Of a DNA stretch of 64,000 nucleotides, positions 1 through 64,000 are shown one piece after another. Made by a program: the position numbers and the translations under genes. The stretch is from Agromyces bauzanensis (GTDB lineage: Bacteria; Actinomycetota; Actinomycetes; Actinomycetales; Microbacteriaceae). Below the pieces are notes generated by a model. That model searched no databases. It saw only the letters and a list, made by a program, of their open reading frames with translations, and had not been told where the DNA came from. Within the stretch, counting starts at the first letter, position 1; every line of letters starts with the position of its first letter. Where the stretch lies: contig NZ_BMMD01000006.1 of assembly GCF_014645655.1 (NCBI RefSeq), positions 1-64,000 of the forward strand. The letters are read 5' to 3'.

Positions 1-1
1 C

Positions 2-853
2 CATGAGATCCAGCGTCTACGAAGTGACGAGATCCAGTGTCCACGATGTCACGAGATAACACACCAGATCGCTGGACCACCAGTACCAACTCACGCTACG
101 CGCCAACGAGAGCTCAACGAGCGGTATCAAGCCTGGGGAGAAGGAGCCGCGACCCGATGGGGTGTCGAGTGGGACCTCTTGGAGTATGACGATGCAGGCC
201 TTCGCGCGAGCATGGCCGCCGTTTCAAGCTTCCTTGGTCGTGCTCCGCTCATTGGAGTTGCGCCGCTCGAGGGCGAGCAGATCGACCCTGCGGCCGCCGA
301 GTCAGTGGTTGAGTACGAACGGCTGCGTTGCCATATGGACGCCCACTGGCTCCACTATGCGCAAGCGGTTTGGGCGCGCGAAGATCCGGACCAGCGCCTG
401 CTGCGACTCCAGCAGTACGGGCCGGCCGCGTCGCAGATCGAGAACGAGCTGATCGGTTTCCACGGCGACCGCGGGGCCTTCCCTTTGCGTGAGCCATTCA
501 CGATTGAAGAGATCGACCTCGCCAATCTCATAGAAGAGATCGACGCGGACAGAAAGAAGCTCGAGGACGAGAGCAAAGTCCAACCGATACTCATCTCGAT
601 GCCAACCCCGGGCACGCTCCTGGAGGCGGTCACCGGTGAATGCGACGCTTGCGAGACCTACATCGACGAGAGCAGAGCGATTGATGTTCGACTTCAGGGT
701 GCGCGTGCCGCCATCGAAGAGGTTGAGGCGGATCGCCGACGTCAACGCGTCGCTGACCACGACCTAAGTGACCCATCGCCACCGTCCAACGCAACGCTCG
801 TCGTTGAAGTGAAGCAGGAGGGTGCAAGCCCGCCTGGAGGAGGAAATCCGTGA
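2..853 (+). CDS. Unrecognised protein, 5' end off the window
   Basis: The reading frame is open from the window edge through to the stop at 853, so the true start lies to the left. The first in-window start codon would be a TTG at 179, but the upstream codons look coding and include a CPRC pair (residues about 15-18 of the visible part). The visible part is 283 residues, acidic and helix-rich, with a second CxxC (CDAC) near residue 217 and a Glu/Arg-rich stretch before a Pro/Ser-rich tail. The first visible codons contain two 24-base near-repeats. I recognise no family. It is convergent with the next gene. Confidence 0.6.
   Translation, partial: HEIQRLRSDEIQCPRCHEITHQIAGPPVPTHATRQRELNERYQAWGEGAATRWGVEWDLLEYDDAGLRASMAAVSSFLGRAPLIGVAPLEGEQIDPAAAESVVEYERLRCHMDAHWLHYAQAVWAREDPDQRLLRLQQYGPAASQIENELIGFHGDRGAFPLREPFTIEEIDLANLIEEIDADRKKLEDESKVQPILISMPTPGTLLEAVTGECDACETYIDESRAIDVRLQGARAAIEEVEADRRRQRVADHDLSDPSPPSNATLVVEVKQEGASPPGGGNP
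5..52 (+). repeat. Two imperfect 24-bp tandem repeats inside a coding frame
   Basis: Units at 5-28 and 29-52 both begin GAGATCCAG and end TGAC/TCAC, and a third partial unit (GAGAT) follows. Being 24 bases long, the repeat keeps the reading frame and duplicates an eight-residue block; the second unit contains the CPRC pair. Confidence 0.5.
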
Positions 854-1139
854 GCCATGCGCGACGCCGCGGGGGACCATATGGGCCGGCCGACCCTGGG
901 AGTGCGGGACGGAGAGTCGATCTCGAGTGGAACAGGCGCCGTCCACTCGCCAGGAGCCTGTGTTCCTGACGTGCCGGCCGGCGGCCAGGGGGCCCGCCTG
1001 GGACACGTGGATGGTCATCACATGGGGCGGAGACCGGTGCGACGCGCTTGCCGGCGAGCTGTGGCCGATGATGGTCGAGCGACCGCAGGCCGGGTTTGGA
1101 TCTTCACCCAGACGCGAGGTCTTCCTCAAAGCTAGGAGA
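854..1139. other. Gap without a confident gene
   Basis: About 290 bases between two convergent genes. Several overlapping short frames are open on the plus strand (one starts near 857 and ends at 1135), but none has a recognisable domain or a clear ribosome binding site. A short real gene cannot be excluded. Confidence 0.4.
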
Positions 1140-2153
1140 TTACGGGTCCCTTTTGTTCAGGGCGTCTGCGCCCCTATCCACACTCTGCTCGAACGAGTCC
1201 CGATCCCTTCTCAGGATCACTTGGTAGCTCTCCTCCGCTTGTTTGTAGTTTCGGTCGACGAGTGGCGACTCGTCGTGAGCCGCGTTCTGGCCGTTCTGGA
1301 AGAAGCAGGCGTGTGCCGACAGCTCATGAAAGAAGGCCATGGCGATCATCTTTCTCGGGATAGGCACTTCCTTCGGTACCAATTTCCCACCTCGCCTTAC
1401 TTGCACGAACTTTCCCCGTTTCTTCACGACCGCCCTGTTTGCGAGGATGATCAATCCTTTGCCGCTGTTCAGACGGACAACCTGAGGCCGGGTTTCCCTT
1501 CGTGCATTCTTCGCAACCATTGTGCGGGTAGGAACAGTAAGACCACCCATCCATCTCGTGCTAGTTTCCGTATCGTCTCTCGATGGCCTAATCAGGATGT
1601 CGTCGGGGTCATTAATGCGGGCGGTTGTACCGCGTTCCTCATCGACCTGGACGTCTTCCTTCAATTTGGTATAACCCCCTTCCTCCAACCCCAGAATCAG
1701 CGTTGCTGTCGTGAGCTCCCAATCATTTCCCGCTCTACCGAGGTCGAACAGCCACTCCTTGCCAGTGACGACCGCGTCCTGCGAATAGTCGGGTACCACA
1801 ATCGCATTGGCCTTCTTGTCGTACTTGAGCTTGTTCTTGAATTCGGGCACGATCCCGGGAGTCTGATTGAGGAGTCTGACGAAGGCTTCAGCGTTGATAG
1901 TCGATTCACGGTTGACCGCCACGCGGATAACGGACTTCGCTTTGCGAACTTGTTGACTGGTCGAGCCTCTCGTCGAAGCTGCCGGTGAACTGACACCGCC
2001 GGCACCCGCGTACAACCTGCCGGGTCCCTGCTCAGCGCGGGCGCCGGCGCTCGTTTCTTCTCTCGCGGTGGACGTTCCGCGCTCCCAGTCGGAGATTCCG
2101 CGCTCGAAATCGGACGTTCCGCTCTCGGCGCGTTCTTCTGGAGTTGCACTCAC
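1140..2153 (-). CDS. Unrecognised protein with disordered N-terminus and an HE(x)3H motif
   Basis: 337 residues. Residues 1-65 are low-complexity, rich in Glu, Ser, Thr and Gly, with a repeated S/T-D-x-E-R-G pattern. The rest looks like a folded domain, including a segment FFHELSAHACFF near residue 277. That resembles a metallopeptidase helix, but the spacing is HE-three-H instead of the standard HExxH, so peptidase activity is only a possibility. Base composition is visibly less GC-rich than its neighbours, which suggests recent acquisition. It could be a secreted effector or toxin; nothing nearby decides this. Confidence 0.6.
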   Translation of the reverse strand: MSATPEERAESGTSDFERGISDWERGTSTAREETSAGARAEQGPGRLYAGAGGVSSPAASTRGSTSQQVRKAKSVIRVAVNRESTINAEAFVRLLNQTPGIVPEFKNKLKYDKKANAIVVPDYSQDAVVTGKEWLFDLGRAGNDWELTTATLILGLEEGGYTKLKEDVQVDEERGTTARINDPDDILIRPSRDDTETSTRWMGGLTVPTRTMVAKNARRETRPQVVRLNSGKGLIILANRAVVKKRGKFVQVRRGGKLVPKEVPIPRKMIAMAFFHELSAHACFFQNGQNAAHDESPLVDRNYKQAEESYQVILRRDRDSFEQSVDRGADALNKRDP

Positions 2154-2553
2154 GGCGACCTTCTACTAACTTGGCCCATCATCGTGGACGGTGGTCTACT
2201 AGCAACGCGGGCTTCGGACTCGGCGAACAGGCTCGGGTCGATCCGACACTGCTGGGCTCGAAGACTCCAACTCTAGATAGCCCCAACGATGCGAGTTTGC
2301 TCCCTGCTCCGTTGAGAACGCAATAGGGAGGGTAGGAGCAGCGGCGTACGCTTTCCGTGACGGTTCTCGCGGCAGCGCAGACACCCCGGATTCGCGCCCT
2401 GATCAGTTCATTCGTCAGGAGCATTGGCGACGGTCTATGTCGTCAACGTTTATCCAACGTTTATTCATTCGTGCGCACAAGAATGGGCGCGCTCCGATAG
2501 CGTCGGTCGACGGTGTTCGGCACAGCTGGGTTCACCTCGAACACCTTCATGTC
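2154..2553. other. Intergenic region upstream of the excisionase gene
   Basis: 400 bases with no confident gene. The frame used by the downstream gene is open from 2437, but the HTH protein most likely starts at 2554. I see no copy of the tRNA-like 3' end found at 56.28 kb, so the other attachment site is not here. Confidence 0.4.
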
Positions 2554-2787
2554 ATGAACAGCGAACGCCTCTCCGGGCTCGGCCTCGAGCCCGTGTTGAC
2601 CACGAGCGAGCTCGCCGAGTACCTGGGCGTGCACGTGCAGGCGATCTACGACCTGCGCACCGACGGACGGGGCCCGGCGGGCATGCGGGTCGGCCGGGAG
2701 ATCCGGTACCGCGTCTCCGACGTCATCCGCTGGCTGGACGGGATTCACGAATCTCAGGCTGTGCCGGCTTTCGGAGGTGAAGCCTGA
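2554..2787 (+). CDS. Excisionase-type helix-turn-helix protein
   Basis: 77 residues from an ATG at 2554, and nearly all of it is a MerR/excisionase-like DNA-binding domain (HTH_17 type). The sequence LTTSELAEYLGVHVQAIYDL gives the helix-turn-helix and is followed by a wing ending in FRYRVSDVIRWLD-like residues. Such proteins bind next to attachment sites and steer tyrosine integrases toward excision. The stop overlaps the integrase start by one base (TGATG), the usual xis-int coupling. The gene itself looks intact although its integrase partner is not. An in-frame upstream start at 2437 would add 39 non-conserved residues. Confidence 0.8.
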   Translation: MNSERLSGLGLEPVLTTSELAEYLGVHVQAIYDLRTDGRGPAGMRVGREIRYRVSDVIRWLDGIHESQAVPAFGGEA

Positions 2788-3350
2788 TGGCCGGCCGTCC
2801 ACGGCTCGCGATCGGCACCTACGGCAGCATCCAAACCATTGAGCTCGCACGCGGACGGTTCAGGGCACTGACTCGGTTCCGCGACTGGGACGGCCAGACG
2901 CGCCAAGTCGCTGCCACCGGGGAAAGCCGCAACGCGGCGATCACTGCGCTCAAGCTCGATCTGCAGGAGCGGGTGCGGCATGCCGGGACCACTGGCTCAC
3001 TCACTCCCGACTCGAAATTCGCGGACCTTGCCGACGCTTGGTTGGACGATCTGCGCTTGGACGTCGACCGTGCCGAGACCACCAAGGAGACGTACGAGCG
3101 CCAGCTTCGAGGGATCGTGCTGCCGTTCTTCGCCGACTTCGCGGTGCGCGAGATCACCGTCGGCCGCATCGAGCGGTATCTGAAGCAACAGCGGCAGCGC
3201 TCGTTCTCGATGGCCAAACATTCGAAGACGTCGCTGAGCATGGTGTTGGCGTTCGGGGTGCGACAGGGGCTTCTTGAACGGAACCCTGTGAAGGAGACCT
3301 CGCAGCTGAAGAAGCCCAAGCGGGTGCCGAAGGCGCTGGGAGCAGTAAGC
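2787..3350 (+). pseudogene. Tyrosine integrase, N-terminal fragment
   Basis: From the ATG at 2787 the product has an arm-binding region (residues about 1-60) and the SAM-like core-binding domain (about 70-180, containing ETTKETYERQLRGIVLPFF and NPVKETSQLKKPKR). Similarity stops at about codon 188, exactly where the catalytic domain should begin. The frame then runs on to 3557 as unrelated sequence. The catalytic Arg, His-x-x-Arg and Tyr are absent here; a separate piece carrying the Tyr lies at 4954-5157. The integrase of this element therefore appears inactivated. Confidence 0.8.
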
Positions 3351-3519
3351 GTGGATGCCGGGGTATACGGCGAAAACGCCCCGGCAGGTGGTGGGCCACC
3401 CGGCATGCGCGGGGACTCCTCGTGGTTGCCGCTCCTGCCCGCCCGGCCCGGAGCGGCGGCCACCGTGGCAATCAGGAAAGTCGACGACGCGGGGGTCGTG
3501 CGCCTCGGAGTGCTGATAC

Positions 3520-4659
3520 TCAGTTCACCACGGTGTTGGCTTCGCCGATTTCCCTGACGAGGTTCCCGATTGCCGCGACAATCGCCGCATGTGCGTTCGG
3601 CAGAGTGTCGATGCCGAAGGTGAAGGCATCAAGCTTCGACGCGACGGGCTTCGCTCCGGCGATGGCGGCCAGGCGGTTCGTGTAGTGCTCGACAGCGCCT
3701 TTGACCGAGGGGGTCTTGGAGAGCGACCAGGGATCGACTCCGAAGGTCGCGAAACGCGCCCCCTGCCAATGGCTGTCATCGGGCAGGATCCACCCGATCG
3801 ACAGAGGCTGTCGTCGATCTGGCGTCGTGATTCGAAAGGATGCGCCCTGGGATCTCCATTTCACTTCGACGCCCAGTGCCGTACAGCCGGCGATCACATC
3901 GTTTATTGCGTCACGGTAGCTGTGGTCCGCGATCCCGGCCAAAAACGCCGCCTCGTCGGCTTGGCCCGCAGGGCTGGAGGAACCGCTTGATGTACGGCGC
4001 GGCGGTGCGGAAACAACCTGCGCTGCATGTGCGACCAGCTCTTCTCCTCGCATCTGGACGATCTCGACCAGGAAGAACTTGCCGAACCGCATTGTCGCAT
4101 TCAGGTAGTCAAGGCTTGTCTGCATCGATGGCGTGAACCGCTGTGCCGCAACGACATAGTGAATGTCCCCTGTTGTGAGAACATCTCCGAGCCGACCTTG
4201 GAACGCAGATAGCTCTTCATCGTTGAGATTCCAACCGCTACGCGCCACAGCGTCCGCGAGGGTGGCTGCTCCACGATACTCCGCTTCCGCTCTGTCGCTC
4301 TCGAGGTAACGCTTGAACGACCCCTCTGTCGAACTCTTCGACGGTGAGCTGCCAGAGATCCGAGCCGTAATCAATGAGCTGCGCCAGCGCGTGACGAAAG
4401 TCCGGATTCTGAGGACCTGTCTTGAACTCGATCAGGACGATGTCTCCCGACGAGGCAAGGCGGAGCAGATCGATGTAGCCAGAGCCAGGGCGGTTTCTCG
4501 TCCAACGACGAGTAGATCACCGTCAAAGCCGAGGTCGTCCGCCGGGATGAGCTGCGGCTGCGACTTCATGATCTCCTGCAGATGGTGTTCGTTCGGCGCG
4601 GGTACTTCGACCAGATCGAAAGTTTTATCATTCCGCTGGACCAACACTCGTCGCGGCAC
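3520..4659 (-). pseudogene. PD-(D/E)XK nuclease-like gene with two opposite frameshifts
   Basis: Read from 4659 downward, the protein starts MPRRVLVQRNDKTFDLVEVP. Near 4480-4486 one base appears to be missing, and near 4310 one appears to be extra. Between them the correct frame encodes SGYIDLLRLASSGDIVLIEF followed by KTG, a PD-(D/E)XK-like core (Asp, then Glu-x-Lys), plus ALAQLIDYGSDLW. The two indels restore the original frame, which then runs to the stop at 3520, but a stop codon lies in the shifted stretch. Repaired length would be about 380 residues. Function unknown, plausibly a DNA-targeting nuclease; the repaired sequence resembles a conserved actinobacterial hypothetical family. It sits between the two halves of the integrase, on the opposite strand. 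Confidence 0.75.
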
Positions 4660-4734
4660 GACGCCTCCTCAGAATCAAGAGCAGGCATCGGTCAGGCCCG
4701 CACGCCCGCTAGGAAGTCCGAACAGTCGAGTACG

Positions 4735-4865
4735 GTCGATCGGCCGCGCTACGGCGCTCGAGGCCAGCCACGACGACCTCGACGAAGTAGGCATCACGGT
4801 TCGCGATGGCAACCTCTCGACGGGGTTGGCCGGTGGTTCGCCGAACCAGGGCAGTTTGGGCGTTG
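4735..4865 (-). pseudogene. Degenerate second copy of the DUF4913 gene's 3' part
   Basis: This stretch resembles 5918-6045 base for base at roughly 70 percent by eye, in the same orientation. In one frame it reads REVAIANRDAYFVEVVVAGL, matching DAVIADRDADFIEFVVADLE at the C-terminus of the intact DUF4913 protein at 5904-6482. A neighbouring frame continues the similarity (WFGEPPA against WPGEPPA), so at least one frameshift is present. It is a relic of duplication or of an earlier element. Confidence 0.65.
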
Positions 4866-4953
4866 GCGCTGTGGGTGAAGTCGGAGTCTCGCAGATGGCC
4901 GAGGTGCTGGCGCGGCACTTTCCGCGTCTGACGCGAGCGCTCGCGCTTCGCAA

Positions 4954-5157
4954 GTGGAAGTCGATGTGACAGTCGATCCGGCGCGAGTGGAGATCTGCGG
5001 AACGATCATCCAGCGCCATCGGGGTGGCTCAAGAACTCGGATTGCAGGCTGGCTCGGTCACGCGTCGACAGCCGTGACGAGGGAGCACTACGCGGAGCCT
5101 GATCGATCGGGGACATCTAAGCCGGCTGAAGTGCTTCAGGTGGCCTGGTGCGGATGA
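4954..5157 (+). pseudogene. Tyrosine integrase, C-terminal fragment
   Basis: The frame reads DPARVEICGTIIQRH, as at the start of the catalytic domain of actinobacterial integrases, then jumps to IAGWLGHASTAVTREHYAEP, the LGH box and nucleophilic Tyr at the end of that domain. About 100 residues between them, including the active-site Arg and His-x-x-Arg, are missing around 5026. With the piece at 2787-3350 this makes an integrase that is split and internally deleted. Confidence 0.75.
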
Positions 5158-5227
5158 CGACGTCGACTCGATCTCGTGGGATGACTGGGGGCAGTAGTGC
5201 GTGAGGGTGACGGCGGGCCCACCGGGG

Positions 5228-5551
5228 TCAGGGCTGAGTGCGTCTCGTGACCGCGTTGGCGTACACCCAGACGAATTGATCTTGGTTCGTCACTGGGTCT
5301 AGGTACTTCACAAGCACTGCGCCCCGAGTCCAAGCCATCGCCTCGCCTTCGACCGTTCGCGGTTCCTCATAGACGAATCGATATCGGACTGATGCGTTGA
5401 CTGGTATCGGTTCGCGGGCCTCGGCACCGTGGCCGGTGCGTCGGACTTCGGCGGTCGTCAGACTGACGGGGCTTCCGAGCTTGGCTTGCTCGAGCCGGAT
5501 CTCGTCGGCGCGTTCGTCAGCACGATCGGGGTATCTGCGGTTGGTACCCAC
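5228..5551 (-). CDS. Unrecognised small protein
   Basis: 107 residues from a GTG at 5551, which lies one base after the TAA of the upstream gene; this spacing is why I prefer it to an upstream ATG at 5593. The N-terminus is charged and helical (RADERADEIRLEQAKLG). The C-terminal half looks like a small beta domain (YRFVYEEPRTV, GAVLVKYLD, DQFVWVYANAVTRR). It is the last gene of the leftmost stretch of the transfer block. No family recognised. Confidence 0.6.
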   Translation of the reverse strand: MGTNRRYPDRADERADEIRLEQAKLGSPVSLTTAEVRRTGHGAEAREPIPVNASVRYRFVYEEPRTVEGEAMAWTRGAVLVKYLDPVTNQDQFVWVYANAVTRRTQP

Positions 5552-5552
5552 G

Positions 5553-5828
5553 TTAGGCGTAGGTCGCTTCGACGGTCCAGCCGTGCGGCGCAAGGCGCAG
5601 ATCGAACACGAGCAGCGTGCCGTCGTCGGTGCGACCGGTGACCCGCCAGCCGGGTGCCAGTCGCACGTCTGTTGGAGGGTGGGAGATGCCGCTGGGCCAT
5701 TCGGGCGTGCGGGGGAGGGCAGTGGGCTGGTCGACCACGCGGTAGCGCGATCCGCGATAAACGAGTCGAGTGGGTAGGTCTGTGCTGTCGAGCCAGACGC
5801 TCACGGGCTCATCGCGTGTGGTGAGCAT
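5553..5828 (-). CDS. Unrecognised protein, DUF6504-like
   Basis: 91 residues from an ATG at 5828. The sequence (VSVWLDSTDLPTRLVYRGSR, then WRVTGRTDDGTLLVFDLR) has the pattern of small all-beta proteins in which a Trp/Arg-rich sheet is encoded beside replication or mobile genes; it reminds me of the DUF6504 family, but that match is from memory. It is tightly coupled to the gene after it (one base between stop and GTG). Confidence 0.6.
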   Translation of the reverse strand: MLTTRDEPVSVWLDSTDLPTRLVYRGSRYRVVDQPTALPRTPEWPSGISHPPTDVRLAPGWRVTGRTDDGTLLVFDLRLAPHGWTVEATYA

Positions 5829-5903
5829 GACGCCGCCTCTCGAAGATTCGAAACTATGTTCGATGATAAGTCGGGGCGGTGCAACTCGCAATGTGCTCGC
5901 CCC

Positions 5904-6482
5904 CTAACGCTGTGCCGATTCCGCCGCGCTACGGTGCTCGAGGTCGGCAACGACGAACTCGATGAAGTCGGCGTCGCGGTCAGCGATGACGGCATCCTCC
6001 ACGGCCTCCGCTGGCGGTTCGCCGGGCCACGCGGTTTGGCGGGTGGGGCGGTCGCGGTCGAGGCGGGTCCCCGAGGTCGCGACCCAGTCGTGGAGGCGGC
6101 CGCGAGCGTCGGCGAAGTCGCGGTGCCAACCGAAGGGGGCCGAGCCGTGCTGGTCGGGGTCGTAGGCGCTGAGCCAGTGCAGGTGGAGGGCGGAGAGTTC
6201 CGACACGAGTTCGGGGTGGCGGTGCCAGAAGGGCGGGATGATCGAGGCCGGGAGGCCGTAGGTGCGGCGAAGCCAGTTCACCCAGCGGTTGAGCTCGATC
6301 CACTCGGTTCTGGCTTGTTCGGCGGTGAGCAGTTTCCAGTTGACCGGATGCGGGGGCTCGGCGAGCAACGGCGCTTCAAGGTCATCGAAGGCGTCATCGT
6401 CGAACGCGGCTCCGGTGAACACGCTGCCGAGCGCAGGCTCCTGATCGGCGGCAGCAGAGTCTCGTGAGGATGTCTCAGGCAC
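5904..6482 (-). CDS. DUF4913 family protein
   Basis: 192 residues, GTG start. Residues about 45-135 form a DUF4913 domain: VNWKLLTAEQARTEWIELNR, WVNWLRRTYGLP, IPPFWHRHPELVSELSALHL and GWHRDFADARGRL. DUF4913 proteins are common in actinobacterial conjugative elements and plasmids; their biochemical role is not known. The C-terminal 35 residues are mirrored in the relic at 4735-4865. The gene lies six bases downstream of the SSB gene, so the two are probably co-expressed. Confidence 0.85.
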   Translation of the reverse strand: MPETSSRDSAAADQEPALGSVFTGAAFDDDAFDDLEAPLLAEPPHPVNWKLLTAEQARTEWIELNRWVNWLRRTYGLPASIIPPFWHRHPELVSELSALHLHWLSAYDPDQHGSAPFGWHRDFADARGRLHDWVATSGTRLDRDRPTRQTAWPGEPPAEAVEDAVIADRDADFIEFVVADLEHRSAAESAQR

Positions 6483-6488
6483 GTCGAT

Positions 6489-6977
6489 TCACAGTCCGAG
6501 TACGGCAGATCCGGCAGGTGCGGGCGCATCGCTGCGTCGCGCTCCAGCCTCCTCGCGGTCGGTTCCGGTCGCATCGTGGCCGTTGGCCGTGACATCCGCT
6601 TGGGTTACTGCGACGTGTCGGCGGGTGCGGTCGACTTCGTACTCGGTGCGGGTCAGGTCGTGTCCAAGCTTCTTCGCAACGAACTCTTCGCGGTCGATGA
6701 TCTCGCCGTCGCGTTCGACCTGGAACGTGCGGACATAACCTTCGGCGACGAAGCGGTCGCCTTTCGCGAAGCGGGCCATGGCGCGGTCGGCGGTGGCGCG
6801 GTAGGCGACGAGGTCGTGGAAGGTGGGTGCGAGTTCGGTGAAGCTGCCGTCGACTTCGCGGCGAAACTGAGGCTGACCGATGCGGACGTAGAAGCGGGTC
6901 TCGCCGCGCTCGGTGACGGACTGCTGGGGTTCGGTTGCGATAAATCCGGAGACCGATTGCTGGGTGTGCAGAGCCAC
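6489..6977 (-). CDS. ssb: Single-stranded DNA-binding protein
   Basis: 162 residues, GTG start. The first 110 residues are an OB-fold SSB domain: VSGFIATEPQQSVTERGETR, FYVRIGQPQFRR, FHDLVAYRATADRAMARFAK and GDRFVAEGYVRTFQVERDG. The C-terminal tail is Ala/Asp-rich and lacks the classical acidic DDDIPF-type end, as in many plasmid or phage SSBs. It most likely coats transferred or replicating single strands of the element and works alongside the relaxase, primase-polymerase and DprA. Confidence 0.88.
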   Translation of the reverse strand: MALHTQQSVSGFIATEPQQSVTERGETRFYVRIGQPQFRREVDGSFTELAPTFHDLVAYRATADRAMARFAKGDRFVAEGYVRTFQVERDGEIIDREEFVAKKLGHDLTRTEYEVDRTRRHVAVTQADVTANGHDATGTDREEAGARRSDAPAPAGSAVLGL

Positions 6978-7067
6978 GGGACTGTGCCTTCCTGTGCCGA
7001 GCGGATCGCGCGATCCGCGTTCAACTACAGGTGCGCGACCATCCCCAGTCCACGGCCTTCCACTGCC

Positions 7068-7439
7068 CTAGTTACCGTTGAGGCTCGCTTCGTACTCGGC
7101 GGCTGCGGCGTCGATCTCCCACCCTTCGACGAAAGAGTCGTCGGGAATCAAGTACGGGCGGTCGTAGTCGACACCGTTGGTGCATTGGTAGTCGTCGTGC
7201 CAGTCGTCGTTCATCGTGGGGTCCCAGTAACAACGCCATCCGCTGGGCGCGAAGTCGGCCGCCTGCTGATCGAGATAGGCATCCGCTTCGGCTTGCAAGT
7301 ACTCCTCGGACTGCTGGTAGTCGTCGTCGCGGCTCTCGAGGTGGTCTTCGTTGCCTGGTTCGAGGTCGTAGCTGCTCGTCGTGCAGCCCGTGAGCGCCAG
7401 GCTGAGGGTGATAATGGCGGCGGCAGTGCGGAAAGGCAT
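7068..7439 (-). CDS. Small lipoprotein of the transfer region
   Basis: 123 residues from the ATG at 7439. The N-terminus (MPFRTAAAIITLSLALTGC) is a typical lipoprotein signal with lipobox LTGC, cleaved before Cys19. The mature part is strongly acidic (repeated DD, EE, DDDYQQSEEYLQAEADAYLD), with a later segment rich in Trp, Tyr and Asp (WRCYWDPTMNDDWHDDYQC). An upstream in-frame extension to 7733 is ignored because it lacks coding character and would bury the signal peptide. Surface-anchored; role unknown, perhaps mating-pair contact or entry exclusion. Confidence 0.75.
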   Translation of the reverse strand: MPFRTAAAIITLSLALTGCTTSSYDLEPGNEDHLESRDDDYQQSEEYLQAEADAYLDQQAADFAPSGWRCYWDPTMNDDWHDDYQCTNGVDYDRPYLIPDDSFVEGWEIDAAAAEYEASLNGN

Positions 7440-7588
7440 CGGAGCGTAGTCTCCTGGACTGATCGGCGGAGTGGGCATATCGGGAGGTTCGGACCCGCGC
7501 GACGATACTGCCCGTGGTCTAGTTTGCCCAGCCCCCTTTTCGAGGCAGAGTCTGGAGAGTTGTGCGGTCGAGGTATAGCTATCGCGGC

Positions 7589-9427
7589 TCACGGAGCTGG
7601 CCCGACGGGCGGCGTTGCGGCTTCGTCTTGGGTGATCTGGTCTGGCGGAATCGCGGGATCGGGCAATCTGAGCTGTGCCTCGATGGAACTGCGGTCGGTG
7701 CGGAGCTGCTTGGCGTCGGCGCGGTTCGTCCACATGCGAAGCCGGGCGACTATGGGTAGGGCTGAGCGGAGCAGGATGAGGCCGGTGCCGAATGGGAGGG
7801 TGCGGATCGCGTCGGGCGGCATGGTCGCGATGCGGCGCACCGAGCGCTGCGCGGTGCGGGAGCCGCGGTCGCCGATGGTGGTGGAGTCGGTGGTGTCGTC
7901 GCGGTCGCCGATGAGGGTGGACAGGTCTTGAAGGTCTTTCGAGTTGGATGCTCCGCCGAGCACGATCTTCACGATTGAGGCATCCCAGATCGTGCTTGCT
8001 GCGCTATCGGACCATTTCGTGCGGGCCTGGGCGAGCGATTGCAGCACGGGCATGGTGGTGATGCCGGTCCCGCCACCTTCGGCCATCAGGTTCGGCAGCG
8101 ACGGAAGCGGGGCGAGGTTGCCGATCTCGTCCAGGGCGAGCAGCAGCGGCGGATCGAGGCGAGCGGCAGGGTTGCGGGCGGCGATCCTGCGTGCGGTCTC
8201 GATGAGGTCTTCGAGAAATGCGGCAACGAGGGATGCGGAGTTGTTCGCGCCCGCGCTGGTGGCCAGTAGGTAGAGGGTGCCATTGTTCTGCAGGAACGCC
8301 TCGGGATCGAATTGCTCGCTGTCGCTGGGAGAGACGGCGTCGAGCACGCGTGGGTCGGCGAGGGCCGCGAGTGCGAGGGAGACGCCTTGCCAGATCGAGT
8401 CGCGGGTTCGTGGGTCGGCTTCGAGCATCGCCTGCAGCGAGTCGCCCCATCCGGTTGCCGCTGCGGGGTTGGCGGTGAGAATCGCGACGGCGTCCGCGGC
8501 GGCTGTGGGGTCGAGGGTCCACCGGAATAGCTCTGCCGGGGTGCGGCGGTCGAGCGAGGCGGCGTGCAGGAGGGCTTGGAGCGCGACACGGGTCTTCGCT
8601 TCCCAGAAACCGCCGCCATCGACCCCACCTGCGGCGAGTCCGGTACCGGCGGCAAGGCCGGCGGCGCGGATCATCGCGATGAGAGGGTCGTCGCAGCCAC
8701 GGATCGGCGACCACCGCAGCCCGGCGGGCACACCGGGAGCGAGGTGCTGCGGGTCGAAGACGGCGACCGGTCCGCGCTGCCGTCGCGTGCGCAGCGTCGC
8801 CGTGAGGTTGTCGGGGCGGGTGGAGGTCGTCACGACAGGGCCAGGTGCGTCGAGGATCGCATTGATGACGATGTGCGCCCCCTTGCCGGAGCGGGGCGGG
8901 CCGATGACAAGGATCGAGTCTTCGACGGAGGCCCACACGTCAACTCCGCGGGAGCTGCCAAGGCGGTAGCCGATATCTGCTGGTTTCGCCTTGGTCAGTG
9001 AGGGGCGCAGATGGCGGCCGCGCCTCATGAGCGCGGCTCGCGACGCAGCACGGGTGACGTCGGTTTTCGTGGCGATGCCCGGCAGGCGGTACGGGTCGAC
9101 CCGCCGGTCACGGGTCGACGAATGCAGCATCCGCCAGACCAGGATGACGGCCGTCATGGCAATCGCGAGCAGCAGTGCGGCGGTGACCCAGTATGCGACC
9201 GGATGCAGGCCGGGGGCGCCGAGTGCCGTGCCGGGGTCGCCGGGGTTGAGAATGACGGCGAGGCCCGTTTCAGGGCCGCTGGTCGGCTGAGAGATGCCGG
9301 TGGCCCACGCCCCGGCGCTGCCGGCCGCGCGCAGCATGAGCGCGATCCCGGCGGCACTGATCAGGACGCCCATGCCGAGGTTCGTGAGCTCGTCGCCGAG
9401 CCCGCCTGAGGTGCGCACTGTGGTCAT
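7589..9427 (-). CDS. VirD4/TraG-type type IV coupling protein
   Basis: 612 residues from the ATG at 9427, just after the DprA stop. Two N-terminal membrane helices (residues about 15-45 and 78-100) precede an FtsK/VirD4-like ATPase: Walker A GPPRSGKGA at 176-184, then Walker B LLLALDEIGN near 430 with GGTGITTMPVLQSLAQAR downstream. Coupling proteins deliver the relaxase-DNA complex to the mating channel. The Pro-rich C-terminal tail is short. It is encoded with the VirB4-like and SCO6880 proteins and is the natural partner of the MobF relaxase at 37319-40777. Confidence 0.9.
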   Translation of the reverse strand: MTTVRTSGGLGDELTNLGMGVLISAAGIALMLRAAGSAGAWATGISQPTSGPETGLAVILNPGDPGTALGAPGLHPVAYWVTAALLLAIAMTAVILVWRMLHSSTRDRRVDPYRLPGIATKTDVTRAASRAALMRRGRHLRPSLTKAKPADIGYRLGSSRGVDVWASVEDSILVIGPPRSGKGAHIVINAILDAPGPVVTTSTRPDNLTATLRTRRQRGPVAVFDPQHLAPGVPAGLRWSPIRGCDDPLIAMIRAAGLAAGTGLAAGGVDGGGFWEAKTRVALQALLHAASLDRRTPAELFRWTLDPTAAADAVAILTANPAAATGWGDSLQAMLEADPRTRDSIWQGVSLALAALADPRVLDAVSPSDSEQFDPEAFLQNNGTLYLLATSAGANNSASLVAAFLEDLIETARRIAARNPAARLDPPLLLALDEIGNLAPLPSLPNLMAEGGGTGITTMPVLQSLAQARTKWSDSAASTIWDASIVKIVLGGASNSKDLQDLSTLIGDRDDTTDSTTIGDRGSRTAQRSVRRIATMPPDAIRTLPFGTGLILLRSALPIVARLRMWTNRADAKQLRTDRSSIEAQLRLPDPAIPPDQITQDEAATPPVGPAP

Positions 9428-9431
9428 CGGC

Positions 9432-10421
9432 TCAGCGGGAGATTCCCGCGCTGACGCGAAGGCCGCGGCGGGTGGGGGAGTAGGCGAAGGGCCGCTCGGT
9501 GGCATACCTGACGGCAGGGTCGGTCAGGGCGAGGATGTCATCGGCGTCGACGACGAGGGTAGCGACGCCGTCTTGGATCAGCCGGTGCGTGCCTGCGCTC
9601 GCGGGTGAGGTGAGTGGTCCGGGTACGGCGGCGACGGGGCGGCCGAGCGCGTGAGCGATACCGGCGACGCTCAGGGACGACGACCGTTGCCCAGCTTCGA
9701 CGACGATGGTTGCGCTGCCTAGGACCGCCACGATCCGGCCGCGCTGCAGGAACCGCCATTTCGTCGGCGCAGCTCCAGGCGGGAGTTCGCTGACGAGGAG
9801 ACTCCCGGATTCAGTGACGCGGGTGAAGAGGTCGTCGTGTCCGCTGGGGTGGGGGCGGTCGAGTCCGCCGGCGAGGACCGCGATCGTGTGTCCGGTCGCG
9901 GTGGCGGTCGCGGCGCGGATCGCAGCTGCGTCGATGCCATAGGCGCCTCCGGTCACAATCACCTTCCCCCGGCGGATCATGTCGCTGGCGAGGTCCGCGG
10001 TGATCCGATCGCCGTACGAGGTCGCCGCGCGCGAACCGACCATCGCGACTCGCCCTGCCAGCGGAGCCACAAGCGGGGCCGGGTCGCCTTTGAGCCAGAG
10101 GGCGAGCGGAGCGCTCGGGCCGAGTTGGCTCAGCTCGGCCGGCCAGGCCGCGTCCCCGGGTGTGATCATCTGCAGATCATGCTGCTCCATCCGCGCGTGG
10201 ACGCCATCGCTCTCGGCGGGGCTCAGGCGTGCGGCGAGTCGCCGGCGCCAAAGCTCGCCCTCGGCAGGGTCGATGCCAGGTGGAAGGGCGCTTCTCGACT
10301 CGAGGAGCGTGAGCGTCTCGGCCGCGCCGATGTGGGTAACGAGGGTGCCGGTGATGATGTCGGCCGGTTCGGACACCGCGGCGAGCGTCATCCTCGCTGC
10401 CCGTTCGTCGTCTGCGGTCAC
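9432..10421 (-). CDS. dprA: DprA-like DNA-processing protein
   Basis: 329 residues from a GTG at 10421, which has a strong AGGAGG site four bases upstream. The central Rossmann-like DprA domain (about 120-300) shows MVGSRAATSYGDRITADLAS, VTGGAYGIDAAAIRAATATA, GHTIAVLAGGLDRPHP, LLVSELPPGAAPTKWRFLQR and VAAVPGPLTSPASAGTHRLI. Chromosomal DprA loads RecA on incoming single strands during transformation. Here, inside a transfer operon, it probably protects or processes the strand entering a recipient. It sits four bases from the coupling-protein gene. Confidence 0.88.
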   Translation of the reverse strand: MTADDERAARMTLAAVSEPADIITGTLVTHIGAAETLTLLESRSALPPGIDPAEGELWRRRLAARLSPAESDGVHARMEQHDLQMITPGDAAWPAELSQLGPSAPLALWLKGDPAPLVAPLAGRVAMVGSRAATSYGDRITADLASDMIRRGKVIVTGGAYGIDAAAIRAATATATGHTIAVLAGGLDRPHPSGHDDLFTRVTESGSLLVSELPPGAAPTKWRFLQRGRIVAVLGSATIVVEAGQRSSSLSVAGIAHALGRPVAAVPGPLTSPASAGTHRLIQDGVATLVVDADDILALTDPAVRYATERPFAYSPTRRGLRVSAGISR

Positions 10422-10482
10422 GGCGCCTCCTCGGTGTGTCCGACAGGTGCGCCCGCCCGGCCGTTGGCGCCCAGCATCCGCA

Positions 10483-11967
10483 TCATTGGCCCGCCAACAT
10501 CCGAGCTGTCGTGTCGAATGCGGCGAGCTCATCGGGGTGCAGCTGGTGCTGCACGACGAAGCTGCGGTCCTTGACCCGCCAGAGCCCTTGCCCGGTGCCA
10601 AGCGTCGGCAGGAGTTTCTGCTCGGTGCCGGAGAGGCCGAGGGCGATCGCTGTGGCGCCGAGTTGGTCGGGTTCCTGCCGGTAGACGATGCGAGTTTCAG
10701 CGTTTGCGAGCAGGGATGATGCGAGGGCGCGCATCGCGGAGCCGGAGTCGCCGACGTTGTCGAGATCGGAGAGCTTGTGGAAGATCAGCATGTTCGCGAT
10801 GCCGAAGTGGCGCGCAAGACGCCACTGAGCGTCCATGCGGCGCAGGAGCGCCGGGTATGCCATCAGCCGCCAGGCCTCGTCGTAGATCACCCAGCGCTGC
10901 CCGCCGGCGGGGTCGGAGAGGGCGGACTCCATCCACGCCGACGAGCAGGTCATCAACACCGAGATCAGGGTCGAATTCTCGGCAACACGCGACAGATCGA
11001 GAGAGACCATCGGTAGCGACGGATCGAACCGCACCGTTGAGGGACCATCGAACAGGCCTGCGAGATCTCCGGCGACGAGGCGCCGAAGGGCGTGCCCGAC
11101 AAGGCGGCCGTCCTCGGCCAGGCGCCGCTCACGGTCATCCGTGATGCTGGGATCGAGGATGCGGTCGACGACCATCGGCAGAATCGGCACCTCGGCGCTG
11201 CGCACCGCATCGCCGAGCGCTAGGTCGATCGCGGTGTGCTCGAGCGGGGACAGCGGGCGATCCAGGACTGTCTCAGCCAAGGCGCCGATGAGTCCACGGC
11301 GGCGCGCGGCAAGTTGCGCGGCCCATTCGGCATCGGATGCCGCGGTCTGCCGGTGTCCTTCGTCGAGCGGGTTCAGCCGGTTGCGTAGGCCGTGGCCGAG
11401 GATGATCGCTTTGCCGCCAACCGCTTCGGCGACACCGGTGTGCTCGCCCTTCGGGTCACCGGGCACGTACACGCGCCGCCCGAACGGCAGGGACCGCGTG
11501 TACAGCGACTTCGCAAGCGAGGACTTGCCGGAGCCGACGATGCCGGCCAGCACGACGTTCGGGGCTGTGATCATGCCCTGCTGATAGAGCACCCAGGGGT
11601 CGTAGACGAAGGATCCGCCCGAATAGAGGTCCTGCCCGACGAACACCCCGGCCGAGCCGAGGCCGGCCTCGGCGAGGAACGGGTAGTGTCCCGCGAGCGT
11701 TGCCGACGTGTCTTGGTGCTTCGGCAGACGGAGGCGGCCCGGGGTGCGGAGCGCGGCAGGGCCGGGCTCGCCAGCGGCAGGCAAGTAGGCGGCCTGGCGC
11801 GATTCCGCGCGCTCGGCTTCAAACCGCGTGCGCCGCTCAGCTGCGACCGCTCTGCGGGCGTTCTGCTCGATCGTTGAAGCGGAGCGCTTTCGGGCACGCC
11901 GATCTCGATGAGGCTCGTCGCGTGGACTGACCAGGGGCGCGGTGTGCAGGCGCTCGTCAATGCTCAC
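10483..11967 (-). CDS. VirB4/TraC-like conjugation ATPase
   Basis: 494 residues. After a charged N-terminal coiled region (about 20-65) comes a HerA/FtsK-type ATPase: Walker A GIVGSGKSS at 142-150, GRRVYVPGDPKGEHTGVAEA, Walker B RWVIYDEAWRLM near 365-375, and IANMLIFHKLSDLDNVGDSG. It is shorter than full VirB4 proteins because in actinobacterial systems the N-terminal half is thought to be supplied by a separate SCO6880-type protein. It should power assembly or substrate translocation at the inner face of the membrane. Its start overlaps the upstream stop by four bases. Confidence 0.88.
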   Translation of the reverse strand: MSIDERLHTAPLVSPRDEPHRDRRARKRSASTIEQNARRAVAAERRTRFEAERAESRQAAYLPAAGEPGPAALRTPGRLRLPKHQDTSATLAGHYPFLAEAGLGSAGVFVGQDLYSGGSFVYDPWVLYQQGMITAPNVVLAGIVGSGKSSLAKSLYTRSLPFGRRVYVPGDPKGEHTGVAEAVGGKAIILGHGLRNRLNPLDEGHRQTAASDAEWAAQLAARRRGLIGALAETVLDRPLSPLEHTAIDLALGDAVRSAEVPILPMVVDRILDPSITDDRERRLAEDGRLVGHALRRLVAGDLAGLFDGPSTVRFDPSLPMVSLDLSRVAENSTLISVLMTCSSAWMESALSDPAGGQRWVIYDEAWRLMAYPALLRRMDAQWRLARHFGIANMLIFHKLSDLDNVGDSGSAMRALASSLLANAETRIVYRQEPDQLGATAIALGLSGTEQKLLPTLGTGQGLWRVKDRSFVVQHQLHPDELAAFDTTARMLAGQ

Positions 11968-12410
11968 AGCGCCACGGCACGATTCAGGTGCGAGGAAGGC
12001 GCAGAGGACATCGGGTTCGCCTGCCAGCGGTCCGCGACCGCTCGCGATGACCGTTCGAACGGCGTGGGAGCGTTGGGCGCTGCGGGGACGAGTTCCGGCT
12101 CGAGCCTGCCGTCGTAGCGGCGCAGTAGTGACACGTAGCCGAACGTGTTGCTGTACGTCAGCGCGTACGGCGAGCCGAACGGTTCGATCGTGTGATCGGT
12201 GCTGCCAGCGGGCACGGCGTCGTACACATACCCGTTCGCGAGCGCGGCCTCGGTGGTTGCGTCGCCGTGATCGTACGCTTGCAGGCAGTAGATCGCGGAG
12301 ATCGGCCCCTCTCGATCGATCAGGGCGAGGAGTTCCTCGGCCTCACCGCCCTGCAGGAAGACGACGCTGATCCACCGCGTCGATGGATCGTCACGTTGGT
12401 AGGCAGACAT
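11964..12410 (-). CDS. Unrecognised transfer-region protein
   Basis: 148 residues from the ATG at 12410 (an earlier ATG at 12422 adds four). The sequence is a mixed alpha/beta pattern (RWISVVFLQGGEAEELLALI, ALTYSNTFGYVSLLRR) without a recognised domain. The four-base overlap with the VirB4-like gene implies translational coupling and a role linked to that ATPase. Confidence 0.65.
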   Translation of the reverse strand: MSAYQRDDPSTRWISVVFLQGGEAEELLALIDREGPISAIYCLQAYDHGDATTEAALANGYVYDAVPAGSTDHTIEPFGSPYALTYSNTFGYVSLLRRYDGRLEPELVPAAPNAPTPFERSSRAVADRWQANPMSSAPSSHLNRAVAL

Positions 12411-12612
12411 GCTCGGCTCCAATCAGGATGCTTCGCATGGAAGGTGTGTGGAGCGTGCATGGCGTCCGATCGCTGGCATCCATCGGAAGCGACGGGCTCG
12501 CTTGCCGTGCAGAAGCCCCATTTCTGGGGGCACGATTCTCGAATCTCAGCCTGTCCGCGTCGTAGATACTGAAGCTCGGTGTTTCCAGATTGAATAGCGG
12601 AGGAGTCCCAAG

Positions 12613-12840
12613 TTGGACGCAAGGACGGAACTCGGCGTTTGGCGAGTTGTTAGCGGCATCGTGGCCTTCGGTTGCGCGATCGCAGCATTCAACCTCGAAC
12701 CGTCGGTTGGCGTCCTGGTTACGTTCCCGGGGTTCTTTGCCTCATTCATGCTCGGGATGCTTGGCTCAAAGGGTGTCGGATGGTGCGCCGCCATCCTGAA
12801 CGGGATCGCTCTCTTCATCGCGGCCTCAGGCTCGGTCTAA
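12613..12840 (+). CDS. Small two-helix membrane protein
   Basis: 75 residues from a TTG at 12613 with GGAGG about eight bases upstream. Two hydrophobic helices (about 13-30 and 33-52, possibly a third at 56-72) make up nearly the whole protein. It is on the plus strand against the transfer operon, so it is cargo or a separately controlled gene. No family recognised; the unusual start lowers confidence. Confidence 0.45.
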   Translation: MDARTELGVWRVVSGIVAFGCAIAAFNLEPSVGVLVTFPGFFASFMLGMLGSKGVGWCAAILNGIALFIAASGSV

Positions 12841-12947
12841 GCCCGCGTCTCTCCTAATCAGTGTCCCGGTGATGCACGAGGTCTGCCTTGGATGACGCGC
12901 GCGCTGATGCTTGTGTTGTATCGCCCCCCGAAGTGATTGGACGTTGA

Positions 12948-13721
12948 ATGAAGAAGATTGACGCTCTTGCAGCTGAAATTGAGAACGCTACCCAGTCAGG
13001 GGATGGGCTCGATCAGCTGGGTCGGCGACTTGTCGCTCAACATCGCGAGTACGCCGTTCACGTTCAGAACGGATCGTCGTACGAAGACATCGGTCAGTCC
13101 CATATCGAAGAGCAGATCCGGCTGTATCTGGTGTACACGTTGGACCGGTCCATGTGGGAGAAGCTCGTTACGCGGACGGAGCAGTACGCGCAGCAGGACC
13201 GCAACGCAATGGCTCCGATGTTCTCCCCGTGGGGCTACCTGAACAGTGACCTCGTGGACAATCTCGGCGAGGGTCTGGGGTGGAAGTCGGGCGGTCCTTC
13301 GAAGAATCTGAGCAACACATCCTTCCCGCAGCGGGTCGGCATGATTGTCAGTACACTCGAGGGCTTCACGCCAGCACAGCTCAAGCAGATGGAGGTCAGC
13401 CTCGGGTCCGATGAGAATGTCACTCCTCCGAAGAGTGGCGGCTGCTACGTTGCCACGGCGGTTTACGGCAGCTATGACGCACCCGAAGTTCGAGTGCTTC
13501 GACGCTGGCGTGACGACTTCCTGAAGGCGTCAGCAACGGGACGCGAGTTCGTACGGTTCTATTACGCGACTTCGCCCAAGCTTGTGTGGGCCGTGGGACA
13601 GCGAGTTTGGTTCGTCGGGCCTGCGCGCTACTTCCTGGATCGGTTCGTCCGACGGCTAGTGAGGGCCGGCTACACCGACGCGTCCCACACGGATCACAAC
13701 GAGATGCCTGGCTCGCGCTAG
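12948..13721 (+). CDS. Protein with C-terminal CFI-box domain
   Basis: 257 residues, ATG start. Residues 1-165 are a helical, mostly polar domain I do not recognise. Residues about 167-230 match the CFI-box C-terminal domain: CYVATAVYGSYDAPEVRVLR, then the downstream helix FVRFYYATSPKLVWAVGQRV. CFI-box regions occur at the C-termini of unrelated bacterial proteins and contain an invariant Cys; a processing or anchoring role has been suggested but not settled. It is cargo inserted between the VirB4-like and SCO6880 genes, transcribed against them. Confidence 0.7.
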   Translation: MKKIDALAAEIENATQSGDGLDQLGRRLVAQHREYAVHVQNGSSYEDIGQSHIEEQIRLYLVYTLDRSMWEKLVTRTEQYAQQDRNAMAPMFSPWGYLNSDLVDNLGEGLGWKSGGPSKNLSNTSFPQRVGMIVSTLEGFTPAQLKQMEVSLGSDENVTPPKSGGCYVATAVYGSYDAPEVRVLRRWRDDFLKASATGREFVRFYYATSPKLVWAVGQRVWFVGPARYFLDRFVRRLVRAGYTDASHTDHNEMPGSR

Positions 13722-13751
13722 TTCCAGTGGTGAGAGGTCTGTGGCAGTCGG

Positions 13752-15212
13752 TCAGACGCTCCGGCAGAGCGGCAGCGCCGCGGCGGTGAATGCTTGAGCC
13801 TGCTGCCCTACGAGTCGTCGGACTTCGCATGATGCCTGGATCGCCGCTTGCTCGATCGCCGCGACCGCGGCGTCGAGTTCGTCAGTGGTCGGCGCCGTCA
13901 CCGAGATGAGCCCAGTTACCCGGAGCACGCCGTGGCCGGCGGTGAGGTCTGCTTCCTGTTGCAGCACGTCTCCGTACTCCGCGGTGGCCGAGGCATCCTC
14001 GATCTGGCCGATGCGGCGGCGTTGGTGGGCATCGGAGATGAGTTCGGTCTTCTTCTTGCGGAGGTCTCGGGCAGCTTGATCGGCGCGAACGGGCAAGTAG
14101 TGGAGGGCGACTGTGCGGAGGATGCCGTTGGTGAAAACGAGCGGGGCGAGGAAGCCGGGGTAGACCTGTGAGCGCGGCCACTCGCTGATCCAGAGGACGG
14201 TGTGGAATGCGGTGTCGGTGCGGAGCCGGTCCCAGGTTTCGGTGACGGCGACGGGGCCGGCGGTGGCGAGGTCTCGCCCGACGTCCGGGTGGCGCTCGAG
14301 TTCCACGCCGACCGCCGGGTCGTAGGCGGTCCGAAGTGCGCTGGCGACTTCAGAGGCTGTGAGCCACCCGCCGACGATGAGATCGGCGGCGCGGAGTGCG
14401 CTCGAGAGAGCAGTCATCTCTTGGCGGAGGACGGCAGCCGCACCGCGCATCCCGCCACCGTTCGCCCGCACCTGCCGTGCGGCGGACTTCAGGTCGAGAG
14501 CGACGCTGATGGTGGTTGCGTGGCGTTCACCGGCGGGGCCCGCTCGTTCGATGAGGTCGCGATATGTGTTCGCGGCCCAGGAGTCATCGTCTGCACCGTG
14601 ACGTTCCCACCATTCGGCGAGGCCGGTGCCGGAGTCGGGGAGGGTGCGTTCGTTGACTTGGATGCGAGCGATGCGCCCTGAGCGGCAGGCGCCGGCGAGA
14701 ACACGTCCCCATCCCTGGACGCGGCGGTGTTGTTCGCCGGCGTCGACGAGCGCGAAAGCGGGGTGGGAGATTGCGATGATCGCGGTGAGAGTCTGCTGGT
14801 GGGGGTCTTGGATCATGACGGCGCCGGATTCGGGGTCGTGCCATTCGCGAAGGGATGCGGCATCGCCGGGCAGTGCGAGGGTGCCGACGGGCCGGGGTCG
14901 GATGATGCGGCGGCGGTACGTGAGTTGCCCGCGGGCGGCGCGCAGCATCCATTTGGTCGTGACGGGCACCCATTCGACGAGCTTGCGCCCGCCGAGCGGG
15001 ATGACGGCGGTCAGAGCAGCGGCGCCCCAGAGTGGCGACGCCCAGGCGACGCCGGATGCCCCGGCCGAGTAGAGCGCGGACACGAGCGTGAGGAGCGCGA
15101 ACGTGAGGGCGATGAGCTGCGGCGTGGAGAGGCCGAGCAGGATGCCTCGCTTCGTCAGCCTCGAGAACTGTACTGGGGCGAGCTTGTAGTCGCGGGCGGT
15201 ATCGGTGTGCAA
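13752..15212 (-). CDS. SCO6880 family conjugation protein
   Basis: 486 residues, TTG start three bases after the upstream stop. Two N-terminal membrane helices (about 27-45 and 48-68) are followed by a large cytoplasmic domain without Walker motifs. This is the SCO6880 layout seen in actinobacterial transfer clusters next to VirB4-like ATPases. It probably supplies the membrane-anchored VirB3/N-terminal-VirB4 function. The tight spacing to the VirB6-like gene supports one operon. Confidence 0.85.
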   Translation of the reverse strand: MHTDTARDYKLAPVQFSRLTKRGILLGLSTPQLIALTFALLTLVSALYSAGASGVAWASPLWGAAALTAVIPLGGRKLVEWVPVTTKWMLRAARGQLTYRRRIIRPRPVGTLALPGDAASLREWHDPESGAVMIQDPHQQTLTAIIAISHPAFALVDAGEQHRRVQGWGRVLAGACRSGRIARIQVNERTLPDSGTGLAEWWERHGADDDSWAANTYRDLIERAGPAGERHATTISVALDLKSAARQVRANGGGMRGAAAVLRQEMTALSSALRAADLIVGGWLTASEVASALRTAYDPAVGVELERHPDVGRDLATAGPVAVTETWDRLRTDTAFHTVLWISEWPRSQVYPGFLAPLVFTNGILRTVALHYLPVRADQAARDLRKKKTELISDAHQRRRIGQIEDASATAEYGDVLQQEADLTAGHGVLRVTGLISVTAPTTDELDAAVAAIEQAAIQASCEVRRLVGQQAQAFTAAALPLCRSV

Positions 15213-15214
15213 GG

Positions 15215-16603
15215 TCAGGCATCCTTTCGCGGTGGCGGCGGGGCCGCGGGTGTGCTGGGGGCTGGCGGGCGCCGGTTGGAGACTGGGCTGGGCGGCGCGG
15301 ATTCAGGTGGCAGAGGTGTGGCCGAGACATCCGCCGCACCGAACTGAGAGTCGGCGGCCTGGCCAATGTTGCTGCCGAGCTGATGGCCGGCCTTCGCGGT
15401 CGCGCCGACAACTTGGGCGCTGGCGACGGCGGCGATGCCAATCGGACCGGCGGCGGCGCCGACGCCCGCTGCTCCTGCGCCGCCGCTGGCCGCGCCAGAG
15501 CTGGAGGCTCCGGCGGAACCGCCAGCCGCCCCGCCTGAAGTACTGCCTGCTCGGGCTCCGGCGTGCCCGGCGGTTGCGCCGGTCGGCGCTTGGCCACTGC
15601 CTTGAGCGCCATTGCTATTGGTTCCGTTGCCACCACCGTCGAGGATCTTCTTCGCGTTGTCGATGCCTGGCCCGCCAGGCACCGGCACTGGGCGGTTCAA
15701 TGCCGACTTTGCCTCCTGCTCGCTGGACATGGCGTGGTACATGTCGAACCCGACGAAGTTGAGGAACTTGTACGTGATGTACGGGGCGAACGCGGCGATG
15801 AACATCAGTACGATGCCGGCGATCGGATCGCTGATCGAGGCGAGGTCGGCGTCGATCGGGGCAGCAACTTGCGCGATCGCGACGAGAAAGATCACGACGA
15901 GCACGAGCTTTGACAGCACGAGCGCCACGACGAACGCGATCCACTTGGAGATCCAGCCCTTCGTGGCATCCCAGGTCGCCCCAGCCAAGGCGATCGGGCC
16001 AAAGACGATCGCGACCAGCAGCAGCGCCTTGCGAATCAGGAGGGAGAACCACACGATCGCGGCAGCGCTGATCGCGAGTGCAGACAGGAAGATCGTGACG
16101 ATCGCGCCGACGCCAGGGGCAGCGATGTTGACCGTCGCGAGTCCGCCGGCGAGGAGGGCGATGCGGTCGCCCATGCCTTCCATGGTGTTGCCGGTTGCCT
16201 GCACGATGCCGATCGAGAGTTGGTCGGTGATCTCCAGCAGGAGGGCCGTGAGGCTAACGATCACGAACGAGCCGAGGATCGACTTGGCCAGGCCGATGCC
16301 AGCGCGGGAGAGCGCCGTCGGATCGCGGTGCACAAGTCCCGTGATCAGTTGCAGGAAGAAGAAGATCAGGGTGACGAACACTGCCACCCCGAAGAGGACG
16401 TTGAATACTCCGAGATAGCTCGGGTCGGTGACGTCGACGAGGGTGGTGGTGTCGAAGGCGGTCCAGACGGCCTCGAACATCCATGCGGCCGCGGCACCCA
16501 TAGCGGCGGCCAGCCAGTCGAATGGTGCAGTGACCAGCGAGGCGGTGCCCTCGCCGACCGCGGTGCAGACTTCGGCGATGACTGGGATGTCGCAGACGCT
16601 CAT
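15215..16603 (-). CDS. TrbL/VirB6-like mating-channel membrane protein
   Basis: 462 residues. Residues 1-300 contain about seven hydrophobic helices, including LFGVAVFVTLIFFFLQLITG, VIVSLTALLLEI and LALVLSKLVLVVIFLVAIAQ-like stretches, typical of TrbL/VirB6 channel components. Residues about 320-462 are a low-complexity Gly/Ala/Ser-rich tail ending in a Pro-rich segment, probably flexible. It should form the inner-membrane pore of the type IV apparatus together with the DUF6112 and SCO6880 proteins encoded on either side. Confidence 0.85.
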   Translation of the reverse strand: MSVCDIPVIAEVCTAVGEGTASLVTAPFDWLAAAMGAAAAWMFEAVWTAFDTTTLVDVTDPSYLGVFNVLFGVAVFVTLIFFFLQLITGLVHRDPTALSRAGIGLAKSILGSFVIVSLTALLLEITDQLSIGIVQATGNTMEGMGDRIALLAGGLATVNIAAPGVGAIVTIFLSALAISAAAIVWFSLLIRKALLLVAIVFGPIALAGATWDATKGWISKWIAFVVALVLSKLVLVVIFLVAIAQVAAPIDADLASISDPIAGIVLMFIAAFAPYITYKFLNFVGFDMYHAMSSEQEAKSALNRPVPVPGGPGIDNAKKILDGGGNGTNSNGAQGSGQAPTGATAGHAGARAGSTSGGAAGGSAGASSSGAASGGAGAAGVGAAAGPIGIAAVASAQVVGATAKAGHQLGSNIGQAADSQFGAADVSATPLPPESAPPSPVSNRRPPAPSTPAAPPPPRKDA

Positions 16604-16630
16604 CGTCCAACCCTGAATGGCGCGGCGGCC

Positions 16631-16900
16631 TCAGACGGCCTGGCCGACGTTCCAGAAGAAATTCGTCAGCGTCACCGCGGCGCCGCAGATGACCGCGGCC
16701 CCGCACGCAATCAGCACACCGGCCTTTCCGCGCGAGGCGAGATGGGGGTTGGACGAGTTCGCGCCGAATCCCCACACGATCGCCGCGACGATCAGCGCGA
16801 GGACGGCCATGATGAGGCCGATCGTCATAACGGCGCCGACGATGATGCGCAACTGGTCGATGCCGGGCAGACCGGTGCCATTGGGGTCGATGTCGATCAC
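16631..16900 (-). CDS. DUF6112 protein (first copy)
   Basis: 89 residues from a GTG at 16900, chosen because AGGAG lies six bases upstream; a longer frame to 16945 lacks a site. Two hydrophobic helices (about 18-42 and 58-80) separated by a short basic loop give a pilin-like VirB2/TrbC topology. DUF6112 proteins accompany SCO6880 in actinobacterial clusters. A paralogue lies at 18478-18744, so the element encodes two. Confidence 0.8.
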   Translation of the reverse strand: MIDIDPNGTGLPGIDQLRIIVGAVMTIGLIMAVLALIVAAIVWGFGANSSNPHLASRGKAGVLIACGAAVICGAAVTLTNFFWNVGQAV

Positions 16901-16945
16901 GGTGGGCTCCTCAGTCGTAGGAAGGGTCGACTGAGAGGTGAGCAA

Positions 16946-17409
16946 CGTCCTCCCGAACAGCCGGGATTACGTCATCCGATCGTGATCAGCACGGAATCGA
17001 CGCGATGTTCAGCAGAAAGCGGGGACTCGATCCAGTAGCCGCCACGTCGGTGCTTGCGGCGTCGCGGAGCATTTGTAGGTTCCCGCTGATCATGTCCAAT
17101 TCCCGCAGCAGTTGTCACCGACTTGTTCCAAACGGACAACTCTTCGGGATTCGATCGCATAGCGGTTGTCGTACCCAGGCGGGCATCGTCATCGGGTGCG
17201 CTGGGGGAACGTTCAACGCCGCACGCCTCGCCTGCTGTAGCGATCATTGAACGCAGGCTCCCCCGGAATGGGTTCACCCCTGCGAGAACCGCGAGGGGCG
17301 ACTGGAACCTCGTTTTGGGACCCGCTCGATCAATCGACCTGACACTTGCCGCTACAAACGGCCGCCTCGGCACCCGGTCGAGGGGAGAACGAGGAGCGGC
17401 CCGCTTCGG
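16946..17409. other. Gap without a confident gene
   Basis: About 460 bases. A 133-codon minus frame (16972-17373) and short plus frames are open, but composition and codon choice are unconvincing and no domain is visible. It lies between a backbone gene and the cargo gene that starts at 18219, so it may be leftover sequence from cargo insertion. Confidence 0.35.
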
Positions 17410-18219
17410 TCATAGATTGTAAATCCAGTCGCAGACAGTGGCGTCCGGCGGGTCATGGGTCCAACAGAGCTGGATGAACTCAGAGTTGTAGGGGACGTCG
17501 AAGAACGCGACCCCCCGCGACCACTGCGTTATCCGGCCTGTGACGTCGTAGATGGCGTCCTCAGGCGTCACCTCCGAGAGGTCTGCGTACTGGACACGGG
17601 CGTAAAGGAGGTCGAACGGGAGGGGGTCCGCTCGGCTAGGCGAACGGTCAAGCTGGTACACGAGGATCTTTCTGGTGTAGTCGGTATTGAAGAGTTCAGC
17701 CATCGTGTATGCGCGGAACTGCCCGACACCGTCCTCGGCGGTCGCCGGGGCGGACCAGTTCGCCGGACGGTACAGCTGTTCCACGGGGATACCGTCGATT
17801 GTGAATCTGACCACGCGGTCGTTCTCATTGAACTCAAAGTTCGCGAACACCACGCAGTCTTCATATACGAGAGACAGATCGAGGCATCCTTCGATGCCGT
17901 CACCGACACCACGCCATGTTCCGTCGTTCGATTCTGTTACGGCACCTTCGTACGCCGCGCGGAGCGTCTTGATCGCCTCGGCGAATTGCCAAGCCGGGGA
18001 GTCCTTTTCGGAAAGCCCCGCAGCGAGATATGCGCTGCGGTATCCGGACGTCACGAGGTGTTCCACGTACTTGCTCGCGACCGGCGGCTGGATGACCACC
18101 GGCCGCCAGGCCAGAGGAACTGCTGCCAGGAAAACAGCAGTGACGGTAGACACAACGAGAGAGACAATCGACAGCACGAGCGCTGGCCGGCCCTCCTTCC
18201 GCATTTGAGGCGATCCCAT
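17410..18219 (-). CDS. Unrecognised membrane-anchored protein
   Basis: 269 residues. A single N-terminal membrane helix (about 15-37) follows a short basic head, so the remaining roughly 230 residues are likely outside the cell. That part contains paired Cys-like positions (CLDLSLVYEDCVVF and CWTHDPPDATVCDW) that could form disulphides. Base composition is a little lower in GC than the transfer genes. It sits inside the transfer operon in the same orientation. Entry exclusion or surface contact are possible roles, but nothing in the sequence proves either. Confidence 0.65.
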   Translation of the reverse strand: MGSPQMRKEGRPALVLSIVSLVVSTVTAVFLAAVPLAWRPVVIQPPVASKYVEHLVTSGYRSAYLAAGLSEKDSPAWQFAEAIKTLRAAYEGAVTESNDGTWRGVGDGIEGCLDLSLVYEDCVVFANFEFNENDRVVRFTIDGIPVEQLYRPANWSAPATAEDGVGQFRAYTMAELFNTDYTRKILVYQLDRSPSRADPLPFDLLYARVQYADLSEVTPEDAIYDVTGRITQWSRGVAFFDVPYNSEFIQLCWTHDPPDATVCDWIYNL

Positions 18220-18477
18220 GTGTAAGAGCCTGCAGGGCGGGACTGTGCAGCGGGAGTACCCGAATGGGGGTGATCAGGAGTGTCAACGACGGAGTCCGAC
18301 TCGAGCTTGACCTCCCGGCTGTGCTCCTCCCTGCTGTCGGACCTCCGCGGGGCTTGACCCGGAACGATGGATTGCGCGCGAGGCGCTTCGATCCGCCCAC
18401 TCTGCCCCGAAACCTCGAGGCTAGCTACATGGATAGCTCCGGGGGAGTGCTCATGGGAATACTCCACTTCGTAGGGG

Positions 18478-18744
18478 CTATAGGTTCGACCCGACGCCAA
18501 GGAGAAAATTCGCCCAAGCCACTCCCAGCCCCGAGAGGGCGGCGGCACCGCAAGCGATCCAGAGGCCAAGGCGGGCGCGGGTAGCGGTTTGGTAGTGGCC
18601 GTTCGCGGTGGCGAGCGCCCAGGTAACGGCGCTGATGATCATCATGAGCACGGCGAAGATCAGGACGTAGGTCATGAGTGCGCCGATGATGCTGCGGAGT
18701 TCGGCGGCGGCGCCGACGGCGCCAAAGTCGGGGAAGATGTCCAT
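18478..18744 (-). CDS. DUF6112 protein (second copy)
   Basis: 88 residues from the ATG at 18744, one base after the stop of the M23 gene (TGAAATG). The longer frame up to 18837 overlaps that gene and is rejected. Two hydrophobic helices (about 17-40 and 56-78) match the topology of the first copy, and the middle segments (ALATANGHYQTATRARLGLW against GFGANSSNPHLASRGKAGVL) align. Likely a small integral component or pilin-like subunit of the mating apparatus. Confidence 0.8.
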   Translation of the reverse strand: MDIFPDFGAVGAAAELRSIIGALMTYVLIFAVLMMIISAVTWALATANGHYQTATRARLGLWIACGAAALSGLGVAWANFLLGVGSNL

Positions 18745-18745
18745 T

Positions 18746-19912
18746 TCACGGGTTCCTTTCGGGGCGGCATCCGGCGAGGGCGACCTCTGCGTCGCCGATG
18801 CCGGCGGCGCCGTGTTCGGCGAGCCAGTCGAGGGCATCGACGGCGGGTTCGCCTTGCCCGCCAGGGTGGATCTCGAGGTGCAGGTGCGGGCCAGTGGACT
18901 TGCCGGCTGAGCCGACGTCGCCGATGTGTTGACCGGCGGCGACGCTGTCGCCGACTTTGACGTGGATGCCGGTGTCGTACATGTGCGCGTAGTACGAGGC
19001 GACGGTCTGGCCGGCGACCGTGTGCTCGAGGATGATCAACCCGCCATAGGTGCCGCGCGGGCCGGCGAAGACGACGCGGCCGTCGGCGACGGCAAGGATC
19101 GGGATGCCGCCAGGTGCAGCGAGATCGCTGCCGGCATGGAAGGCGCGCGCGCCGGTGATGGGGTCGGTGCGCCAGCCGAAGCTGTCGGTGCTCGTGTAGG
19201 TGCCATGCGCGAGCGGGAAGACGATCTGCGTCGTCTCGGGCACACGGGCGACGCCGCCGCCTGCGCCGGTCGAGCTCGAGCTGGTGAGCGCGGCGAGAAT
19301 CGCTTCGGCGACAGGCTCGTAGTCGCGGTAGCGATCGGGGTAGGCACTGACCTCGACGGCTTGCGCAGCCGCGCCGCGTTCGAGCTGCTGCCAGCCCGAG
19401 ATATCGAGCAGACCCCGCGGTGAGCCGTTGTTCGGGCCGGACGGTCCGCCGTAGAAGGCGCGGGCCTGGTAGTTCGGATCCATGAGTTCGGCGACGGTGC
19501 CCCATCCTGAGGCCGGGCGCATCTGGAAGAGTCCGAGGGAGTCGTGGTCGGATCCGATGCCGTCGTTCGGGTAGTCCGCCGATTCGGGGTAGGCGCTGGG
19601 GTTGGCAAGCATCCTGAGACCCGACTCGGTGAGCGCCGCCATGAGCGCGATCATCACGCCGTCGCGGCCGACGCCGGCGATCTGTGAACCGATCGTGGTA
19701 ATCGTGGCCGCATGTGTCAGCTGCCGACGGTTCAGCGTGAGAGTCTGGCCGCTGCTGGTTCGGGTGGTGAGCGAATCGGGGACACTGCCGACGATGAGCG
19801 AGCCGACCGTGCACGAGCGTGCGGCCGGGTTGACGAGCGCGGCGACGCTCACGAGCCCGGCGGGCGGGCCGATGAAGACGAGCACCAGCAGGATGACGAG
19901 GAGCTTCTTCAC
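18746..19912 (-). CDS. Peptidoglycan hydrolase: lysozyme-like plus M23 domains
   Basis: 388 residues with an N-terminal signal or anchor helix (1-27). Residues about 85-205 look like a lytic-transglycosylase/lysozyme-like fold (ALMAALTESGLRMLANPSAY, then DSLGLFQMRP and a helix ending near YRDYEPVAEAILA). Residues about 250-365 are an M23 endopeptidase: FGWRTDPITGARAFHAGSDL, ILEHTVAGQTVASYYAHM and GPHLHLEIHPGG supply the zinc-binding His/Asp/HxH set. It cuts local openings in the wall for the mating channel, as VirB1-type and Gram-positive T4SS hydrolases do. Confidence 0.9.
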   Translation of the reverse strand: MKKLLVILLVLVFIGPPAGLVSVAALVNPAARSCTVGSLIVGSVPDSLTTRTSSGQTLTLNRRQLTHAATITTIGSQIAGVGRDGVMIALMAALTESGLRMLANPSAYPESADYPNDGIGSDHDSLGLFQMRPASGWGTVAELMDPNYQARAFYGGPSGPNNGSPRGLLDISGWQQLERGAAAQAVEVSAYPDRYRDYEPVAEAILAALTSSSSTGAGGGVARVPETTQIVFPLAHGTYTSTDSFGWRTDPITGARAFHAGSDLAAPGGIPILAVADGRVVFAGPRGTYGGLIILEHTVAGQTVASYYAHMYDTGIHVKVGDSVAAGQHIGDVGSAGKSTGPHLHLEIHPGGQGEPAVDALDWLAEHGAAGIGDAEVALAGCRPERNP

Positions 19913-19921
19913 CAGGCATCC

Positions 19922-20577
19922 TCACTGCAGCGGCGCGTCGGGGCGCGACAGCCGGAGCAATCGGCACGGCTCGCCGGTCGGGCAGTCGATGAAGACGGTG
20001 AACGAAACCCTGCGGGAGCTCTCGACGGGCTCGCGGTTCCAGGTACCGTCTCGGTGGGCGGTGCCGGTCACGGTGTAGGCGACGGTGGTCTTCGAGATCT
20101 GACCAGCGGATGCCTGTGCGCGGGCGGTGATCCAAGCATCCGGAACCCCGACCGCGTCGATGTCGAGATGCTGCCGGGTGCCGTACGTCTGCAGCTGCTT
20201 CCAGACGATTGAACTCGGGAGATAGGCCCGCACATCGGTGGCGACGCCGACTGCCTCTCGGCGTCCGCGACGTCGACGAGGGACTGAGCCCACTGGGCGG
20301 CGTTCTCGGGTGCTCGCGTGTCCCAGTCGAAGAGCGACCGAGCGACGCTGCGCGCGAAGCGTTCGGGGTCGGATGTCGCGGTGATGGAGTGCGGCGAGGC
20401 GATCGGGTCCGGACGGGTTGAGGCCGTGTTCGCCGCCGACGCTGGACGGGACTGGTGCTCGGCTTCAAGCGCTGGCCCCCGCAGTAGCCCGTAGATCCCC
20501 ATACCGATGAGCGCGAGCAGGATACATCCGCCCGCAACCAGGGCGATGATCAGTCGGCGACGACGGGCGAATGGCAT
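19922..20577 (-). pseudogene. VirB8/TcpC-like transfer protein with a frameshift
   Basis: The start at 20577 encodes a basic head and one membrane helix (RLIIALVAGGCILLALIGMG), then DPERFARSVARSLFDWDTRA and SLVDVADAE. At 20255-20259 a GAGAG run shifts the frame. In the next frame the protein resumes as AVGVATDVRAYLPSSIVWKQ and ends in an NTF2-like beta-rich half (KTTVAYTVTGTAHRD, RRVSFTVFIDCPTGEPCRLL) at 19922. Removing two bases, or adding one, restores about 218 residues. One helix plus an NTF2-like domain is the VirB8/TcpC plan, so the loss would affect transfer. Confidence 0.75.
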
Positions 20578-20634
20578 GGTCGGCTCCTCTGCTGCGTCCC
20601 GATGAGCAAGGTCATGAGACAGGTGCGCGCGAGG

Positions 20635-21612
20635 TCAGCGGGCGATCGCCTGAGCTCGGTTCCGGAGCGCCCGGATCGCTTCGGCGAACGAGACCGTGCC
20701 GGCGACCGTCGACTCGAAGTCGTCCCACTGCTCATCGGTGAGTTCGGCTGCGATCTCGTCGAGTTCGAAGTGCAGCCACCACGCCCGCAGGTCGGACCAC
20801 TGCAGCACGAACGCCCGGATCGGCAGCTTCACGATCTCATCGCCCGCGCTCACAGCCGGTCGGCTACGTCGCTTCGACCGCGATTCTGCTTTCACGCGGG
20901 CGAGTGCTTCCGTCGCGAGCTTTTCAAGATCCACAGGCATGGTCGGTCCGTCGACCGCGTGCAGCTGCGTCGCCACTGACCGGAGCGCCGGCTTGACCGG
21001 CGCGCCGCCGTCAATGGCGACGAGTGCTCGCGCCGCGTCCGCCCGGAGCTCGTCCGTCGCATCCTCGTCGTCGATGATCTGCTGCAGCCGACCAACGCGT
21101 TCGTGCGTGTTGTACGAGCGATTGCCGGTCACCAACTGCGCTGCCTGCGCGCGGGTATCACCGGAACCGCGACGGAGCGGTGCCGCACCGGGTGCGGCAC
21201 CGCTCAGGTGAACGCCGCCGACCCCGAATCGACCGGTGGCCTGCCGCCTCTGGGCATCCTCGGCGAGCAACTGCTTGACCTCGCGATACAGCGCCGCCGC
21301 CTCGGTCGGGGCGAGCGACTTGTGCAGGGCGTTGTCGTCCTGTTCAGCGAGCAGCCGTGCGAGGTCATCGGAGATCCCGGACCGCACCCAGACGTTCACC
21401 GTCCGATGCCCGAGTTGGCGCAACGCTGCGAGCCGCCTCGCCCCGCAGACGAGGTCACCGTCGGGTGTGACCGTGATCGGCTGCAGCAGTCCCTGGCGTT
21501 CGATGGAAGCGGCGAGGGCGTCGATGTCACCGAGGTCGGTGCGGTGGCGGGCGCCGACGCGGATCGAGTCGATTGCTCGCTCGAGCTCGATGTGCCCCTG
21601 GCCGCCGGTCAT
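20635..21612 (-). CDS. parB: ParB/Spo0J-family partition or regulatory protein
   Basis: 325 residues. The N-terminal ParB/sulfiredoxin-like domain (about 8-115) shows DIDALAASIERQGLLQPITV, GDLVCGARRLAALRQLGHRT and LAEQDDNALHKSLAPTEAAA. A linker of about residues 130-150 is encoded across a perfect palindrome (21175-21205), and helices related to the KorB/HTH region follow. The C-terminal part is helical with Trp-rich segments. No parA is seen nearby, so a stand-alone regulator or stabilisation role is as likely as true partition. It overlaps the upstream gene by four bases (ATGA). Confidence 0.85.
   Translation of the reverse strand: MTGGQGHIELERAIDSIRVGARHRTDLGDIDALAASIERQGLLQPITVTPDGDLVCGARRLAALRQLGHRTVNVWVRSGISDDLARLLAEQDDNALHKSLAPTEAAALYREVKQLLAEDAQRRQATGRFGVGGVHLSGAAPGAAPLRRGSGDTRAQAAQLVTGNRSYNTHERVGRLQQIIDDEDATDELRADAARALVAIDGGAPVKPALRSVATQLHAVDGPTMPVDLEKLATEALARVKAESRSKRRSRPAVSAGDEIVKLPIRAFVLQWSDLRAWWLHFELDEIAAELTDEQWDDFESTVAGTVSFAEAIRALRNRAQAIAR
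21175..21205. repeat. Perfect 31-bp palindrome inside parB
   Basis: Two 15-base arms, GAGCGGTGCCGCACC and its exact complement, flank a single G. As RNA or single strand it would form an exceptionally stable hairpin. It encodes the Ala/Gly/Pro-rich linker of the ParB-like protein, so it either arose as an in-frame insertion or has a DNA function of its own, such as a binding site. Confidence 0.8.
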
Positions 21613-22445
21613 ATCGTCACCCGCGGAGTGTTGATGACGACGTCGGTAACGAGGTCATCGTCGTGCAGCAAGGCACGCAGAGGTTCGCCGACAAGCAGAC
21701 GCAGCAGGATACCTCTGCCCGCGACTGTGTGCTGATGCACCGGGTCGCAGCATCCGAGTAGAGCCTTGAGCATGGCGTGCCAGGCGCGCTGCGGCAGGTC
21801 GAGTTGGGCGCGAGCCGCGTAGTCACGACGGAGAGATTCATAAGCGGATGCTCGCGACGGGGCATCCGCAAGCCGACCACAGACGTACTCGACGCCGGCG
21901 CGGGCGCGGTCGCTCGGCCAGCCGAGCAACGTGAACAGGGTGATCGCGTCGTGGATTGCGGCATTCACGTCCTCGCGCGGCGCCGAATCGTTGTCGAGGA
22001 TCGCGTCGACGGCCGCGATGCGGAACGCCGGGTGGTACTCGGGCAGTTCATGCTCGCGGTCGCTGAAGCGCTCGGCATCGTGGAACTCCGACACCTTCGC
22101 GCGCCGCGCCTGATGCACCGAGCAAAGGAGTCCCTGCGCGCGTTCCTCGGCGATGCACGTGACCTGCACGGCGCGGGTAACGAGTGCCCAAGGGTCATCC
22201 GCCCGGATGGTCGACGGGGCGCGCATCGCATCGAACGCCGCGGAGGCGGCCTCCCACGGGTCGAGGCTGTGCTTGCGGGCGAGGGCCGAGTACTTCTCGG
22301 CGGCGTACTGCACGAGGGCGTTGGCTTCCGGGTCGGTACGCCAGGCTCTGCCGTCGGATTCCTGCATGCGCATGAGCAGCATCCTCAGGCCTTCGGGGTT
22401 CCGGAAGGCTTCGGGTTCGCGTTCCCGCGTCGAGCTCCAGTTCAT
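21609..22445 (-). CDS. Unrecognised element-maintenance protein
   Basis: 278 residues from the ATG at 22445, preferred because GGGAGG lies seven bases upstream; an ATG at 22499 would add 18 residues. The protein is almost wholly helical and charged (LRMLLMRMQESDGRAWRTDP, LVQYAAEKYSALARKHSLDP, ALVTRAVQVTCIAEERAQG). It overlaps parB by four bases, and the same gene pair seems to recur in related actinobacterial elements. A role in replication or regulation of the element is plausible; no catalytic motif is visible. Confidence 0.7.
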   Translation of the reverse strand: MNWSSTREREPEAFRNPEGLRMLLMRMQESDGRAWRTDPEANALVQYAAEKYSALARKHSLDPWEAASAAFDAMRAPSTIRADDPWALVTRAVQVTCIAEERAQGLLCSVHQARRAKVSEFHDAERFSDREHELPEYHPAFRIAAVDAILDNDSAPREDVNAAIHDAITLFTLLGWPSDRARAGVEYVCGRLADAPSRASAYESLRRDYAARAQLDLPQRAWHAMLKALLGCCDPVHQHTVAGRGILLRLLVGEPLRALLHDDDLVTDVVINTPRVTI

Positions 22446-22502
22446 CGCGGCACCTCCCGTCGGTTCGGTGCGTGTTGCCGCGGTTTGCAGGATGCTCATG
22501 AC

Positions 22503-22913
22503 TCACCGCCGTCCCATCCCGGGGCGGGAAAATCGGGGATGCTCGGGGGAGCGGCCGAACTCGGAGAGGGGTGGCAGTTTCGCCGCCCGCTCGCGGATCG
22601 CCCGCCTCGTCGTCGCGGGCGCGCGGCGAAGCCGGCGGGCGAGGTCGGCCTCGAGATCAAGCCCACGGCCGGCGATGCGGCCGGTGCCAGTGCTCAACAG
22701 GTCGGATGCCCGCACCCACACGATTCCCGGCCGCTGTGCGGGTCGGCTCGGGTAGAGGTCGGCAGCCGGGTCAGCCTCGGTCGGGGTGCTGCGGGCGGCG
22801 AGCGCGGCGCGAATTCGCTCGGCGACATCGTCGGTCGGCGCATCCGTGTCCGGGATGCCCGTGCGCCAGTCATCCGCGAATCGGCGGTTCTGCTCGAATT
22901 CGTCTTCATCCAT
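22503..22913 (-). CDS. Unrecognised small charged protein
   Basis: 136 residues, acidic at the start (MDEDEFEQNRRFADDWRTG) and strongly basic toward the end (DLARRLRRAPATTRRAIRER). It contains no recognised domain. Its start overlaps the DUF2637 gene by eight bases, so the two are co-translated. The charge split suggests a DNA- or membrane-protein-binding adaptor, which is an inference. Confidence 0.6.
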   Translation of the reverse strand: MDEDEFEQNRRFADDWRTGIPDTDAPTDDVAERIRAALAARSTPTEADPAADLYPSRPAQRPGIVWVRASDLLSTGTGRIAGRGLDLEADLARRLRRAPATTRRAIRERAAKLPPLSEFGRSPEHPRFSRPGMGRR

Positions 22914-23598
22914 CGCTCGCGCCCTCCCTCACGGTGCCGGTCTGCGACGTAGGTGCGCCGACGTGGTCACGCAGCCACCGCCCGATGGTCGAGGGATGCA
23001 CGCCGAGCTGACGGGCGATCGCCGAGTTCGACCACCCGAGCGCGCGCAGGGATGAAGCGTCGTCGCGCGGCACGAGCGCGGCGCCGGGCTGCTGACGGAT
23101 GATCGTGGCCGCCGGCGGTCTCGACTTCGCGGCTGCGGGCGCCGTGGCCTCGGCGGAAGCCGTCTTCCGTGGAGCGCGCATGAGGACCGAGGTCAGGTGG
23201 GTGATCGCAAGCAGTACGAGCGGCGGGACGGCCGAGACGGATGCCGCGAGGAACAGCGGCACCTCGATCGAATCCGCGACGATCGCGTGGATGGCGTTCG
23301 CGGCGACGGAGATGGCGGCGCCTGCGATGAGGAGCATCCACGGGTACCAGGCGACCCGCGACCGCGCGAGGGCGACGGCAGCCACGGTCGCGACAACGAT
23401 GATGCCGTCGACGATGAGCGGCCACACCCACGCCTGTGCCGGATCGAAACCGGAGCGGCGCGCGAGGTCGCTGAGCGAGGTGAACGAGAGCCAGAATGCT
23501 CCGGCCGCGATGAAGATGGTGCCGATTACAGCGGTGATCATCGCGAGGCGGACGCCGTCGGGGCGATGGAGCTGGTTCGGGCGGGTCAGGGCAGGCAT
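22906..23598 (-). CDS. DUF2637 (SpdB-like) membrane protein with C-terminal HTH
   Basis: 230 residues. Four hydrophobic helices between about 18 and 135 (FIAAGAFWLSF, VDGIIVVATVAAVALA, WMLLIAGAAISVAANA, VPPLVLLAITH) carry the DUF2637 signature, including AQAWVWPLIVDG. Residues about 183-215 form a helix-turn-helix (LRALGWSNSAIARQLGVHPS). DUF2637/SpdB proteins are encoded in actinobacterial conjugative elements and linked to plasmid spread. A membrane protein with a DNA-binding tail could tether the element to the membrane. Confidence 0.85.
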   Translation of the reverse strand: MPALTRPNQLHRPDGVRLAMITAVIGTIFIAAGAFWLSFTSLSDLARRSGFDPAQAWVWPLIVDGIIVVATVAAVALARSRVAWYPWMLLIAGAAISVAANAIHAIVADSIEVPLFLAASVSAVPPLVLLAITHLTSVLMRAPRKTASAEATAPAAAKSRPPAATIIRQQPGAALVPRDDASSLRALGWSNSAIARQLGVHPSTIGRWLRDHVGAPTSQTGTVREGASDG

Positions 23599-24515
23599 CG
23601 CGTGTCACCTGCCCTTGGTGGTGGGGACGGGGGAGCGGACCAGGGGGTCGGCGGTGCCTGTCTCGGGCTTGGCGGCCTCGGTGGTCTCGCCGAGGCTTGA
23701 CGGCTGGCGGATCGGATCGTGGTCGCGATCTCAGCATCCGCGAGGCCGGCGCTCGCCGCCGCTGGCGCCAGTGCGGATGCGACGGCGTCGGGTGGTAAGC
23801 CGGCTTCGGCGAGTCGGCAGGCGGCCCAGAAGAGACCGGCGTTCCGCTCGCCTTCTCGGAGGCGACCTACCCACCCAGCGAGCCTTCTTGGGTCGAGCGC
23901 TGCGGCTGTGGCCGGCTCTGCCGAGCGCGTGCTTGGTCGTGCCGGGCGCGGGTCGACGAACTCGCGAAGTGCGACGGCGTCGACGGGCTTCGTGTGAGCG
24001 AATGATACGGAGAAGAGCCGATACGCGACGCGGCCGCGATCTGTCGCCAGGCTCGATGGCGGCGAGACCACGTAGCCGCCCGTCCCGCGGAAGTCGATGC
24101 GCGCCACGGCGGCCTGCCAGCAGCGCTGTGGCCGGGACTGCATCGCTGGGAAGTACACGTGCAGGCCGCCAGACGGTGTGCGAACCCGGGCGAGTTCGCC
24201 GTCGACGAGTCCAGCTGTGGCGGCGCGCTCGAACGCGGGAAAGCCCGATCCCGCGACTCCCTTCGCGTCGACATCGACGACGTCGATCCCGGAGGCGCTG
24301 CCGGTCGGAATGCCGAGGTTCGCGTCGGGCCAACGAGTCCACCATGTCTCGACTTGGTCGACGTCGCAGCTGGCATCGTGGAATCCCGCCGCAGTCAGGG
24401 GACGCTTCTCCTCGCGGGCACACGGGAAGACCGGGACGCCGGCACTGGCGAATGCGATCGCCGCGTTGCGGATCGGAACGCGGTTCGTGGTCAACAGCAG
24501 CTCTGCGATGTCCAT
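23586..24515 (-). CDS. Bifunctional DNA primase/polymerase (Prim-Pol)
   Basis: 309 residues. The Prim-Pol domain (about 15-200) shows VPVFPCAREEKRPLTAAGFH, WWTRWPDANLGIPTG, the acidic metal-binding motif IDVVDVDAKG, RVRTPSGGLHVYF and DFRGTGGYVVSPPS. A helical region (about 205-285) and a Pro-rich tail follow. Such enzymes prime and copy DNA of plasmids and integrative elements, probably converting the transferred strand to a duplex in the recipient. Its start overlaps the ArdC-like stop by one base. There is no helicase domain in this protein. Confidence 0.88.
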   Translation of the reverse strand: MDIAELLLTTNRVPIRNAAIAFASAGVPVFPCAREEKRPLTAAGFHDASCDVDQVETWWTRWPDANLGIPTGSASGIDVVDVDAKGVAGSGFPAFERAATAGLVDGELARVRTPSGGLHVYFPAMQSRPQRCWQAAVARIDFRGTGGYVVSPPSSLATDRGRVAYRLFSVSFAHTKPVDAVALREFVDPRPARPSTRSAEPATAAALDPRRLAGWVGRLREGERNAGLFWAACRLAEAGLPPDAVASALAPAAASAGLADAEIATTIRSASRQASARPPRPPSPRQAPPTPWSAPPSPPPRAGDTRCLP

Positions 24516-25576
24516 CAGAGGCCCCGCGCTTCGAGCGACTCCGGTTGCCGCTCGGGCGACGTGGTGGGGGCTGCCGCGGTGACGCGCTGGGCCGTTGCGG
24601 ACCGATCGAGTTCGGGAGGATCACCGGCGCCGCCTTGGGTTGTGGGGAGCCGGTCGAGTATCGCGCCGGCGGTACGGCGCACACGCTCACCGGTCTCCTG
24701 CACCACCTCGGTGGGCTTCTTAGCCTCCACAGCGTTCGCCCACGATGAGACGTACGGGATCGTATAGTCGCTCGTGTCCATCCCGTGCGCGGCGCCGATC
24801 ATCAAGGCGACTGACTCTGCCTCGACCTCGCCGATCCCGCGATGCAAGAAGACGTTGCTTTCGGGCTCGTGCATTCTGATGTGCGCAAGCTCGTGCGCCA
24901 AAGTCTTCACGCGGCCAGCGGCATCCATGTTGCCGCGCACCATGACCGTGCGCGCCCCGAAATCAGTGACGCCGTTCGCGCCCCGCAGCTCCGTGGCATC
25001 CGTCACCGTCGACAGGCTGAAGCCCTCGTCCCGAACGATCGCGGCGAGCCCATCCCAGACTCCCGGCGGTGCCTCGCCGCGGAGCAGGCGCGGAACCGGC
25101 AGCTCTGGTAGCGGACGGCCGTCAGTCTGCGAGACGTCCCAGACGTACGCTGGCCGAACCCCGACCATTCGCGGGCGCACGATCTCGCCGGCGCGCGGGC
25201 GTTCGTTGCGGTCGAGCCGACGCCACGAGTCCGCATCCATGGGCGCCGAGGTCGCGAACCGCGCGGTGAGCGGTGCGAAGATCATGTATCCGCGCTGTCC
25301 GGCGATCACTCGGCGGCCCAATGCCTGCCACTGCTTGAAGCCGGCGATGTACGTCGGCATCGGGTCGGGGACGCGTCCCTGCCGGTAGGCGGCCTCGTGC
25401 TGCCACCAGATCAGCAGCGTGTTATTGAACGATCGCGTGTGGAATCGGGCGGCGAACTCGAGTGCGCGCCTCCAGTCGTCGCCGGTGACGAGCGTCTCGA
25501 CGGACGCGACGAGGTGCTCATGCAGCTCGACGAGCTTCGCTTCCCGGTCGTGATGCGGTTGCGGTTTCGTCGACAC
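24515..25576 (-). CDS. ArdC-like antirestriction protein with metallopeptidase motif
   Basis: 353 residues from a GTG at 25576 (GAAGGG eight bases upstream; a GTG at 25585 is possible). Residues about 15-115 match the ArdC N-terminal ssDNA-binding domain (FAARFHTRSFNNTLLIWWQH, YIAGFKQWQALGRRVIAG). Residues about 220-265 hold a zinc-peptidase motif, TLAHELAHIRMH, with a downstream Glu (EVEAESVALMIG). ArdC-type proteins coat incoming single strands and counter host restriction. It is the first gene behind the operator array, so it should be expressed early after entry. Confidence 0.87.
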   Translation of the reverse strand: MSTKPQPHHDREAKLVELHEHLVASVETLVTGDDWRRALEFAARFHTRSFNNTLLIWWQHEAAYRQGRVPDPMPTYIAGFKQWQALGRRVIAGQRGYMIFAPLTARFATSAPMDADSWRRLDRNERPRAGEIVRPRMVGVRPAYVWDVSQTDGRPLPELPVPRLLRGEAPPGVWDGLAAIVRDEGFSLSTVTDATELRGANGVTDFGARTVMVRGNMDAAGRVKTLAHELAHIRMHEPESNVFLHRGIGEVEAESVALMIGAAHGMDTSDYTIPYVSSWANAVEAKKPTEVVQETGERVRRTAGAILDRLPTTQGGAGDPPELDRSATAQRVTAAAPTTSPERQPESLEARGL

Positions 25577-25585
25577 GGCGACCAC

Positions 25586-25740
25586 CCTTCGGAACGACTA
25601 CCCGCGCGAGTGATGCGCGGCTGACGCATAGGTGCGCCCGGCTGCGCACGCATGCTCCGGGCGCAGGTGAGCGGCATCGCAGAGCCCGCGCGCGAGAGCG
25701 CGGACACCGCGGGAGTTGTGGGCTTGCTCGCTACCTCCCT
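25586..25740. other. Leader between the minus-strand promoter and the ArdC-like gene
   Basis: An untranslated leader of roughly 170-190 bases if the minus-strand start lies near 25767. It is GC-rich and contains short inverted stretches such as CGCGAGAGCGCG. No gene or clear riboswitch is visible. Confidence 0.35.
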
Positions 25741-25772
25741 CGTTGAGCATGCTCAACGTTCGTTTTGTCTCG

Positions 25773-25801
25773 TTCTTACCACGCGATTTGAGCATGCGCA
25801 A
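25773..25801 (-). promoter_or_regulatory. Predicted promoter of the transfer operon
   Basis: Read on the minus strand: -35 TTGCGC (25801-25796), a 17-base spacer, then -10 TAAGAA (25778-25773). The -35 lies within operator site 2, and site 1 lies about 15-35 bases downstream. Repressor bound to sites 1 and 2 would block transcription of the ArdC-like, Prim-Pol and following genes. Confidence 0.5.
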
Positions 25802-25804
25802 CGC

Positions 25805-25833
25805 TTGCGTTGGGCATGCCCAACGAGTAGATT
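25805..25833 (+). promoter_or_regulatory. Predicted promoter of the regulator-ImmA cassette
   Basis: -35 TTGCGT at 25805-25810 and -10 TAGATT at 25828-25833, separated by exactly 17 bases. Operator site 3 fills the spacer and site 4 overlaps the -10 and start region, so the regulator would repress its own gene. Confidence 0.6.
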
Positions 25834-25905
25834 GAGCATGCCCAACGCTTGGGATGTCGAGCGACACAGAAAAGCGATACCAGACCTGTCCCGAGGGTGA
25901 TGGTG

Positions 25906-26337
25906 ATGCGAGACATGGATGAAGACGAGAGCAAAGCAGCCGCAGAGGACCTCGCGAAACGCCTCCGCCTCCTCCTCGACGTCGCGGTCGCTGAATCGGG
26001 ATCCGAGCCCACGTACGCGCAGATCGCCGCGTACCTCGAAGGGCGCGGGATCAACCTGTCGCGATCCCGCTGGACGTACATGGTGAACGGCCACCGATAC
26101 GTGCAGGACCGCGCGTTGTTCGACGGGCTCGCCGCCTACTTTGACGTGGACACCGAGTTCCTGATGGGCGCCGAAGGTGCGGAAGCTCCGGAGAGGGTGA
26201 GTGCACAGCTCGATCTCGTTCGCTCAATGCGCGCCGCTCGCGTGAAGTCGTACGCCGCTCGCACGCTCGGTGACATCTCGCCGAACGCGCTTGCGGCAAT
26301 CAGCAAGTTCCTCGACGAGGAGATCATGAGAACGTAG
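25906..26337 (+). CDS. XRE-type transcriptional regulator, likely element repressor
   Basis: 143 residues from the ATG at 25906, eight bases after GAGGG; in-frame ATGs at 25900 and 25915 are alternatives. The N-terminal helix-turn-helix region is TYAQIAAYLEGRGINLSRSR followed by WTYMVNGHRY, with a helical dimerisation part behind (FDGLAAYFDVDTEFLM, LAAISKFLDEEIMRT). It is encoded beside an ImmA-type protease. In ICEBs1, ImmR (repressor) and ImmA (its protease) form such a pair, so this is the probable operator-binding repressor. It probably autoregulates through sites 2-4. Confidence 0.8.
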   Translation: MRDMDEDESKAAAEDLAKRLRLLLDVAVAESGSEPTYAQIAAYLEGRGINLSRSRWTYMVNGHRYVQDRALFDGLAAYFDVDTEFLMGAEGAEAPERVSAQLDLVRSMRAARVKSYAARTLGDISPNALAAISKFLDEEIMRT

Positions 26338-26402
26338 CCAGCGGCGCGAATGCGCTGAGGGCGCCGGGAACCCTGCAACTGTCCCAACGGAGGTGACGAC
26401 CC

Positions 26403-26867
26403 GTGAACAGCGAGGCCGCCGTGTCAGCGGCATTCGACGCACTCGCCCTCGGGGACGTGTTCACCTTCGACGAGCTGGTGGGGGCCGTGCAGCGCCGGCG
26501 CCGTCGCCGGGTGCGAATCGTCGAACTCTCCGAACTCGGAGACCACGACGGGCTCTGCGCGATCTGGCTCAAGACCGACGCAGAAGATCTGGTACTCCAC
26601 GCGCACAGCGAATCGGTGTTGCATCGACAGCAATTCGTGCTGCACGAGCTCGCGCACATGATCTTCGATCACGGTGACGACGATGATCACGCGGAACCCG
26701 ACTTCCTTTTGCCGGACATCCCGCCCGAGACACGGCAACGCCTTCTCCGGCGACAGGACCTGAACACCGCCGACGAGATTTTGGCGGAATCCCTCGCCGA
26801 CCAGTTGGCCGCCGCGATCCGCGGCTCAGCCATGCACGAGTCGCGGTTCCTGGAGATCTTCGGGTGA
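26403..26867 (+). CDS. ImmA/IrrE-family metallopeptidase
   Basis: 154 residues, GTG start. The zinc-binding helix is LHELAHMIFDHGDD (HExxH, with a further His four residues on), and the third ligand is probably the Glu in DEILAESLADQLAAAI near residue 135. The N-terminal 70 residues form the short beta part usual for the family. ImmA proteins cleave their partner repressor and so switch on excision and transfer of mobile elements. The gene lies 65 bases after the repressor gene and overlaps the next gene by four bases (GTGA), so its activity may be tied to that membrane protein. Confidence 0.87.
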   Translation: MNSEAAVSAAFDALALGDVFTFDELVGAVQRRRRRRVRIVELSELGDHDGLCAIWLKTDAEDLVLHAHSESVLHRQQFVLHELAHMIFDHGDDDDHAEPDFLLPDIPPETRQRLLRRQDLNTADEILAESLADQLAAAIRGSAMHESRFLEIFG

Positions 26868-27880
26868 TTCCAGTCCTCGTCTCCGCGCTGATGTGGCTGC
26901 TGCTCGCATGCCTGCTCATTCTGCGCCGGGGACGTGGGGAGCGCAGCGTCACCTACGCGGCGCTCGTCATCGCGATCGCGATGACCCTGAACATCGACCC
27001 GATCTATGTCGCGCTCGACGGACTTGTCGGCACAGCCAACCTTGTGACCCTACTCGCCGATCTCGCCCTTACGGTCGGCGTGTTCTTCCTCGGTCGCGGC
27101 GTCATGAAGGCATCCGATCACCAGCCGCGATTCGCGCAGCTTGCACTCGGGACACCCGCGCTCGCGACCGCGCTGGTGAGTGCGGTCGTCGCATTCTTCC
27201 TCATCGATCGGGGCTCGACCACCACAACCTTCATGCTCGACCTCGGATATCAGCCGGCGGCGGCCGCCTACTCGGTGATTCACTTCGCCTACTACGCGAT
27301 CGTGCTCACGGCGATGGCAGTGCTCGCGGCACGGCAGCTGCGAGTCAACCGGGGCGTCCAACTTCTGCCCCCAGCCTCGCTCGTCCTCGGTAGCGCCTTC
27401 GGCTTCGCGCTCACCGCCGTCGTCATCACGATGGATGTCGCGCATGTGGCCGGCAATCTCGACCTGATGACCGCGGTCTCCGTCGCCTACAACCCGCTGT
27501 ACCTGTTGACGTTCCTTTTCCTCTGCTTCGGGTTCGCCGGACAACCAGTCGCACGAACCCTGCATGCACGGTCTCGGGAACGGGCAACGCGTGCGCTGGC
27601 GCGAGAGCTCGAGCCGCTGTGGGCCCGAGCAACCGCGGTGCGACCCGGTATAAGCCAGAGTGAGGATGCCCCATTCCACGCCGACGACGGCGAAACACTG
27701 CTGCACCGCCAGGTCGTTGAGATCCGCGATGCGATGATCGACACGCGGGTGTCGTTCGAGGTGAGCGATGACGAACGAGGGCTCGTCGAACGGGCCGAGC
27801 GGCATCTGCTCGGAGCGGGTCCGGGTACTGCTGCATGGGTGGCACACGGGCAACCAAGTGTCGGGTGGGGCAAGCGATGA
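26864..27880 (+). CDS. Seven-helix membrane protein, MAB_1171c/DUF6545 type
   Basis: 338 residues, GTG start overlapping the ImmA stop. Seven hydrophobic helices lie between 1 and about 225 (LVSALMWLLLACLLIL, VTYAALVIAIAM, LTVGVFFLG, LATALVSAVVAFFLI, YAIVLTAMAVLA, VLGSAFGFALTAVVI, LYLLTFLFLCFGF). A soluble cytoplasmic part of about 110 residues follows. I place it in the MAB_1171c-type 'putative transporter' family from its layout and its position behind ImmA; transport has not been shown. A receptor-like role, passing a signal to the ImmA-repressor pair, fits the context but is inference. Confidence 0.75.
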   Translation: MIPVLVSALMWLLLACLLILRRGRGERSVTYAALVIAIAMTLNIDPIYVALDGLVGTANLVTLLADLALTVGVFFLGRGVMKASDHQPRFAQLALGTPALATALVSAVVAFFLIDRGSTTTTFMLDLGYQPAAAAYSVIHFAYYAIVLTAMAVLAARQLRVNRGVQLLPPASLVLGSAFGFALTAVVITMDVAHVAGNLDLMTAVSVAYNPLYLLTFLFLCFGFAGQPVARTLHARSRERATRALARELEPLWARATAVRPGISQSEDAPFHADDGETLLHRQVVEIRDAMIDTRVSFEVSDDERGLVERAERHLLGAGPGTAAWVAHGQPSVGWGKR

Positions 27881-29025
27881 GCGTGAGGTGGGCAGTAGCG
27901 GGTGCGGTGGCCTCGGTCGGCGTCGCGCTTGGAGGCCTGGGCTTGGGTATCGCGAGGCGCCTTACCAGTCCTGTAGGCGGTCGACGGTACGACCTCATCA
28001 TTCGTGGGGTGGATGACTCGGGGGAGCGGCCGGTCGTTGCGCTCGACCGGACCCAGCAAACGGCAGCGCCCGGTCGCTACTGCCTTCTGCTCGAGAACGG
28101 GGGCTGGGTTCGGCTGTCGAGCGAAGTCGAGGATCTCGGTCCGGGGCTCGTGGGCCGCGGCGTGTTGGGCGAGACCCGCGCGGGTCTGCATGTCGGCGAA
28201 CGGGCGTCCTGTAGCGGCATCTACTTCTCGAGCCCGGAGGATGCCGGCCTCGAGGCATTGGACGTCGCTATCCCGACGGATGCCGGCCCGGCTCCCGCTT
28301 GGCTCATTCGCCCTCGAACTGGCTCATCGACGACGTGGGCCATCCACATTCACGGTCTCGGAAGCCCGCGGGCCGGCACGCTCCGCGGCGTGCAGGTCGC
28401 CGCCGAGACCGGACTCACGTCGCTCGTGGTGACCTACCGGAATGACGGCGAGGGCCCGACCACTGGTTCAGGACGGTCGACGCTCGGCGCCACCGAAGTC
28501 GACGACGTGCGGGCCGCCCTGCAGTACGCGCTCGCACATGGCGCGAGACAAGTCATTCTCTTCGGATGGTCGATGGGCGCGGCCATTGCGCTGCAACTCG
28601 CGGCAGAGCCCGGTCTTCGCGGTATCGTCGCCGGGCTCGTTCTCGAGTCACCAGTGCTCGACTGGCTCTCGACCATCAAGGCGAACTGCAAGCGGTCAGG
28701 CCTTCCCTCGTGGACCGGCGCGCTCGCTGTGCCGTGGCTCGACAACCGGCAGCTGTCACGCGTCACAGGTCTCGATGCGCCCGTCGGGCTGCGCAGCTTC
28801 GATTGGATCACGCGTGCCGATGAACTCGCCACCCCGACACTTATCCTCCACGGATCCGCTGATACTTCGGCGCCGATCGGTGTGGCGGCGCGCCTCCGAG
28901 ATCGCAGACCCGATCTCGTTCAGCTCGAGCGTTTTGATGCGGACCACACTATGACGTGGAACTCCGACCCCGAGCGTTGGCGGGCAACCGTGGCTACCGT
29001 GTTGGCGGAGCACATCGGACGGTGA
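27877..29025 (+). CDS. Membrane-anchored alpha/beta hydrolase
   Basis: 382 residues from the ATG at 27877, overlapping the upstream stop by four bases. An N-terminal membrane helix (about 5-25) precedes an extended beta-rich region and an alpha/beta hydrolase fold: WAIHIHGLGSPRAGT (oxyanion strand), nucleophile elbow ILFGWSMGAAIAL (G-x-S-x-G), acid in LILHGSADTSAP and catalytic His in FDADHTMTWNSD. All triad residues are present, so it should be an active serine hydrolase at the membrane. Its substrate could be a lipid, peptide or signal molecule. It completes the four-gene switch cassette. Confidence 0.8.
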   Translation: MSVRWAVAGAVASVGVALGGLGLGIARRLTSPVGGRRYDLIIRGVDDSGERPVVALDRTQQTAAPGRYCLLLENGGWVRLSSEVEDLGPGLVGRGVLGETRAGLHVGERASCSGIYFSSPEDAGLEALDVAIPTDAGPAPAWLIRPRTGSSTTWAIHIHGLGSPRAGTLRGVQVAAETGLTSLVVTYRNDGEGPTTGSGRSTLGATEVDDVRAALQYALAHGARQVILFGWSMGAAIALQLAAEPGLRGIVAGLVLESPVLDWLSTIKANCKRSGLPSWTGALAVPWLDNRQLSRVTGLDAPVGLRSFDWITRADELATPTLILHGSADTSAPIGVAARLRDRRPDLVQLERFDADHTMTWNSDPERWRATVATVLAEHIGR

Positions 29026-29356
29026 TCTGCCTCAGCCTGATGCTGCAGCTCGACGCACGGTTCTTTGACAATTGCAGGAAAAGGCAGCCCACGCTACTTC
29101 AGGGAGCGCGGCGATTCACCGTCTGCTTCTTCTTCGAGTTCGGGTAGCCCGGTCCACCGCAACCTATTGTCGGGGCGTCCGTATCGAGGCGGGGCGAAAG
29201 CCCACGTTGCCCGTGGATAAATCAGGCGTGTTCTTGGAGCGCGCCATGTGCGGTAGCGGTTGAAGTACGGCCTGTGCCCGTTGATGGATCCTCTAATCAA
29301 GCCGCACTCTGCCTGGCGGCTTCAGGCACCAGGCACCAGGCACCAGCGTTTCGCGC
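29026..29356. other. Intergenic region between convergent genes
   Basis: About 330 bases after the hydrolase gene, with no confident gene. It contains a short tandem repeat (29323-29346) just before the end of the NYN gene. No clear terminator hairpin was seen. Confidence 0.4.
29323..29346. repeat. Seven-base tandem repeat
   Basis: CAGGCAC is repeated three times followed by a partial copy (CAG). Slippage-prone; it lies outside coding sequence, about ten bases from the stop of the NYN gene. Confidence 0.7.
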
Positions 29357-30091
29357 TCAGTCGCCGTTCTTCTTTCTGTTCTGCACCTGCAGTCCCCCGG
29401 CGGGTCGGATCTCGACGACGAAGAGTTCCGTCGCTCGCATCAGATCGGAGAGTTTTGCGTAGCCCCAGTTACGTGAGTCGAAGTCGGGCTGTTGCTTCCT
29501 CATGAGCTGGCCCACCGTCGCAAGGTTCGCCCATCCGTCCTCTCCCGATGCGGTGGTGACACCAGTCCGTAGCCCGGATACGAGCTTGGTGTCGCTGCGC
29601 AGTTTTGGGGCCGGAACGCGCGTGAGTGCAGCAGGCGTGCTCTCCGCTGCCGGCTCGTCGAGCACGTCGAGGTAGGTGAATCGATCGCACGCGTTGCGGA
29701 ACGCTTCGGGCGTCTTCCGCTCTCCGAACCCATAGACGGTGACGCCTTCTTCGCGAATGCGGGATGCGAGACGGGTGAAGTCGCTGTCGGATGACACGAT
29801 GCAGAACCCGTGGAATCGACGCGTGTAGAGCAGGTCCATGGCGTCGATGATCAGTGCACTGTCGGTCGCGTTCTTGCCGATCGTGTTGGCAAATTGCTGC
29901 ATCGGCTGGATCACGTGCTCGCTGGCAACAAGCTTCCAACTGCTCAGGTTCGGCTTGGTCCAGTCGCCGTAGACCCGCTTGACCGAGGCAGTGCCGAAAC
30001 GTGCGACCTCGGTGAGAACTGCACCAATCTTTGAAGGCGGCACATTGTCGGCGTCGACAAGGACGGCGAGGAGGTCGTTCGGATGCACCAT
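29357..30091 (-). CDS. NYN-domain ribonuclease-like protein with LOTUS/OST-HTH domain
   Basis: 244 residues from the ATG at 30091. The NYN (PIN-like) domain spans about 1-140: LLAVLVDADNVPPSKIGAVL, KRVYGDWTKPNLSSWK, acidic residues in NATDSALIIDAMDLLY and FCIVSSDSDFTRLASRIREE. The C-terminal 75 residues (SGEDGWANLATVGQLMRKQQ, FDSRNWGYAKLSDLMRATEL) are a LOTUS/OST-HTH module that probably binds RNA. Together they predict a metal-dependent, RNA-guided or structure-specific nuclease. It lies between the switch cassette and the Hachiman genes, so a defence or RNA-control role is possible. Confidence 0.85.
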   Translation of the reverse strand: MVHPNDLLAVLVDADNVPPSKIGAVLTEVARFGTASVKRVYGDWTKPNLSSWKLVASEHVIQPMQQFANTIGKNATDSALIIDAMDLLYTRRFHGFCIVSSDSDFTRLASRIREEGVTVYGFGERKTPEAFRNACDRFTYLDVLDEPAAESTPAALTRVPAPKLRSDTKLVSGLRTGVTTASGEDGWANLATVGQLMRKQQPDFDSRNWGYAKLSDLMRATELFVVEIRPAGGLQVQNRKKNGD

Positions 30092-30537
30092 GCGACAAGC
30101 ATGCCAGTCAGCGCAAGGCACAATCGCCGACATCGCCCAGTGCCGGCCCAGCTCGGCCGTCCTCTATGCGCTCCAGCGGGAGCGCCTCCTCGAGCGTCTG
30201 AGCAGTCAGTTGGTCGACAGAGTACTGACGATCGCATCATCCGAGTAACGCGCGCAATTGCGCAACGGGGATGCTGCGCGCGCTCGGCTGGCCGCCGTCG
30301 TGGCCGACGCTCTGCGGCCGCCGTCACCGTCGCGACGACCGACGTCCGAGTCGCGGTGCCAAGGAACGGTACTTGGAAGCGAAGCAGCGCACCGACGTCA
30401 AGCGACTGCGTCGCCCGCCTCATGACTGGCCACCGAGGGTGGCACTCCTGGACGGGGAGGACGCCGTCGGCCTGAGCGGGCTTCGCCCGTTTGGGATCGC
30501 CAACTGCACTCTGCCTCGAACTCTCCGTCCCGACGGC
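30092..30537. other. Gap without a confident gene
   Basis: About 445 bases between two minus-strand genes. Long open frames run through it on both strands because of composition, but none shows coding character. The upstream region of the NYN gene should lie here; I could not pick a convincing promoter. Confidence 0.35.
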
Positions 30538-31326
30538 TTAGGTTGCACAGGGGTGGAAGGTGGCGCCGCGCAATCCTGCGGACCGGATCGCGGCGACCAG
30601 GTCGCGACGAACGAGCGTGTCTCGGAACGCCGAGCCGCCCGAGCCGTAGTACAGCTCGCTCTGGACGAGTGGGCTATCCGGCATCCGAGCGGGCTTCGGT
30701 GCGAAATCGGTCATTCTCTCGTGGAGTTTGAATCGCGAACAGGTGTCACACATCTCGCCCTGCGTTCGGTTCTCAACGAGCGGAACGATCTCGTCGATGG
30801 TCAACTGGACCACACGTTCCAGGGTCCGGCCCGATTTCGAAAGCACCGGCCGGCTGGCAACCCCGTACGGCGCGAACACCGAGGAGTGCGCTTCCGGGGT
30901 CACGAACCATGCGTCGTAGATCCAGAACATCTGCATGATCGAACGACGACCCCAGTCGGGCTCAGCGCGCATGCGGAGTGGAGCGGATTGGCAAAGGCCG
31001 ATATGACACACCGGGCAATGGCCGGCCTGGTCGTACGAGACCTCGAGATACGTATCCTCGGGCTGCGGATAACCGTGGTGCCATTGCGGCGAGAGGTGGC
31101 ACCACTCCGCGGCCGAGACCTCTCCACTGCTGAACTCGGCGGTGATCTGAAGTACCGACCGATGACCGAGACGGGTCGCCTCCGCCAAGAACTGCTCCCA
31201 ACGGTCCGAGCGGTCATCCAATTCGAATACCCAGAGCAGACCACGGAGCTCACCCTTCGCGAGCGGCAAGTACAGCTCCGCGCTTGGATCGCTCCGGCCC
31301 AGGCACAGTCGTCCACGGCGAATCAC
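30538..31326 (-). CDS. Unrecognised protein with two CxxC pairs
   Basis: 262 residues. Two cysteine pairs, HCPVCHIG (near residue 107) and MCDTCSRF (near 196), could bind a zinc ion, and there are many Trp and His residues (WCHLSPQWHHGYPQPED, MQMFWIYDAWFV). The start at 31326 is the first in frame; initiation further in is possible. It is divergent from hamA, 280 bases away. It might be a regulator or accessory of the defence genes or independent cargo; I do not recognise the family. Confidence 0.6.
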   Translation of the reverse strand: MIRRGRLCLGRSDPSAELYLPLAKGELRGLLWVFELDDRSDRWEQFLAEATRLGHRSVLQITAEFSSGEVSAAEWCHLSPQWHHGYPQPEDTYLEVSYDQAGHCPVCHIGLCQSAPLRMRAEPDWGRRSIMQMFWIYDAWFVTPEAHSSVFAPYGVASRPVLSKSGRTLERVVQLTIDEIVPLVENRTQGEMCDTCSRFKLHERMTDFAPKPARMPDSPLVQSELYYGSGGSAFRDTLVRRDLVAAIRSAGLRGATFHPCAT

Positions 31327-31605
31327 CCGACAACTCTGCCACTCGTCGACCCCGGCACTATTCCCCCGTTGCAGGCGCGCCCGATAGTGGGTCCGTCAGC
31401 GAGCGGCCCGCCCGACACAACAGCCCGATGTCTGCGCGGGACCACCACAGCGCACGAGGGTCGAAAATGTGGCAGCGACGACCAGACGCATCAAGAGCAG
31501 CGCATCGGAGCGAAGCTGCCGGCTTCTCGCTTGCAGCTCAATGCCCGGGACGCAATGGGCGTCGCGATATGGTCGGATCGACACGACGTCGGCAAGGGGA
31601 CCGAG

Positions 31606-32448
31606 ATGCCAGTGCTACAGGTGCGGGTTAGCCTTGTGCCCGGCTCCGTGGTAGTCGACGCTCTTTGCGCCGGGTACGAGACGGGGCATTGGCGAGCGGG
31701 CGCCCTAGTCGAGGACCTCTTTGATCGTCACCTGCTGACATTTGCGCTGAGTTATACCGAAGCACGGAGCGTAACGAGCGCAACGGCAATCCAGTCAGTG
31801 CGGGATGCTGCAGTGTCCGTCTATTCGACGGACAAGTACCAGCACCGTGGCGAGTTTGGTGAGCTGCTCCTTCACGCCGCTCTAGTTGACTTCTATGGCG
31901 CCGAACCGGCGGTTAGCAAGATCTACTACGAAGACTCATCAAACGATGTAGTCAAGGGCTTCGACAGCGTTCACGTTGTCGCGGAGCCCGACAATTCTCT
32001 CAAGATCTGGCTCGGAGAGGCCAAGTTTTATGCGGACTTGGATGGTGCAATCGCAAGTGCTCTCCTCGATATCGAGACGCATCTCGCGACAGATTTTCTG
32101 CGCAAGGAATTCGTCTTTATCACTCGCAAGGTCGACGACGAATGGCCGCTGGCGCAGGCATTCAAGGAGATGATTGTCCGCGCGAGGAGCCTCGACGAAA
32201 TCTCGAGCGCGATCGTGATGCCCGTCTTCCTGACCTACGACAGCGATGCCGTTAGCCAACATGATGTCGTAGGGGAGGACTATGTTGCTGCTTTGACCGT
32301 AGAGGTAACGGAGGCGCTGTCTTCGTTCGAGTCACGCCTGAAGAAGCCTCTGGAGGTCGAGATCCGACTCATTTTGGTACCACTGAAGTCGAAGGCCAAA
32401 CTCGTCGACCTCATGCATGCCAAGTTGCGAGCACTCCAGGGAATCTGA
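31606..32448 (+). CDS. hamA: Hachiman defence protein HamA (DUF1837)
   Basis: 280 residues from the ATG at 31606, which has AAGGGGA five bases upstream; the much longer open frame back to 30271 is non-coding and antisense to another gene. The DUF1837/HamA domain carries a PD-(D/E)XK-type site: HRGEFGELLLHAAL (Glu83/86), KGFDSVHVV (Asp120) and WLGEAKFY (Glu138, Lys140). HamA is the effector nuclease of Hachiman, held inactive by HamB until DNA damage or phage DNA is sensed. Its stop overlaps hamB by one base. GC is lower than in the element backbone, so it was probably acquired as a unit. Confidence 0.88.
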   Translation: MPVLQVRVSLVPGSVVVDALCAGYETGHWRAGALVEDLFDRHLLTFALSYTEARSVTSATAIQSVRDAAVSVYSTDKYQHRGEFGELLLHAALVDFYGAEPAVSKIYYEDSSNDVVKGFDSVHVVAEPDNSLKIWLGEAKFYADLDGAIASALLDIETHLATDFLRKEFVFITRKVDDEWPLAQAFKEMIVRARSLDEISSAIVMPVFLTYDSDAVSQHDVVGEDYVAALTVEVTEALSSFESRLKKPLEVEIRLILVPLKSKAKLVDLMHAKLRALQGI

Positions 32449-34562
32449 TGCCTACAGACGAGTTCACTGAGCTACGAGAAATATCAAATCTGCTCCTGTT
32501 GGAGGACACCGAGCGGGTAGCGCGAGACCGTTTCATTCGATTCCTCGACCGGTACTCGGGCGTCGGGCCGCTAACCGTAGTGGTGGACTCCCTTGCAATG
32601 CGCCTCGGGTTATTTCCGTACGCGTCCGCACCGATCGGGGATGTAAGCGAAGCGGAGGCGTTGTCGCTCGCCTATCACTCACCACAGGCCCTCCGCGAAC
32701 GCGACTTCATTTTTCACGCTGAGCAGCAACGGATCTACGAACGGCTCATGGACGGGGAGAGTGTAGTTCTGTCAGCACCCACGTCGTTCGGCAAGTCGGC
32801 CATCATTGATGCACTCGTGCTCTCCGGCAACTGGCGGAACTTTGTGGTGATAGTACCCACGATCGCCCTAATTGACGAGACTCGGCGACGTTTAGTCCAG
32901 CTGGATACCGGCTACACCATCGTTTCGCACCCCACTCAGCTGGCCGGACCGCGCAACATTTACGTTCTCACTCAGGAGCGGTTCCTCGAACTCGACCCGG
33001 TGCCCGAAGTTGACTTCTTCATCATCGACGAGTTCTACAAGCTTGGCGACGGCGAGAGCGACGACAAGAGACGGACGACGCTAAACATTACATGGCGCAT
33101 TCTGCGGAACACGGGTGCGCAGTACTACTTGCTGGGCCCGAACATCGACGCCCTCGGGGCGGATACGGGGACCGACTTGGCAAAGTCGTTCATCCTGTCA
33201 GACTTCAATCCCGTCGTGGTCGATGTCGAGGATCGATCACGCGTCGAAGACCGTCTCACGGACATGCAGTCGTTCCTGGACCATGAGGCGGACGGCCCTA
33301 GCTTGATATTCGTGAGCGCTCCTGGTCGCGCAAGCGAGATTGCATTCGAGCTCGCGACTGGTGCTGCGGACCCGTTTGTGATCGAACTGGCCGAGTGGAT
33401 AGGGACACATTACGACCCGGAGTGGTTCGTTGCAAAGGCCCTTAACGGCGGCGTTGGTACTCACACAGGACCGATGCCTCGAAGTCTCCAGCGCGCAATG
33501 ATCCGACTCTTTGCCATGGGAAAGATTGACCGCCTAGTGTGCACGACAACCTTGATCGAGGGGGTGAACACCGTTGCAAGAAACGTGATCATCTACGACA
33601 AGAAGATCGACCGGAAGCCGATCGACTTCTTCACATTCTCCAACATCCGCGGGCGCGCAGGACGAATGCTTAAGCACTTCGTGGGCAGGGTGGTCTCATA
33701 CGCCGACCATCCGGAGCCCGAGATATCCACCGTCGATCTACCGATCGAGTCGCAGTCCTCTGCGGCTTCCCTCGCGACCTTGATACAGCTCGATCTCGAC
33801 GAACTGACTGGAGTGTCGCGGGAACGGCTCGACGATGTGCTTACGCAGACCGATCTCTCGCTGAGCACGATTCGGAAGAACCGAGGTTTAGACCCCGACC
33901 TGCAGATCGGTGCCGCGCGCAGGATGCGAGCGGCTAGCCCGGGAGAGTTTGACGAGCTTTCCTGGAGAGGTATCCCGACTGGCGACGAGTTCGCCGCGGT
34001 CATCAAACTTGGGTACGACGAGTTGATTCGAGGGCGCGACAGAAGCGGGGACAATCCACTGTCTATACTCGCCAAGTTACGTGCCGCCAGGTTGGCGGAG
34101 GGAAGCATTCCGTCGCTGGTAGGCGCAGCACTGCCCCATAAGCGACTCAACCAATCTCGTAGCGACGTCGTAGACGATGTCCTGAGTTTCCAGAGAAATT
34201 GGATGGGATTCAAAATCCCCTCGATTCTGCGCGCTGCCAACTCAATCCAGACGGAAGTCGCGCGTGATCGAAACGGGCAGTCAGCCAACTATGAGTTCGT
34301 CATTCGCCAGATTGAGTCGCTCTATTTGCCCCCGTTCATTGCCGAGCTCGAAGACTATGGCCTCCCGATTCCAGTGGGCGTGAAATTGGCGAATCTTGGG
34401 CTTCGAGGCGAAGGCATCGAGGACATCGTTGCGACTCTGGTCGCAATGGCGAAAAGTCAACGCGTACTTGCCGCTCTGACGCGGGTCGAACGCTGGTTCG
34501 TGTCTGACGTGGCGTCGGGACTCACCCGGGAGATGCCGTTGGCTATCTCGCCTCACCGGTGA
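32448..34562 (+). CDS. hamB: Hachiman defence helicase HamB
   Basis: 704 residues. Superfamily 2 helicase: Walker A SAPTSFGKSA (about 109-118), motif II FFIIDEFYKLG (DEFY, about 191-200), CTTTLIEGVNTVARNVIIYD and motif VI SNIRGRAGRMLKHF. The C-terminal 270 residues are helical, as in other HamB proteins. HamB is a DNA-scanning ATPase that binds HamA and releases its nuclease when aberrant DNA is met. The TGATG overlap with hamA ensures stoichiometric synthesis. All helicase motifs are intact, so the system looks functional. Confidence 0.9.
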   Translation: MPTDEFTELREISNLLLLEDTERVARDRFIRFLDRYSGVGPLTVVVDSLAMRLGLFPYASAPIGDVSEAEALSLAYHSPQALRERDFIFHAEQQRIYERLMDGESVVLSAPTSFGKSAIIDALVLSGNWRNFVVIVPTIALIDETRRRLVQLDTGYTIVSHPTQLAGPRNIYVLTQERFLELDPVPEVDFFIIDEFYKLGDGESDDKRRTTLNITWRILRNTGAQYYLLGPNIDALGADTGTDLAKSFILSDFNPVVVDVEDRSRVEDRLTDMQSFLDHEADGPSLIFVSAPGRASEIAFELATGAADPFVIELAEWIGTHYDPEWFVAKALNGGVGTHTGPMPRSLQRAMIRLFAMGKIDRLVCTTTLIEGVNTVARNVIIYDKKIDRKPIDFFTFSNIRGRAGRMLKHFVGRVVSYADHPEPEISTVDLPIESQSSAASLATLIQLDLDELTGVSRERLDDVLTQTDLSLSTIRKNRGLDPDLQIGAARRMRAASPGEFDELSWRGIPTGDEFAAVIKLGYDELIRGRDRSGDNPLSILAKLRAARLAEGSIPSLVGAALPHKRLNQSRSDVVDDVLSFQRNWMGFKIPSILRAANSIQTEVARDRNGQSANYEFVIRQIESLYLPPFIAELEDYGLPIPVGVKLANLGLRGEGIEDIVATLVAMAKSQRVLAALTRVERWFVSDVASGLTREMPLAISPHR

Positions 34563-35125
34563 CTATGCCTTGTTGCCAAACCCGCTTTGCACCCAGTGGA
34601 GCGTCGCGGCGAGCAGAGCGCGGAGATTTGATCGGTTCATTCCGGGATCGTCGCAGCGATGCCTCGCTCGCGCAGCCAGACCCGGTTTGCTTTGGACGGG
34701 TGGCCCTTGTCGGCCATCACTCGATCCGGTCGGGTGCGGGGTCTGCCGGCTTTGCCGGGTACGCGGATCTGTTCGAAAGCGTCGGCGAGCATGCTCGTGT
34801 CGGCGGTCTGGCCATGTGTGAGGATGAACGCCACCGCGCGACCCTTTCCATCGCAGACCAGATGGTTCTTCGTCGTCAGCCCGCCGCGGGAGCGGCCGAT
34901 CGCGTGATCGCGAGGCTCCACGCCGAACTTTCTTGTAGTTCCGCTCAGCCCCCTGTGGTGCGCGGAAGGGTCCGCACCGTGCTGGTGGACGGGCACGATC
35001 GTCAAGTCGATCGAAGCCACCCAGTCCAAGTCGCCATTCGCCAGTACGAGCGACTACACGTGCTCGAGGAGCTTCGCCCACTGCGCGTGCGCGACGTCTC
35101 GCCGAGATGGCGGCGGCCGTAGCGA
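34563..35125 (-). mobile_element. Truncated IS5-family transposase remnant
   Basis: The minus frame 35029-34637 reads like the middle of an IS5/IS1031-type DDE transposase: VASIDLTIVPVHQH (first catalytic Asp), DHAIGRSRGGLTTKNHLVCD, GRAVAFILTHGQTADTSML and RVMADKGHPSKANR (second Asp). It stops at TIPE, where the protein should continue to the catalytic Glu. The N-terminal part is missing or shifted. No terminal inverted repeats are evident. The remnant begins directly after the hamB stop, marking an old insertion at the edge of the Hachiman unit. Confidence 0.8.
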
Positions 35126-35174
35126 TTGTAGGTTTGTTGGCGCTAGCTTTGGGTCACACCCGGAGGGGACATCA

Positions 35175-35888
35175 GTGGCTGCGAAACCTGTTGTGACGAC
35201 CGCCGTTAGCTGGCCGACCAGAGCCGATGCTTTGGCGGAATGTAACGACATATTGAGGGGAGGCGGCTACCAACTCAGGGCGCCCATTACCGACCGACGT
35301 CATATTGAGGTTCTGACGGCGATACTCGAGATTCATCCGCACTCCGCCGCTAAGGCGGGGCAGGGCGTCGACTACTTCTTCATTGACAAAGTCGCCCACG
35401 CACCCGGTGTGCAGGTGGCAGATGACGATATTGGCTTCTGGATCATGCAGAAGGACGGCACGGCGATCGACATCAGTTATGTCGAAGCAATATCCCCGAG
35501 CGATCACCGAAAGCAGGTCACCTCCGCGCTGAGGGCGGCCGTAGACGATGAACGTCTCGCCTACCGTGACGCAAGATTCGCTGACGGGACGCCCGTCGCG
35601 AGCGACATCTCGGGGAACCTTTTCGCTCGACGCGCCGACGCGACTGTTATCTATCAAGTCCCTTCCTTCTCGCAACTCGCCTTCCGGTTTGCGGAGTCAG
35701 AGGGAGGCTGGGGGGCGATCGACGTAAGCCAGGGCGGAGGGTCGGCATTCATCGGAGACGTGCTCGTCGACCCCGGCGTGGCTGCTCGCTGGGTGGCGTT
35801 CTGGAGAAGGCACGCCGTGCTCGCGCTAGCTTCGAAGAGCGAGGGCGCAAGAAGGGCGAAGGTCGATGAAACGGGTTGGCGACCATGA
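35175..35888 (+). CDS. DUF3223 domain protein
   Basis: 237 residues, GTG start with GGAGGGG eight bases upstream. Residues about 20-125 match DUF3223: LTAILEIHPHSAAKAGQGVD, DDIGFWIMQKDGTAIDISYV and KQVTSALRAAVDDER. This domain also occurs in plant chloroplast DCL-type proteins and in scattered bacterial proteins near mobile genes; in plants it is linked to rRNA processing, so RNA contact is conceivable. The C-terminal half is unique, with AFRFAESEGGWGAIDVSQGG. It is followed by a DUF3644 gene after 36 bases, and the two may act together. Confidence 0.8.
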   Translation: MAAKPVVTTAVSWPTRADALAECNDILRGGGYQLRAPITDRRHIEVLTAILEIHPHSAAKAGQGVDYFFIDKVAHAPGVQVADDDIGFWIMQKDGTAIDISYVEAISPSDHRKQVTSALRAAVDDERLAYRDARFADGTPVASDISGNLFARRADATVIYQVPSFSQLAFRFAESEGGWGAIDVSQGGGSAFIGDVLVDPGVAARWVAFWRRHAVLALASKSEGARRAKVDETGWRP

Positions 35889-35924
35889 TCTCCCCACGCT
35901 TGCCCCTGGCAGAGTAGGTTCGCC

Positions 35925-36992
35925 GTGGGACGGCCGCCCAGCTGGCGACGGGTAGTTCTTGCCTCGCAGGGTGAGGCGGCGGTCGCAGTTCGCCTGTACA
36001 ACGAACCGACATTTCCGCGCGCGCTCGAGGCGTTCGTTGTGCACATGCACTTAGCGTGGCTCTACCTTCTGCAGGCAGAGTTCGTTCGAGACAAGGTCGA
36101 TTTTCGGTTTCCGGACCCGCATCACAAAGGCTGGTTCGAAAAGGTCGACGGCGAACACAAGACCTGGGACCTGTCGAAATCGGTTCGACAACGATGGCCG
36201 GACGGTGGTGCAGTGCGGACGAATCTTGAGTTCTTCATCCAGTTGAGAAACAGAGTCGAGCATCGCCACGCGGGCGCCGACGAGTCAATGTTCGAGGCAG
36301 TAGCCGGCAAGTCGCATGCGTTCCTCCTGAACTACGAAGAGGAGCTCACTCAGCAGTTCGGCAACGAGTTCTCAATGGCAAAGGTTCTTCGCTTTCCAGT
36401 CTTTATCGGCACGTTCACCGAACCGGCCGAGGAAGCACTCACTCGGTTGCAGAAGACCCTGCCAGCCGATCTACATCGATTCCTTGCCGAATTTGATGCT
36501 GGGCTGAGCGACGACATCCGCCGCGACAGTCACTACAATCTGCGCCTCCGGGTGTTGCTCGAGGCGAGCGCGAGCAAAGCAGACATGGCGATTCAGTTCG
36601 ATCGATATGAGGACTTGACGGACGACCAGCGAGCGACGATTGATCAACTTGGACAGTCGGGGCGGGTAATCGTTCGGCAACAAGATCGGCCGGTCTCCAA
36701 CCAGAATCTTCACAAGCCCTCAAGCGTGATAGCCGAAGTTGCCGATCAGATTCCCTTCGTCTTCAATTCCTACGACTTCAGCCAGGCCTGGAAGAAGGGA
36801 AAGGTGCGGCCCGAGTCTGGCGCGACAAATCCAAAGCGGACAAAGGCGGACTTTTGCGTCTATGACACGCTGCACCGCGATTATGGTTACACCGACGCGT
36901 ACGTGGCCTACTTGGTCCGAAAGTGTTCAACCGCCGAGGGGTTTCGAGCCGTCGTGGGCCGTGAGCCTCGCCCGAGAGTGCAGACGGAATAG
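35925..36992 (+). CDS. DUF3644 domain protein
   Basis: 355 residues, GTG start. The DUF3644 region (about 20-190) shows YNEPTFPRALEAFVVHMHLA, WLYLLQAEF, KTWDLSKSVRQRWP and the helix FFIQLRNRVEHRHAG, whose Arg...His pair resembles a HEPN RNase site (RNRVEH). The C-terminal part ends with FCVYDTLHRDYGYTDAYVAY, a helix-turn-helix-like motif. DUF3644 genes are frequent in bacterial defence islands and restriction loci, but their mechanism is not established. The pairing with DUF3223 and the position next to Hachiman suggest defence. Confidence 0.8.
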   Translation: MGRPPSWRRVVLASQGEAAVAVRLYNEPTFPRALEAFVVHMHLAWLYLLQAEFVRDKVDFRFPDPHHKGWFEKVDGEHKTWDLSKSVRQRWPDGGAVRTNLEFFIQLRNRVEHRHAGADESMFEAVAGKSHAFLLNYEEELTQQFGNEFSMAKVLRFPVFIGTFTEPAEEALTRLQKTLPADLHRFLAEFDAGLSDDIRRDSHYNLRLRVLLEASASKADMAIQFDRYEDLTDDQRATIDQLGQSGRVIVRQQDRPVSNQNLHKPSSVIAEVADQIPFVFNSYDFSQAWKKGKVRPESGATNPKRTKADFCVYDTLHRDYGYTDAYVAYLVRKCSTAEGFRAVVGREPRPRVQTE

Positions 36993-37318
36993 CCGCGAAT
37001 CGCAACGGCGATGAGATCAAGCGACGTCCGGCTCCTTCGAAGCGGCCCGCAAGCCGGTCCATCAAAGAGGCACGTCGATCAGCGGTCATTGCCCACCCGA
37101 GTTCACCGCGGATCGGACGGGTGAATTCCCGCAAGACCCGCGCGATGACAAGTCCTGCCGCGGTTGCCTCGAACGCGGCAGTCCGAACCATGCTGATCGG
37201 CGTTCGGCGCGCCGTTACGGACGAGTGAGTTCCGACCGGTGTGACCCCGCCTATTGCCCCACGCCTCTTGCAGATCGAGGGCGCACCTTCTCCGCGACGA
37301 CGACGGAGGTAGGACGCG
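36993..37318. promoter_or_regulatory. Region upstream of the relaxase gene with inverted repeats, candidate oriT
   Basis: Two inverted repeats lie here: GAGTTCACC (37099-37107) with GGTGAATTC (37120-37128, one mismatch), and CTGCCGCG (37155-37162) with CGCGGCAG (37174-37181, perfect). MobF relaxases often nick next to such repeats just upstream of their own gene. A minus-strand frame (start at 37191) is also open across this stretch, so the alternative is a small unrecognised gene. No nick site can be assigned from sequence alone. Confidence 0.3.
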
Positions 37319-40300
37319 GTGACGGTGTCGATGCGAGTCATGAGTGCCGGTGACGGATTCCGGTACCTCCTGCGCACTGTCGCGGCCGGCGACGGTGAAC
37401 GATCGCTCGCGACGCCTCTCACGCGGTACTACGAGGCGAAGGGCACGCCGCCTGGACGCTGGATGGGCAGCGGTGTCCGCGGACTCGGCGCCGGGCAGCT
37501 CGCCTCTGGAGATGAAGTCACCGAGGAACAACTTCAACTGCTGATAGGGCTCGGGCGCGATCCTGTCACCGGCGACCCGCTTGGCCGATCCTTCCCGCAG
37601 TACGAGGGAGGCAGGCGCGCCGTGGCCGGTTTCGACTTCACCTTCTCGGTGCCGAAGTCGGCGAGCGTGCTCTGGGGCGTGGCAGATGCCGCGACGCAGG
37701 AGATCATCGTGCGCGCACACCACGACGCGGTCGCGCAGGTGGTCGCGTTCATGGAACGTGAGGTTGCAGCCACCCGCACCGGAGTCGCGGCTGGCGATGG
37801 CGCCGTCGCACAGGTCGATATCGCTGGTTTGATCGCGACTGCGTTCGATCATTTCGACAGTCGCGCGGGCGATCCGCACCTGCACACGCATGTCGTGGTG
37901 AGCAACAAGGTGCAGACGGTGCTCGATGGCAAGTGGCGATCCCTCGACGGCCGCCCTCTGCACGGCGCGGTCGTGGCGCTGTCTGAGTTGCACGAGGCGC
38001 TCTTCATGGATGCGCTCACTCGTGCGCTCGGCGTCGATTGGGAGCAGCGCGAGCGCGGCGGCGATCGCAATCCGGCCTGGGCGATCACCGCGGTACCCGA
38101 GGCGCTGGTCGCGGAGTTCTCGACGCGCTCGCGCCACATTGACACCGTCACCGATCGCCTCATCGCCGCGTACGTGGAGGCGCGCGGCCATCGCCCGAGT
38201 CGGGCGACGATCATGAAGCTCCGCGCGCAGGCGACGTTGTCGACGCGTCCCGAAAAACAAGTGCGCTCGCTCGCCGAGCTCACGCGCGGGTGGCGGCAGC
38301 GTGCAACGCGGGTGATCGGGCAGGATGCAACGGAATGGGCGCGCATTGCATCCGCGGATGTTTCGCCGTCGGTGTTGCACGCAGAAGACATGCCGCTCGA
38401 AGTCATTGCAAACCTCTGCGCCCAGGTGTTGCAAGCCGTGAGCGAGAAGCGTGCAACCTGGCGGCACTGGAACCTCACCGCCGAGGCCGCAAGGCAGACA
38501 ATGCAATTCCGCTTTGCAACGGCGTCCGATCGTGAGGCCATCATCGGACTCGTCGTTAACGCGGCCGAGCGTGCGTCATTGCGCATCACCCCGCCCGAGC
38601 TCGCGTCCAGCCCGGCCGTGTTGCAGCGCGAAGATGGCACGTCAGTCTTCCGCCCGAAGCACTCCATCGTCTACACCACCGAGGCACTGATTGACGCTGA
38701 GGCGCGGCTTCGCGAGCGGGCGACGGATGCCTCGGGGTCGACGATGGGTATCACCACGTTGCACGAGGTCGCCCGCCGACGCCTGCCGGGCGGCGGTTCC
38801 CTCGGTGATGATCAGTCGGCCGCGTTGCAAGCGATCGTCGGGTCGGGCCGAATCGTCGACGTGCTCGTCGGCCCTGCCGGCGCTGGCAAGAGCACGGTCA
38901 TGGGCGCGCTCCGGCGCGCCTGGGAGACCGAGCACGGCCGCGGCTCCGTCATCGGCCTCGCCCCGTCGTCCGCAGCCGCACACGTCCTCGCCGAAGACCT
39001 CGGCATCGCGACCGAGAACCTCGCGAAGTGGTGGACGAACCACCTCGCTCATGGCGACGCGTTCCGCGCAGGCCAGTTGGTGATCGTCGATGAAGCATCC
39101 TTGGCCGGAACGCTCGCCCTCGAGCGGGTGAGCGCGCTCGCCGCGGCGGCAGGTGCGAAGGTGCTGCTCGTCGGCGACTACGCCCAACTGCAATCCGTGG
39201 ATGCGGGCGGCGCGTTCGCGATGCTGGTGCACGACCGGCGCGATGCGCCTGAACTCGTCGACGTGCACCGATTCGTGCACGACTGGGAGAAGGCGGCATC
39301 CCTCGGCCTGCGCCGTGGCGACGAGGCATCCATCGATCGTTATCTCGCGCACGACCGCGTGCGGGATGGCGACACCGAGGAGATGGCGGATGCCGCTTAC
39401 CTCGCGTGGCGGGCCGACGCCCGCGCGGGCCGGGTGAGCGTGCTGATCAGCGATTCGAACGGGGCCGTTGCAGCCCTGAATGAGCGGGCGCGTACAGACT
39501 CGATTCTCGACGGGCGGGTGGATGCCCTGCACGAGGTCAGCCTGCATGACGGCACCCGCGCCGCGGTCGGAGACATGATCATCACCCGCCACAATGACCG
39601 GCGTCTTCGGACCGGTCGGGCATGGGTTCGCAACGGCGACCGATGGACGGTCCTCGCCGTGCACCGGAACGGCGCGCTCGAGGTGCGGCGGCTGGGGCGC
39701 CGGTGGGGGAGCAGCACGCTGTTGCCCGCCGGGTACGTCGCCGATCACGTCGAGCTTGGTTACGCCGTGACCGCTCATCGCGCTCAGGGCCTGACGACAG
39801 ATACTGCGCACGTCGTCGTCGCCCGCGGCATGACGCGCGAGAACCTCTACGTCGCCATGACCCGCGGACGCGAAGCGAACACCGCGTACGTCGCACTCGA
39901 CCGCCCAGATGTCGCACACACAGGCTTGCGGCCCCGTGATGACGTCGACGCGAGTGCCCAGTCGGTGCTCGTCGGCGTGCTTCACCATGTCGGTGCGGAA
40001 CTTTCAGCGCACGAGATGGTCACTGCTGAGCAGGAGACCTGGGGATCGATCGCGCAGCTCGCCGCTGAGTACGAGACCATCGCTGCCGCCGCACAGCAGG
40101 AGCGCTGGGTTGCGCTCGTGCGAGGCAGCGGGCTCACTGGCGAGCAGGCGGATGCAGTGGTCGGCTCGGAGGCGTTCGGGCCGCTCGGGGCGGAGCTCCG
40201 TCGGGCGGAGGCGCACCGGGCGGATGTCGAACGGCTGCTGATCCGGGTGGTCGGGCAGCGCGGTTTCGAGGATGCCGCGGACATCGCCGCAGTCCTCCGG

Positions 40301-40777
40301 ACGCGGGTTGCGCGAGCGATGGTGCAGGATGCCGCGGCCGGACGCAGTGGGCACATGCCACGTCTCGTCGCTGGGCTGTTGCCGATCGCTGGCGGACCGA
40401 TGGATGCCGCATCGAGGCGTGCACTGCGCGAGCGAGCCGACCTCATCGAGGCGCGAGCCATAGCGTTGGCTGAGCAGGCCATCGGGTCGGGGGAGTCGTG
40501 GATGCGTGCACTCGGGGCGCCACCCATCGGATCCGACGGGAAGTCGTGGCGTCGACACGCGGCCACCGTCGCCGCGTACCGTGACCGCTACGGGATCGTC
40601 GGCGGCCGCCCGCTCGGCGTCGGGCAACCGGCATCCGATGCCCAGAAGGCGGATGCTACGCGAGCCCGCGCAGCCGTCGAGGCCGCCCGCCGGATCGCGG
40701 ATCGTGAGAACGACCCGACCCGCGGTCATGTGCCGATCGTCAACGCGGGTCTTTCGGGTGTCGGTCTTCGGGTCTAA
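37319..40777 (+). CDS. MobF-family relaxase/helicase
   Basis: 1152 residues, GTG start with GGAGG nine bases upstream. The relaxase domain has the tandem Tyr pair TRYYEAKGTPPGRWMG (Tyr37/38), FDFTFSVPKSASVLWG and the three-His metal site PHLHTHVVV (His187, 189, 191). The helicase half (about 500-870) has Walker A VGPAGAGKST, IVDEASLAG, LLVGDYAQLQSVDAGG, VELGYAVTAHRAQGLTTDTA and NLYVAMTRGREANTAYVAL. The last 280 residues are helical. It nicks oriT, becomes attached to the strand and unwinds the element. The GCATCC/GGATGC hexamers are very dense here. Confidence 0.95.
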   Translation: MTVSMRVMSAGDGFRYLLRTVAAGDGERSLATPLTRYYEAKGTPPGRWMGSGVRGLGAGQLASGDEVTEEQLQLLIGLGRDPVTGDPLGRSFPQYEGGRRAVAGFDFTFSVPKSASVLWGVADAATQEIIVRAHHDAVAQVVAFMEREVAATRTGVAAGDGAVAQVDIAGLIATAFDHFDSRAGDPHLHTHVVVSNKVQTVLDGKWRSLDGRPLHGAVVALSELHEALFMDALTRALGVDWEQRERGGDRNPAWAITAVPEALVAEFSTRSRHIDTVTDRLIAAYVEARGHRPSRATIMKLRAQATLSTRPEKQVRSLAELTRGWRQRATRVIGQDATEWARIASADVSPSVLHAEDMPLEVIANLCAQVLQAVSEKRATWRHWNLTAEAARQTMQFRFATASDREAIIGLVVNAAERASLRITPPELASSPAVLQREDGTSVFRPKHSIVYTTEALIDAEARLRERATDASGSTMGITTLHEVARRRLPGGGSLGDDQSAALQAIVGSGRIVDVLVGPAGAGKSTVMGALRRAWETEHGRGSVIGLAPSSAAAHVLAEDLGIATENLAKWWTNHLAHGDAFRAGQLVIVDEASLAGTLALERVSALAAAAGAKVLLVGDYAQLQSVDAGGAFAMLVHDRRDAPELVDVHRFVHDWEKAASLGLRRGDEASIDRYLAHDRVRDGDTEEMADAAYLAWRADARAGRVSVLISDSNGAVAALNERARTDSILDGRVDALHEVSLHDGTRAAVGDMIITRHNDRRLRTGRAWVRNGDRWTVLAVHRNGALEVRRLGRRWGSSTLLPAGYVADHVELGYAVTAHRAQGLTTDTAHVVVARGMTRENLYVAMTRGREANTAYVALDRPDVAHTGLRPRDDVDASAQSVLVGVLHHVGAELSAHEMVTAEQETWGSIAQLAAEYETIAAAAQQERWVALVRGSGLTGEQADAVVGSEAFGPLGAELRRAEAHRADVERLLIRVVGQRGFEDAADIAAVLRTRVARAMVQDAAAGRSGHMPRLVAGLLPIAGGPMDAASRRALRERADLIEARAIALAEQAIGSGESWMRALGAPPIGSDGKSWRRHAATVAAYRDRYGIVGGRPLGVGQPASDAQKADATRARAAVEAARRIADRENDPTRGHVPIVNAGLSGVGLRV

Positions 40778-40888
40778 AGTGCGGGTTAGGCAGCATTCAA
40801 TGTGTTCGCCATCGTTCGATGCGATGGCACGACGACTGACAGGCCGTCTCTCCAGGTTCTCGCTGCTGACCGATCGGAGAGCAGCCGC

Positions 40889-41266
40889 ATGTTCGCACTC
40901 GTTTGGGCCATGAGCGTCCGCACTGGAGTCTTCCTTCGCCGCTTCATGCCGACCAGCGTCTTGCTGGACGTCATCCACACGCGGCGGGGCTTGAAGTGGG
41001 GGGTGCCGGCGATGCTGCTCGCGATCCCGTACCTGATCGCCGCCGTCGCCTTTGCTGAAATGACGGATTACGGCGGCTGGTTCAGCGTGCTCGCGCTGCT
41101 GTGTGTCTGGAACGCGTTCAAGTTCCTTATCGCCGGCCCCGCGACCCTCGCGCGTTTGATTCGTGTGCGCGCACGAGAGGCTCGCGCTCGTCGGATTCTC
41201 GCGATGGTCGAGCTTGAGGCTGAGCAGGAGCGGGCCCAAGTCGCGGAGCCGACGCTTCGAAACTGA
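40889..41266 (+). CDS. Small membrane protein downstream of the relaxase
   Basis: 125 residues from an ATG at 40889 with GGAGAG upstream; the frame is open from 40802, but the extra residues look non-coding. Two hydrophobic helices (about 37-55 and 60-82) are flanked by a basic N-terminal region and a charged C-terminal helix (LIRVRAREARARRILAMVEL). The same kind of gene recurs next to relaxases in actinobacterial elements as far as I recall. It could anchor the relaxosome at the membrane. Confidence 0.65.
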   Translation: MFALVWAMSVRTGVFLRRFMPTSVLLDVIHTRRGLKWGVPAMLLAIPYLIAAVAFAEMTDYGGWFSVLALLCVWNAFKFLIAGPATLARLIRVRAREARARRILAMVELEAEQERAQVAEPTLRN

Positions 41267-41354
41267 AGGGCGGTCGCTCGGCACGGCGCCCTCGGCGCAC
41301 CTCTCGTTCACGGCAGGCTGGTGGCATACGAGCACGCCGACAGGGGAGGCCGAC

Positions 41355-41621
41355 ATGACGATCTCGCAGGAGCAGTTCGACGACCTACTCGGACGCACTG
41401 CGCTGGCCGCGCTGTTCTACTACCCCGAGGTCACGGTCGAGAACGGCGAGTACCGCATCCAGGATGATGTCGCGTACTGCCTACAGGCTGTCGAGGGACT
41501 GCCCGCCGACGATATCGAGCGTCTGGGTCAAGCGGTCGCGCGAGCGATCGCCGACCCGACCGCGTACCGGTCCGAGCTGCTCGCGCTCGTCGTCGAACTG
41601 GCGCCGCCACTGAGCGAGTAG
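41355..41621 (+). CDS. Small acidic protein
   Basis: 88 residues from the ATG at 41355, seven bases after GGGGAGG. The protein is acidic and helical (EQFDDLLGRTALAALFYYPE, QAVEGLPADDIERLGQAVAR). No family recognised. It is followed after five bases by the Arg-rich protein, so an acidic-basic partner pair is plausible. Confidence 0.65.
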   Translation: MTISQEQFDDLLGRTALAALFYYPEVTVENGEYRIQDDVAYCLQAVEGLPADDIERLGQAVARAIADPTAYRSELLALVVELAPPLSE

Positions 41622-41626
41622 CGAGC

Positions 41627-42910
41627 ATGAGCGGCCCGGTCGACAAGGATGCGCCCCAGCCGGCGCCGACGTCTCGCACGCCCGAGCGGGAAGAGGTTGC
41701 TCGCGCGCGAAAGCGCGAGCGCGACCGACGATACCGGCTCGAGCATCCGGAGGAACACGCGGCTCAGCGCCGTAGATGGGTCGAGGCGAACCGCGACCGC
41801 ATCCGTGAGTCGAACCGTCGATGGCGCGAAACGCATCTCGAGCGCGCCCGTGAGCTCAATCGTGACTCGATGCGCCGCGCCGCTGACCGAAAGCGTCGCG
41901 AGGCCGAGACTCGAGCAAAGGCGCGTGTACGCGTGCGTGTTTGGCGGGAGGAGCATCCTGACCGCGTTCGGAAGTATCAGCGCGATTGGGTTGAGGCGAA
42001 CCGCGACAAGGTGCGTGAGTACTACAACCGCTACTACCGCACGCACCGCGACGAGGTGAACGCCCGTGCGACGGCCCGCCGCGACGCTGACCCCGCGGGC
42101 GCCGCGGCGAGCAAACAGGCATGGGCGGCAGACCACAAAGAGCACCGGGCTGAGTTGCAACGCGCCCGTCGTGCCGACCCGGAGGTCTACGCGGCCGAGC
42201 TCGAGGCGAACGCAGCTGCCCGCCGACTCAAGCGTGCGCTCGCGCGGGCGGGTCTGCCGCCGAGGCGTCTGCACCCAGCGACCGCTGCTGAACGCCGCGC
42301 CAATGAGCGAGCCGCCGTCGCGTTCTTCGGTGACCCCTCGCTCCCGGAGCACGTGCACCAGTCGACGGTCTTCGTCGAGAATCTAACGAAGCACATGCTC
42401 CTGCACCACGCCCGGATGCGGGAGTTCGCCGAGTCCTACGTCGCGACCCGTGAACGGATGGGCCTGCCGCCGGCGAACGCAGACGATGTGATGTGGGCGA
42501 GGGCGGTTGACGTTGTGCTCGACGGCAGTCGACGGGTCGATTTGCTCACGAGCCGGGATGTCGCTGCAGCCGTGCGGGCTGCGAAGGCGACGATGCGGAG
42601 GGCTGAGCAGAAGCGGCAGCACGAGCGGCTCGTTGAGGCCGTCGTGGTGCACGTACAGCGGAATCGGGTGCGGCTCGCCGCGGACGCGGCGATGGAAAGC
42701 CGCGCTCGCCGCATGCGAGGCAAGCCATCCGTCGATCGAGACGAACTCCTGGTCCGAATCGCGCTGCAAGAAGTAGCAGCGCAGGTGCCGACAACCTTGC
42801 TGGCCGCTGGGGACATCCGCAGGGCGCTTGGTCGCGCTTCTTTTGCGCTCGGTCAGATGCTCGATGCAGGATCGAGTGACAATCAGCGCGGCCGTTGTCT
42901 GGAGGCGTGA
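41627..42910 (+). CDS. Arginine-rich helical repeat protein
   Basis: 427 residues, extremely rich in Arg, Glu and Ala. Residues about 25-185 contain about six imperfect repeats of the kind R-x-W-x-E-x-N/H-x-x-R-x-R-E/K-x-x (examples RRWVEANRDRIRESNRRW, RDWVEANRDKVREYYNRY), which predict long charged helices able to bind nucleic acid. The second half has a different helical pattern with AESYVATRERMGLPPANADD. No enzymatic motif. Structural DNA binding during transfer is a reasonable guess from its position. Confidence 0.7.
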   Translation: MSGPVDKDAPQPAPTSRTPEREEVARARKRERDRRYRLEHPEEHAAQRRRWVEANRDRIRESNRRWRETHLERARELNRDSMRRAADRKRREAETRAKARVRVRVWREEHPDRVRKYQRDWVEANRDKVREYYNRYYRTHRDEVNARATARRDADPAGAAASKQAWAADHKEHRAELQRARRADPEVYAAELEANAAARRLKRALARAGLPPRRLHPATAAERRANERAAVAFFGDPSLPEHVHQSTVFVENLTKHMLLHHARMREFAESYVATRERMGLPPANADDVMWARAVDVVLDGSRRVDLLTSRDVAAAVRAAKATMRRAEQKRQHERLVEAVVVHVQRNRVRLAADAAMESRARRMRGKPSVDRDELLVRIALQEVAAQVPTTLLAAGDIRRALGRASFALGQMLDAGSSDNQRGRCLEA

Positions 42911-43108
42911 ACATACCCATTCGACAACTGGCACGGTCGCGCGCGTCGTGAGCATCTGTTACCAAGCGAGCTGCTGCATTGTCCATGGCGTCGTCACCGC
43001 TGCACGCTTCAACCCGCCGATGGGTGTCGCGATCGACTCGTCGGGGGACCCGCTCTATTGGCCGGGGGAGGAGGCTCAACGTCGGTGGCTCGGTGCATCA
43101 TCGATTCC

Positions 43109-43842
43109 GTGACCGAACTTGCCTACATGATCCGTAGCGACTGGGCCCAGCACGGCACGGCGATGACCGAACAGAGCGCCGTCATCCGCGAGTGGCTCGG
43201 CGATGCACCCTACCTCTTCCTCGCGCCCGACCTGAAGAAGCACGAGACCGAGAACGACGCCGACCGTGAGTTCGTCGATTTCGTGGAACCCGACGCGTCC
43301 CAGCGCCGCGTCTTTGCGCTCTCGGAGCTTGGTCAGTTCCGCCGTAGCGGCGAGGACGGACTCGACCACGCCGTTGTATTATCCACCCCAACAAGGAACA
43401 GGACTGCGAACTGCTCCGCGAAGTCATCCGGGCGGGCCGCGTCGAGCGCATATTCGTCATCATCTGGGCACGAGCCGATGAGGTGCACGTCATGCTCGAC
43501 GGCCTCGGCGCAGTCGACCTTCACACCGGCGAGACCGCGCCAACCGTTGACCCGGTACAGCTCGAGGCGGCCGTGAGCATGGTCGATGAGCAGTACAACG
43601 GGCTCAGCTCGGGACGAGGCAAGGACACTGTCATCCAGCTTCTGTGCGCTTTCACCGCCGCTGGGTATCCGCTCGACGGCGAGGCCTGGCTACGCGCGTT
43701 CTACGCGGCAGGCGGCGAGTTCAAGGAAGCGTTGCACATCGACAAGGTCGTGGCCGAGATGCAGAGGGGCGTGAAGCACCGCGTCAAGCAGCGGTATGTG
43801 CCCGACATCGTCGATGTGCTCCGCGCACGGGTGGCCGAGTAG
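43109..43842 (+). pseudogene. Unrecognised gene with a single frameshift
   Basis: The first part, from a GTG at 43109 (43085 is possible), reads IREWLGDAPYLFLAPDLKKH and ALSELGQFRRSGEDGLDHAV. Near 43377 one base is missing; in the next frame the protein continues as IIHPNKEQDCELLREVIRAG, RIFVIIWARADEVHVMLDGL and AVSMVDEQYNGLSSGRGKDT to the stop at 43842. Both parts are clearly coding. Repaired length would be about 245 residues. The C-terminal part has a GRGKDT segment but no full P-loop. Function unknown. Confidence 0.65.
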
Positions 43843-43862
43843 TCGCGCGTCTCGTAGCGGCG

Positions 43863-44669
43863 TCATCCCGGGTAATACCCGCGGTGCGTGTTCGTCGCGA
43901 TGAAGTTCATCAGCGACTCCCGTTGGATGTACTTGCGTGAGCCCATCTTCGTGTACTCGATGTCGCCGCGGTTGGTCAGTTCGTAGAGCGCCGAGTACGG
44001 GATGCCGAGCGCCGCCGCGGCGTCCTTGAGGCTGAGGAGCATCGGGCCGGACTCGGACAGCTTGCTCGGGTGGATGACAGTGGTCTGCTCGGCCTCGATG
44101 ATCTCCACCTCAGAGGCCTTCGTGTCCCAGTTGCCGAAGTACGAGTAGGGCTTGGCGAACTCCTCCTGTACCTTGCGAGCGGCGTCTTCCTCGTCGGTGG
44201 CGCGCACCCACTTCTCGGCGATCTGCACCCTGGTAACCACGACCCTGTAGCGCATATACGTCTCCTGCCTATTGACCTTCTTGACCGGAAGCGGTTCCTT
44301 CTCGGCTGGCTTCCTACGAGGCATCCGCTGCAGCGCACGACCGAGCGCGCCGGATTCGACCTTGGCCGAGCCCTGTTCGACCGCAACGCGAGGTGCGGCG
44401 CGCGCCAGGTGTGCTCGCTCACGGCGGTCTTCCTCGGTGGCTTCAGGCCAGCGTCGACCGCGCTCAGTCGGCGTGGCTCGCCAGGATTTGCCATGCCCGG
44501 AAATCTCGATGAGTCCGCGATTCTTCAGTGCCCGCGCCGAGACGCGGTGGCTGTACTCATCTTCGGGATAGACATCAGGAGGGCACCCCGCGACCACCCA
44601 GCCGAGGATGGCCTGCTGCGTGGAGTTGAGACGGACCGTACTCCGGTCATCTGGCTCGGTCGCCTTCAT
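43863..44669 (-). CDS. Protein with C-terminal excisionase-type HTH
   Basis: 268 residues from the ATG at 44669. The C-terminal 55 residues form a MerR/excisionase-like domain: LLSLKDAAAALGIPYSALYE and LTNRGDIEYTKMGSRKYIQR. An N-terminal winged-helix-like region (TQQAILGWVVAGCPPDVY, VSARALKNRGLIEISGHG) and a basic linker (MPRRKPAEKEPLPVKKVNRQ) precede it, so the protein may have two DNA-binding modules. It could regulate transfer genes or act as a recombination directionality factor. It is convergent with the frameshifted gene before it. Confidence 0.7.
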   Translation of the reverse strand: MKATEPDDRSTVRLNSTQQAILGWVVAGCPPDVYPEDEYSHRVSARALKNRGLIEISGHGKSWRATPTERGRRWPEATEEDRRERAHLARAAPRVAVEQGSAKVESGALGRALQRMPRRKPAEKEPLPVKKVNRQETYMRYRVVVTRVQIAEKWVRATDEEDAARKVQEEFAKPYSYFGNWDTKASEVEIIEAEQTTVIHPSKLSESGPMLLSLKDAAAALGIPYSALYELTNRGDIEYTKMGSRKYIQRESLMNFIATNTHRGYYPG

Positions 44670-44889
44670 CTCATCCACTGATTCATTGTCGTGTGCCCGC
44701 ACCGCGAACGGCTATACCTGTGCCAGGGCCGCGAGAAGTCCGTTGCGTCGGGGTGTCGGTCGCGAACGTCGGTGGCCGGTGTTCAGATGGTTGCATGTCC
44801 GCAATAGCAGCTGCGGATGCTTCAACTTGGAGGCGGCGAGATGGATGCACGCGACACCGTCGTGGTGAACGAGGAACGACGCCGACGAC

Positions 44890-45083
44890 ATGGAATCGGG
44901 GGGACTCGAAGCGGCGGGCTACGCACGGTTTGTGACGTTCGGTGAGCTTCGGCGGCTCGGGGCGTCAACGAAGCCAGGCGTCTACGTCGTCCTTCGTTCA
45001 CCCTCCACGCAGCCCACATTTCTACCTGTCAGTCCCGCGGGGAAAGCTAAGAGCTTCACGGAGGATGTCGCGCACCTGCCAGA
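44890..45083 (+). pseudogene. N-terminal fragment of a GIY-YIG-type nuclease gene
   Basis: The frame begins with an ATG at 44890 and reads YARFVTFGELRRLGASTKPG, then VYVVLRSPSTQPTFLPVSPA. This is the opening strand of a GIY-YIG family seen in actinobacteria, where GVYVVLR stands for the GIY part. The YIG half and everything after it are gone; the EcsC gene begins about ten bases later in another frame. A deletion joined the two. Confidence 0.6.
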
Positions 45084-45095
45084 TGGCCTGACTGG

Positions 45096-46211
45096 ATGGC
45101 AGACCCGTCCGACTATGAACTCGCCGCGTGGCGCGACGTCCAGTGCTTCAAGGGACGCCCGCTGTCCCGAGCGATGCGAGGCGTCGGCGAGCAGATGGCG
45201 CTCGGCTTCTCAGCGATCGGCACCCAGGCAACGACGTACCTCGCGAAGCACCCCAAGACTCAAGCGGTCGTGGCGAAGGGGCAAGGAGCCGCGGTCAAGA
45301 CCGCCCAGGTTGTCGGGACGGGAGCGAAGCAGGCGGTCGGCGCGATCCCCGACGGCGTGACGGACTGGAGCGGCCAGGCGTTCGATTCGATTCGGCGCAT
45401 CGTGGGAAGGATCTCTCGCGTCGCGCTGTCGCCGGCCCGGGTGGTCAAGCTGCATCAGAAGCGCGGGCACGATGTAACGGATCTCGCAGATGTCCGGCGA
45501 CTCGACCTGAAGCAGGTCGACCTCGTCCGTGGACGCGCGGCGAGTTGGTACTACCCGGCGACTGCGGCGCTTTCTGGCGCCGGTGCGGGCTTCTTGATTA
45601 CTGGTGGCGAGCTCGCAGTACCCGTGTCCGGTGGTGCATCAGCCGCCCCATCTGGCGCCGTGATCGCGGGCGCCATGGTCGGCGACGCCGCAATCGTCCT
45701 CGGTCTGGCATCCCGCTGCGTCGGTCAGGTGTCGCTCCACTACGGCTACGACCCTGAGGAGCCCGCGGAGAAGCTCTTCATCATGTCCGTCGTCAACGCG
45801 GGGACCGCACTGTCCGCCACGGCAAAGGCTGCCGCGATGGCCGATGTTTCTCGGCTCACCCAGGCGCTCGTACGCGGAAAAGTGTGGAGCATTCTCGACA
45901 AGTCAGTCGTCTCCCAAGTGTCGAAGCAGTTCGCCAAGGCATTCGGCGTACGCTTCACGAAGCAGTCGCTCGGCAAGGTCGTGCCAGTGGCAGGAATCGT
46001 CCTCGGTGGCACCTTCAACTGGACGACGCTCGAGGCGATCGTGGATGCTGCGAACATCGCGTACCGACATCGGTTCCTTCTCGAGAAGTACCCGTCACTC
46101 GCAGCCGAAGAGGTGCCTGTATCCGTCACTGCCGAAGCCGCTGAGGACGCGGACGAGACAATCAGCGTCCTTCGGGAAGTCTCGGACGCTGGAGGCCCGG
46201 ACCTCGAATAG
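45096..46211 (+). CDS. EcsC family protein
   Basis: 371 residues. An amphipathic N-terminal part rich in Ala, Gly and Val (about 30-90) is followed by the EcsC domain (about 115-320): RGHDVTDLADVRRLDLKQVD, ASWYYPATAALSGAGAGFLI, VIAGAMVGDAAIVLGLASRC and QVSLHYGYDPEEPAEKLFIM. EcsC proteins are membrane-associated and widespread; their function is not established. The many small-residue stretches suggest membrane insertion. It is cargo in the second defence-rich region. Confidence 0.85.
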   Translation: MADPSDYELAAWRDVQCFKGRPLSRAMRGVGEQMALGFSAIGTQATTYLAKHPKTQAVVAKGQGAAVKTAQVVGTGAKQAVGAIPDGVTDWSGQAFDSIRRIVGRISRVALSPARVVKLHQKRGHDVTDLADVRRLDLKQVDLVRGRAASWYYPATAALSGAGAGFLITGGELAVPVSGGASAAPSGAVIAGAMVGDAAIVLGLASRCVGQVSLHYGYDPEEPAEKLFIMSVVNAGTALSATAKAAAMADVSRLTQALVRGKVWSILDKSVVSQVSKQFAKAFGVRFTKQSLGKVVPVAGIVLGGTFNWTTLEAIVDAANIAYRHRFLLEKYPSLAAEEVPVSVTAEAAEDADETISVLREVSDAGGPDLE

Positions 46212-46357
46212 TGGGGCAACGACGGGGACTCCGTACACCGCGGACTCCGGGTACTTTGCCCAGCGCAACCGCTCGACGTCGGGGTACGCCGATACGGTGG
46301 CCACGAGGCGGGGGAGCTTCCGGCCGTGTAGGACCAACCAGAACTCGGGGATGACCA

Positions 46358-47787
46358 ATGAGCGTTGAACTGAACTTCGGCGACAGCCTGGCGGTGCTGC
46401 TCGTCGACGGCGTCGAGGAGACTCCGTACGTCGGCGCCACCCTTCGTTTGAAGGAGGCCGGCGTCGAGGTCGAGGTCCCGTACATGCCGGGCTTCGTCGT
46501 GCCGCAGTTCGACCACGTCGACCAGTGGTTCCGCCGGATGACCCCGCCAGAGAATGTGCTGGTTCACACCCGCGAAGGCAATATCCAGCTCTTCGGCTGC
46601 CGCTGGAGCGGGCATGCCGATGCAGCCGGTTCGAGAGTCGGGAGCGGACGGTTCTCTGCGACCGAGGCGCTGCTTCATGACCGCGATGGCGCCCTCTTGG
46701 AGCCGCTAACAGTGAAGACGTGCCAAAGTCGTGCCGACGGGCTCAATCGGTGGTCGCGGGTCACGGCGGTGAGCTCGGAAGCGACCCGAGACGAGGAGCG
46801 CCGAGCCAACGCGCTCGACGTTCGGGTGAGAGCCCGGAACCTATCGAATGGCGGCAGGGGGACGCACTCATACGGGTGAGAGCAACGTGGCGTTTCGCAC
46901 CTCGCGAAGATGGCTACGAGCGTGTCCACGAGCTGGAAGACAATGTCGTCATTGAAAGCGAGTGGGAGCAGCCCCGTCCGTTCGTTGACCACCTTGTCGA
47001 GCAACGCAAGGCGCTGCACCTGTTGGTCTTCCTGTTCGGTACGGCGCTGTCGTTCCGTGAACATCGTGTGCGTGACGAGTCAATCGCCGCCCGCCTTATG
47101 AGTGGGGAGATCTTCGAGCATCCGTTCGTCGAGGTCATCAGCGCTCGCACTATCCGGGAGCGGGCGCAGCCCATCCCGTCGAAGGACAAGCTCGGACGAC
47201 CTCTGCTCGTATTGGAGGAGCTCGGCGCGGAAGGCCTCGCCGAATGGGCATCGAACTACGACGCGTGGGAGCGGTTCATCTTGCCGGCTGTTTCGATTGT
47301 CGGTCGGCGCCACCGCTTCGCGGAGGACATCGTCATGTCGACGTCAATGAGCCTGGAAGCTGCGGGACAACTGCTCGGTGAACGACCCGGCGAAGCCGCT
47401 ACGTACCATCGAGGGCGGCGAACCACGGCGACGTATGTGTATCGCTGCTTGGAGCTGCTGGGCATCCGCTGGGGCGACTACATTCACAGCCAGGTCGGGC
47501 TGGCCAAGGCAATCGCGAATAACTACAACTCGGTCAAGCACGCTGACCGCGGCTCCTTCCCTGACCATGCTGAGACGTTCCTCATTGGCGATGTGAACGA
47601 ACTCGTCGTCCGCCTCCTCGCTGTTCGCCTCACCGGGCAGGCAGACGAACTACTGGGCCGATATCGGGAAGGGTCGGAGCTCTGGGAGATCAAGCAGCGC
47701 TTCGATGCCTATCGCATTCGCATTGCTGACGTCGCCGGGACATGGCAAGCCATTCCCTCCGACGCGGCAGCGGAGGGCGCAACCTGA
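46358..47787 (+). pseudogene. ApeA-like HEPN defence gene with a frameshift
   Basis: The N-terminal frame (from the ATG at 46358) matches the ApeA N-terminal domain: YVGATLRLKEAGVEVEVPYM, NVLVHTREGNIQLFGCRWSG. Near 46825-46830 one base is missing; the next frame continues with IEWRQGDALIRVRATWRF, RPFVDHLVEQRKALHLLVFL and the HEPN-like part VGLAKAIANNYNSVKHADRG. Repaired length would be about 475 residues, normal for ApeA, whose HEPN domain is thought to cleave RNA in infected cells. As given, neither half would work alone. Confidence 0.78.
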
Positions 47788-47823
47788 GGCGCGTGACAGC
47801 GGTCAAACGTTGTGAAATGAGCT

Positions 47824-48088
47824 ATGGGCATTGACTTTCGGAACGGCCAGTTCGTACTGACGCGCCTTCTCGCCGGCATGCGGCGGAGAACATTCGTCAG
47901 CGCTGGGGTGCGTCTGCGATGAACGGTCACGGCGGCAACGTCGAGCTGCGAACGTCGAACCGACGAGCTTCAGATTCTTGCTGCTGCGCGTGTTCGATCC
48001 GGCGTCACCCATGCGAGAGATCGATGCTGCGGAAAGCCACTTCAAGGACGTGCTCGATACCCGCAAGCACGGGCTGAACCGGAACTGA
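47824..48088 (+). pseudogene. C-terminal remnant resembling a GIY-YIG-type gene
   Basis: Pieces in shifting frames read DFRNGQFVLTRLLAG, ENIRQRWGASAMNGHGGNVE, then SFRFLLLRVFDPASPMREID and AAESHFKDVLDTRKHGLNRN with a stop at 48088. The last piece has the usual ending of GIY-YIG nuclease family proteins (helix, then LGT/DTR..GLN.N). At least two frameshifts are needed to join the pieces, so it is a relic. It lies directly after the ApeA-like gene. Confidence 0.5.
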
Positions 48089-48387
48089 TACGTGAAGATC
48101 TTGGAAGCTGGTCGGCGCGCTCGCGGGAAACCGGACGCAGCGAAGGTAATCTCGCCCTGGCGGGTCCCGCGGAGCGTAGCGAGGCTCCGCTACCTCTCCT
48201 ACGAAGCGCTCTTCAATGGGCTTGATGATGTCTGATATTGCGACCCCGACTGAGGCGACGGAATGGGAGTGCCAAGCACGGCCATCGTGCGCGACGCTGT
48301 ACTCTGGCGTGAGCCGGACTAGTTGGTCGAACCACGCGGGCTGCCGGGCCAGGCGGACACCGTCCGAGGCCAGTATGGGAGACACTA
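48089..48387. other. Region upstream of the restriction-modification operon
   Basis: About 300 bases. A minus-strand frame (48385-48005) is open and not implausible, but it overlaps the GIY-YIG relic and has no domain, so I do not call it. The promoter of the restriction-modification genes should be here; no convincing -35/-10 pair was found. Confidence 0.35.
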
Positions 48388-49035
48388 GTGACGCAGACGA
48401 TCACCGAGGAGCTGATGGTGAAGTCACGGCATCGCGTCAAGGCTTACGGCGAGGTTTTCACCCCTCGGCACATGGTCAATCGCATGCTGGACCTGGTCCG
48501 TGAGGAGCTGGAGACCGGCCCGGACTTCGTCGATAAGACATTCCTCGAACCTGCCGCGGGCGACGGGAACTTCCTCGTCGCGATTCTGCACCGAAAGCTC
48601 CGAGCGATCGAGAAGCGGTGTCCACCCGAGTCCTGGCCCAACGAGTCCCTGTTCGCCCTCGCCTCGATCTACGGCATCGAACTGCTCGAGGACAACCACG
48701 AGGATGCCAAGGCGGCCATGCTCGCCGAGTTTTCGCGCTTCCACGCGAGGCACGATATCCCTTGCGGTCCCGACACAGGCCTGATGCGCGCTGCATCGTT
48801 CCTGGTCGACACGAACGTCATCCGCGGCAACACCCTGACCGGCCGCGACTGGCGTGGCAACGAGATCCAGTTCTCCTGGTGGAACCGGGTCCCCAACAGC
48901 CCTGGCATGGTGCAGCGCGACCCGTTCTCACTCGCCTCCTTGCGCGATGACAACGCCTTGGACTTCACCGTCTACGACACGTACGCGGTGTGCCGAATCG
49001 ACCACGTCCACGACGAAGCGAGAGCCAGTGGCTAG
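48388..49035 (+). CDS. Adenine-type DNA methyltransferase, SAM-binding half
   Basis: 215 residues, GTG start after GGGAG. Residues 18-60 carry the N-6 methylase signatures: motif X-like YGEVFTPRHMVNRMLDLV and motif I TFLEPAAGDGNFLVAILHRK, then YGIELLEDNHEDAKAAMLAE. The catalytic NPPY motif is not in this protein; it ends at residue 215. The third gene of the operon has NPPY. This three-gene arrangement with a helicase in the middle suggests a split or multi-subunit enzyme. Its stop overlaps the next start by eight bases. Confidence 0.82.
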   Translation: MTQTITEELMVKSRHRVKAYGEVFTPRHMVNRMLDLVREELETGPDFVDKTFLEPAAGDGNFLVAILHRKLRAIEKRCPPESWPNESLFALASIYGIELLEDNHEDAKAAMLAEFSRFHARHDIPCGPDTGLMRAASFLVDTNVIRGNTLTGRDWRGNEIQFSWWNRVPNSPGMVQRDPFSLASLRDDNALDFTVYDTYAVCRIDHVHDEARASG

Positions 49036-52000
49036 CCCGAACATCAGCACGTTCCACGAGGTGGTCCCCTACATCTATTCGTGGAAGACCCCCGACATCC
49101 CCAAGTACGACGGATGGGAGAAGATCGGGTACACCGAGCAGGAGTCTGCCGAGAAGCGAATCTCCCAACAGGGCAGTCAGCTCAACATCACGAAGATCAA
49201 GGTCTGGGCGTACAGGGCGGCATTCATCACCGAAGACGGTGGTACCTTCCGCGACTCCCACTTTCACGCCTTCCTCAAGCAGCAAGGCATCCAGCGCGAG
49301 TTCGACCCAACCAGCACACCGAGCCGCACGGAGTGGCACAAGTTCGCTGGTGCCCCGAAGACGAGCCAGCAGTACTTCTTCGAGTTCGCCTCGAAGTCCT
49401 TCACAACACCGCTCGGGGCGTCGCAGGATGACTACAGACTGCGGCCCGAGCAGCAGCAAGCCGTCAGCCAGGCGATGACGGCGTTCGGCCCGCAAGGGGC
49501 TGGTGAGGTGCTGTGGAACGCGAAGCCGCGATTCGGCAAGACGCTGACGACGTACGACCTGATGGCGAAGATGGATGTCAAGCGTGCCCTCATCGTCACC
49601 AATCGCCCAGCCATCGCCAACTCCTGGTTCGACGACTACCAGCGGTTCATCGGCCATCAGACCAGTTACCAGTTCGTGTCCGACTCGCCGTCGCTCGCGC
49701 AGCGCAGCCCGATGACGCGCGAGCAGTGGAGGGCGTACTCACTGGAGAACGTCGACCAGGACCCCCGCATCATCGAGTTCGTGTCGCTCCAGGACCTCAA
49801 GGGTTCGCAGTACTTCGGCGGCTCCTTCGACAAGCTCAAGCACATCGCCGACTTCGACTGGGACTTGCTCGTCATCGACGAGGCGCACGAAGGCGTCGAC
49901 ACGACCAAGACCGATGTGGCGTTCAACCAGATCAAGCGTCGCCACACGTTGCACCTGTCGGGCACTCCGTTCAAGGCGTTGGCGTCAGGACGCTTTAGCG
50001 ACAACCAGATCTTCAACTGGACGTACGAGAACGAGCAGGACGCCAAGGAGTCATGGGCGGACGACTCGATCGACAACCCGTACGCCCAGCTCCCGACCCT
50101 CAACCTCCTGACCTACCAGCTCTCCCGCATGGTGGCCGACCGGCTCACCGAAGGCGTTGCGCTCGACGAAGACGCGGGGAACGTCGACTACACATTCGAC
50201 CTGGCGGAGTTCTTTGCGACCAAGGAGAACGGCTACTTCGTCTACGAAGCTGACGTGACGCGGTTCTTGGACGCGCTGGCGACGCAGGAGAAGTACCCGT
50301 TCTCCACCCCGGAGCTGCGAGACGAGATCAGGCACTCGTTCTGGCTGCTCAACCGGGTCGCCTCCGCCAAGGCGCTGGAGCGGATGCTCAAGAAGCACCC
50401 TGTCTTCGGCGGGTACACGGTCATCCTGGCGGCCGGCGACGGCCGACCCCACGCTGACGAGAACGACGGGCTGGACGAGGATGCCGACGACTCGGTGACC
50501 GTGGGGAAGTCGCTCGACAAGGTCCGCGCGGCCATCGCAAAGGCGGAGGCCGAAGGCGGCAAGACGATCACGTTGTCAGTGGGTCAGCTCACGACTGGTG
50601 TCACGGTGCCCGAGTGGACGGCGGTCATAATGCTGTCCAATCTGTCCTCGCCCGCTCTCTACATGCAGGCGGCCTTCCGATCGCAGAACCCGTGCACGTT
50701 CACCCGCGGCGACAAGGTGTTCCAGAAGAAGAACGCCTACATCTTCGACTTCGCCCCCGAGCGCACGCTGACGATCTTTGACGCGTTCGCGAACAACCTC
50801 GCCCCGCACCCGCCGATCGATGCCGGTGAGCGCAGGGAGAATATCCGTCGGTTGCTGAACTTCTTCCCCATCCTGGGTGAGGACACCGAGGGCCGCATGA
50901 TCGAGCTCGACGCCGCTCAGGTCCTCACGTTCCCGCAGGTGTTCAAAGCTCGTGAGGTCGTTCGGCGGGGCTTCCTGTCGAACCTGCTTTTCGCGAACGT
51001 GTCTGGCATCTTCCGGGCCGTGGAGCACTTCCAGGACATCCTCAACCAGCTCCCCGTCGCCAAGGAGAAGAAGGCCGAGAAAGGCAAGCCAGTCGAGTTT
51101 CCGATCCCGCCGCCGACCACGGACGCGCACGGAAACGTGCAGATCGACGTCGGCACCGTAATCAACGCGAAGATCGCCGAGCTTGGCAAGCCGATCTACT
51201 CAGATGAGGACGTGCCGCCGCTGGACCCTGCCACGACGAAGGCGACTGAGGCGGCCAAGCAGATCGCCGCGGTCGTCACCGAGAAGGCGCGAGAGACACG
51301 GACGAAGGTCGCGGCCGAGTACGGCATGACGGCAAAGCAGGTCGAGAACGACGAGAAGGCCACCGAGGCGCAGGTGAAGGTCAAGGTGGAGCGGGCCTAC
51401 GTCGAACATCAGATCGTCTTGAACCACATCGAGGCCGAAGGCACGGACGCGGCGACGGAGGCCGAGTTCCTGGCTGTCGAGGCGAAGAAGGCTGAGGCGA
51501 AGGCCGAGCTCGACGCGCAGGTACTCTCGATCTTCCATCACACGCTCGACAACGTCACCGAGACCGTTGTCAAGCGCGAGGAGACAAAGAAGGTCCAGTC
51601 AGAGGCGAACAAGACGATGGACGCGGCCCGCGACCACCTGCGCGGGTTCGCAAGGACCATCCCGATGTTCCTCATGGCCTACGGCGACCAGAACATCACA
51701 CTCGCCAACTTCGACGACTACACCCCGGACGACGTGTTTGCTGAGATCACGGGGATCACCGAGGAGGACTTCCGGAAGCTTCGCGACGGTCGCGAAGTGA
51801 CCGACCAGAAGACCGGCGAGATCACCCGCGTCCCGGGCCTGTTCGACGAGGCTGTGTTCAACCAGGCGATCCAGGAGTTCCTGAACAAGAAGGACGGACT
51901 CTCCGACTACTTCGACCCGGCGCTGACCGAGGACATCTTCGCGTACATCCCGCAACAGAAGACATCGTTGGTGTTCACCCCGAAGCCGGTCGTGCAGATG

Positions 52001-52360
52001 ATGTGCGACACGCTGGAGGGGGCGACCCCGGGCATCTTCTCCGACCCGGACAAGACGTTCGCCGACCTGTTCTCCACCGCCGGTCTGTTCTGCATGGAGA
52101 TCGTCCGCCGGCTCGAAGAGGGCTTGGCCGACGCCATCCCTGACCAGGACGACCGGCTGCGGCACATCCTGACGCGGCAGGTGTTCGAGATGAGCCACAA
52201 CGAGATCCTGCACGCCATTACATTGGAGGCCGTCAGCGGTGGTGTGGCCGAGCGACGGGCTTGGCTGGAAGCCAGTGGGCACTTCCGGGTCGGCGACCTC
52301 GCCCGCATGACCTCCGAGGAACGCGAGCGGGTAGTGGACGAGATGCTGGGAGACAACTGA
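49028..52360 (+). CDS. Restriction helicase with N-terminal GIY-YIG-like domain and degenerate methylase C-terminus
   Basis: 1110 residues from a GTG at 49028. Residues about 10-45 (VVPYIYSWKTPDIPKYDGWE, KIGYTEQESAEKR) look like a GIY-YIG/T5orf172 nuclease core. A superfamily 2 helicase follows: WNAKPRFGKTLTTYDLM, LVIDEAHEG and LHLSGTPFKAL, then QLTTGVTVPEWTAVIMLSNL and ALYMQAAFRSQNP. A long coiled coil lies at about 730-860. The C-terminus (SLVFTPKPVVQMMCDTLEG, FADLFSTAGLFCMEIVRRLE) keeps methylase motifs X and a changed motif I. Predicted restriction and translocation subunit. Confidence 0.82.
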   Translation: MASPNISTFHEVVPYIYSWKTPDIPKYDGWEKIGYTEQESAEKRISQQGSQLNITKIKVWAYRAAFITEDGGTFRDSHFHAFLKQQGIQREFDPTSTPSRTEWHKFAGAPKTSQQYFFEFASKSFTTPLGASQDDYRLRPEQQQAVSQAMTAFGPQGAGEVLWNAKPRFGKTLTTYDLMAKMDVKRALIVTNRPAIANSWFDDYQRFIGHQTSYQFVSDSPSLAQRSPMTREQWRAYSLENVDQDPRIIEFVSLQDLKGSQYFGGSFDKLKHIADFDWDLLVIDEAHEGVDTTKTDVAFNQIKRRHTLHLSGTPFKALASGRFSDNQIFNWTYENEQDAKESWADDSIDNPYAQLPTLNLLTYQLSRMVADRLTEGVALDEDAGNVDYTFDLAEFFATKENGYFVYEADVTRFLDALATQEKYPFSTPELRDEIRHSFWLLNRVASAKALERMLKKHPVFGGYTVILAAGDGRPHADENDGLDEDADDSVTVGKSLDKVRAAIAKAEAEGGKTITLSVGQLTTGVTVPEWTAVIMLSNLSSPALYMQAAFRSQNPCTFTRGDKVFQKKNAYIFDFAPERTLTIFDAFANNLAPHPPIDAGERRENIRRLLNFFPILGEDTEGRMIELDAAQVLTFPQVFKAREVVRRGFLSNLLFANVSGIFRAVEHFQDILNQLPVAKEKKAEKGKPVEFPIPPPTTDAHGNVQIDVGTVINAKIAELGKPIYSDEDVPPLDPATTKATEAAKQIAAVVTEKARETRTKVAAEYGMTAKQVENDEKATEAQVKVKVERAYVEHQIVLNHIEAEGTDAATEAEFLAVEAKKAEAKAELDAQVLSIFHHTLDNVTETVVKREETKKVQSEANKTMDAARDHLRGFARTIPMFLMAYGDQNITLANFDDYTPDDVFAEITGITEEDFRKLRDGREVTDQKTGEITRVPGLFDEAVFNQAIQEFLNKKDGLSDYFDPALTEDIFAYIPQQKTSLVFTPKPVVQMMCDTLEGATPGIFSDPDKTFADLFSTAGLFCMEIVRRLEEGLADAIPDQDDRLRHILTRQVFEMSHNEILHAITLEAVSGGVAERRAWLEASGHFRVGDLARMTSEERERVVDEMLGDN

Positions 52361-52361
52361 C

Positions 52362-53417
52362 ATGGCCAAGAAGTTCGATGTCGTGATCGGCAATCCTCCC
52401 TACCAGGAGGAGGCCCAGGGCGAGGGCACTCGCGGTACCCCCATCTACCACCGCTTTATGGACGCCGCGTACGAGGTCGCCAGGAAAGCCGTGCTCATCA
52501 CACCAGCACGCTTTCTGTTCAACGCGGGGTTCACGCCGAAGGACTGGAACGAGAAGATGCTGGCGGACGAGTACCTGAGGGTGGCATATTTCGAGTCCGA
52601 CTCAAACCTCCTGTTTTCGAGCCTTACGGACCCTATCAAGGGCGGCATCGCCGTCACATACCGCGATTCGGAACTCAAGCTCGGCCCCATCGGTTTCTTC
52701 ACCAGGCACCCCGAGCTCAACACGATCCTGCACAAGGTCAACGTGTCCGGTGGCGAGTCTCTTGAACAGCTCGAAATCACGAGCTCTCGCTCATACCGCT
52801 ACACGGACAAGTTGTACGAGGACCACCCCCAGGCGTTGGCACTACGTCCGGTGGGTAATGCCGCGTTGGTGAACACGAACGCCTTCGAGCAGTTCTCCTT
52901 CCTCTACTACGCTGATGAACCCGCCGACGGCAACGGGTACGTGCGGATTCTCGGGGTGATCAAGAACAGACGATTCTTCCGCTGGATCAGCAGCGAGTAC
53001 ATCACCGGTCCTGAGAGCTTCGACAAGTACAAGGTTGCGGTTCCGGCGGCGAACGGGTCGGGGTCGACGACTGACTTCTTTGGCGTCGCGCTGAACAAGC
53101 CGACCGTGCTTGAGCCAAGAGTTGCGGTCACACAGACGTTCATCACCATCGGCTCGTTCGAGACCGAAGCAGAGGCGCAGGCGTGCCTGAAGTACATCAA
53201 GTCCAAGTTCGCGAGGACGCTGCTCGGTGTGTTGAAGATCACCCAGCACAATCCGGCGAAGGCGTGGAAGTACGTCCCTGTTCAAGACTTCACGCTCACG
53301 TCCGACATCGACTGGTCGAAGTCGATCCCCGAGATCGACGAGGAGCTCTACGCAAAGTACAGTCTCGACGCGGCCGAGATCGCGTTCATCGAATCCCAAG
53401 TCAAACCGACGGATTGA
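52362..53417 (+). CDS. Eco57I-type methylase/specificity protein
   Basis: 351 residues, starting one base after the helicase stop. It opens with the catalytic motif IV, KKFDVVIGNPPYQEEAQGEG, then TPIYHRFMDAAYEVARKAVL and ITPARFLFNAG, as in Eco57I-like methylases. The remainder (about 110-350) has the features of a target-recognition region (FLYYADEPADGNGYVRILGV, SFETEAEAQACLKYIKSKFA). Because motif I is in the preceding proteins, this one must act in a complex. It probably sets sequence specificity. Confidence 0.85.
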   Translation: MAKKFDVVIGNPPYQEEAQGEGTRGTPIYHRFMDAAYEVARKAVLITPARFLFNAGFTPKDWNEKMLADEYLRVAYFESDSNLLFSSLTDPIKGGIAVTYRDSELKLGPIGFFTRHPELNTILHKVNVSGGESLEQLEITSSRSYRYTDKLYEDHPQALALRPVGNAALVNTNAFEQFSFLYYADEPADGNGYVRILGVIKNRRFFRWISSEYITGPESFDKYKVAVPAANGSGSTTDFFGVALNKPTVLEPRVAVTQTFITIGSFETEAEAQACLKYIKSKFARTLLGVLKITQHNPAKAWKYVPVQDFTLTSDIDWSKSIPEIDEELYAKYSLDAAEIAFIESQVKPTD

Positions 53418-53546
53418 CCGCGGGGTTCGTCGCGGAAGCCCTTCATGGTTCATGCACAGGCAGGGGGATGTCCCCGAGATACACTGCCGCGTCGAGCGCC
53501 TCCCGAAGCCGGCGGTGTCCACGCTGTAGCCTGCGACCATAGCGCA

Positions 53547-53720
53547 GGGAAGTCCGTCCGCCTGTATTTCGTAGACGGACGCCCACGGACTCCTCACTGC
53601 CGAGATCATGAATTGGACGGGGCACGTTATGGCGGCCCCTCGCTCGGACGCACGCGACAAACTGCTCAAGCGCGAGGAAGCCATGTGCACCGGCGTGTAC
53701 GTGCTGCTCGGGAACGACCC
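53547..53720 (+). pseudogene. N-terminal fragment of a DUF4357-type GIY-YIG gene
   Basis: Two frames together read GKSVRLYFVDG, then HGLLTAEIMNWTGHVMAAPR and REEAMCTGVYVLLGNDPG. This is the start of a common restriction-associated GIY-YIG/DUF4357 protein (RSI.L..VDG.P.GL.TAEI.NWTG, then TGVY.L.G). A one-base shift separates the pieces, and similarity ends at the GIY strand, so most of the gene is lost. It directly follows the restriction-modification operon. Confidence 0.65.
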
Positions 53721-53764
53721 CGGACCGCTCGCCCACAACGTGGCCCAGAATGTGTCCCTGAGCG

Positions 53765-54178
53765 TTACTGCGCAGGCACTTGAAGGACGCGGCGTAGTTG
53801 TGAGCCGCCCGGCTCCAGCCGATACGACACAACTACGTTGGCCGGACCCGAGAGCGTAAACCGCGACACCAGGACGAATTCCTTCGCCTGGCCCTCGCCA
53901 AGCGATGCAGGCCCCGCCGCCACCTCGATAAGCCGCTTCTTGTCCAGATCGGTCAAACCCTCGATTTCGACCATGAATGCGACATCTGGCCCTTCATTCA
54001 CAAGGAGCCAGGTCTCGCCTGCCTTGTGCCGGATCATGAAGTCGGCGCGCCCAGACTCGTTGTCCGCGAGGATGCTCTGCGCCCGGTTCGGGTCGCCCAG
54101 CGCCGCTACCAGTGTGGCGCGTTGCTGGGCATCTTTCGACCGGCGGTTGCTGGCGAGGGTGAGATAGCCGAAGAGCAC
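53765..54178 (-). CDS. Unrecognised protein with possible N-terminal membrane helix
   Basis: 137 residues from a GTG at 54178; the frame stays open upstream and encodes AAAAAAVLVAVLFGYLTLAS, a membrane helix, but I found no start codon for the longer form, so the 5' end is uncertain. The soluble part is beta-rich (KAGETWLLVNEGPDVAFMVE, AKEFVLVSRFTLSGPANVVV). It is divergent from the two-helix membrane protein gene 170 bases away. No family recognised. Confidence 0.55.
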   Translation of the reverse strand: MLFGYLTLASNRRSKDAQQRATLVAALGDPNRAQSILADNESGRADFMIRHKAGETWLLVNEGPDVAFMVEIEGLTDLDKKRLIEVAAGPASLGEGQAKEFVLVSRFTLSGPANVVVSYRLEPGGSQLRRVLQVPAQ

Positions 54179-54346
54179 CGCGACCAGGACCGCCGCCGCC
54201 GCAGCGGCAGACCCAACCCACTGCGCAGCGAGCGACCACGTTTCGTAGATTGTCGGGTCGGGCGCAGGCGAGTGGCATGCGCCAAGGGTAATGGGACTAC
54301 GGCACGGCTCCGATCAGGTGCCGGAGGCCTCGCCTATGCTAAGCGC

Positions 54347-54937
54347 ATGTCCGCTCCACGCCCGTGGATGAAGAGCTGGCGGAAGACCCGTCGCTCGGCT
54401 CAGGAGCGCGCGAAAAGGATTCGAATACTCAACGCCGAACTTGATGTCCTACGCGGTGCGTCGTCCGAGCGGTCGCGGACCATCGACACGAAGGCGTCAT
54501 TCATCGTGGTGGTGGCGGGTGTGCTCGCATCGGTCACCGGTCTGTCGCTCGTCAGCACCGAAACCTGGCTCGTCGGGCTCTTACCGTTCGGCCTGACGGT
54601 CGCCGCTGTGGCAGTGGCGACGGCCGCCCTCTGGCCCCGGAAGATTGACCTACCGTCCGCGCGTGAAGTGGTCGACGCATGGGTTGACGCCGACATGCCC
54701 GCTGACGAACTCGAAGACAACGTCCTTGAAGTCAAGGCACAAGAAGTCACCAACCGTGACGCGCAGAACGAGAAGCGGGCGAAGCTGACGAATTGGGGCT
54801 TCGGCCTCGTGCTCGCCGGACTCGTTACGACTCTCGCCGTAGTAATTCTCACCACACTTAGCCCCACTTGGAGTAACCATGACGAAACCGAACCCACCCA
54901 AACCCCAGTCAACACCCAAGCCCCAGCCGCGACCTGA
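54347..54937 (+). CDS. Two-helix membrane protein heading the micro-gene array
   Basis: 196 residues from the ATG at 54347. A basic N-terminal helix (WRKTRRSAQERAKRIRILNA) is followed by two close membrane helices (about 50-68 and 72-92), a cytoplasmic stretch of about 55 residues (VVDAWVDADMPADELEDNVL, VKAQEVTNRDAQNEKRAKLT) and a third helix near 152-172. The Thr/Pro-rich C-terminus overlaps the first micro-gene (54879) by 59 bases in another frame. No family recognised. Similar topology is seen in small effector proteins of defence systems, but that is only a resemblance. Confidence 0.75.
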   Translation: MSAPRPWMKSWRKTRRSAQERAKRIRILNAELDVLRGASSERSRTIDTKASFIVVVAGVLASVTGLSLVSTETWLVGLLPFGLTVAAVAVATAALWPRKIDLPSAREVVDAWVDADMPADELEDNVLEVKAQEVTNRDAQNEKRAKLTNWGFGLVLAGLVTTLAVVILTTLSPTWSNHDETEPTQTPVNTQAPAAT

Positions 54938-54998
54938 CGTGACAATGGTGATGCAGACGCTGACGCACAGCGACAACACACCGATCGAGAAGCGATGA
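54879..54998 (+). CDS. Micro-gene 1 of the RPDV array (39 aa)
   Basis: ATG at 54879, inside the 3' end of the membrane-protein gene, ending with a TGA at 54996-54998. The first half is Pro/Lys-rich (KPNPPKPQSTPKPQP); then comes the shared motif RPDVTMVMQTLTHSD. The next micro-gene's ATG overlaps its stop (ATGA). Too short for normal gene finding, but the motif recurs in all four units, which is strong evidence that it is translated. Confidence 0.7.
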   Translation: MTKPNPPKPQSTPKPQPRPDVTMVMQTLTHSDNTPIEKR

Positions 54999-55108
54999 GC
55001 GACGACCAGGAGCCAAACCGGGAGCCCGCGTCGTCCCGGCCCGACGTTGAAATCGTGTTCAAGAAGGTCACGGCGACCCAGCACGAGGAACCGAAGGAAC
55101 AGCGATGA
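54995..55108 (+). CDS. Micro-gene 2 of the RPDV array (37 aa)
   Basis: ATG at 54995 overlapping the stop of unit 1, TGA at 55106-55108. It begins MSDDQEPNREPASS, then RPDVEIVFKKVTATQ, and ends with a charged tail. Its own stop overlaps the ATG of unit 3, so units 1-3 are translationally coupled. Confidence 0.7.
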   Translation: MSDDQEPNREPASSRPDVEIVFKKVTATQHEEPKEQR

Positions 55109-55230
55109 GTGATGTCACTTCCCCGCCACCTGCGCCGACACCCGCGCCTGCCTCGGCGTCGGCCCGTCCCGAAGTGGGAATGGTGTTTGAGACCTTGCTC
55201 GCGTCGGGTGACCGGACAACGAAGGAGTAA
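55105..55230 (+). CDS. Micro-gene 3 of the RPDV array (41 aa)
   Basis: ATG at 55105 overlapping the stop of unit 2, TAA at 55228-55230. Pro/Ala/Ser-rich first half (SPPPAPTPAPASASA), then RPEVGMVFETLLASGD. An AGGAG in its last codons serves as ribosome binding site for unit 4. Confidence 0.7.
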   Translation: MSDVTSPPPAPTPAPASASARPEVGMVFETLLASGDRTTKE

Positions 55231-55232
55231 CC

Positions 55233-55361
55233 ATGGGCGACGACGACAAGCCCCCGCCCCCGCATCCGCCTACGCGCCCGGATGTCGAGAAGGTGTTCAA
55301 GCGGCTGACGGAGAACGACCGTGGGCCGCAACCGCGCGGGGACGATGCCAGCGACGACTAG
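55233..55361 (+). CDS. Micro-gene 4 of the RPDV array (42 aa)
   Basis: ATG at 55233, two bases after the unit 3 stop, with AAGGAG seven bases upstream; TAG at 55359-55361. It begins MGDDDKPPPPHPPT, then RPDVEKVFKRLTEND, and has a longer acidic tail ending ASDD. A T-run at 55365-55370 follows. It is the last unit; the downstream sequence has no further copy. Confidence 0.7.
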   Translation: MGDDDKPPPPHPPTRPDVEKVFKRLTENDRGPQPRGDDASDD

Positions 55362-55510
55362 TGCCTTTTTTCCCGAAGGTGGGGCGTCCGTCTTTGAAGC
55401 AGACCCGTTGACTCGAAGCGGCTCGGCTACCACCCGAGATGTGCGCCAGACTTGGCGGAGGATCTCGGCCATCCGCCTACGGGTCGGTAGCCCCCGTTAC
55501 GCTCAGAGGC

Positions 55511-56092
55511 GTGGCTGACACGAAACAGACGAAGACCGTGGGCGAGCATTGGGCTGCCTCGGAACTGGCGCGCCGTGGCTGGGCACCGGCCTTGACCCGC
55601 GACGGACTCGAGCGCGCCGACATCTTGGCTGTCCATACCGGGGATGAACGGCGACTCATCGAGGTGCAGGTCAAGTCGATCCGCGGAGACTCCGCGAAAA
55701 GCAGCTGGCCTCTGGGGGAGAAGAGCCAACAGCCGCCAAAGCATGCTCACGAATGGTTCGTGATGGTTGCGGTCCCGGACGACGTTGCGAAACCAATGCG
55801 CGGGTTCGTCATCCCACGGGCCCATGTCGCGGCTGCCGCTTGGATTGGGCACCAGCACTGGTTCACCGAACCTGGGATTCCACCAGGCAAGCGCAACGTC
55901 GGTCCAGACCGCAGCCGTGTTCAGATCCGGACCTTCGAACGATACGAGGGCCGGTGGGACTTGCTCGACGCGTCAGCCGATGAAGCCCCGATCCTCTTGC
56001 TGCTCGAATATCGCGGCTACGCGCTCGAGGAGGATCGTGTCGGGTTGCCGGCAGGTCACCCGTGGCGGGAGAACATGCCGGCGCCCTGGTAG
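55511..56092 (+). CDS. PD-(D/E)XK-type nuclease-like protein
   Basis: 193 residues from a GTG at 55511 (the frame is open from 55439). The N-terminal domain has the fold signature of Holliday-junction-resolvase-like nucleases: GEHWAASELARRGW (Glu), GLERADILAV (Asp) and RRLIEVQVKSIRGD (Glu-x-x-x-Lys; EVQVK). The middle (WFVMVAVPDDVAKPMRGFVI, RFYVIPR-like) is typical of such proteins that bind modified or foreign DNA. It is the last element gene before the attachment scar. It could serve defence or recombination. Confidence 0.7.
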   Translation: MADTKQTKTVGEHWAASELARRGWAPALTRDGLERADILAVHTGDERRLIEVQVKSIRGDSAKSSWPLGEKSQQPPKHAHEWFVMVAVPDDVAKPMRGFVIPRAHVAAAAWIGHQHWFTEPGIPPGKRNVGPDRSRVQIRTFERYEGRWDLLDASADEAPILLLLEYRGYALEEDRVGLPAGHPWRENMPAPW

Positions 56093-56270
56093 GAGGCACG
56101 TAGGCATGTCCCTCCGGCGTGTGGCCGTTTTGTGGCCTTTTTCAACCACAAACACCGCCAATCGGGGGCATCCAACGGAAGAACTCCGGCCGGCTAGATT
56201 AGCGCTTCTCCCATATAATTGCTGGCATCCACAACCAAACACGTGCGCTCAATGCGATGTGCAGCACTGT
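56093..56270. other. Right-end region of the element
   Basis: About 180 bases with no gene. AT-rich for this window (TTTTGTGGCCTTTTTCAACC, CCCATATAATTGCTGG). Integrase arm sites and the crossover region of the element's right end would be expected here. Confidence 0.4.
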
Positions 56271-56279
56271 CAGGGGGTC

Positions 56280-56306
56280 AGGGGTTCGAGTCCCCTCAGA
56301 TCCACC
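56280..56306 (+). other. 3' end of a tRNA- or tmRNA-like gene, probable attachment site
   Basis: Sequence 56280-56296 folds as a T arm (stem AGGGG/CCCCT, loop TTCGAGT). CAGATCC (56297-56303) could be the 3' strand of an acceptor stem, then discriminator A and CC. The matching 5' strand (GGATCTG) and the rest of the RNA are not found within the preceding 300 bases, so this is only the 3' end. That is what integration into a tRNA or tmRNA gene leaves at the far end of an element. The intact gene copy should lie beyond the left window edge. Confidence 0.7.
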
Positions 56307-56310
56307 GATT

Positions 56311-56339
56311 CGAAGCCCCGGCCGACGGCCGGGGCTTCG
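56311..56339 (+). terminator. Strong hairpin terminator after the tRNA-like 3' end
   Basis: CGAAGCCCCGGCC (56311-56323) pairs perfectly with GGCCGGGGCTTCG (56327-56339) around a three-base loop. The position directly after a tRNA/tmRNA 3' end is where the host RNA gene would terminate. No T-run follows, as is usual in high-GC actinobacteria. Confidence 0.8.
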
Positions 56340-56680
56340 TCGTCGGTGGACTCTGAGCCGCCGGTGCGACGCACGCGGTTGCGGCGAGGCTCGCATTCCC
56401 AAGCGGGCGCCACGGTCTCGTTCCAGAGCCGGTCGGCGTTGCCGCGATCGGCGGCCTGAGACACCACCCCTGTTCCACCGACCGACGGATCCTGGATTGC
56501 GCCGCGATCCGGGCGTCCTCGACGTAGCGCTCGGGGACGCCGGTCACGAGGACTGAGGCGGCCGGTTTGCGGGCCACGCGTCGTAGGGGCGTTCCGAGAT
56601 ATGGGGATCATCGAGATCGATCGGCGTCACCAGGTGAGCCAAGGCGGTCGGTCGGGGTCATGACCGGATCCCCGTCCAAT
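56340..56680. other. Gap to the right of the attachment scar
   Basis: About 340 bases. Overlapping minus frames with uneven coding character (one includes the segment SVLVTGVPERYVEDARIAAQ) suggest a decayed gene, but nothing is recognisable. ORFs that read back into the tRNA-like end as DLRGLEPLTP are artefacts. Confidence 0.35.
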
Positions 56681-56742
56681 CCAACCGGATGTTTTACTTG
56701 ACCGGGAGGCTCGCAAGCCAGCTCATCAATCCATCCGGTTGG
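56681..56742. promoter_or_regulatory. Inverted repeat, probable TetR operator
   Basis: CCAACCGGATG (56681-56691) and its exact inverse CATCCGGTTGG (56732-56742) lie 40 bases apart, ending 15 bases before the TetR start codon. A TTGACC (56698-56703) between them may be a -35 element. The pair is the likely binding site for the regulator encoded immediately downstream. Confidence 0.65.
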
Positions 56743-56757
56743 TTTAGACTGACGGGC

Positions 56758-57318
56758 ATGGCCTACGACTCGGAAGCGACGCGTGCCCGCCTGCTCGACG
56801 CTGCATACGAGGAGTTCGTGGCGTTCGGCCTCGCCGGCGCGCGAGTGGAACGGATCGCGAAGGCGGCCACGGCCAACAAGCAGGCGATCTACGCCTACTT
56901 CGGCTCAAAGGACGCGCTCTTCGACGCAGTGCTCGACACCCGGCTCCAGGTGCTCGCCGACCTGGTGCCGTTCAGACCAGACGATCTGCCCGAGTACATC
57001 GGCGCGCTGTTCGACCAACTCTGCCTCGATCCCGGACTGTTGCGCCTCACGCAGTGGAAGGCGCTCGAGCGCTCAGATGCATCCGAGTCGGAGCGTGAGG
57101 CGCACTCCGAGAAGGCGACCGCGCTCGCCGACGTGCTCGGCATCGGGCTGGAGCCGGCGGTCGACCTGATGATGATCGTTCTCGCCGTCGGCCAGGCTTG
57201 GCTGCTCACCTCGCCCGCCCTGCGCAACCCCGTGGGAAACAACGAGGCCGCCCGTCGTCGTCGGCACCGTGCGTCGGTCATCGCCGCGGTGCGGGCCGTC
57301 GCATCCGCCTCGCGGTGA
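56758..57318 (+). CDS. TetR/AcrR family regulator
   Basis: 186 residues from the ATG at 56758. The N-terminal HTH is typical: TRARLLDAAYEEFVAFGLAG, VERIAKAATANKQAIYAYFG and SKDALFDAVLDTRLQ. The C-terminal ligand-binding part is helical (LRLTQWKALERSDASESERE, LMMIVLAVGQAWLLTS). The operator-like repeat upstream suggests autoregulation; the regulated target is not obvious in the window. An open frame from 56689 is longer but includes the operator, so 56758 is preferred. Confidence 0.88.
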   Translation: MAYDSEATRARLLDAAYEEFVAFGLAGARVERIAKAATANKQAIYAYFGSKDALFDAVLDTRLQVLADLVPFRPDDLPEYIGALFDQLCLDPGLLRLTQWKALERSDASESEREAHSEKATALADVLGIGLEPAVDLMMIVLAVGQAWLLTSPALRNPVGNNEAARRRRHRASVIAAVRAVASASR

Positions 57319-57382
57319 GTTCCCGACCGGCTGACCGTCGCTGAGCGGATCCCGTCGCCGTCGGCCGGGTTAGGCTCGAGAG

Positions 57383-57970
57383 ATGGACCTCCGCGACATC
57401 CCTCTCACGACCATCGACGGCGACGAGGCCTCGCTCGCCGGCTACGCCGACCGTGTGGTGATGGTGGTGAACGTCGCCTCCCGCTGCGGGCTCACGCCGC
57501 AATACGAGAAGCTCGAGGCGCTGCAGCGCGAGTACGGTGATCGCGGGTTCACGGTGATCGGTTTCCCGTGCAACCAGTTCGCGGGCCAGGAGCCGGGCGG
57601 CGCCGAGGACATCAAGGCATTCTGCTCGACGACCTACGGGGTGTCGTTCCCGCTGATGGCGAAGGTGAAGGTCAACGGCAGGCACCGGCATCCGCTCTAC
57701 GACCAGCTCCGGAAGACGCCGGACGCGGCCGGCAGGGCCGGCCGTGTGCAGTGGAACTTCGAGAAGTTCCTCGTGCTGCCGTCGGGGGAGGTGCAGCGGT
57801 TCCGCCCGGCGGTGCAGCCCGACGATCCCGCGATCATCGCGGTGATCGAGGAGGGCTCGCCGAAGCCGCCGCGGCCTGAGCGGGGCGCGGCGCGTTTCCT
57901 TGACCGACCTGTCGCCACGCCCCACAATTGGGGGGTTGAGCAGTTCAACGGGAGCGGGGGAAACGAATGA
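57383..57970 (+). CDS. Glutathione peroxidase-like thiol peroxidase
   Basis: 195 residues. Thioredoxin-fold peroxidase with the active-site Cys35 in VNVASRCGLTPQYEKLE, the second motif VIGFPCNQFAGQEPGG (containing the resolving-type Cys and the Gln of the tetrad) and the Trp/Asn in VQWNFEKFLV. Cys in place of selenocysteine and actinobacterial context mean thioredoxin or mycothiol systems are likely reductants. The C-terminal 35 residues extend beyond the usual family end. It overlaps the next gene by four bases. Confidence 0.9.
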   Translation: MDLRDIPLTTIDGDEASLAGYADRVVMVVNVASRCGLTPQYEKLEALQREYGDRGFTVIGFPCNQFAGQEPGGAEDIKAFCSTTYGVSFPLMAKVKVNGRHRHPLYDQLRKTPDAAGRAGRVQWNFEKFLVLPSGEVQRFRPAVQPDDPAIIAVIEEGSPKPPRPERGAARFLDRPVATPHNWGVEQFNGSGGNE

Positions 57971-58500
57971 CCGACGCGTATGCTCGTCCGATCGTCGATC
58001 AGGGCGCCGCTTCGAGCGGAGTCCCGGCACCGCGGGTCGACGACACCGCGGTGCTCCGCGATCCGGCATCCCAGCCTGAGCACGGCGGCCAGCCGTCACC
58101 GTCCGGCCCGGGCGCGACCCCGTGGAGCCGCGACCTGCGGTTCATGCTCGTCGTGCTCACGGCCATCGTGGTGCTGTTCCTCGCGTTCGCGCTGCTGATC
58201 GCCTTCAGCCCCACGGGTGCGGCCATCAGCGCCCTCGCGATCATCGCGGCGCCGATCGCGACCATGGTCGCGGCCTACTACGGCATCTCGCTCGCACTGC
58301 GACAGGTCACCGACGCGCGGAACGCCGCCCAGGCGGCCGACGCCCGCGCGCGGGCCGCCGAGGCGAGCGCCCGCGAGTCCGACGCGTGGGCCGCCCAGAT
58401 GGAGTCCGGCCTGCGAGTCGCGGTCGCCAAGCTGAAGGCCGACGGCCGCGACACGCGCGACGTGGAGCGTGCGGCGGGCACGCCCGACGAGTTCTTCTGA
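57967..58500 (+). CDS. Unrecognised membrane protein with coiled coil
   Basis: 177 residues. A Pro/Ser-rich N-terminal tail (1-55) is followed by two membrane helices (about 60-83 and 86-108) and an Ala/Arg-rich coiled coil (about 113-150). Overlap with the peroxidase gene (ATGA) implies co-translation. Function unknown. Confidence 0.7.
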   Translation: MTDAYARPIVDQGAASSGVPAPRVDDTAVLRDPASQPEHGGQPSPSGPGATPWSRDLRFMLVVLTAIVVLFLAFALLIAFSPTGAAISALAIIAAPIATMVAAYYGISLALRQVTDARNAAQAADARARAAEASARESDAWAAQMESGLRVAVAKLKADGRDTRDVERAAGTPDEFF

Positions 58501-58557
58501 TCGGGACCGGGGAGGCTTCGGAGCCGGCTGGGACCCGGTGACGGCCCCGGCGCGGTG

Positions 58558-60003
58558 CTAGAGGTCGGCGAGCACCGACACCGGCCGTTCGATGCAGCGG
58601 GCCACGAACGTGAGGAACGCCGCCGCCTCGGCACCGTCGCATACCCGGTGGTCGAATGAGAGCGTGAGCTCGGTGACCGTGCGCACCGCGAGCGTGCCGT
58701 CGACCACCCACGGGCGCTCCAGGAGCCGGCCGAGGCCGAGCATCGCCGCTTCGGGGTGGTTGATGATCGCCGCCGAGCCGTCGACGCCGAGCGTGCCGTA
58801 GTTGTTCAGCGTGAACGTGCCGCCCGTGAGAGCCGACGGCGGGAAGGCGCCCGTCGCCGCCGCCTCGCTGCGCCCGCCGATCGCGTCGCGGAGCGCCCGT
58901 AGGCTCATCCGCTCGGCCCCGTGCACGACGGGCACGAGCAGTCCGCGCGGCGTCTGCGCGGCGATGCCGAGACTCACGGCACCGTGCAGCACGATCTCCT
59001 CGCGCTCGGCGTCGAAGCTCGAGTTCAGCAGCGGATGCCGCGCGAGGCCGGCCACGACGAATCGTGCCACGAGCGCGGTGACGCCGAAGCGCTCGCCCGT
59101 CGCCTCCTGCAGCTGCCGGCGGGCGGCGAGCAGTTCGGTGGCGTCGACGTCCATCCAGACGGTCGCCTCGGGGATTTCGCGACGAGAACGCGAGAAGTGC
59201 GCGGCGGCGGTGCGGCCGATTCGGTCGAGCGGCACACGACGGTCGCCGGCGGCTGCATCGGACGCTGATGTCGCGTGCGCAGCGGATGCCGCCACGTCGG
59301 GCGCGACGGGGGTCTCGGCGCCGACCGTCTCGGCCTCGAGCTCGTGCAGGAACGCCTCGACGTCACGACGCATCACGAGGTGGTCGGGACCCGAGCCGTC
59401 GAGCTGGCTGGCGTCGAAGCCGTGCTGGCGGGCGATGCGGCGCACGATGGGCGAGACGACGGGGGAGCGACGCGACGCGTCGAGCCGCGCAGGACCCCGG
59501 GCGGGGCCGGTCGCGGTGCCTGCAGCGCTCGGCGAGGTGCCGCCGCCGGTACCGCCCGCGCCCCCGCCGCCCCCGGCCGAACGCCGGCGCCCGAACCGTG
59601 CCGGGGCCGACGCGGCGCGCTCCGTCGCGCTCGTCGCGCGGGTGCCGTAGCCGATGAGCACGGCGCCGGATTCCTCCGTCGCGGCCTCGGTCGGCACCGC
59701 GACGCCGGGCTCGGCGGGCTCCGGTCCGGCCGCGGCATCCGGGGCCCGCTGCGCCGATGCTGTGCCGGCCGGCGCGAGCGTCATGAGCACCTGGCCCGCG
59801 AGCAGCACCTCGCCGACCTCGCCGCCGAGTGTCTCGACGACGCCCGCGAAGGGCGAGGGCAGCTGCACCACGGACTTCGCCGACTCGAGCTCGACGACGG
59901 GCTGGTCGATGGCGACCTCGTCGCCCGGAGCCACGAGCCACGCGACGACCTCGGCCTCGGTGAGGCCCTCGCCGAGGTCGGGCAGGATGAAGTCGCGCCC
60001 CAT
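58558..60003 (-). CDS. bkdC: E2 acyltransferase of a 2-oxoacid dehydrogenase complex
   Basis: 481 residues from the ATG at 60003, which shares its A with the E1 beta stop (TGATG). The lipoyl domain (1-78) has the attachment Lys43 in LESAKSVVQL. After a long Ala/Gly/Pro linker comes the peripheral-subunit-binding domain (PIVRRIARQHGFDASQLDGS, near 195) and the acyltransferase domain, with the catalytic HxxxDG motif in LSFDHRVCDGAEAAAF near the end. With E1 alpha and E1 beta upstream and an Lrp regulator, the branched-chain 2-oxoacid substrate is the best guess; pyruvate-type activity cannot be excluded. Confidence 0.88.
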   Translation of the reverse strand: MGRDFILPDLGEGLTEAEVVAWLVAPGDEVAIDQPVVELESAKSVVQLPSPFAGVVETLGGEVGEVLLAGQVLMTLAPAGTASAQRAPDAAAGPEPAEPGVAVPTEAATEESGAVLIGYGTRATSATERAASAPARFGRRRSAGGGGGAGGTGGGTSPSAAGTATGPARGPARLDASRRSPVVSPIVRRIARQHGFDASQLDGSGPDHLVMRRDVEAFLHELEAETVGAETPVAPDVAASAAHATSASDAAAGDRRVPLDRIGRTAAAHFSRSRREIPEATVWMDVDATELLAARRQLQEATGERFGVTALVARFVVAGLARHPLLNSSFDAEREEIVLHGAVSLGIAAQTPRGLLVPVVHGAERMSLRALRDAIGGRSEAAATGAFPPSALTGGTFTLNNYGTLGVDGSAAIINHPEAAMLGLGRLLERPWVVDGTLAVRTVTELTLSFDHRVCDGAEAAAFLTFVARCIERPVSVLADL

Positions 60004-61025
60004 CAGTCGTCCCATTCCCAGGTGTCGAGCGCCGCGAGCACGCGGTCGGCGGTCGGCAGGTAGTGCTCCTCGAGCTTGGGCGACGGGTATGGGATGTCGA
60101 AGCCCGTGACGCGCAGCACGGGCGCCGCGAGGTGGTGGAAGTTGCGTTCGGTCACCCGCGCCGCGACCTCGGCGCCGTAGCCGCCGAACTGCGCGGCCTC
60201 GTGGATCACGGCGGCGCGCGAGGTCTTGCGCACGGATGCCCCGACCGTCTCGTCGTCGAAGGGCGAGAGGCTGCGCAGGTCGACGACCTCGATCGAGAGC
60301 CCCTCGGCCTCGGCGGCGTCGGCCGCCTCGAGCGCGGTGCGCACCGTCGGGCCGTAGCCGAGGAGGGTGACGTCGGTGCCCTCGCGCTCCACGACGGCCC
60401 GGTCCATGGGCGCGGTCGTGACCGGCAGCGTGAGCGGCGCCTTCGACCAGTACCGGCTCTTCGGCTCCATGAAGACGACGGGGTCGTCGCTGTCGATCGC
60501 CTCGCGCAGCATCGAGTAGGCGTCGGCCGGGTTCGACGGCATCACGACCGTGAGCCCGGGCGTCGCCGTCCAGTACGCCTCCGAGGAGTCCGAGTGGTGC
60601 TCGACGCCGCCGATCGCGCCGGCGCAGGGGATGCGCACGACCATGGGCAGGGTCATCCGGCCCTTCGTGCGATTCCGCATCTTGGCGACGTGCGAGACCA
60701 TCTGCTCGAACGCCGGATAGCTGAACGCGTCGAACTGCATTTCGACGACCGGTCGCATGCCGTACATCGCCATGCCGATCGCCGTGCCGACGATGCCCGA
60801 CTCGGCGAGCGGCGAGTCCCAGATGCGGTCCTCGCCGAACCGCGCCTGAAGGCCGTCGGTGACGCGAAACACGCCGCCGAGGGGGCCGACGTCCTCACCG
60901 TAGACGACGACGCGGTCGTCGGCCGCCATCGCGTCGCGCAGCGCGGCGTTCAGCGCGCCCGCCATGGTCAGCTGCGTGGGGGCGGATGCCGCGGGCGTCT
61001 CGTGCTCGGTAGTGGTCGCGGTCAT
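60003..61025 (-). CDS. bkdB: E1 beta subunit, 2-oxoacid dehydrogenase
   Basis: 340 residues from the ATG at 61025; an open frame to 61799 is antisense noise over E1 alpha. Motifs of the transketolase-like E1 beta: DDRVVVYGEDVGPLGGVFRV, WDSPLAESGIVGTAIGMAMY, MQFDAFSYPAFEQMVSHVAK, GGVEHHSDSSEAYWTATPGL and VVMPSNPADAYSMLREAIDS. It forms the thiamine-diphosphate active site with E1 alpha. It overlaps E1 alpha by four bases and E2 by one, so all three subunits are translationally coupled. Confidence 0.92.
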   Translation of the reverse strand: MTATTTEHETPAASAPTQLTMAGALNAALRDAMAADDRVVVYGEDVGPLGGVFRVTDGLQARFGEDRIWDSPLAESGIVGTAIGMAMYGMRPVVEMQFDAFSYPAFEQMVSHVAKMRNRTKGRMTLPMVVRIPCAGAIGGVEHHSDSSEAYWTATPGLTVVMPSNPADAYSMLREAIDSDDPVVFMEPKSRYWSKAPLTLPVTTAPMDRAVVEREGTDVTLLGYGPTVRTALEAADAAEAEGLSIEVVDLRSLSPFDDETVGASVRKTSRAAVIHEAAQFGGYGAEVAARVTERNFHHLAAPVLRVTGFDIPYPSPKLEEHYLPTADRVLAALDTWEWDD

Positions 61026-62170
61026 CGGGCGGCTCCGGCGTGCGGTGCGGCGGCGCCGGCGTGGGTCGCGGCCTCTGCCAGTTCGGCCTCGAGGCGTGCA
61101 CGCTGCTCGAGGAGCGTGGCGCGCGGCCGGGCGTAGACGTGGTCGAAGAGCTCGAGCGGATCGAGTTCGGCCTCGGTCGTCATGACGTCGCGCGTGTGCG
61201 CGGCGACCGCCTCCGCGGCATCCGTCATCTCGGCGCGCAGCGACTCGGTGAGCGCGCCCTCGGAGACGAGGTACTTCTCGAGCCGCTCGATGGGGTCGCG
61301 GCGCTTCCAGTGCTCGACGTCGCGCGCGCTGCGGTAGCGGGTCGGGTCGTCGGAGTTGGTGTGCGACTCGATGCGGTAGGTGAGGCCCTCGATGAGGGTC
61401 GGGCCGCCGCCCGATCGCGCACGTCCGACCGCCGCGCGCGTGACCGCGTACATCGCGGCCACGTCGTTGCCGTCGACGTGGAACCCGGGCATGCCGTAGC
61501 CGATGGCCTTGTCGGCGAGCGTGACGGCGTGCGTCTGGCGGGACACGGGCACGCTGATCGCGAACTGGTTGTTCTGCACGAGGAACACCGTGGGCGTCTG
61601 CCAGACCGCCGCGAAGTTGAACGCTTCGTGCGCGTCGCCCTCGCTCGTCGCGCCGTCGCCGAGATAGGTCATGGCAACGATCGGGTCCTGGCGGAGCCGT
61701 GCCGCGTGCGCGAGGCCCACGGCGTGCAGCGCCTGCGTCGCGAGCGGCGTGGTCTGCGAGGCGCACCGGTGCGCGTGCTGGTCGTAGCCGTTGTGCCAAT
61801 CACCCCGGAAGGACTGCAGGATGTCGCCCGGGTCGATGCCGCGGGTGAGCAGGGCGATGCTGTCGCGGTAGGTCGGGAAGAACCAGTCCTGGGCCTCGAT
61901 CGCCGAGATGGCGCCGATCTCGCAGGCCTCCTGTCCATACGCGGACGGATAGGTCGCAAGCCGGCCCTGCTTCGTGAGCGCGGTCACCTGCACGTCGAAG
62001 CGACGCGCGACGACCATGCGCCGGTAGAGCTCGAGGAGGGTGTCGAGCTCGGGCAGCTCGAACCCGCCGGCGGCGGCACCGCGCACCGCGTGGCCGGCGT
62101 TGTCGAGCAGCCGGATGGGCTTCTCGGAGGGGAGCGTACGCACGCTGTCGTGCTCGACGTCGAGGCTCAT
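61022..62170 (-). CDS. bkdA: E1 alpha subunit, 2-oxoacid dehydrogenase
   Basis: 382 residues from the ATG at 62170; an in-frame ATG at 62260 would overlap the region behind the Lrp gene. The thiamine-diphosphate motif is MTYLGDGATSEGDAHEAFNF, ending in VFLVQNNQFAIS (GDG...NN). Others are YPSAYGQEACEIGAISAIEA, WFFPTYRDSIALLTRG and GLTYRIESHTNSDDPTRYRS, the phosphorylation-loop region as in branched-chain E1 alpha. First gene of the bkd operon; it oxidatively decarboxylates branched-chain 2-oxoacids for catabolism and branched fatty-acid primers. Confidence 0.92.
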   Translation of the reverse strand: MSLDVEHDSVRTLPSEKPIRLLDNAGHAVRGAAAGGFELPELDTLLELYRRMVVARRFDVQVTALTKQGRLATYPSAYGQEACEIGAISAIEAQDWFFPTYRDSIALLTRGIDPGDILQSFRGDWHNGYDQHAHRCASQTTPLATQALHAVGLAHAARLRQDPIVAMTYLGDGATSEGDAHEAFNFAAVWQTPTVFLVQNNQFAISVPVSRQTHAVTLADKAIGYGMPGFHVDGNDVAAMYAVTRAAVGRARSGGGPTLIEGLTYRIESHTNSDDPTRYRSARDVEHWKRRDPIERLEKYLVSEGALTESLRAEMTDAAEAVAAHTRDVMTTEAELDPLELFDHVYARPRATLLEQRARLEAELAEAATHAGAAAPHAGAAR

Positions 62171-62279
62171 ACGGCCAATGTTGCGCCAGCGCGCGGGCGT
62201 GCGCATGGCGTCTCGGCGAAGCGTGAACGATCGGCACCGACTGGTCGAAAGCGTTGCCACCCGTCCGCCCCACGGGGCG

Positions 62280-62774
62280 TCAGGCGCGCCAGATGTCCAG
62301 GGTCTGTGCGGGCGGATGCCCCTCCAACTCGGCGAGGATCAGGTGCGACCTGGTCGACACCACGCCCGGCATGTCGTGGATGTCGCGGAGGATCGCCTGA
62401 CTCAGCTGCTCGTGGTCGGGCGCGCTCACCGTGAGGATGATGTCGATGTCACCCGAGACGGCCTGCACCTTCTCGACGAACGGCAGCGTCGCGAGCTTCG
62501 CGGCGATCTCCTCCCACGACACGTCGCCGATGCGCACGACCACCAGGGCGGAGATGTTCAGCCCGATCGCCTTTCGGTCGATCTGCGCGCCGAACCCCGT
62601 GATGACCCCGAGCTTCAGCAGATGCTGCACCCGGTTGTGCGCGGCGGTGCGTGAGATGTGCACCCGCTCGGCCAGCGTGCGCACCGAGAGGCGGCCGTCG
62701 CGGCTCAGCTCGGCCACGATGCGCCGATCGATGCTGTCGAGCGGCTCGTGCCGGTGCGGTGTCTGCTGCTTCAT
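62280..62774 (-). CDS. Lrp/AsnC family regulator
   Basis: 164 residues. N-terminal HTH (IDRRIVAELSRDGRLSVRTL, AERVHISRTAAHNRVQHLLK) and C-terminal RAM domain (ISALVVVRIGDVSWEEIAAK, VEKVQAVSGDIDIILTVSAP) in the standard Lrp order. It is encoded 109 bases upstream of E1 alpha on the same strand; Lrp-type regulators (BkdR) control branched-chain dehydrogenase operons in other bacteria, so it probably senses branched-chain amino acids for this operon. It overlaps the MpaB-type gene upstream by four bases. Confidence 0.9.
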   Translation of the reverse strand: MKQQTPHRHEPLDSIDRRIVAELSRDGRLSVRTLAERVHISRTAAHNRVQHLLKLGVITGFGAQIDRKAIGLNISALVVVRIGDVSWEEIAAKLATLPFVEKVQAVSGDIDIILTVSAPDHEQLSQAILRDIHDMPGVVSTRSHLILAELEGHPPAQTLDIWRA

Positions 62775-63598
62775 CGTCGTCCTCGGGGCTCATGCTCAGC
62801 GTACCGGCTGCGGCGCCGCACGCGCCGGAGGGAGGCGTGCATCGGCGCGTGCCGGATGATTCGGGGGAGGAGTGGCCAGACGACGGCGATGCCGGCGAAC
62901 CAGGCGCCCGCGACGCGTTCGACCCGAGGGGTCCACTGTAACCCGTACGCCCGGCGCAGTTCGGGCGGGAGCAGCGCGGCCGTGGCGAGGCGCACGAGCG
63001 GGAGCAGCACGGCGGTGCCGAACGGCAGCGCGGATGCCCCGGATAGCAGCGTGCGCGCCACCGAGCGAGCCTCGGGGCCCACCTCGAGCCCGGAGAGGCG
63101 TTCGGACCACCACGCGTCGAACTCGGCGCGCGAAGCAGGCCAGCCGGCCGTCCCGGCCTGCAGGCGCAGGCCGAGGGGCTCGTAGCCGCGCACGATCGCG
63201 TCGGCGGTGGCGACGTCGAGGGGGCCCCACAGGCGTTCGTGCAGTTTCAGCGCCACCGCGAGCAGCGTCGAGGCCACCCAGCGCTGCGCGTCGGGGTCGA
63301 ACGCGCTGTACGCGGGCCGACCCTCGGCGGCCGGCCCATGAACGGGAGCGTGGCGCGCGTTCACGGCGCGCACGGCTGCGGCGGCGACCTCCTCGTCGCC
63401 GAAGCCGACGGCGTAGACGTAGTCGAGCGTGCCGAGGAGCCGGTCGAGCGGGCGGTCGCGGAAGCCGCTGTGCCGCGCCACGCCGCGCGCGACGCGCGGG
63501 TCGGCGAGCTGCAGCAGGATGGCGGCTCCACCGCCGAGGAGGAGCACGCCCTCGGCGCCGTGGCGCCGGAAGGCATCGCGTTCGTCATCGTGCGGCAT
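62771..63598 (-). CDS. MpaB/DUF2236-type oxygenase family protein
   Basis: 275 residues from the ATG at 63598, sharing one base with the upstream stop. Helical protein with family features: VLLLGGGAAILLQLADPRVA, GVARHSGFRDRPLDRLLGTL, DYVYAVGFGDEEVAAAAVRA and WVASTLLAVALKLHERLWG, with the His residues expected to bind haem in HSGF and the HAPVHG stretch. The family includes the rubber oxygenase Lcp and the latex-clearing and mycophenolic-acid enzymes; substrate here is unknown. Co-translated with the Lrp regulator. Confidence 0.83.
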   Translation of the reverse strand: MPHDDERDAFRRHGAEGVLLLGGGAAILLQLADPRVARGVARHSGFRDRPLDRLLGTLDYVYAVGFGDEEVAAAAVRAVNARHAPVHGPAAEGRPAYSAFDPDAQRWVASTLLAVALKLHERLWGPLDVATADAIVRGYEPLGLRLQAGTAGWPASRAEFDAWWSERLSGLEVGPEARSVARTLLSGASALPFGTAVLLPLVRLATAALLPPELRRAYGLQWTPRVERVAGAWFAGIAVVWPLLPRIIRHAPMHASLRRVRRRSRYAEHEPRGRR

Positions 63599-64000
63599 CA
63601 GTACCAGTTGACCACTTCTGAGTGCGCCCAGGCACTGCACGGCGTCCCATAGCGAGCCGCGATGTACGAGAGGCCCCAGTCGATCTGGGTCGCGGCGTTC
63701 GTGCGCCAGTCGGCGCCGGCGCTCGCCATCTTGCTGCCCGGGAGAGACTGGGGGATGCCGTACGCGCCGCTCGAGGCGTTGTACGCGTCGGCACGCCAGC
63801 CCGATTCGCGCGTCCAGAGGAGGTCGAGGCAGCGGAACTGGTCGGAGCCCCATCCGTAGGCCGCCATGCGCCCGGCCGCGTATGCCTTCGCCGCCGCCCG
63901 GTCCACCACCACACCCGGCGGGGGAGCGCCGCCGCCATCGCCACCGCCGCCGCCACCGGCTGCGGCGGCCGCGGCGGCCGCGGCCTCGCGTGCCGCCTGC
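63598..64000 (-). CDS. Lysozyme-like (resuscitation/SLT-type) C-terminal domain protein, partial
   Basis: The frame is open to the right window edge, so the N-terminus is missing. The visible 133 residues start with an Ala/Arg helix (QAAREAAAAAAAAA), a Gly/Pro linker, and then a transglycosylase-like domain: AYAAGRMAAYGWGSDQFRCL, DLLWTRESGWRADAYNASSG, AYGIPQSLPGSKMA and ATQIDWGLSYIAARYG. This matches secreted actinobacterial lysozyme-like C-terminal domains with a catalytic Glu (WTRESGW). It probably remodels the wall. Confidence 0.85.
   Translation of the reverse strand, partial: QAAREAAAAAAAAAGGGGGGDGGGAPPPGVVVDRAAAKAYAAGRMAAYGWGSDQFRCLDLLWTRESGWRADAYNASSGAYGIPQSLPGSKMASAGADWRTNAATQIDWGLSYIAARYGTPCSAWAHSEVVNWY

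Follow-up and report, generated by a model that had tools for sequence, protein, structure and literature searches.

Within the window, by which we mean the whole 64,000-nucleotide stretch of the Agromyces bauzanensis contig that was analyzed, a gene for a 196-aa membrane protein (54347..54937, plus strand; recognized by ORF reading, hydropathy, AlphaFold2 and homologues) is followed on the same strand by four micro-ORFs. Each is an ATG frame whose core is recovered by a sequence profile: micro-ORF 1 (39 aa, 54879..54998) with core RPDVTMVMQTLTHS at 54930-54971, micro-ORF 2 (37 aa, 54995..55108) with core RPDVEIVFKKVTAT, micro-ORF 3 (41 aa, 55105..55230) with core RPEVGMVFETLLAS, and micro-ORF 4 (42 aa, 55233..55361) with core RPDVEKVFKRLTEN. 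The original prediction had described this arrangement, and re-reading of the coordinates found all of it in place: four successive ATG frames of 39, 37, 41 and 42 codons, ATGA overlaps between units 1 and 2 and between units 2 and 3, a fourth unit that starts two bases past the stop codon of the third with an AGGAG site ahead of it, and a first unit that begins within the 3' end of the membrane gene, 59 nt inside it.

A shared core had also been claimed for the four products. RP(D/E)V is indeed present in every unit, whereas the Thr, which had been claimed as usual but not constant, is absent from unit 3; the window consensus is RPDVxxVFxxLT. By eye, the PD helix cap is followed by hydrophobic residues at i, i+1 and i+4 (V-F-L in unit 4, and L-I-L in the core of the related locus L050). 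Judged by hydrophobic moment, only unit 4 among the four has a strongly amphipathic core (0.77, vs. 0.30-0.35 for the other three). None of the four units contains a membrane-like segment (19-residue hydropathy, maximum 0.59), and the micro-proteins tested matched no family in the profile libraries searched, Pfam, PADLOC and PHROG among them. Micro-ORF 1 is similar to the first units of loci L014 and L030, and micro-ORF 4 to the last unit of L030 (RPDVKKVFKRLNEG).

The membrane protein had been taken for a two-helix protein. Instead, it has three hydrophobic segments (about residues 50-69, 74-95 and 151-173) and four predicted helices, and its parts follow each other as a basic N-terminal helix, two segments, helices at 96-150, the third segment and a short Pro/Thr/acidic tail. 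The N-terminal 50 residues carry a net charge of +9, and E31, R42, A57 and P97 are nearly invariant across 14 membrane-protein rows. The four helices come from an AlphaFold2 single-chain model (8 rows) of moderate confidence (pLDDT 76, pTM 0.52). As a predicted fold, this helix arrangement fits a small SLATT-type effector with a hairpin and a cytosolic helix. Foldseek with the model returned no match at E ≤ 0.001, the best viral row having an E of 7.8e-3 and a TM-score of 0.31; a NINJ1 chain at rank 10 (E 1.2) was too weak and was not used, and no convincing relative was found among solved structures (best E 0.41). The best Pfam score of the window protein was to DUF7139 (E 1.9e-4, under the cut-off of that family), and the actinobacterial Holin-X model matched 2/8 members of the membrane-protein family (best E 4.2e-4).

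Coding Potential of the Micro-ORFs

A 14-position profile was trained on seven cores, all from genomes other than that of the window, and was run over the window in six frames, where 101,454 stop-free positions were scored. Ranks 1-4 went to the four window cores, with 38.2, 25.2, 21.4 and 19.2 bits, and the fifth position reached 11.3 bits. The RP(D/E)V codons of units 1-4 are CGA/CGG/CGT/CGC, CCT/CCC/CCC/CCG, GAC/GAC/GAA/GAT and GTG/GTT/GTG/GTC. All differences fall at the third position (0.875 per codon pair), none at the first two. A similar count between the micro-ORFs of L050 and L052 gave 17 synonymous and 5 nonsynonymous codon changes (4/3/16 by codon position). Rfam, searched for a structured-RNA origin of the micro-frames, gave no match at gathering score.

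Substitution patterns were compared in three sets, 10 RPDV/DPDV micro-ORFs, 11 GRPDY first peptides and 8 GRPDY second peptides, the pairs of which are divergent, partly paralogous and non-independent. Median pN/pS was 0.65, 0.71 and 0.55, respectively, vs. mean medians of 0.85, 0.83 and 0.85 in codon-shuffled, realigned controls, and in every set the observed median lay below all 40 shuffles. pN/pS was also below 1 in 128/128 pairs, a count that carries little weight because protein-based alignment alone gives mostly values below 1. Since the shuffled controls likewise yield such values in most pairs (averages of 36.7/45, 47.6/55 and 22.0/28), we place the coding argument on the medians. As far as codon patterns can, these data demonstrate that the micro-ORFs are protein-coding and conserved. 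The original prediction had proposed selection on the peptides, and it is borne out by the recurrence of micro-ORFs behind homologous membrane genes and by codon-periodic substitutions beyond the shuffled control; the two outcomes named as speaking against it, micro-frames without conservation and substitutions without codon periodicity, did not arise.

Distribution and Peptide Types

Membrane-protein searches gave matches in 3/100 relatives, 20/398 family genomes, 8/396 order genomes, 3/394 class genomes (alignment query) and 10/396 phylum genomes, and at 8 loci in a collection of 84,980 species, counts in which the window is included, along with repeated entries and some matches that are short or spurious. 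The gene is also found on Clavibacter and Curtobacterium plasmids. Its distribution is patchy, at most 20/398 family and 8/396 order genomes carrying it. Genus searches around genomes G858 and G863 found no further RPDV locus, and a DNA-level search of plasmids no relatives. Three membrane-protein queries had no match in a phage collection, three scans of viral contigs gave no confirmed relative, and PHROGs gave no match; a phage origin of the module was rejected on these nulls.

Behind the membrane genes, micro-ORFs occur in other Microbacteriaceae, on the Clavibacter and Curtobacterium plasmids and in distant Actinomycetota. They sit at or across the stop codon of the membrane gene, number 1 to 4 per locus and follow a common plan of a Pro/acidic head, 'PD' and a short helix-like core. 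By reading, the RPDV type of the window is found with two units in L014 (Frigoribacterium sp. JB110), two in L030 and one in L029, where the start lies 94 nt upstream of the membrane stop codon. The L014 reading is identical in L004 and in L015 (Brevibacterium aurantiacum), and the same reading in Frigoribacterium and Brevibacterium would reflect either transfer or contamination. A DPDV type is represented by Agromyces subbeticus (L016), with a single 52-aa ORF that holds two DPDV cores.

Eleven loci (L013, L017-L022, L024, L026-L028) were read as a GRPDY type with one or two tandem ORFs, some of which start with GTG or TTG. The N-terminus of these peptides is (G/A/S)RP(D/E/N/G)(Y/F) and many hold LTxS- or LQxS-like repeats; in clades other than that of the window the cores are GRPDY..LTxSD and PDEELITYLERG. 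TLTHSDN of the window was found again in L019. GRPDY peptides such as that at L013:4452-4640 are acidic, with two or three internal GxLxxGD-like repeats that, as an impression, recall multivalent or amyloid-like signaling motifs. Microbacterium sp. T32 has two modules (L017, L021) with clearly different peptide pairs, which makes it suited to partner-specificity tests. In distant Actinomycetota, L050, L052, L053 and L076 were read as a PDEL type, PPP(F/Y)(E/A)PD(E/P)(E/R)LI..(L/M)E(R/K)G, and the micro-ORFs of L050 and L052 have a four-base overlap with the membrane stop codon.

Association With the Membrane Gene

The association was scored with a rule (Shine-Dalgarno-like site, ATG/GTG start between about -90 and +45 relative to the stop codon, length of 25-80 codons, PD-like pattern) that was drawn up with the family already in view, in a comparison that was not blind. 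The rule matched 20/34 membrane loci vs. 1/15 PF18967 (PycTM) loci (Fisher p 6e-4), and 23/34 vs. 1/15 when the PD condition was left out. The 'PD' pattern was loose for L006, L039, L041 and L054, and the single PycTM control match (L071) is unlike the micro-ORF plan. Missed by the rule were L018 (TTG start), L027 and L029 (start -94), all three of which have a micro-ORF by reading; rule and reading together place a coupled small partner, overlapping or close, at 23/34 membrane loci. The count of 34 leaves out L007, L008, L042, L055, L057 and L058 (truncated genes, or matches that are short or spurious) and the duplicates L002, L004, L005, L009-L012, L015, L023, L025, L043-L045, L049 and L051; L076, found later with its duplicates L074 and L075, and the second Clavibacter plasmid also lie outside it. 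At L042 and L055 it is the membrane gene copies that appear truncated.

Short ORFs of uncertain kinship stand behind the membrane genes of L003, L006, L039, L040, L041 and L054, those of L003 and L040 being without PD, and at seven of the 34 loci (L031, L032, L033, L036, L037, L038, L056) neither the rule nor reading shows a short partner ORF. Because some loci are without one, a PD micro-protein may not be required by the membrane protein in every case. At L034 and L035 the membrane gene is followed by a 110-123 aa DUF2188 protein in place of the PD micro-protein, possibly as an alternative partner.

In a 29-row tree of the membrane protein, which has several long branches and unsure deep placement, the 11 GRPDY loci form one group (100/99), as do the 4 RPDV loci (94/91, below the starred level) and the 2 PDEL loci (100/98). 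At the resolution of this tree, the grouping shows that peptide type is inherited together with the membrane-protein clade. The tie of the peptides to the membrane protein, proposed from the window alone, thus gains support from this tracking and from recurrence behind homologues.

Genomic Context

Profile matches place type IIG-like R-M genes at 48388-53417, in three frames (a methylase N-part, a ResIII helicase protein and an Eco57I-type methylase), and an EcsC-domain protein, PADLOC candidate PDC-S29, at 45096-46211. A GIY-YIG-looking ORF was noted by eye at 44890, close to the EcsC-domain gene. The window neighborhood also encodes a TrwC relaxase, and 56270-56306 holds the 3' end of a tRNA-Ala(GGC) without its 5' part, about 37 bases identical to the intact gene on contig G000:C4. 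This fragment is likely the end of an integrated element.

The Curtobacterium plasmid copy of the module adjoins a BsuBI/PstI nuclease and an Eco57I methylase, and L018 adjoins an HmaA helicase (1308 bits); among the loci examined, three (the window, L018 and L022) have defense-gene neighbors. With such neighbors and with copies on two plasmid types (Clavibacter and Curtobacterium), the module shows the defense-island and mobile-element setting of anti-phage systems. Neighbors vary among the loci examined, where no constant upstream partner was seen, and no conserved sensor or trigger was found. The neighbor scan covered 18 proteins, 9 from the window and 9 from six relatives, of which 9/18 were without any Pfam match.

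Comparison With Known Systems

Judged by profiles and part order, the membrane protein resembles PycTM/SLATT-type defense effectors, yet it is a non-member by the tests run. PycTM (PF18967; PADLOC PDLC02363/02364) is described as pore-forming in PMC11224242. Both proteins have three hydrophobic segments and, by eye, a similar order of parts, and the window protein shows weak profile similarity to PycTM near the first hairpin. Its match to PADLOC PycTM has an E of 2.3e-5, and the two PADLOC PycTM models each match 5/8 family members at E ≤ 0.1 (best 7.1e-6 and 2.3e-5). PF18967 gave no match to the window protein at E ≤ 1, matched 1/8 relatives at E 0.034 (below the Pfam cut-off) and had 0 matches at 1e-5 in the window's own genome. 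No pyrimidine cyclase was recognized among the 18 neighbor proteins, half of them without a Pfam match, and the PycTM loci differ in that 14/15 are without a micro-ORF rule match. Full PycTM membership was rejected on the cut-off, the absence of a cyclase among the scanned neighbors and the control loci.

Pfam SLATT models matched neither the window protein (E ≤ 1) nor the eight members (E ≤ 0.1). The likeness to SLATT systems lies in a small membrane effector predicted to form pores and, for DRT10, in a co-encoded multivalent partner: PMC12632851 proposes that repetitive cDNA restrains an oligomeric SLATT effector multivalently. SLATT effectors also appear in GTPase conflict systems, according to PMC7159879. 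The partner here is a micro-protein array and not a nucleotide, cDNA or GTPase. PMC7159879 also presents actinobacterial peptide-processing conflict systems with FxSxx, RxD and acidic peptides, a zincin protease and an AP-ATPase. Common to both are fast-diverging small proteins that keep a short motif, an 'RxD' type among them, whereas the zincin protease and AP-ATPase were not recognized among the 18 neighbors here.

Type II toxin-antitoxin systems are also small modules of two parts, in which the genes are coupled and one partner is a small soluble protein. The antitoxin gene usually comes first in their operons. Here, against an antitoxin-like order, the partner gene follows the membrane gene, and the partner has no Pfam domain, goes down to 37 aa and is present in 1-4 divergent copies. 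The original prediction knew of no described system of this form, in agreement with the profile-family searches and with the literature, in which none was found (weak evidence, from an open-access library only).

Discussion

The explanation that we prefer, which falls just short of being probable, is a self-contained mobile two-part module in which the micro-proteins would dock on cytosolic effector helices and silence the effector until the cell is infected. The effector would be a three-span membrane protein of PycTM/SLATT-like type, accompanied by one to four dedicated soluble micro-proteins, each composed of a flexible Pro-rich/acidic stretch and a PD-capped short core. These would bind effector residues 1-50 and 96-150, the putative cytosolic helices; with an N-terminus of such positive charge and with residues 96-150 between segments 2 and 3, the cytosolic face would be the natural docking site. 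Bound micro-proteins would keep the effector inactive, like an antitoxin or a gating subunit. Coupled translation would mean that inhibitor is always produced alongside effector, and multiple units would increase the amount of inhibitor, or its valence where the effector is an oligomer. The block would be lifted when phage infects, and the resulting damage to the membrane would arrest the infected cell. We infer all of these roles: docking and inhibition by the micro-proteins, pore formation by the membrane protein and defense against phage. We prefer restraint because effector and units are encoded together and the number of units can grow, and because multivalent restraint is proposed for a SLATT effector in PMC12632851. 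A single binding mode for all peptide types is not certain, since the GRPDY peptides are laid out differently and contain internal repeats.

The same genetic evidence would be obtained if the micro-proteins were activators or obligatory subunits, assembling on the membrane protein or relaying an infection signal to an effector that is inert without them. Different units in one operon could then answer different triggers, and the two modules with different peptides in Microbacterium sp. T32 (L017, L021) would suit such a role. However, overlap with the stop codon and extra units suit constant restraint at least equally, and proteins this short show no recognizable sensor domain, so that we regard activation as rather unlikely. 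It is less likely again, and in our judgment improbable, that there is no defense role and that the micro-proteins are ordinary accessory subunits of a channel or transporter with a housekeeping function, or small partners of a holin-like protein. Dedicated co-encoded micro-proteins do exist in housekeeping membrane complexes, CydX and KdpF being small subunits of this kind, and two of the eight members match Holin-X. Nevertheless, the four window units are without a membrane-like segment, PHROGs gave no match, and the distribution is patchy even with the window's own genome and spurious rows included in the counts. Plasmid copies, defense neighbors at three loci and the same reading in Frigoribacterium and Brevibacterium, whether by transfer or contamination, likewise argue against a housekeeping function.

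Paralogous small peptides encoded in pairs next to a membrane gene are reminiscent of two-peptide bacteriocins. The micro-ORFs might encode precursors of bacteriocins or modified peptides, with the conserved part as leader and the membrane protein for immunity or export. This is highly unlikely, given that the peptides are hydrophilic, that visual inspection revealed no leader-like cleavage site, and that no modification, protease or exporter gene was recognized among the 18 neighbors (9/18 without a Pfam match). High-GC DNA is rich in very short frames, and the ORF list of the window has many. The micro-ORFs might thus be open merely by chance; another thought is a structured RNA or a regulatory repeat that was mistaken for coding sequence. 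Codon-periodic conservation, profile ranks 1-4 of 101,454 and the Rfam null leave such origins with practically no probability, and we rejected them.

Returning to restraint of a membrane effector, it is possible, if doubtful, that the array forms an adjustable gate on an immune effector. Several peptides with the shared PD-capped core but differing heads and tails would then act on one effector, and would allow its threshold to be set by copy number, or different phage insults to release it through different units. The pairing would be old, spanning distant Actinomycetota, while the number of units in the array expands and contracts.

Micro-genes are easily overlooked in annotation, and the partner of an effector may stay invisible. 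PycTM/SLATT-like 'orphan' membrane proteins may therefore have micro-protein controllers that were overlooked. The module is about 1 kb in size, mobile and experimentally tractable in laboratory strains, and its natural series of 1 to 4 units and several motif types may help to establish how micro-protein copy number and sequence set the threshold of an effector.
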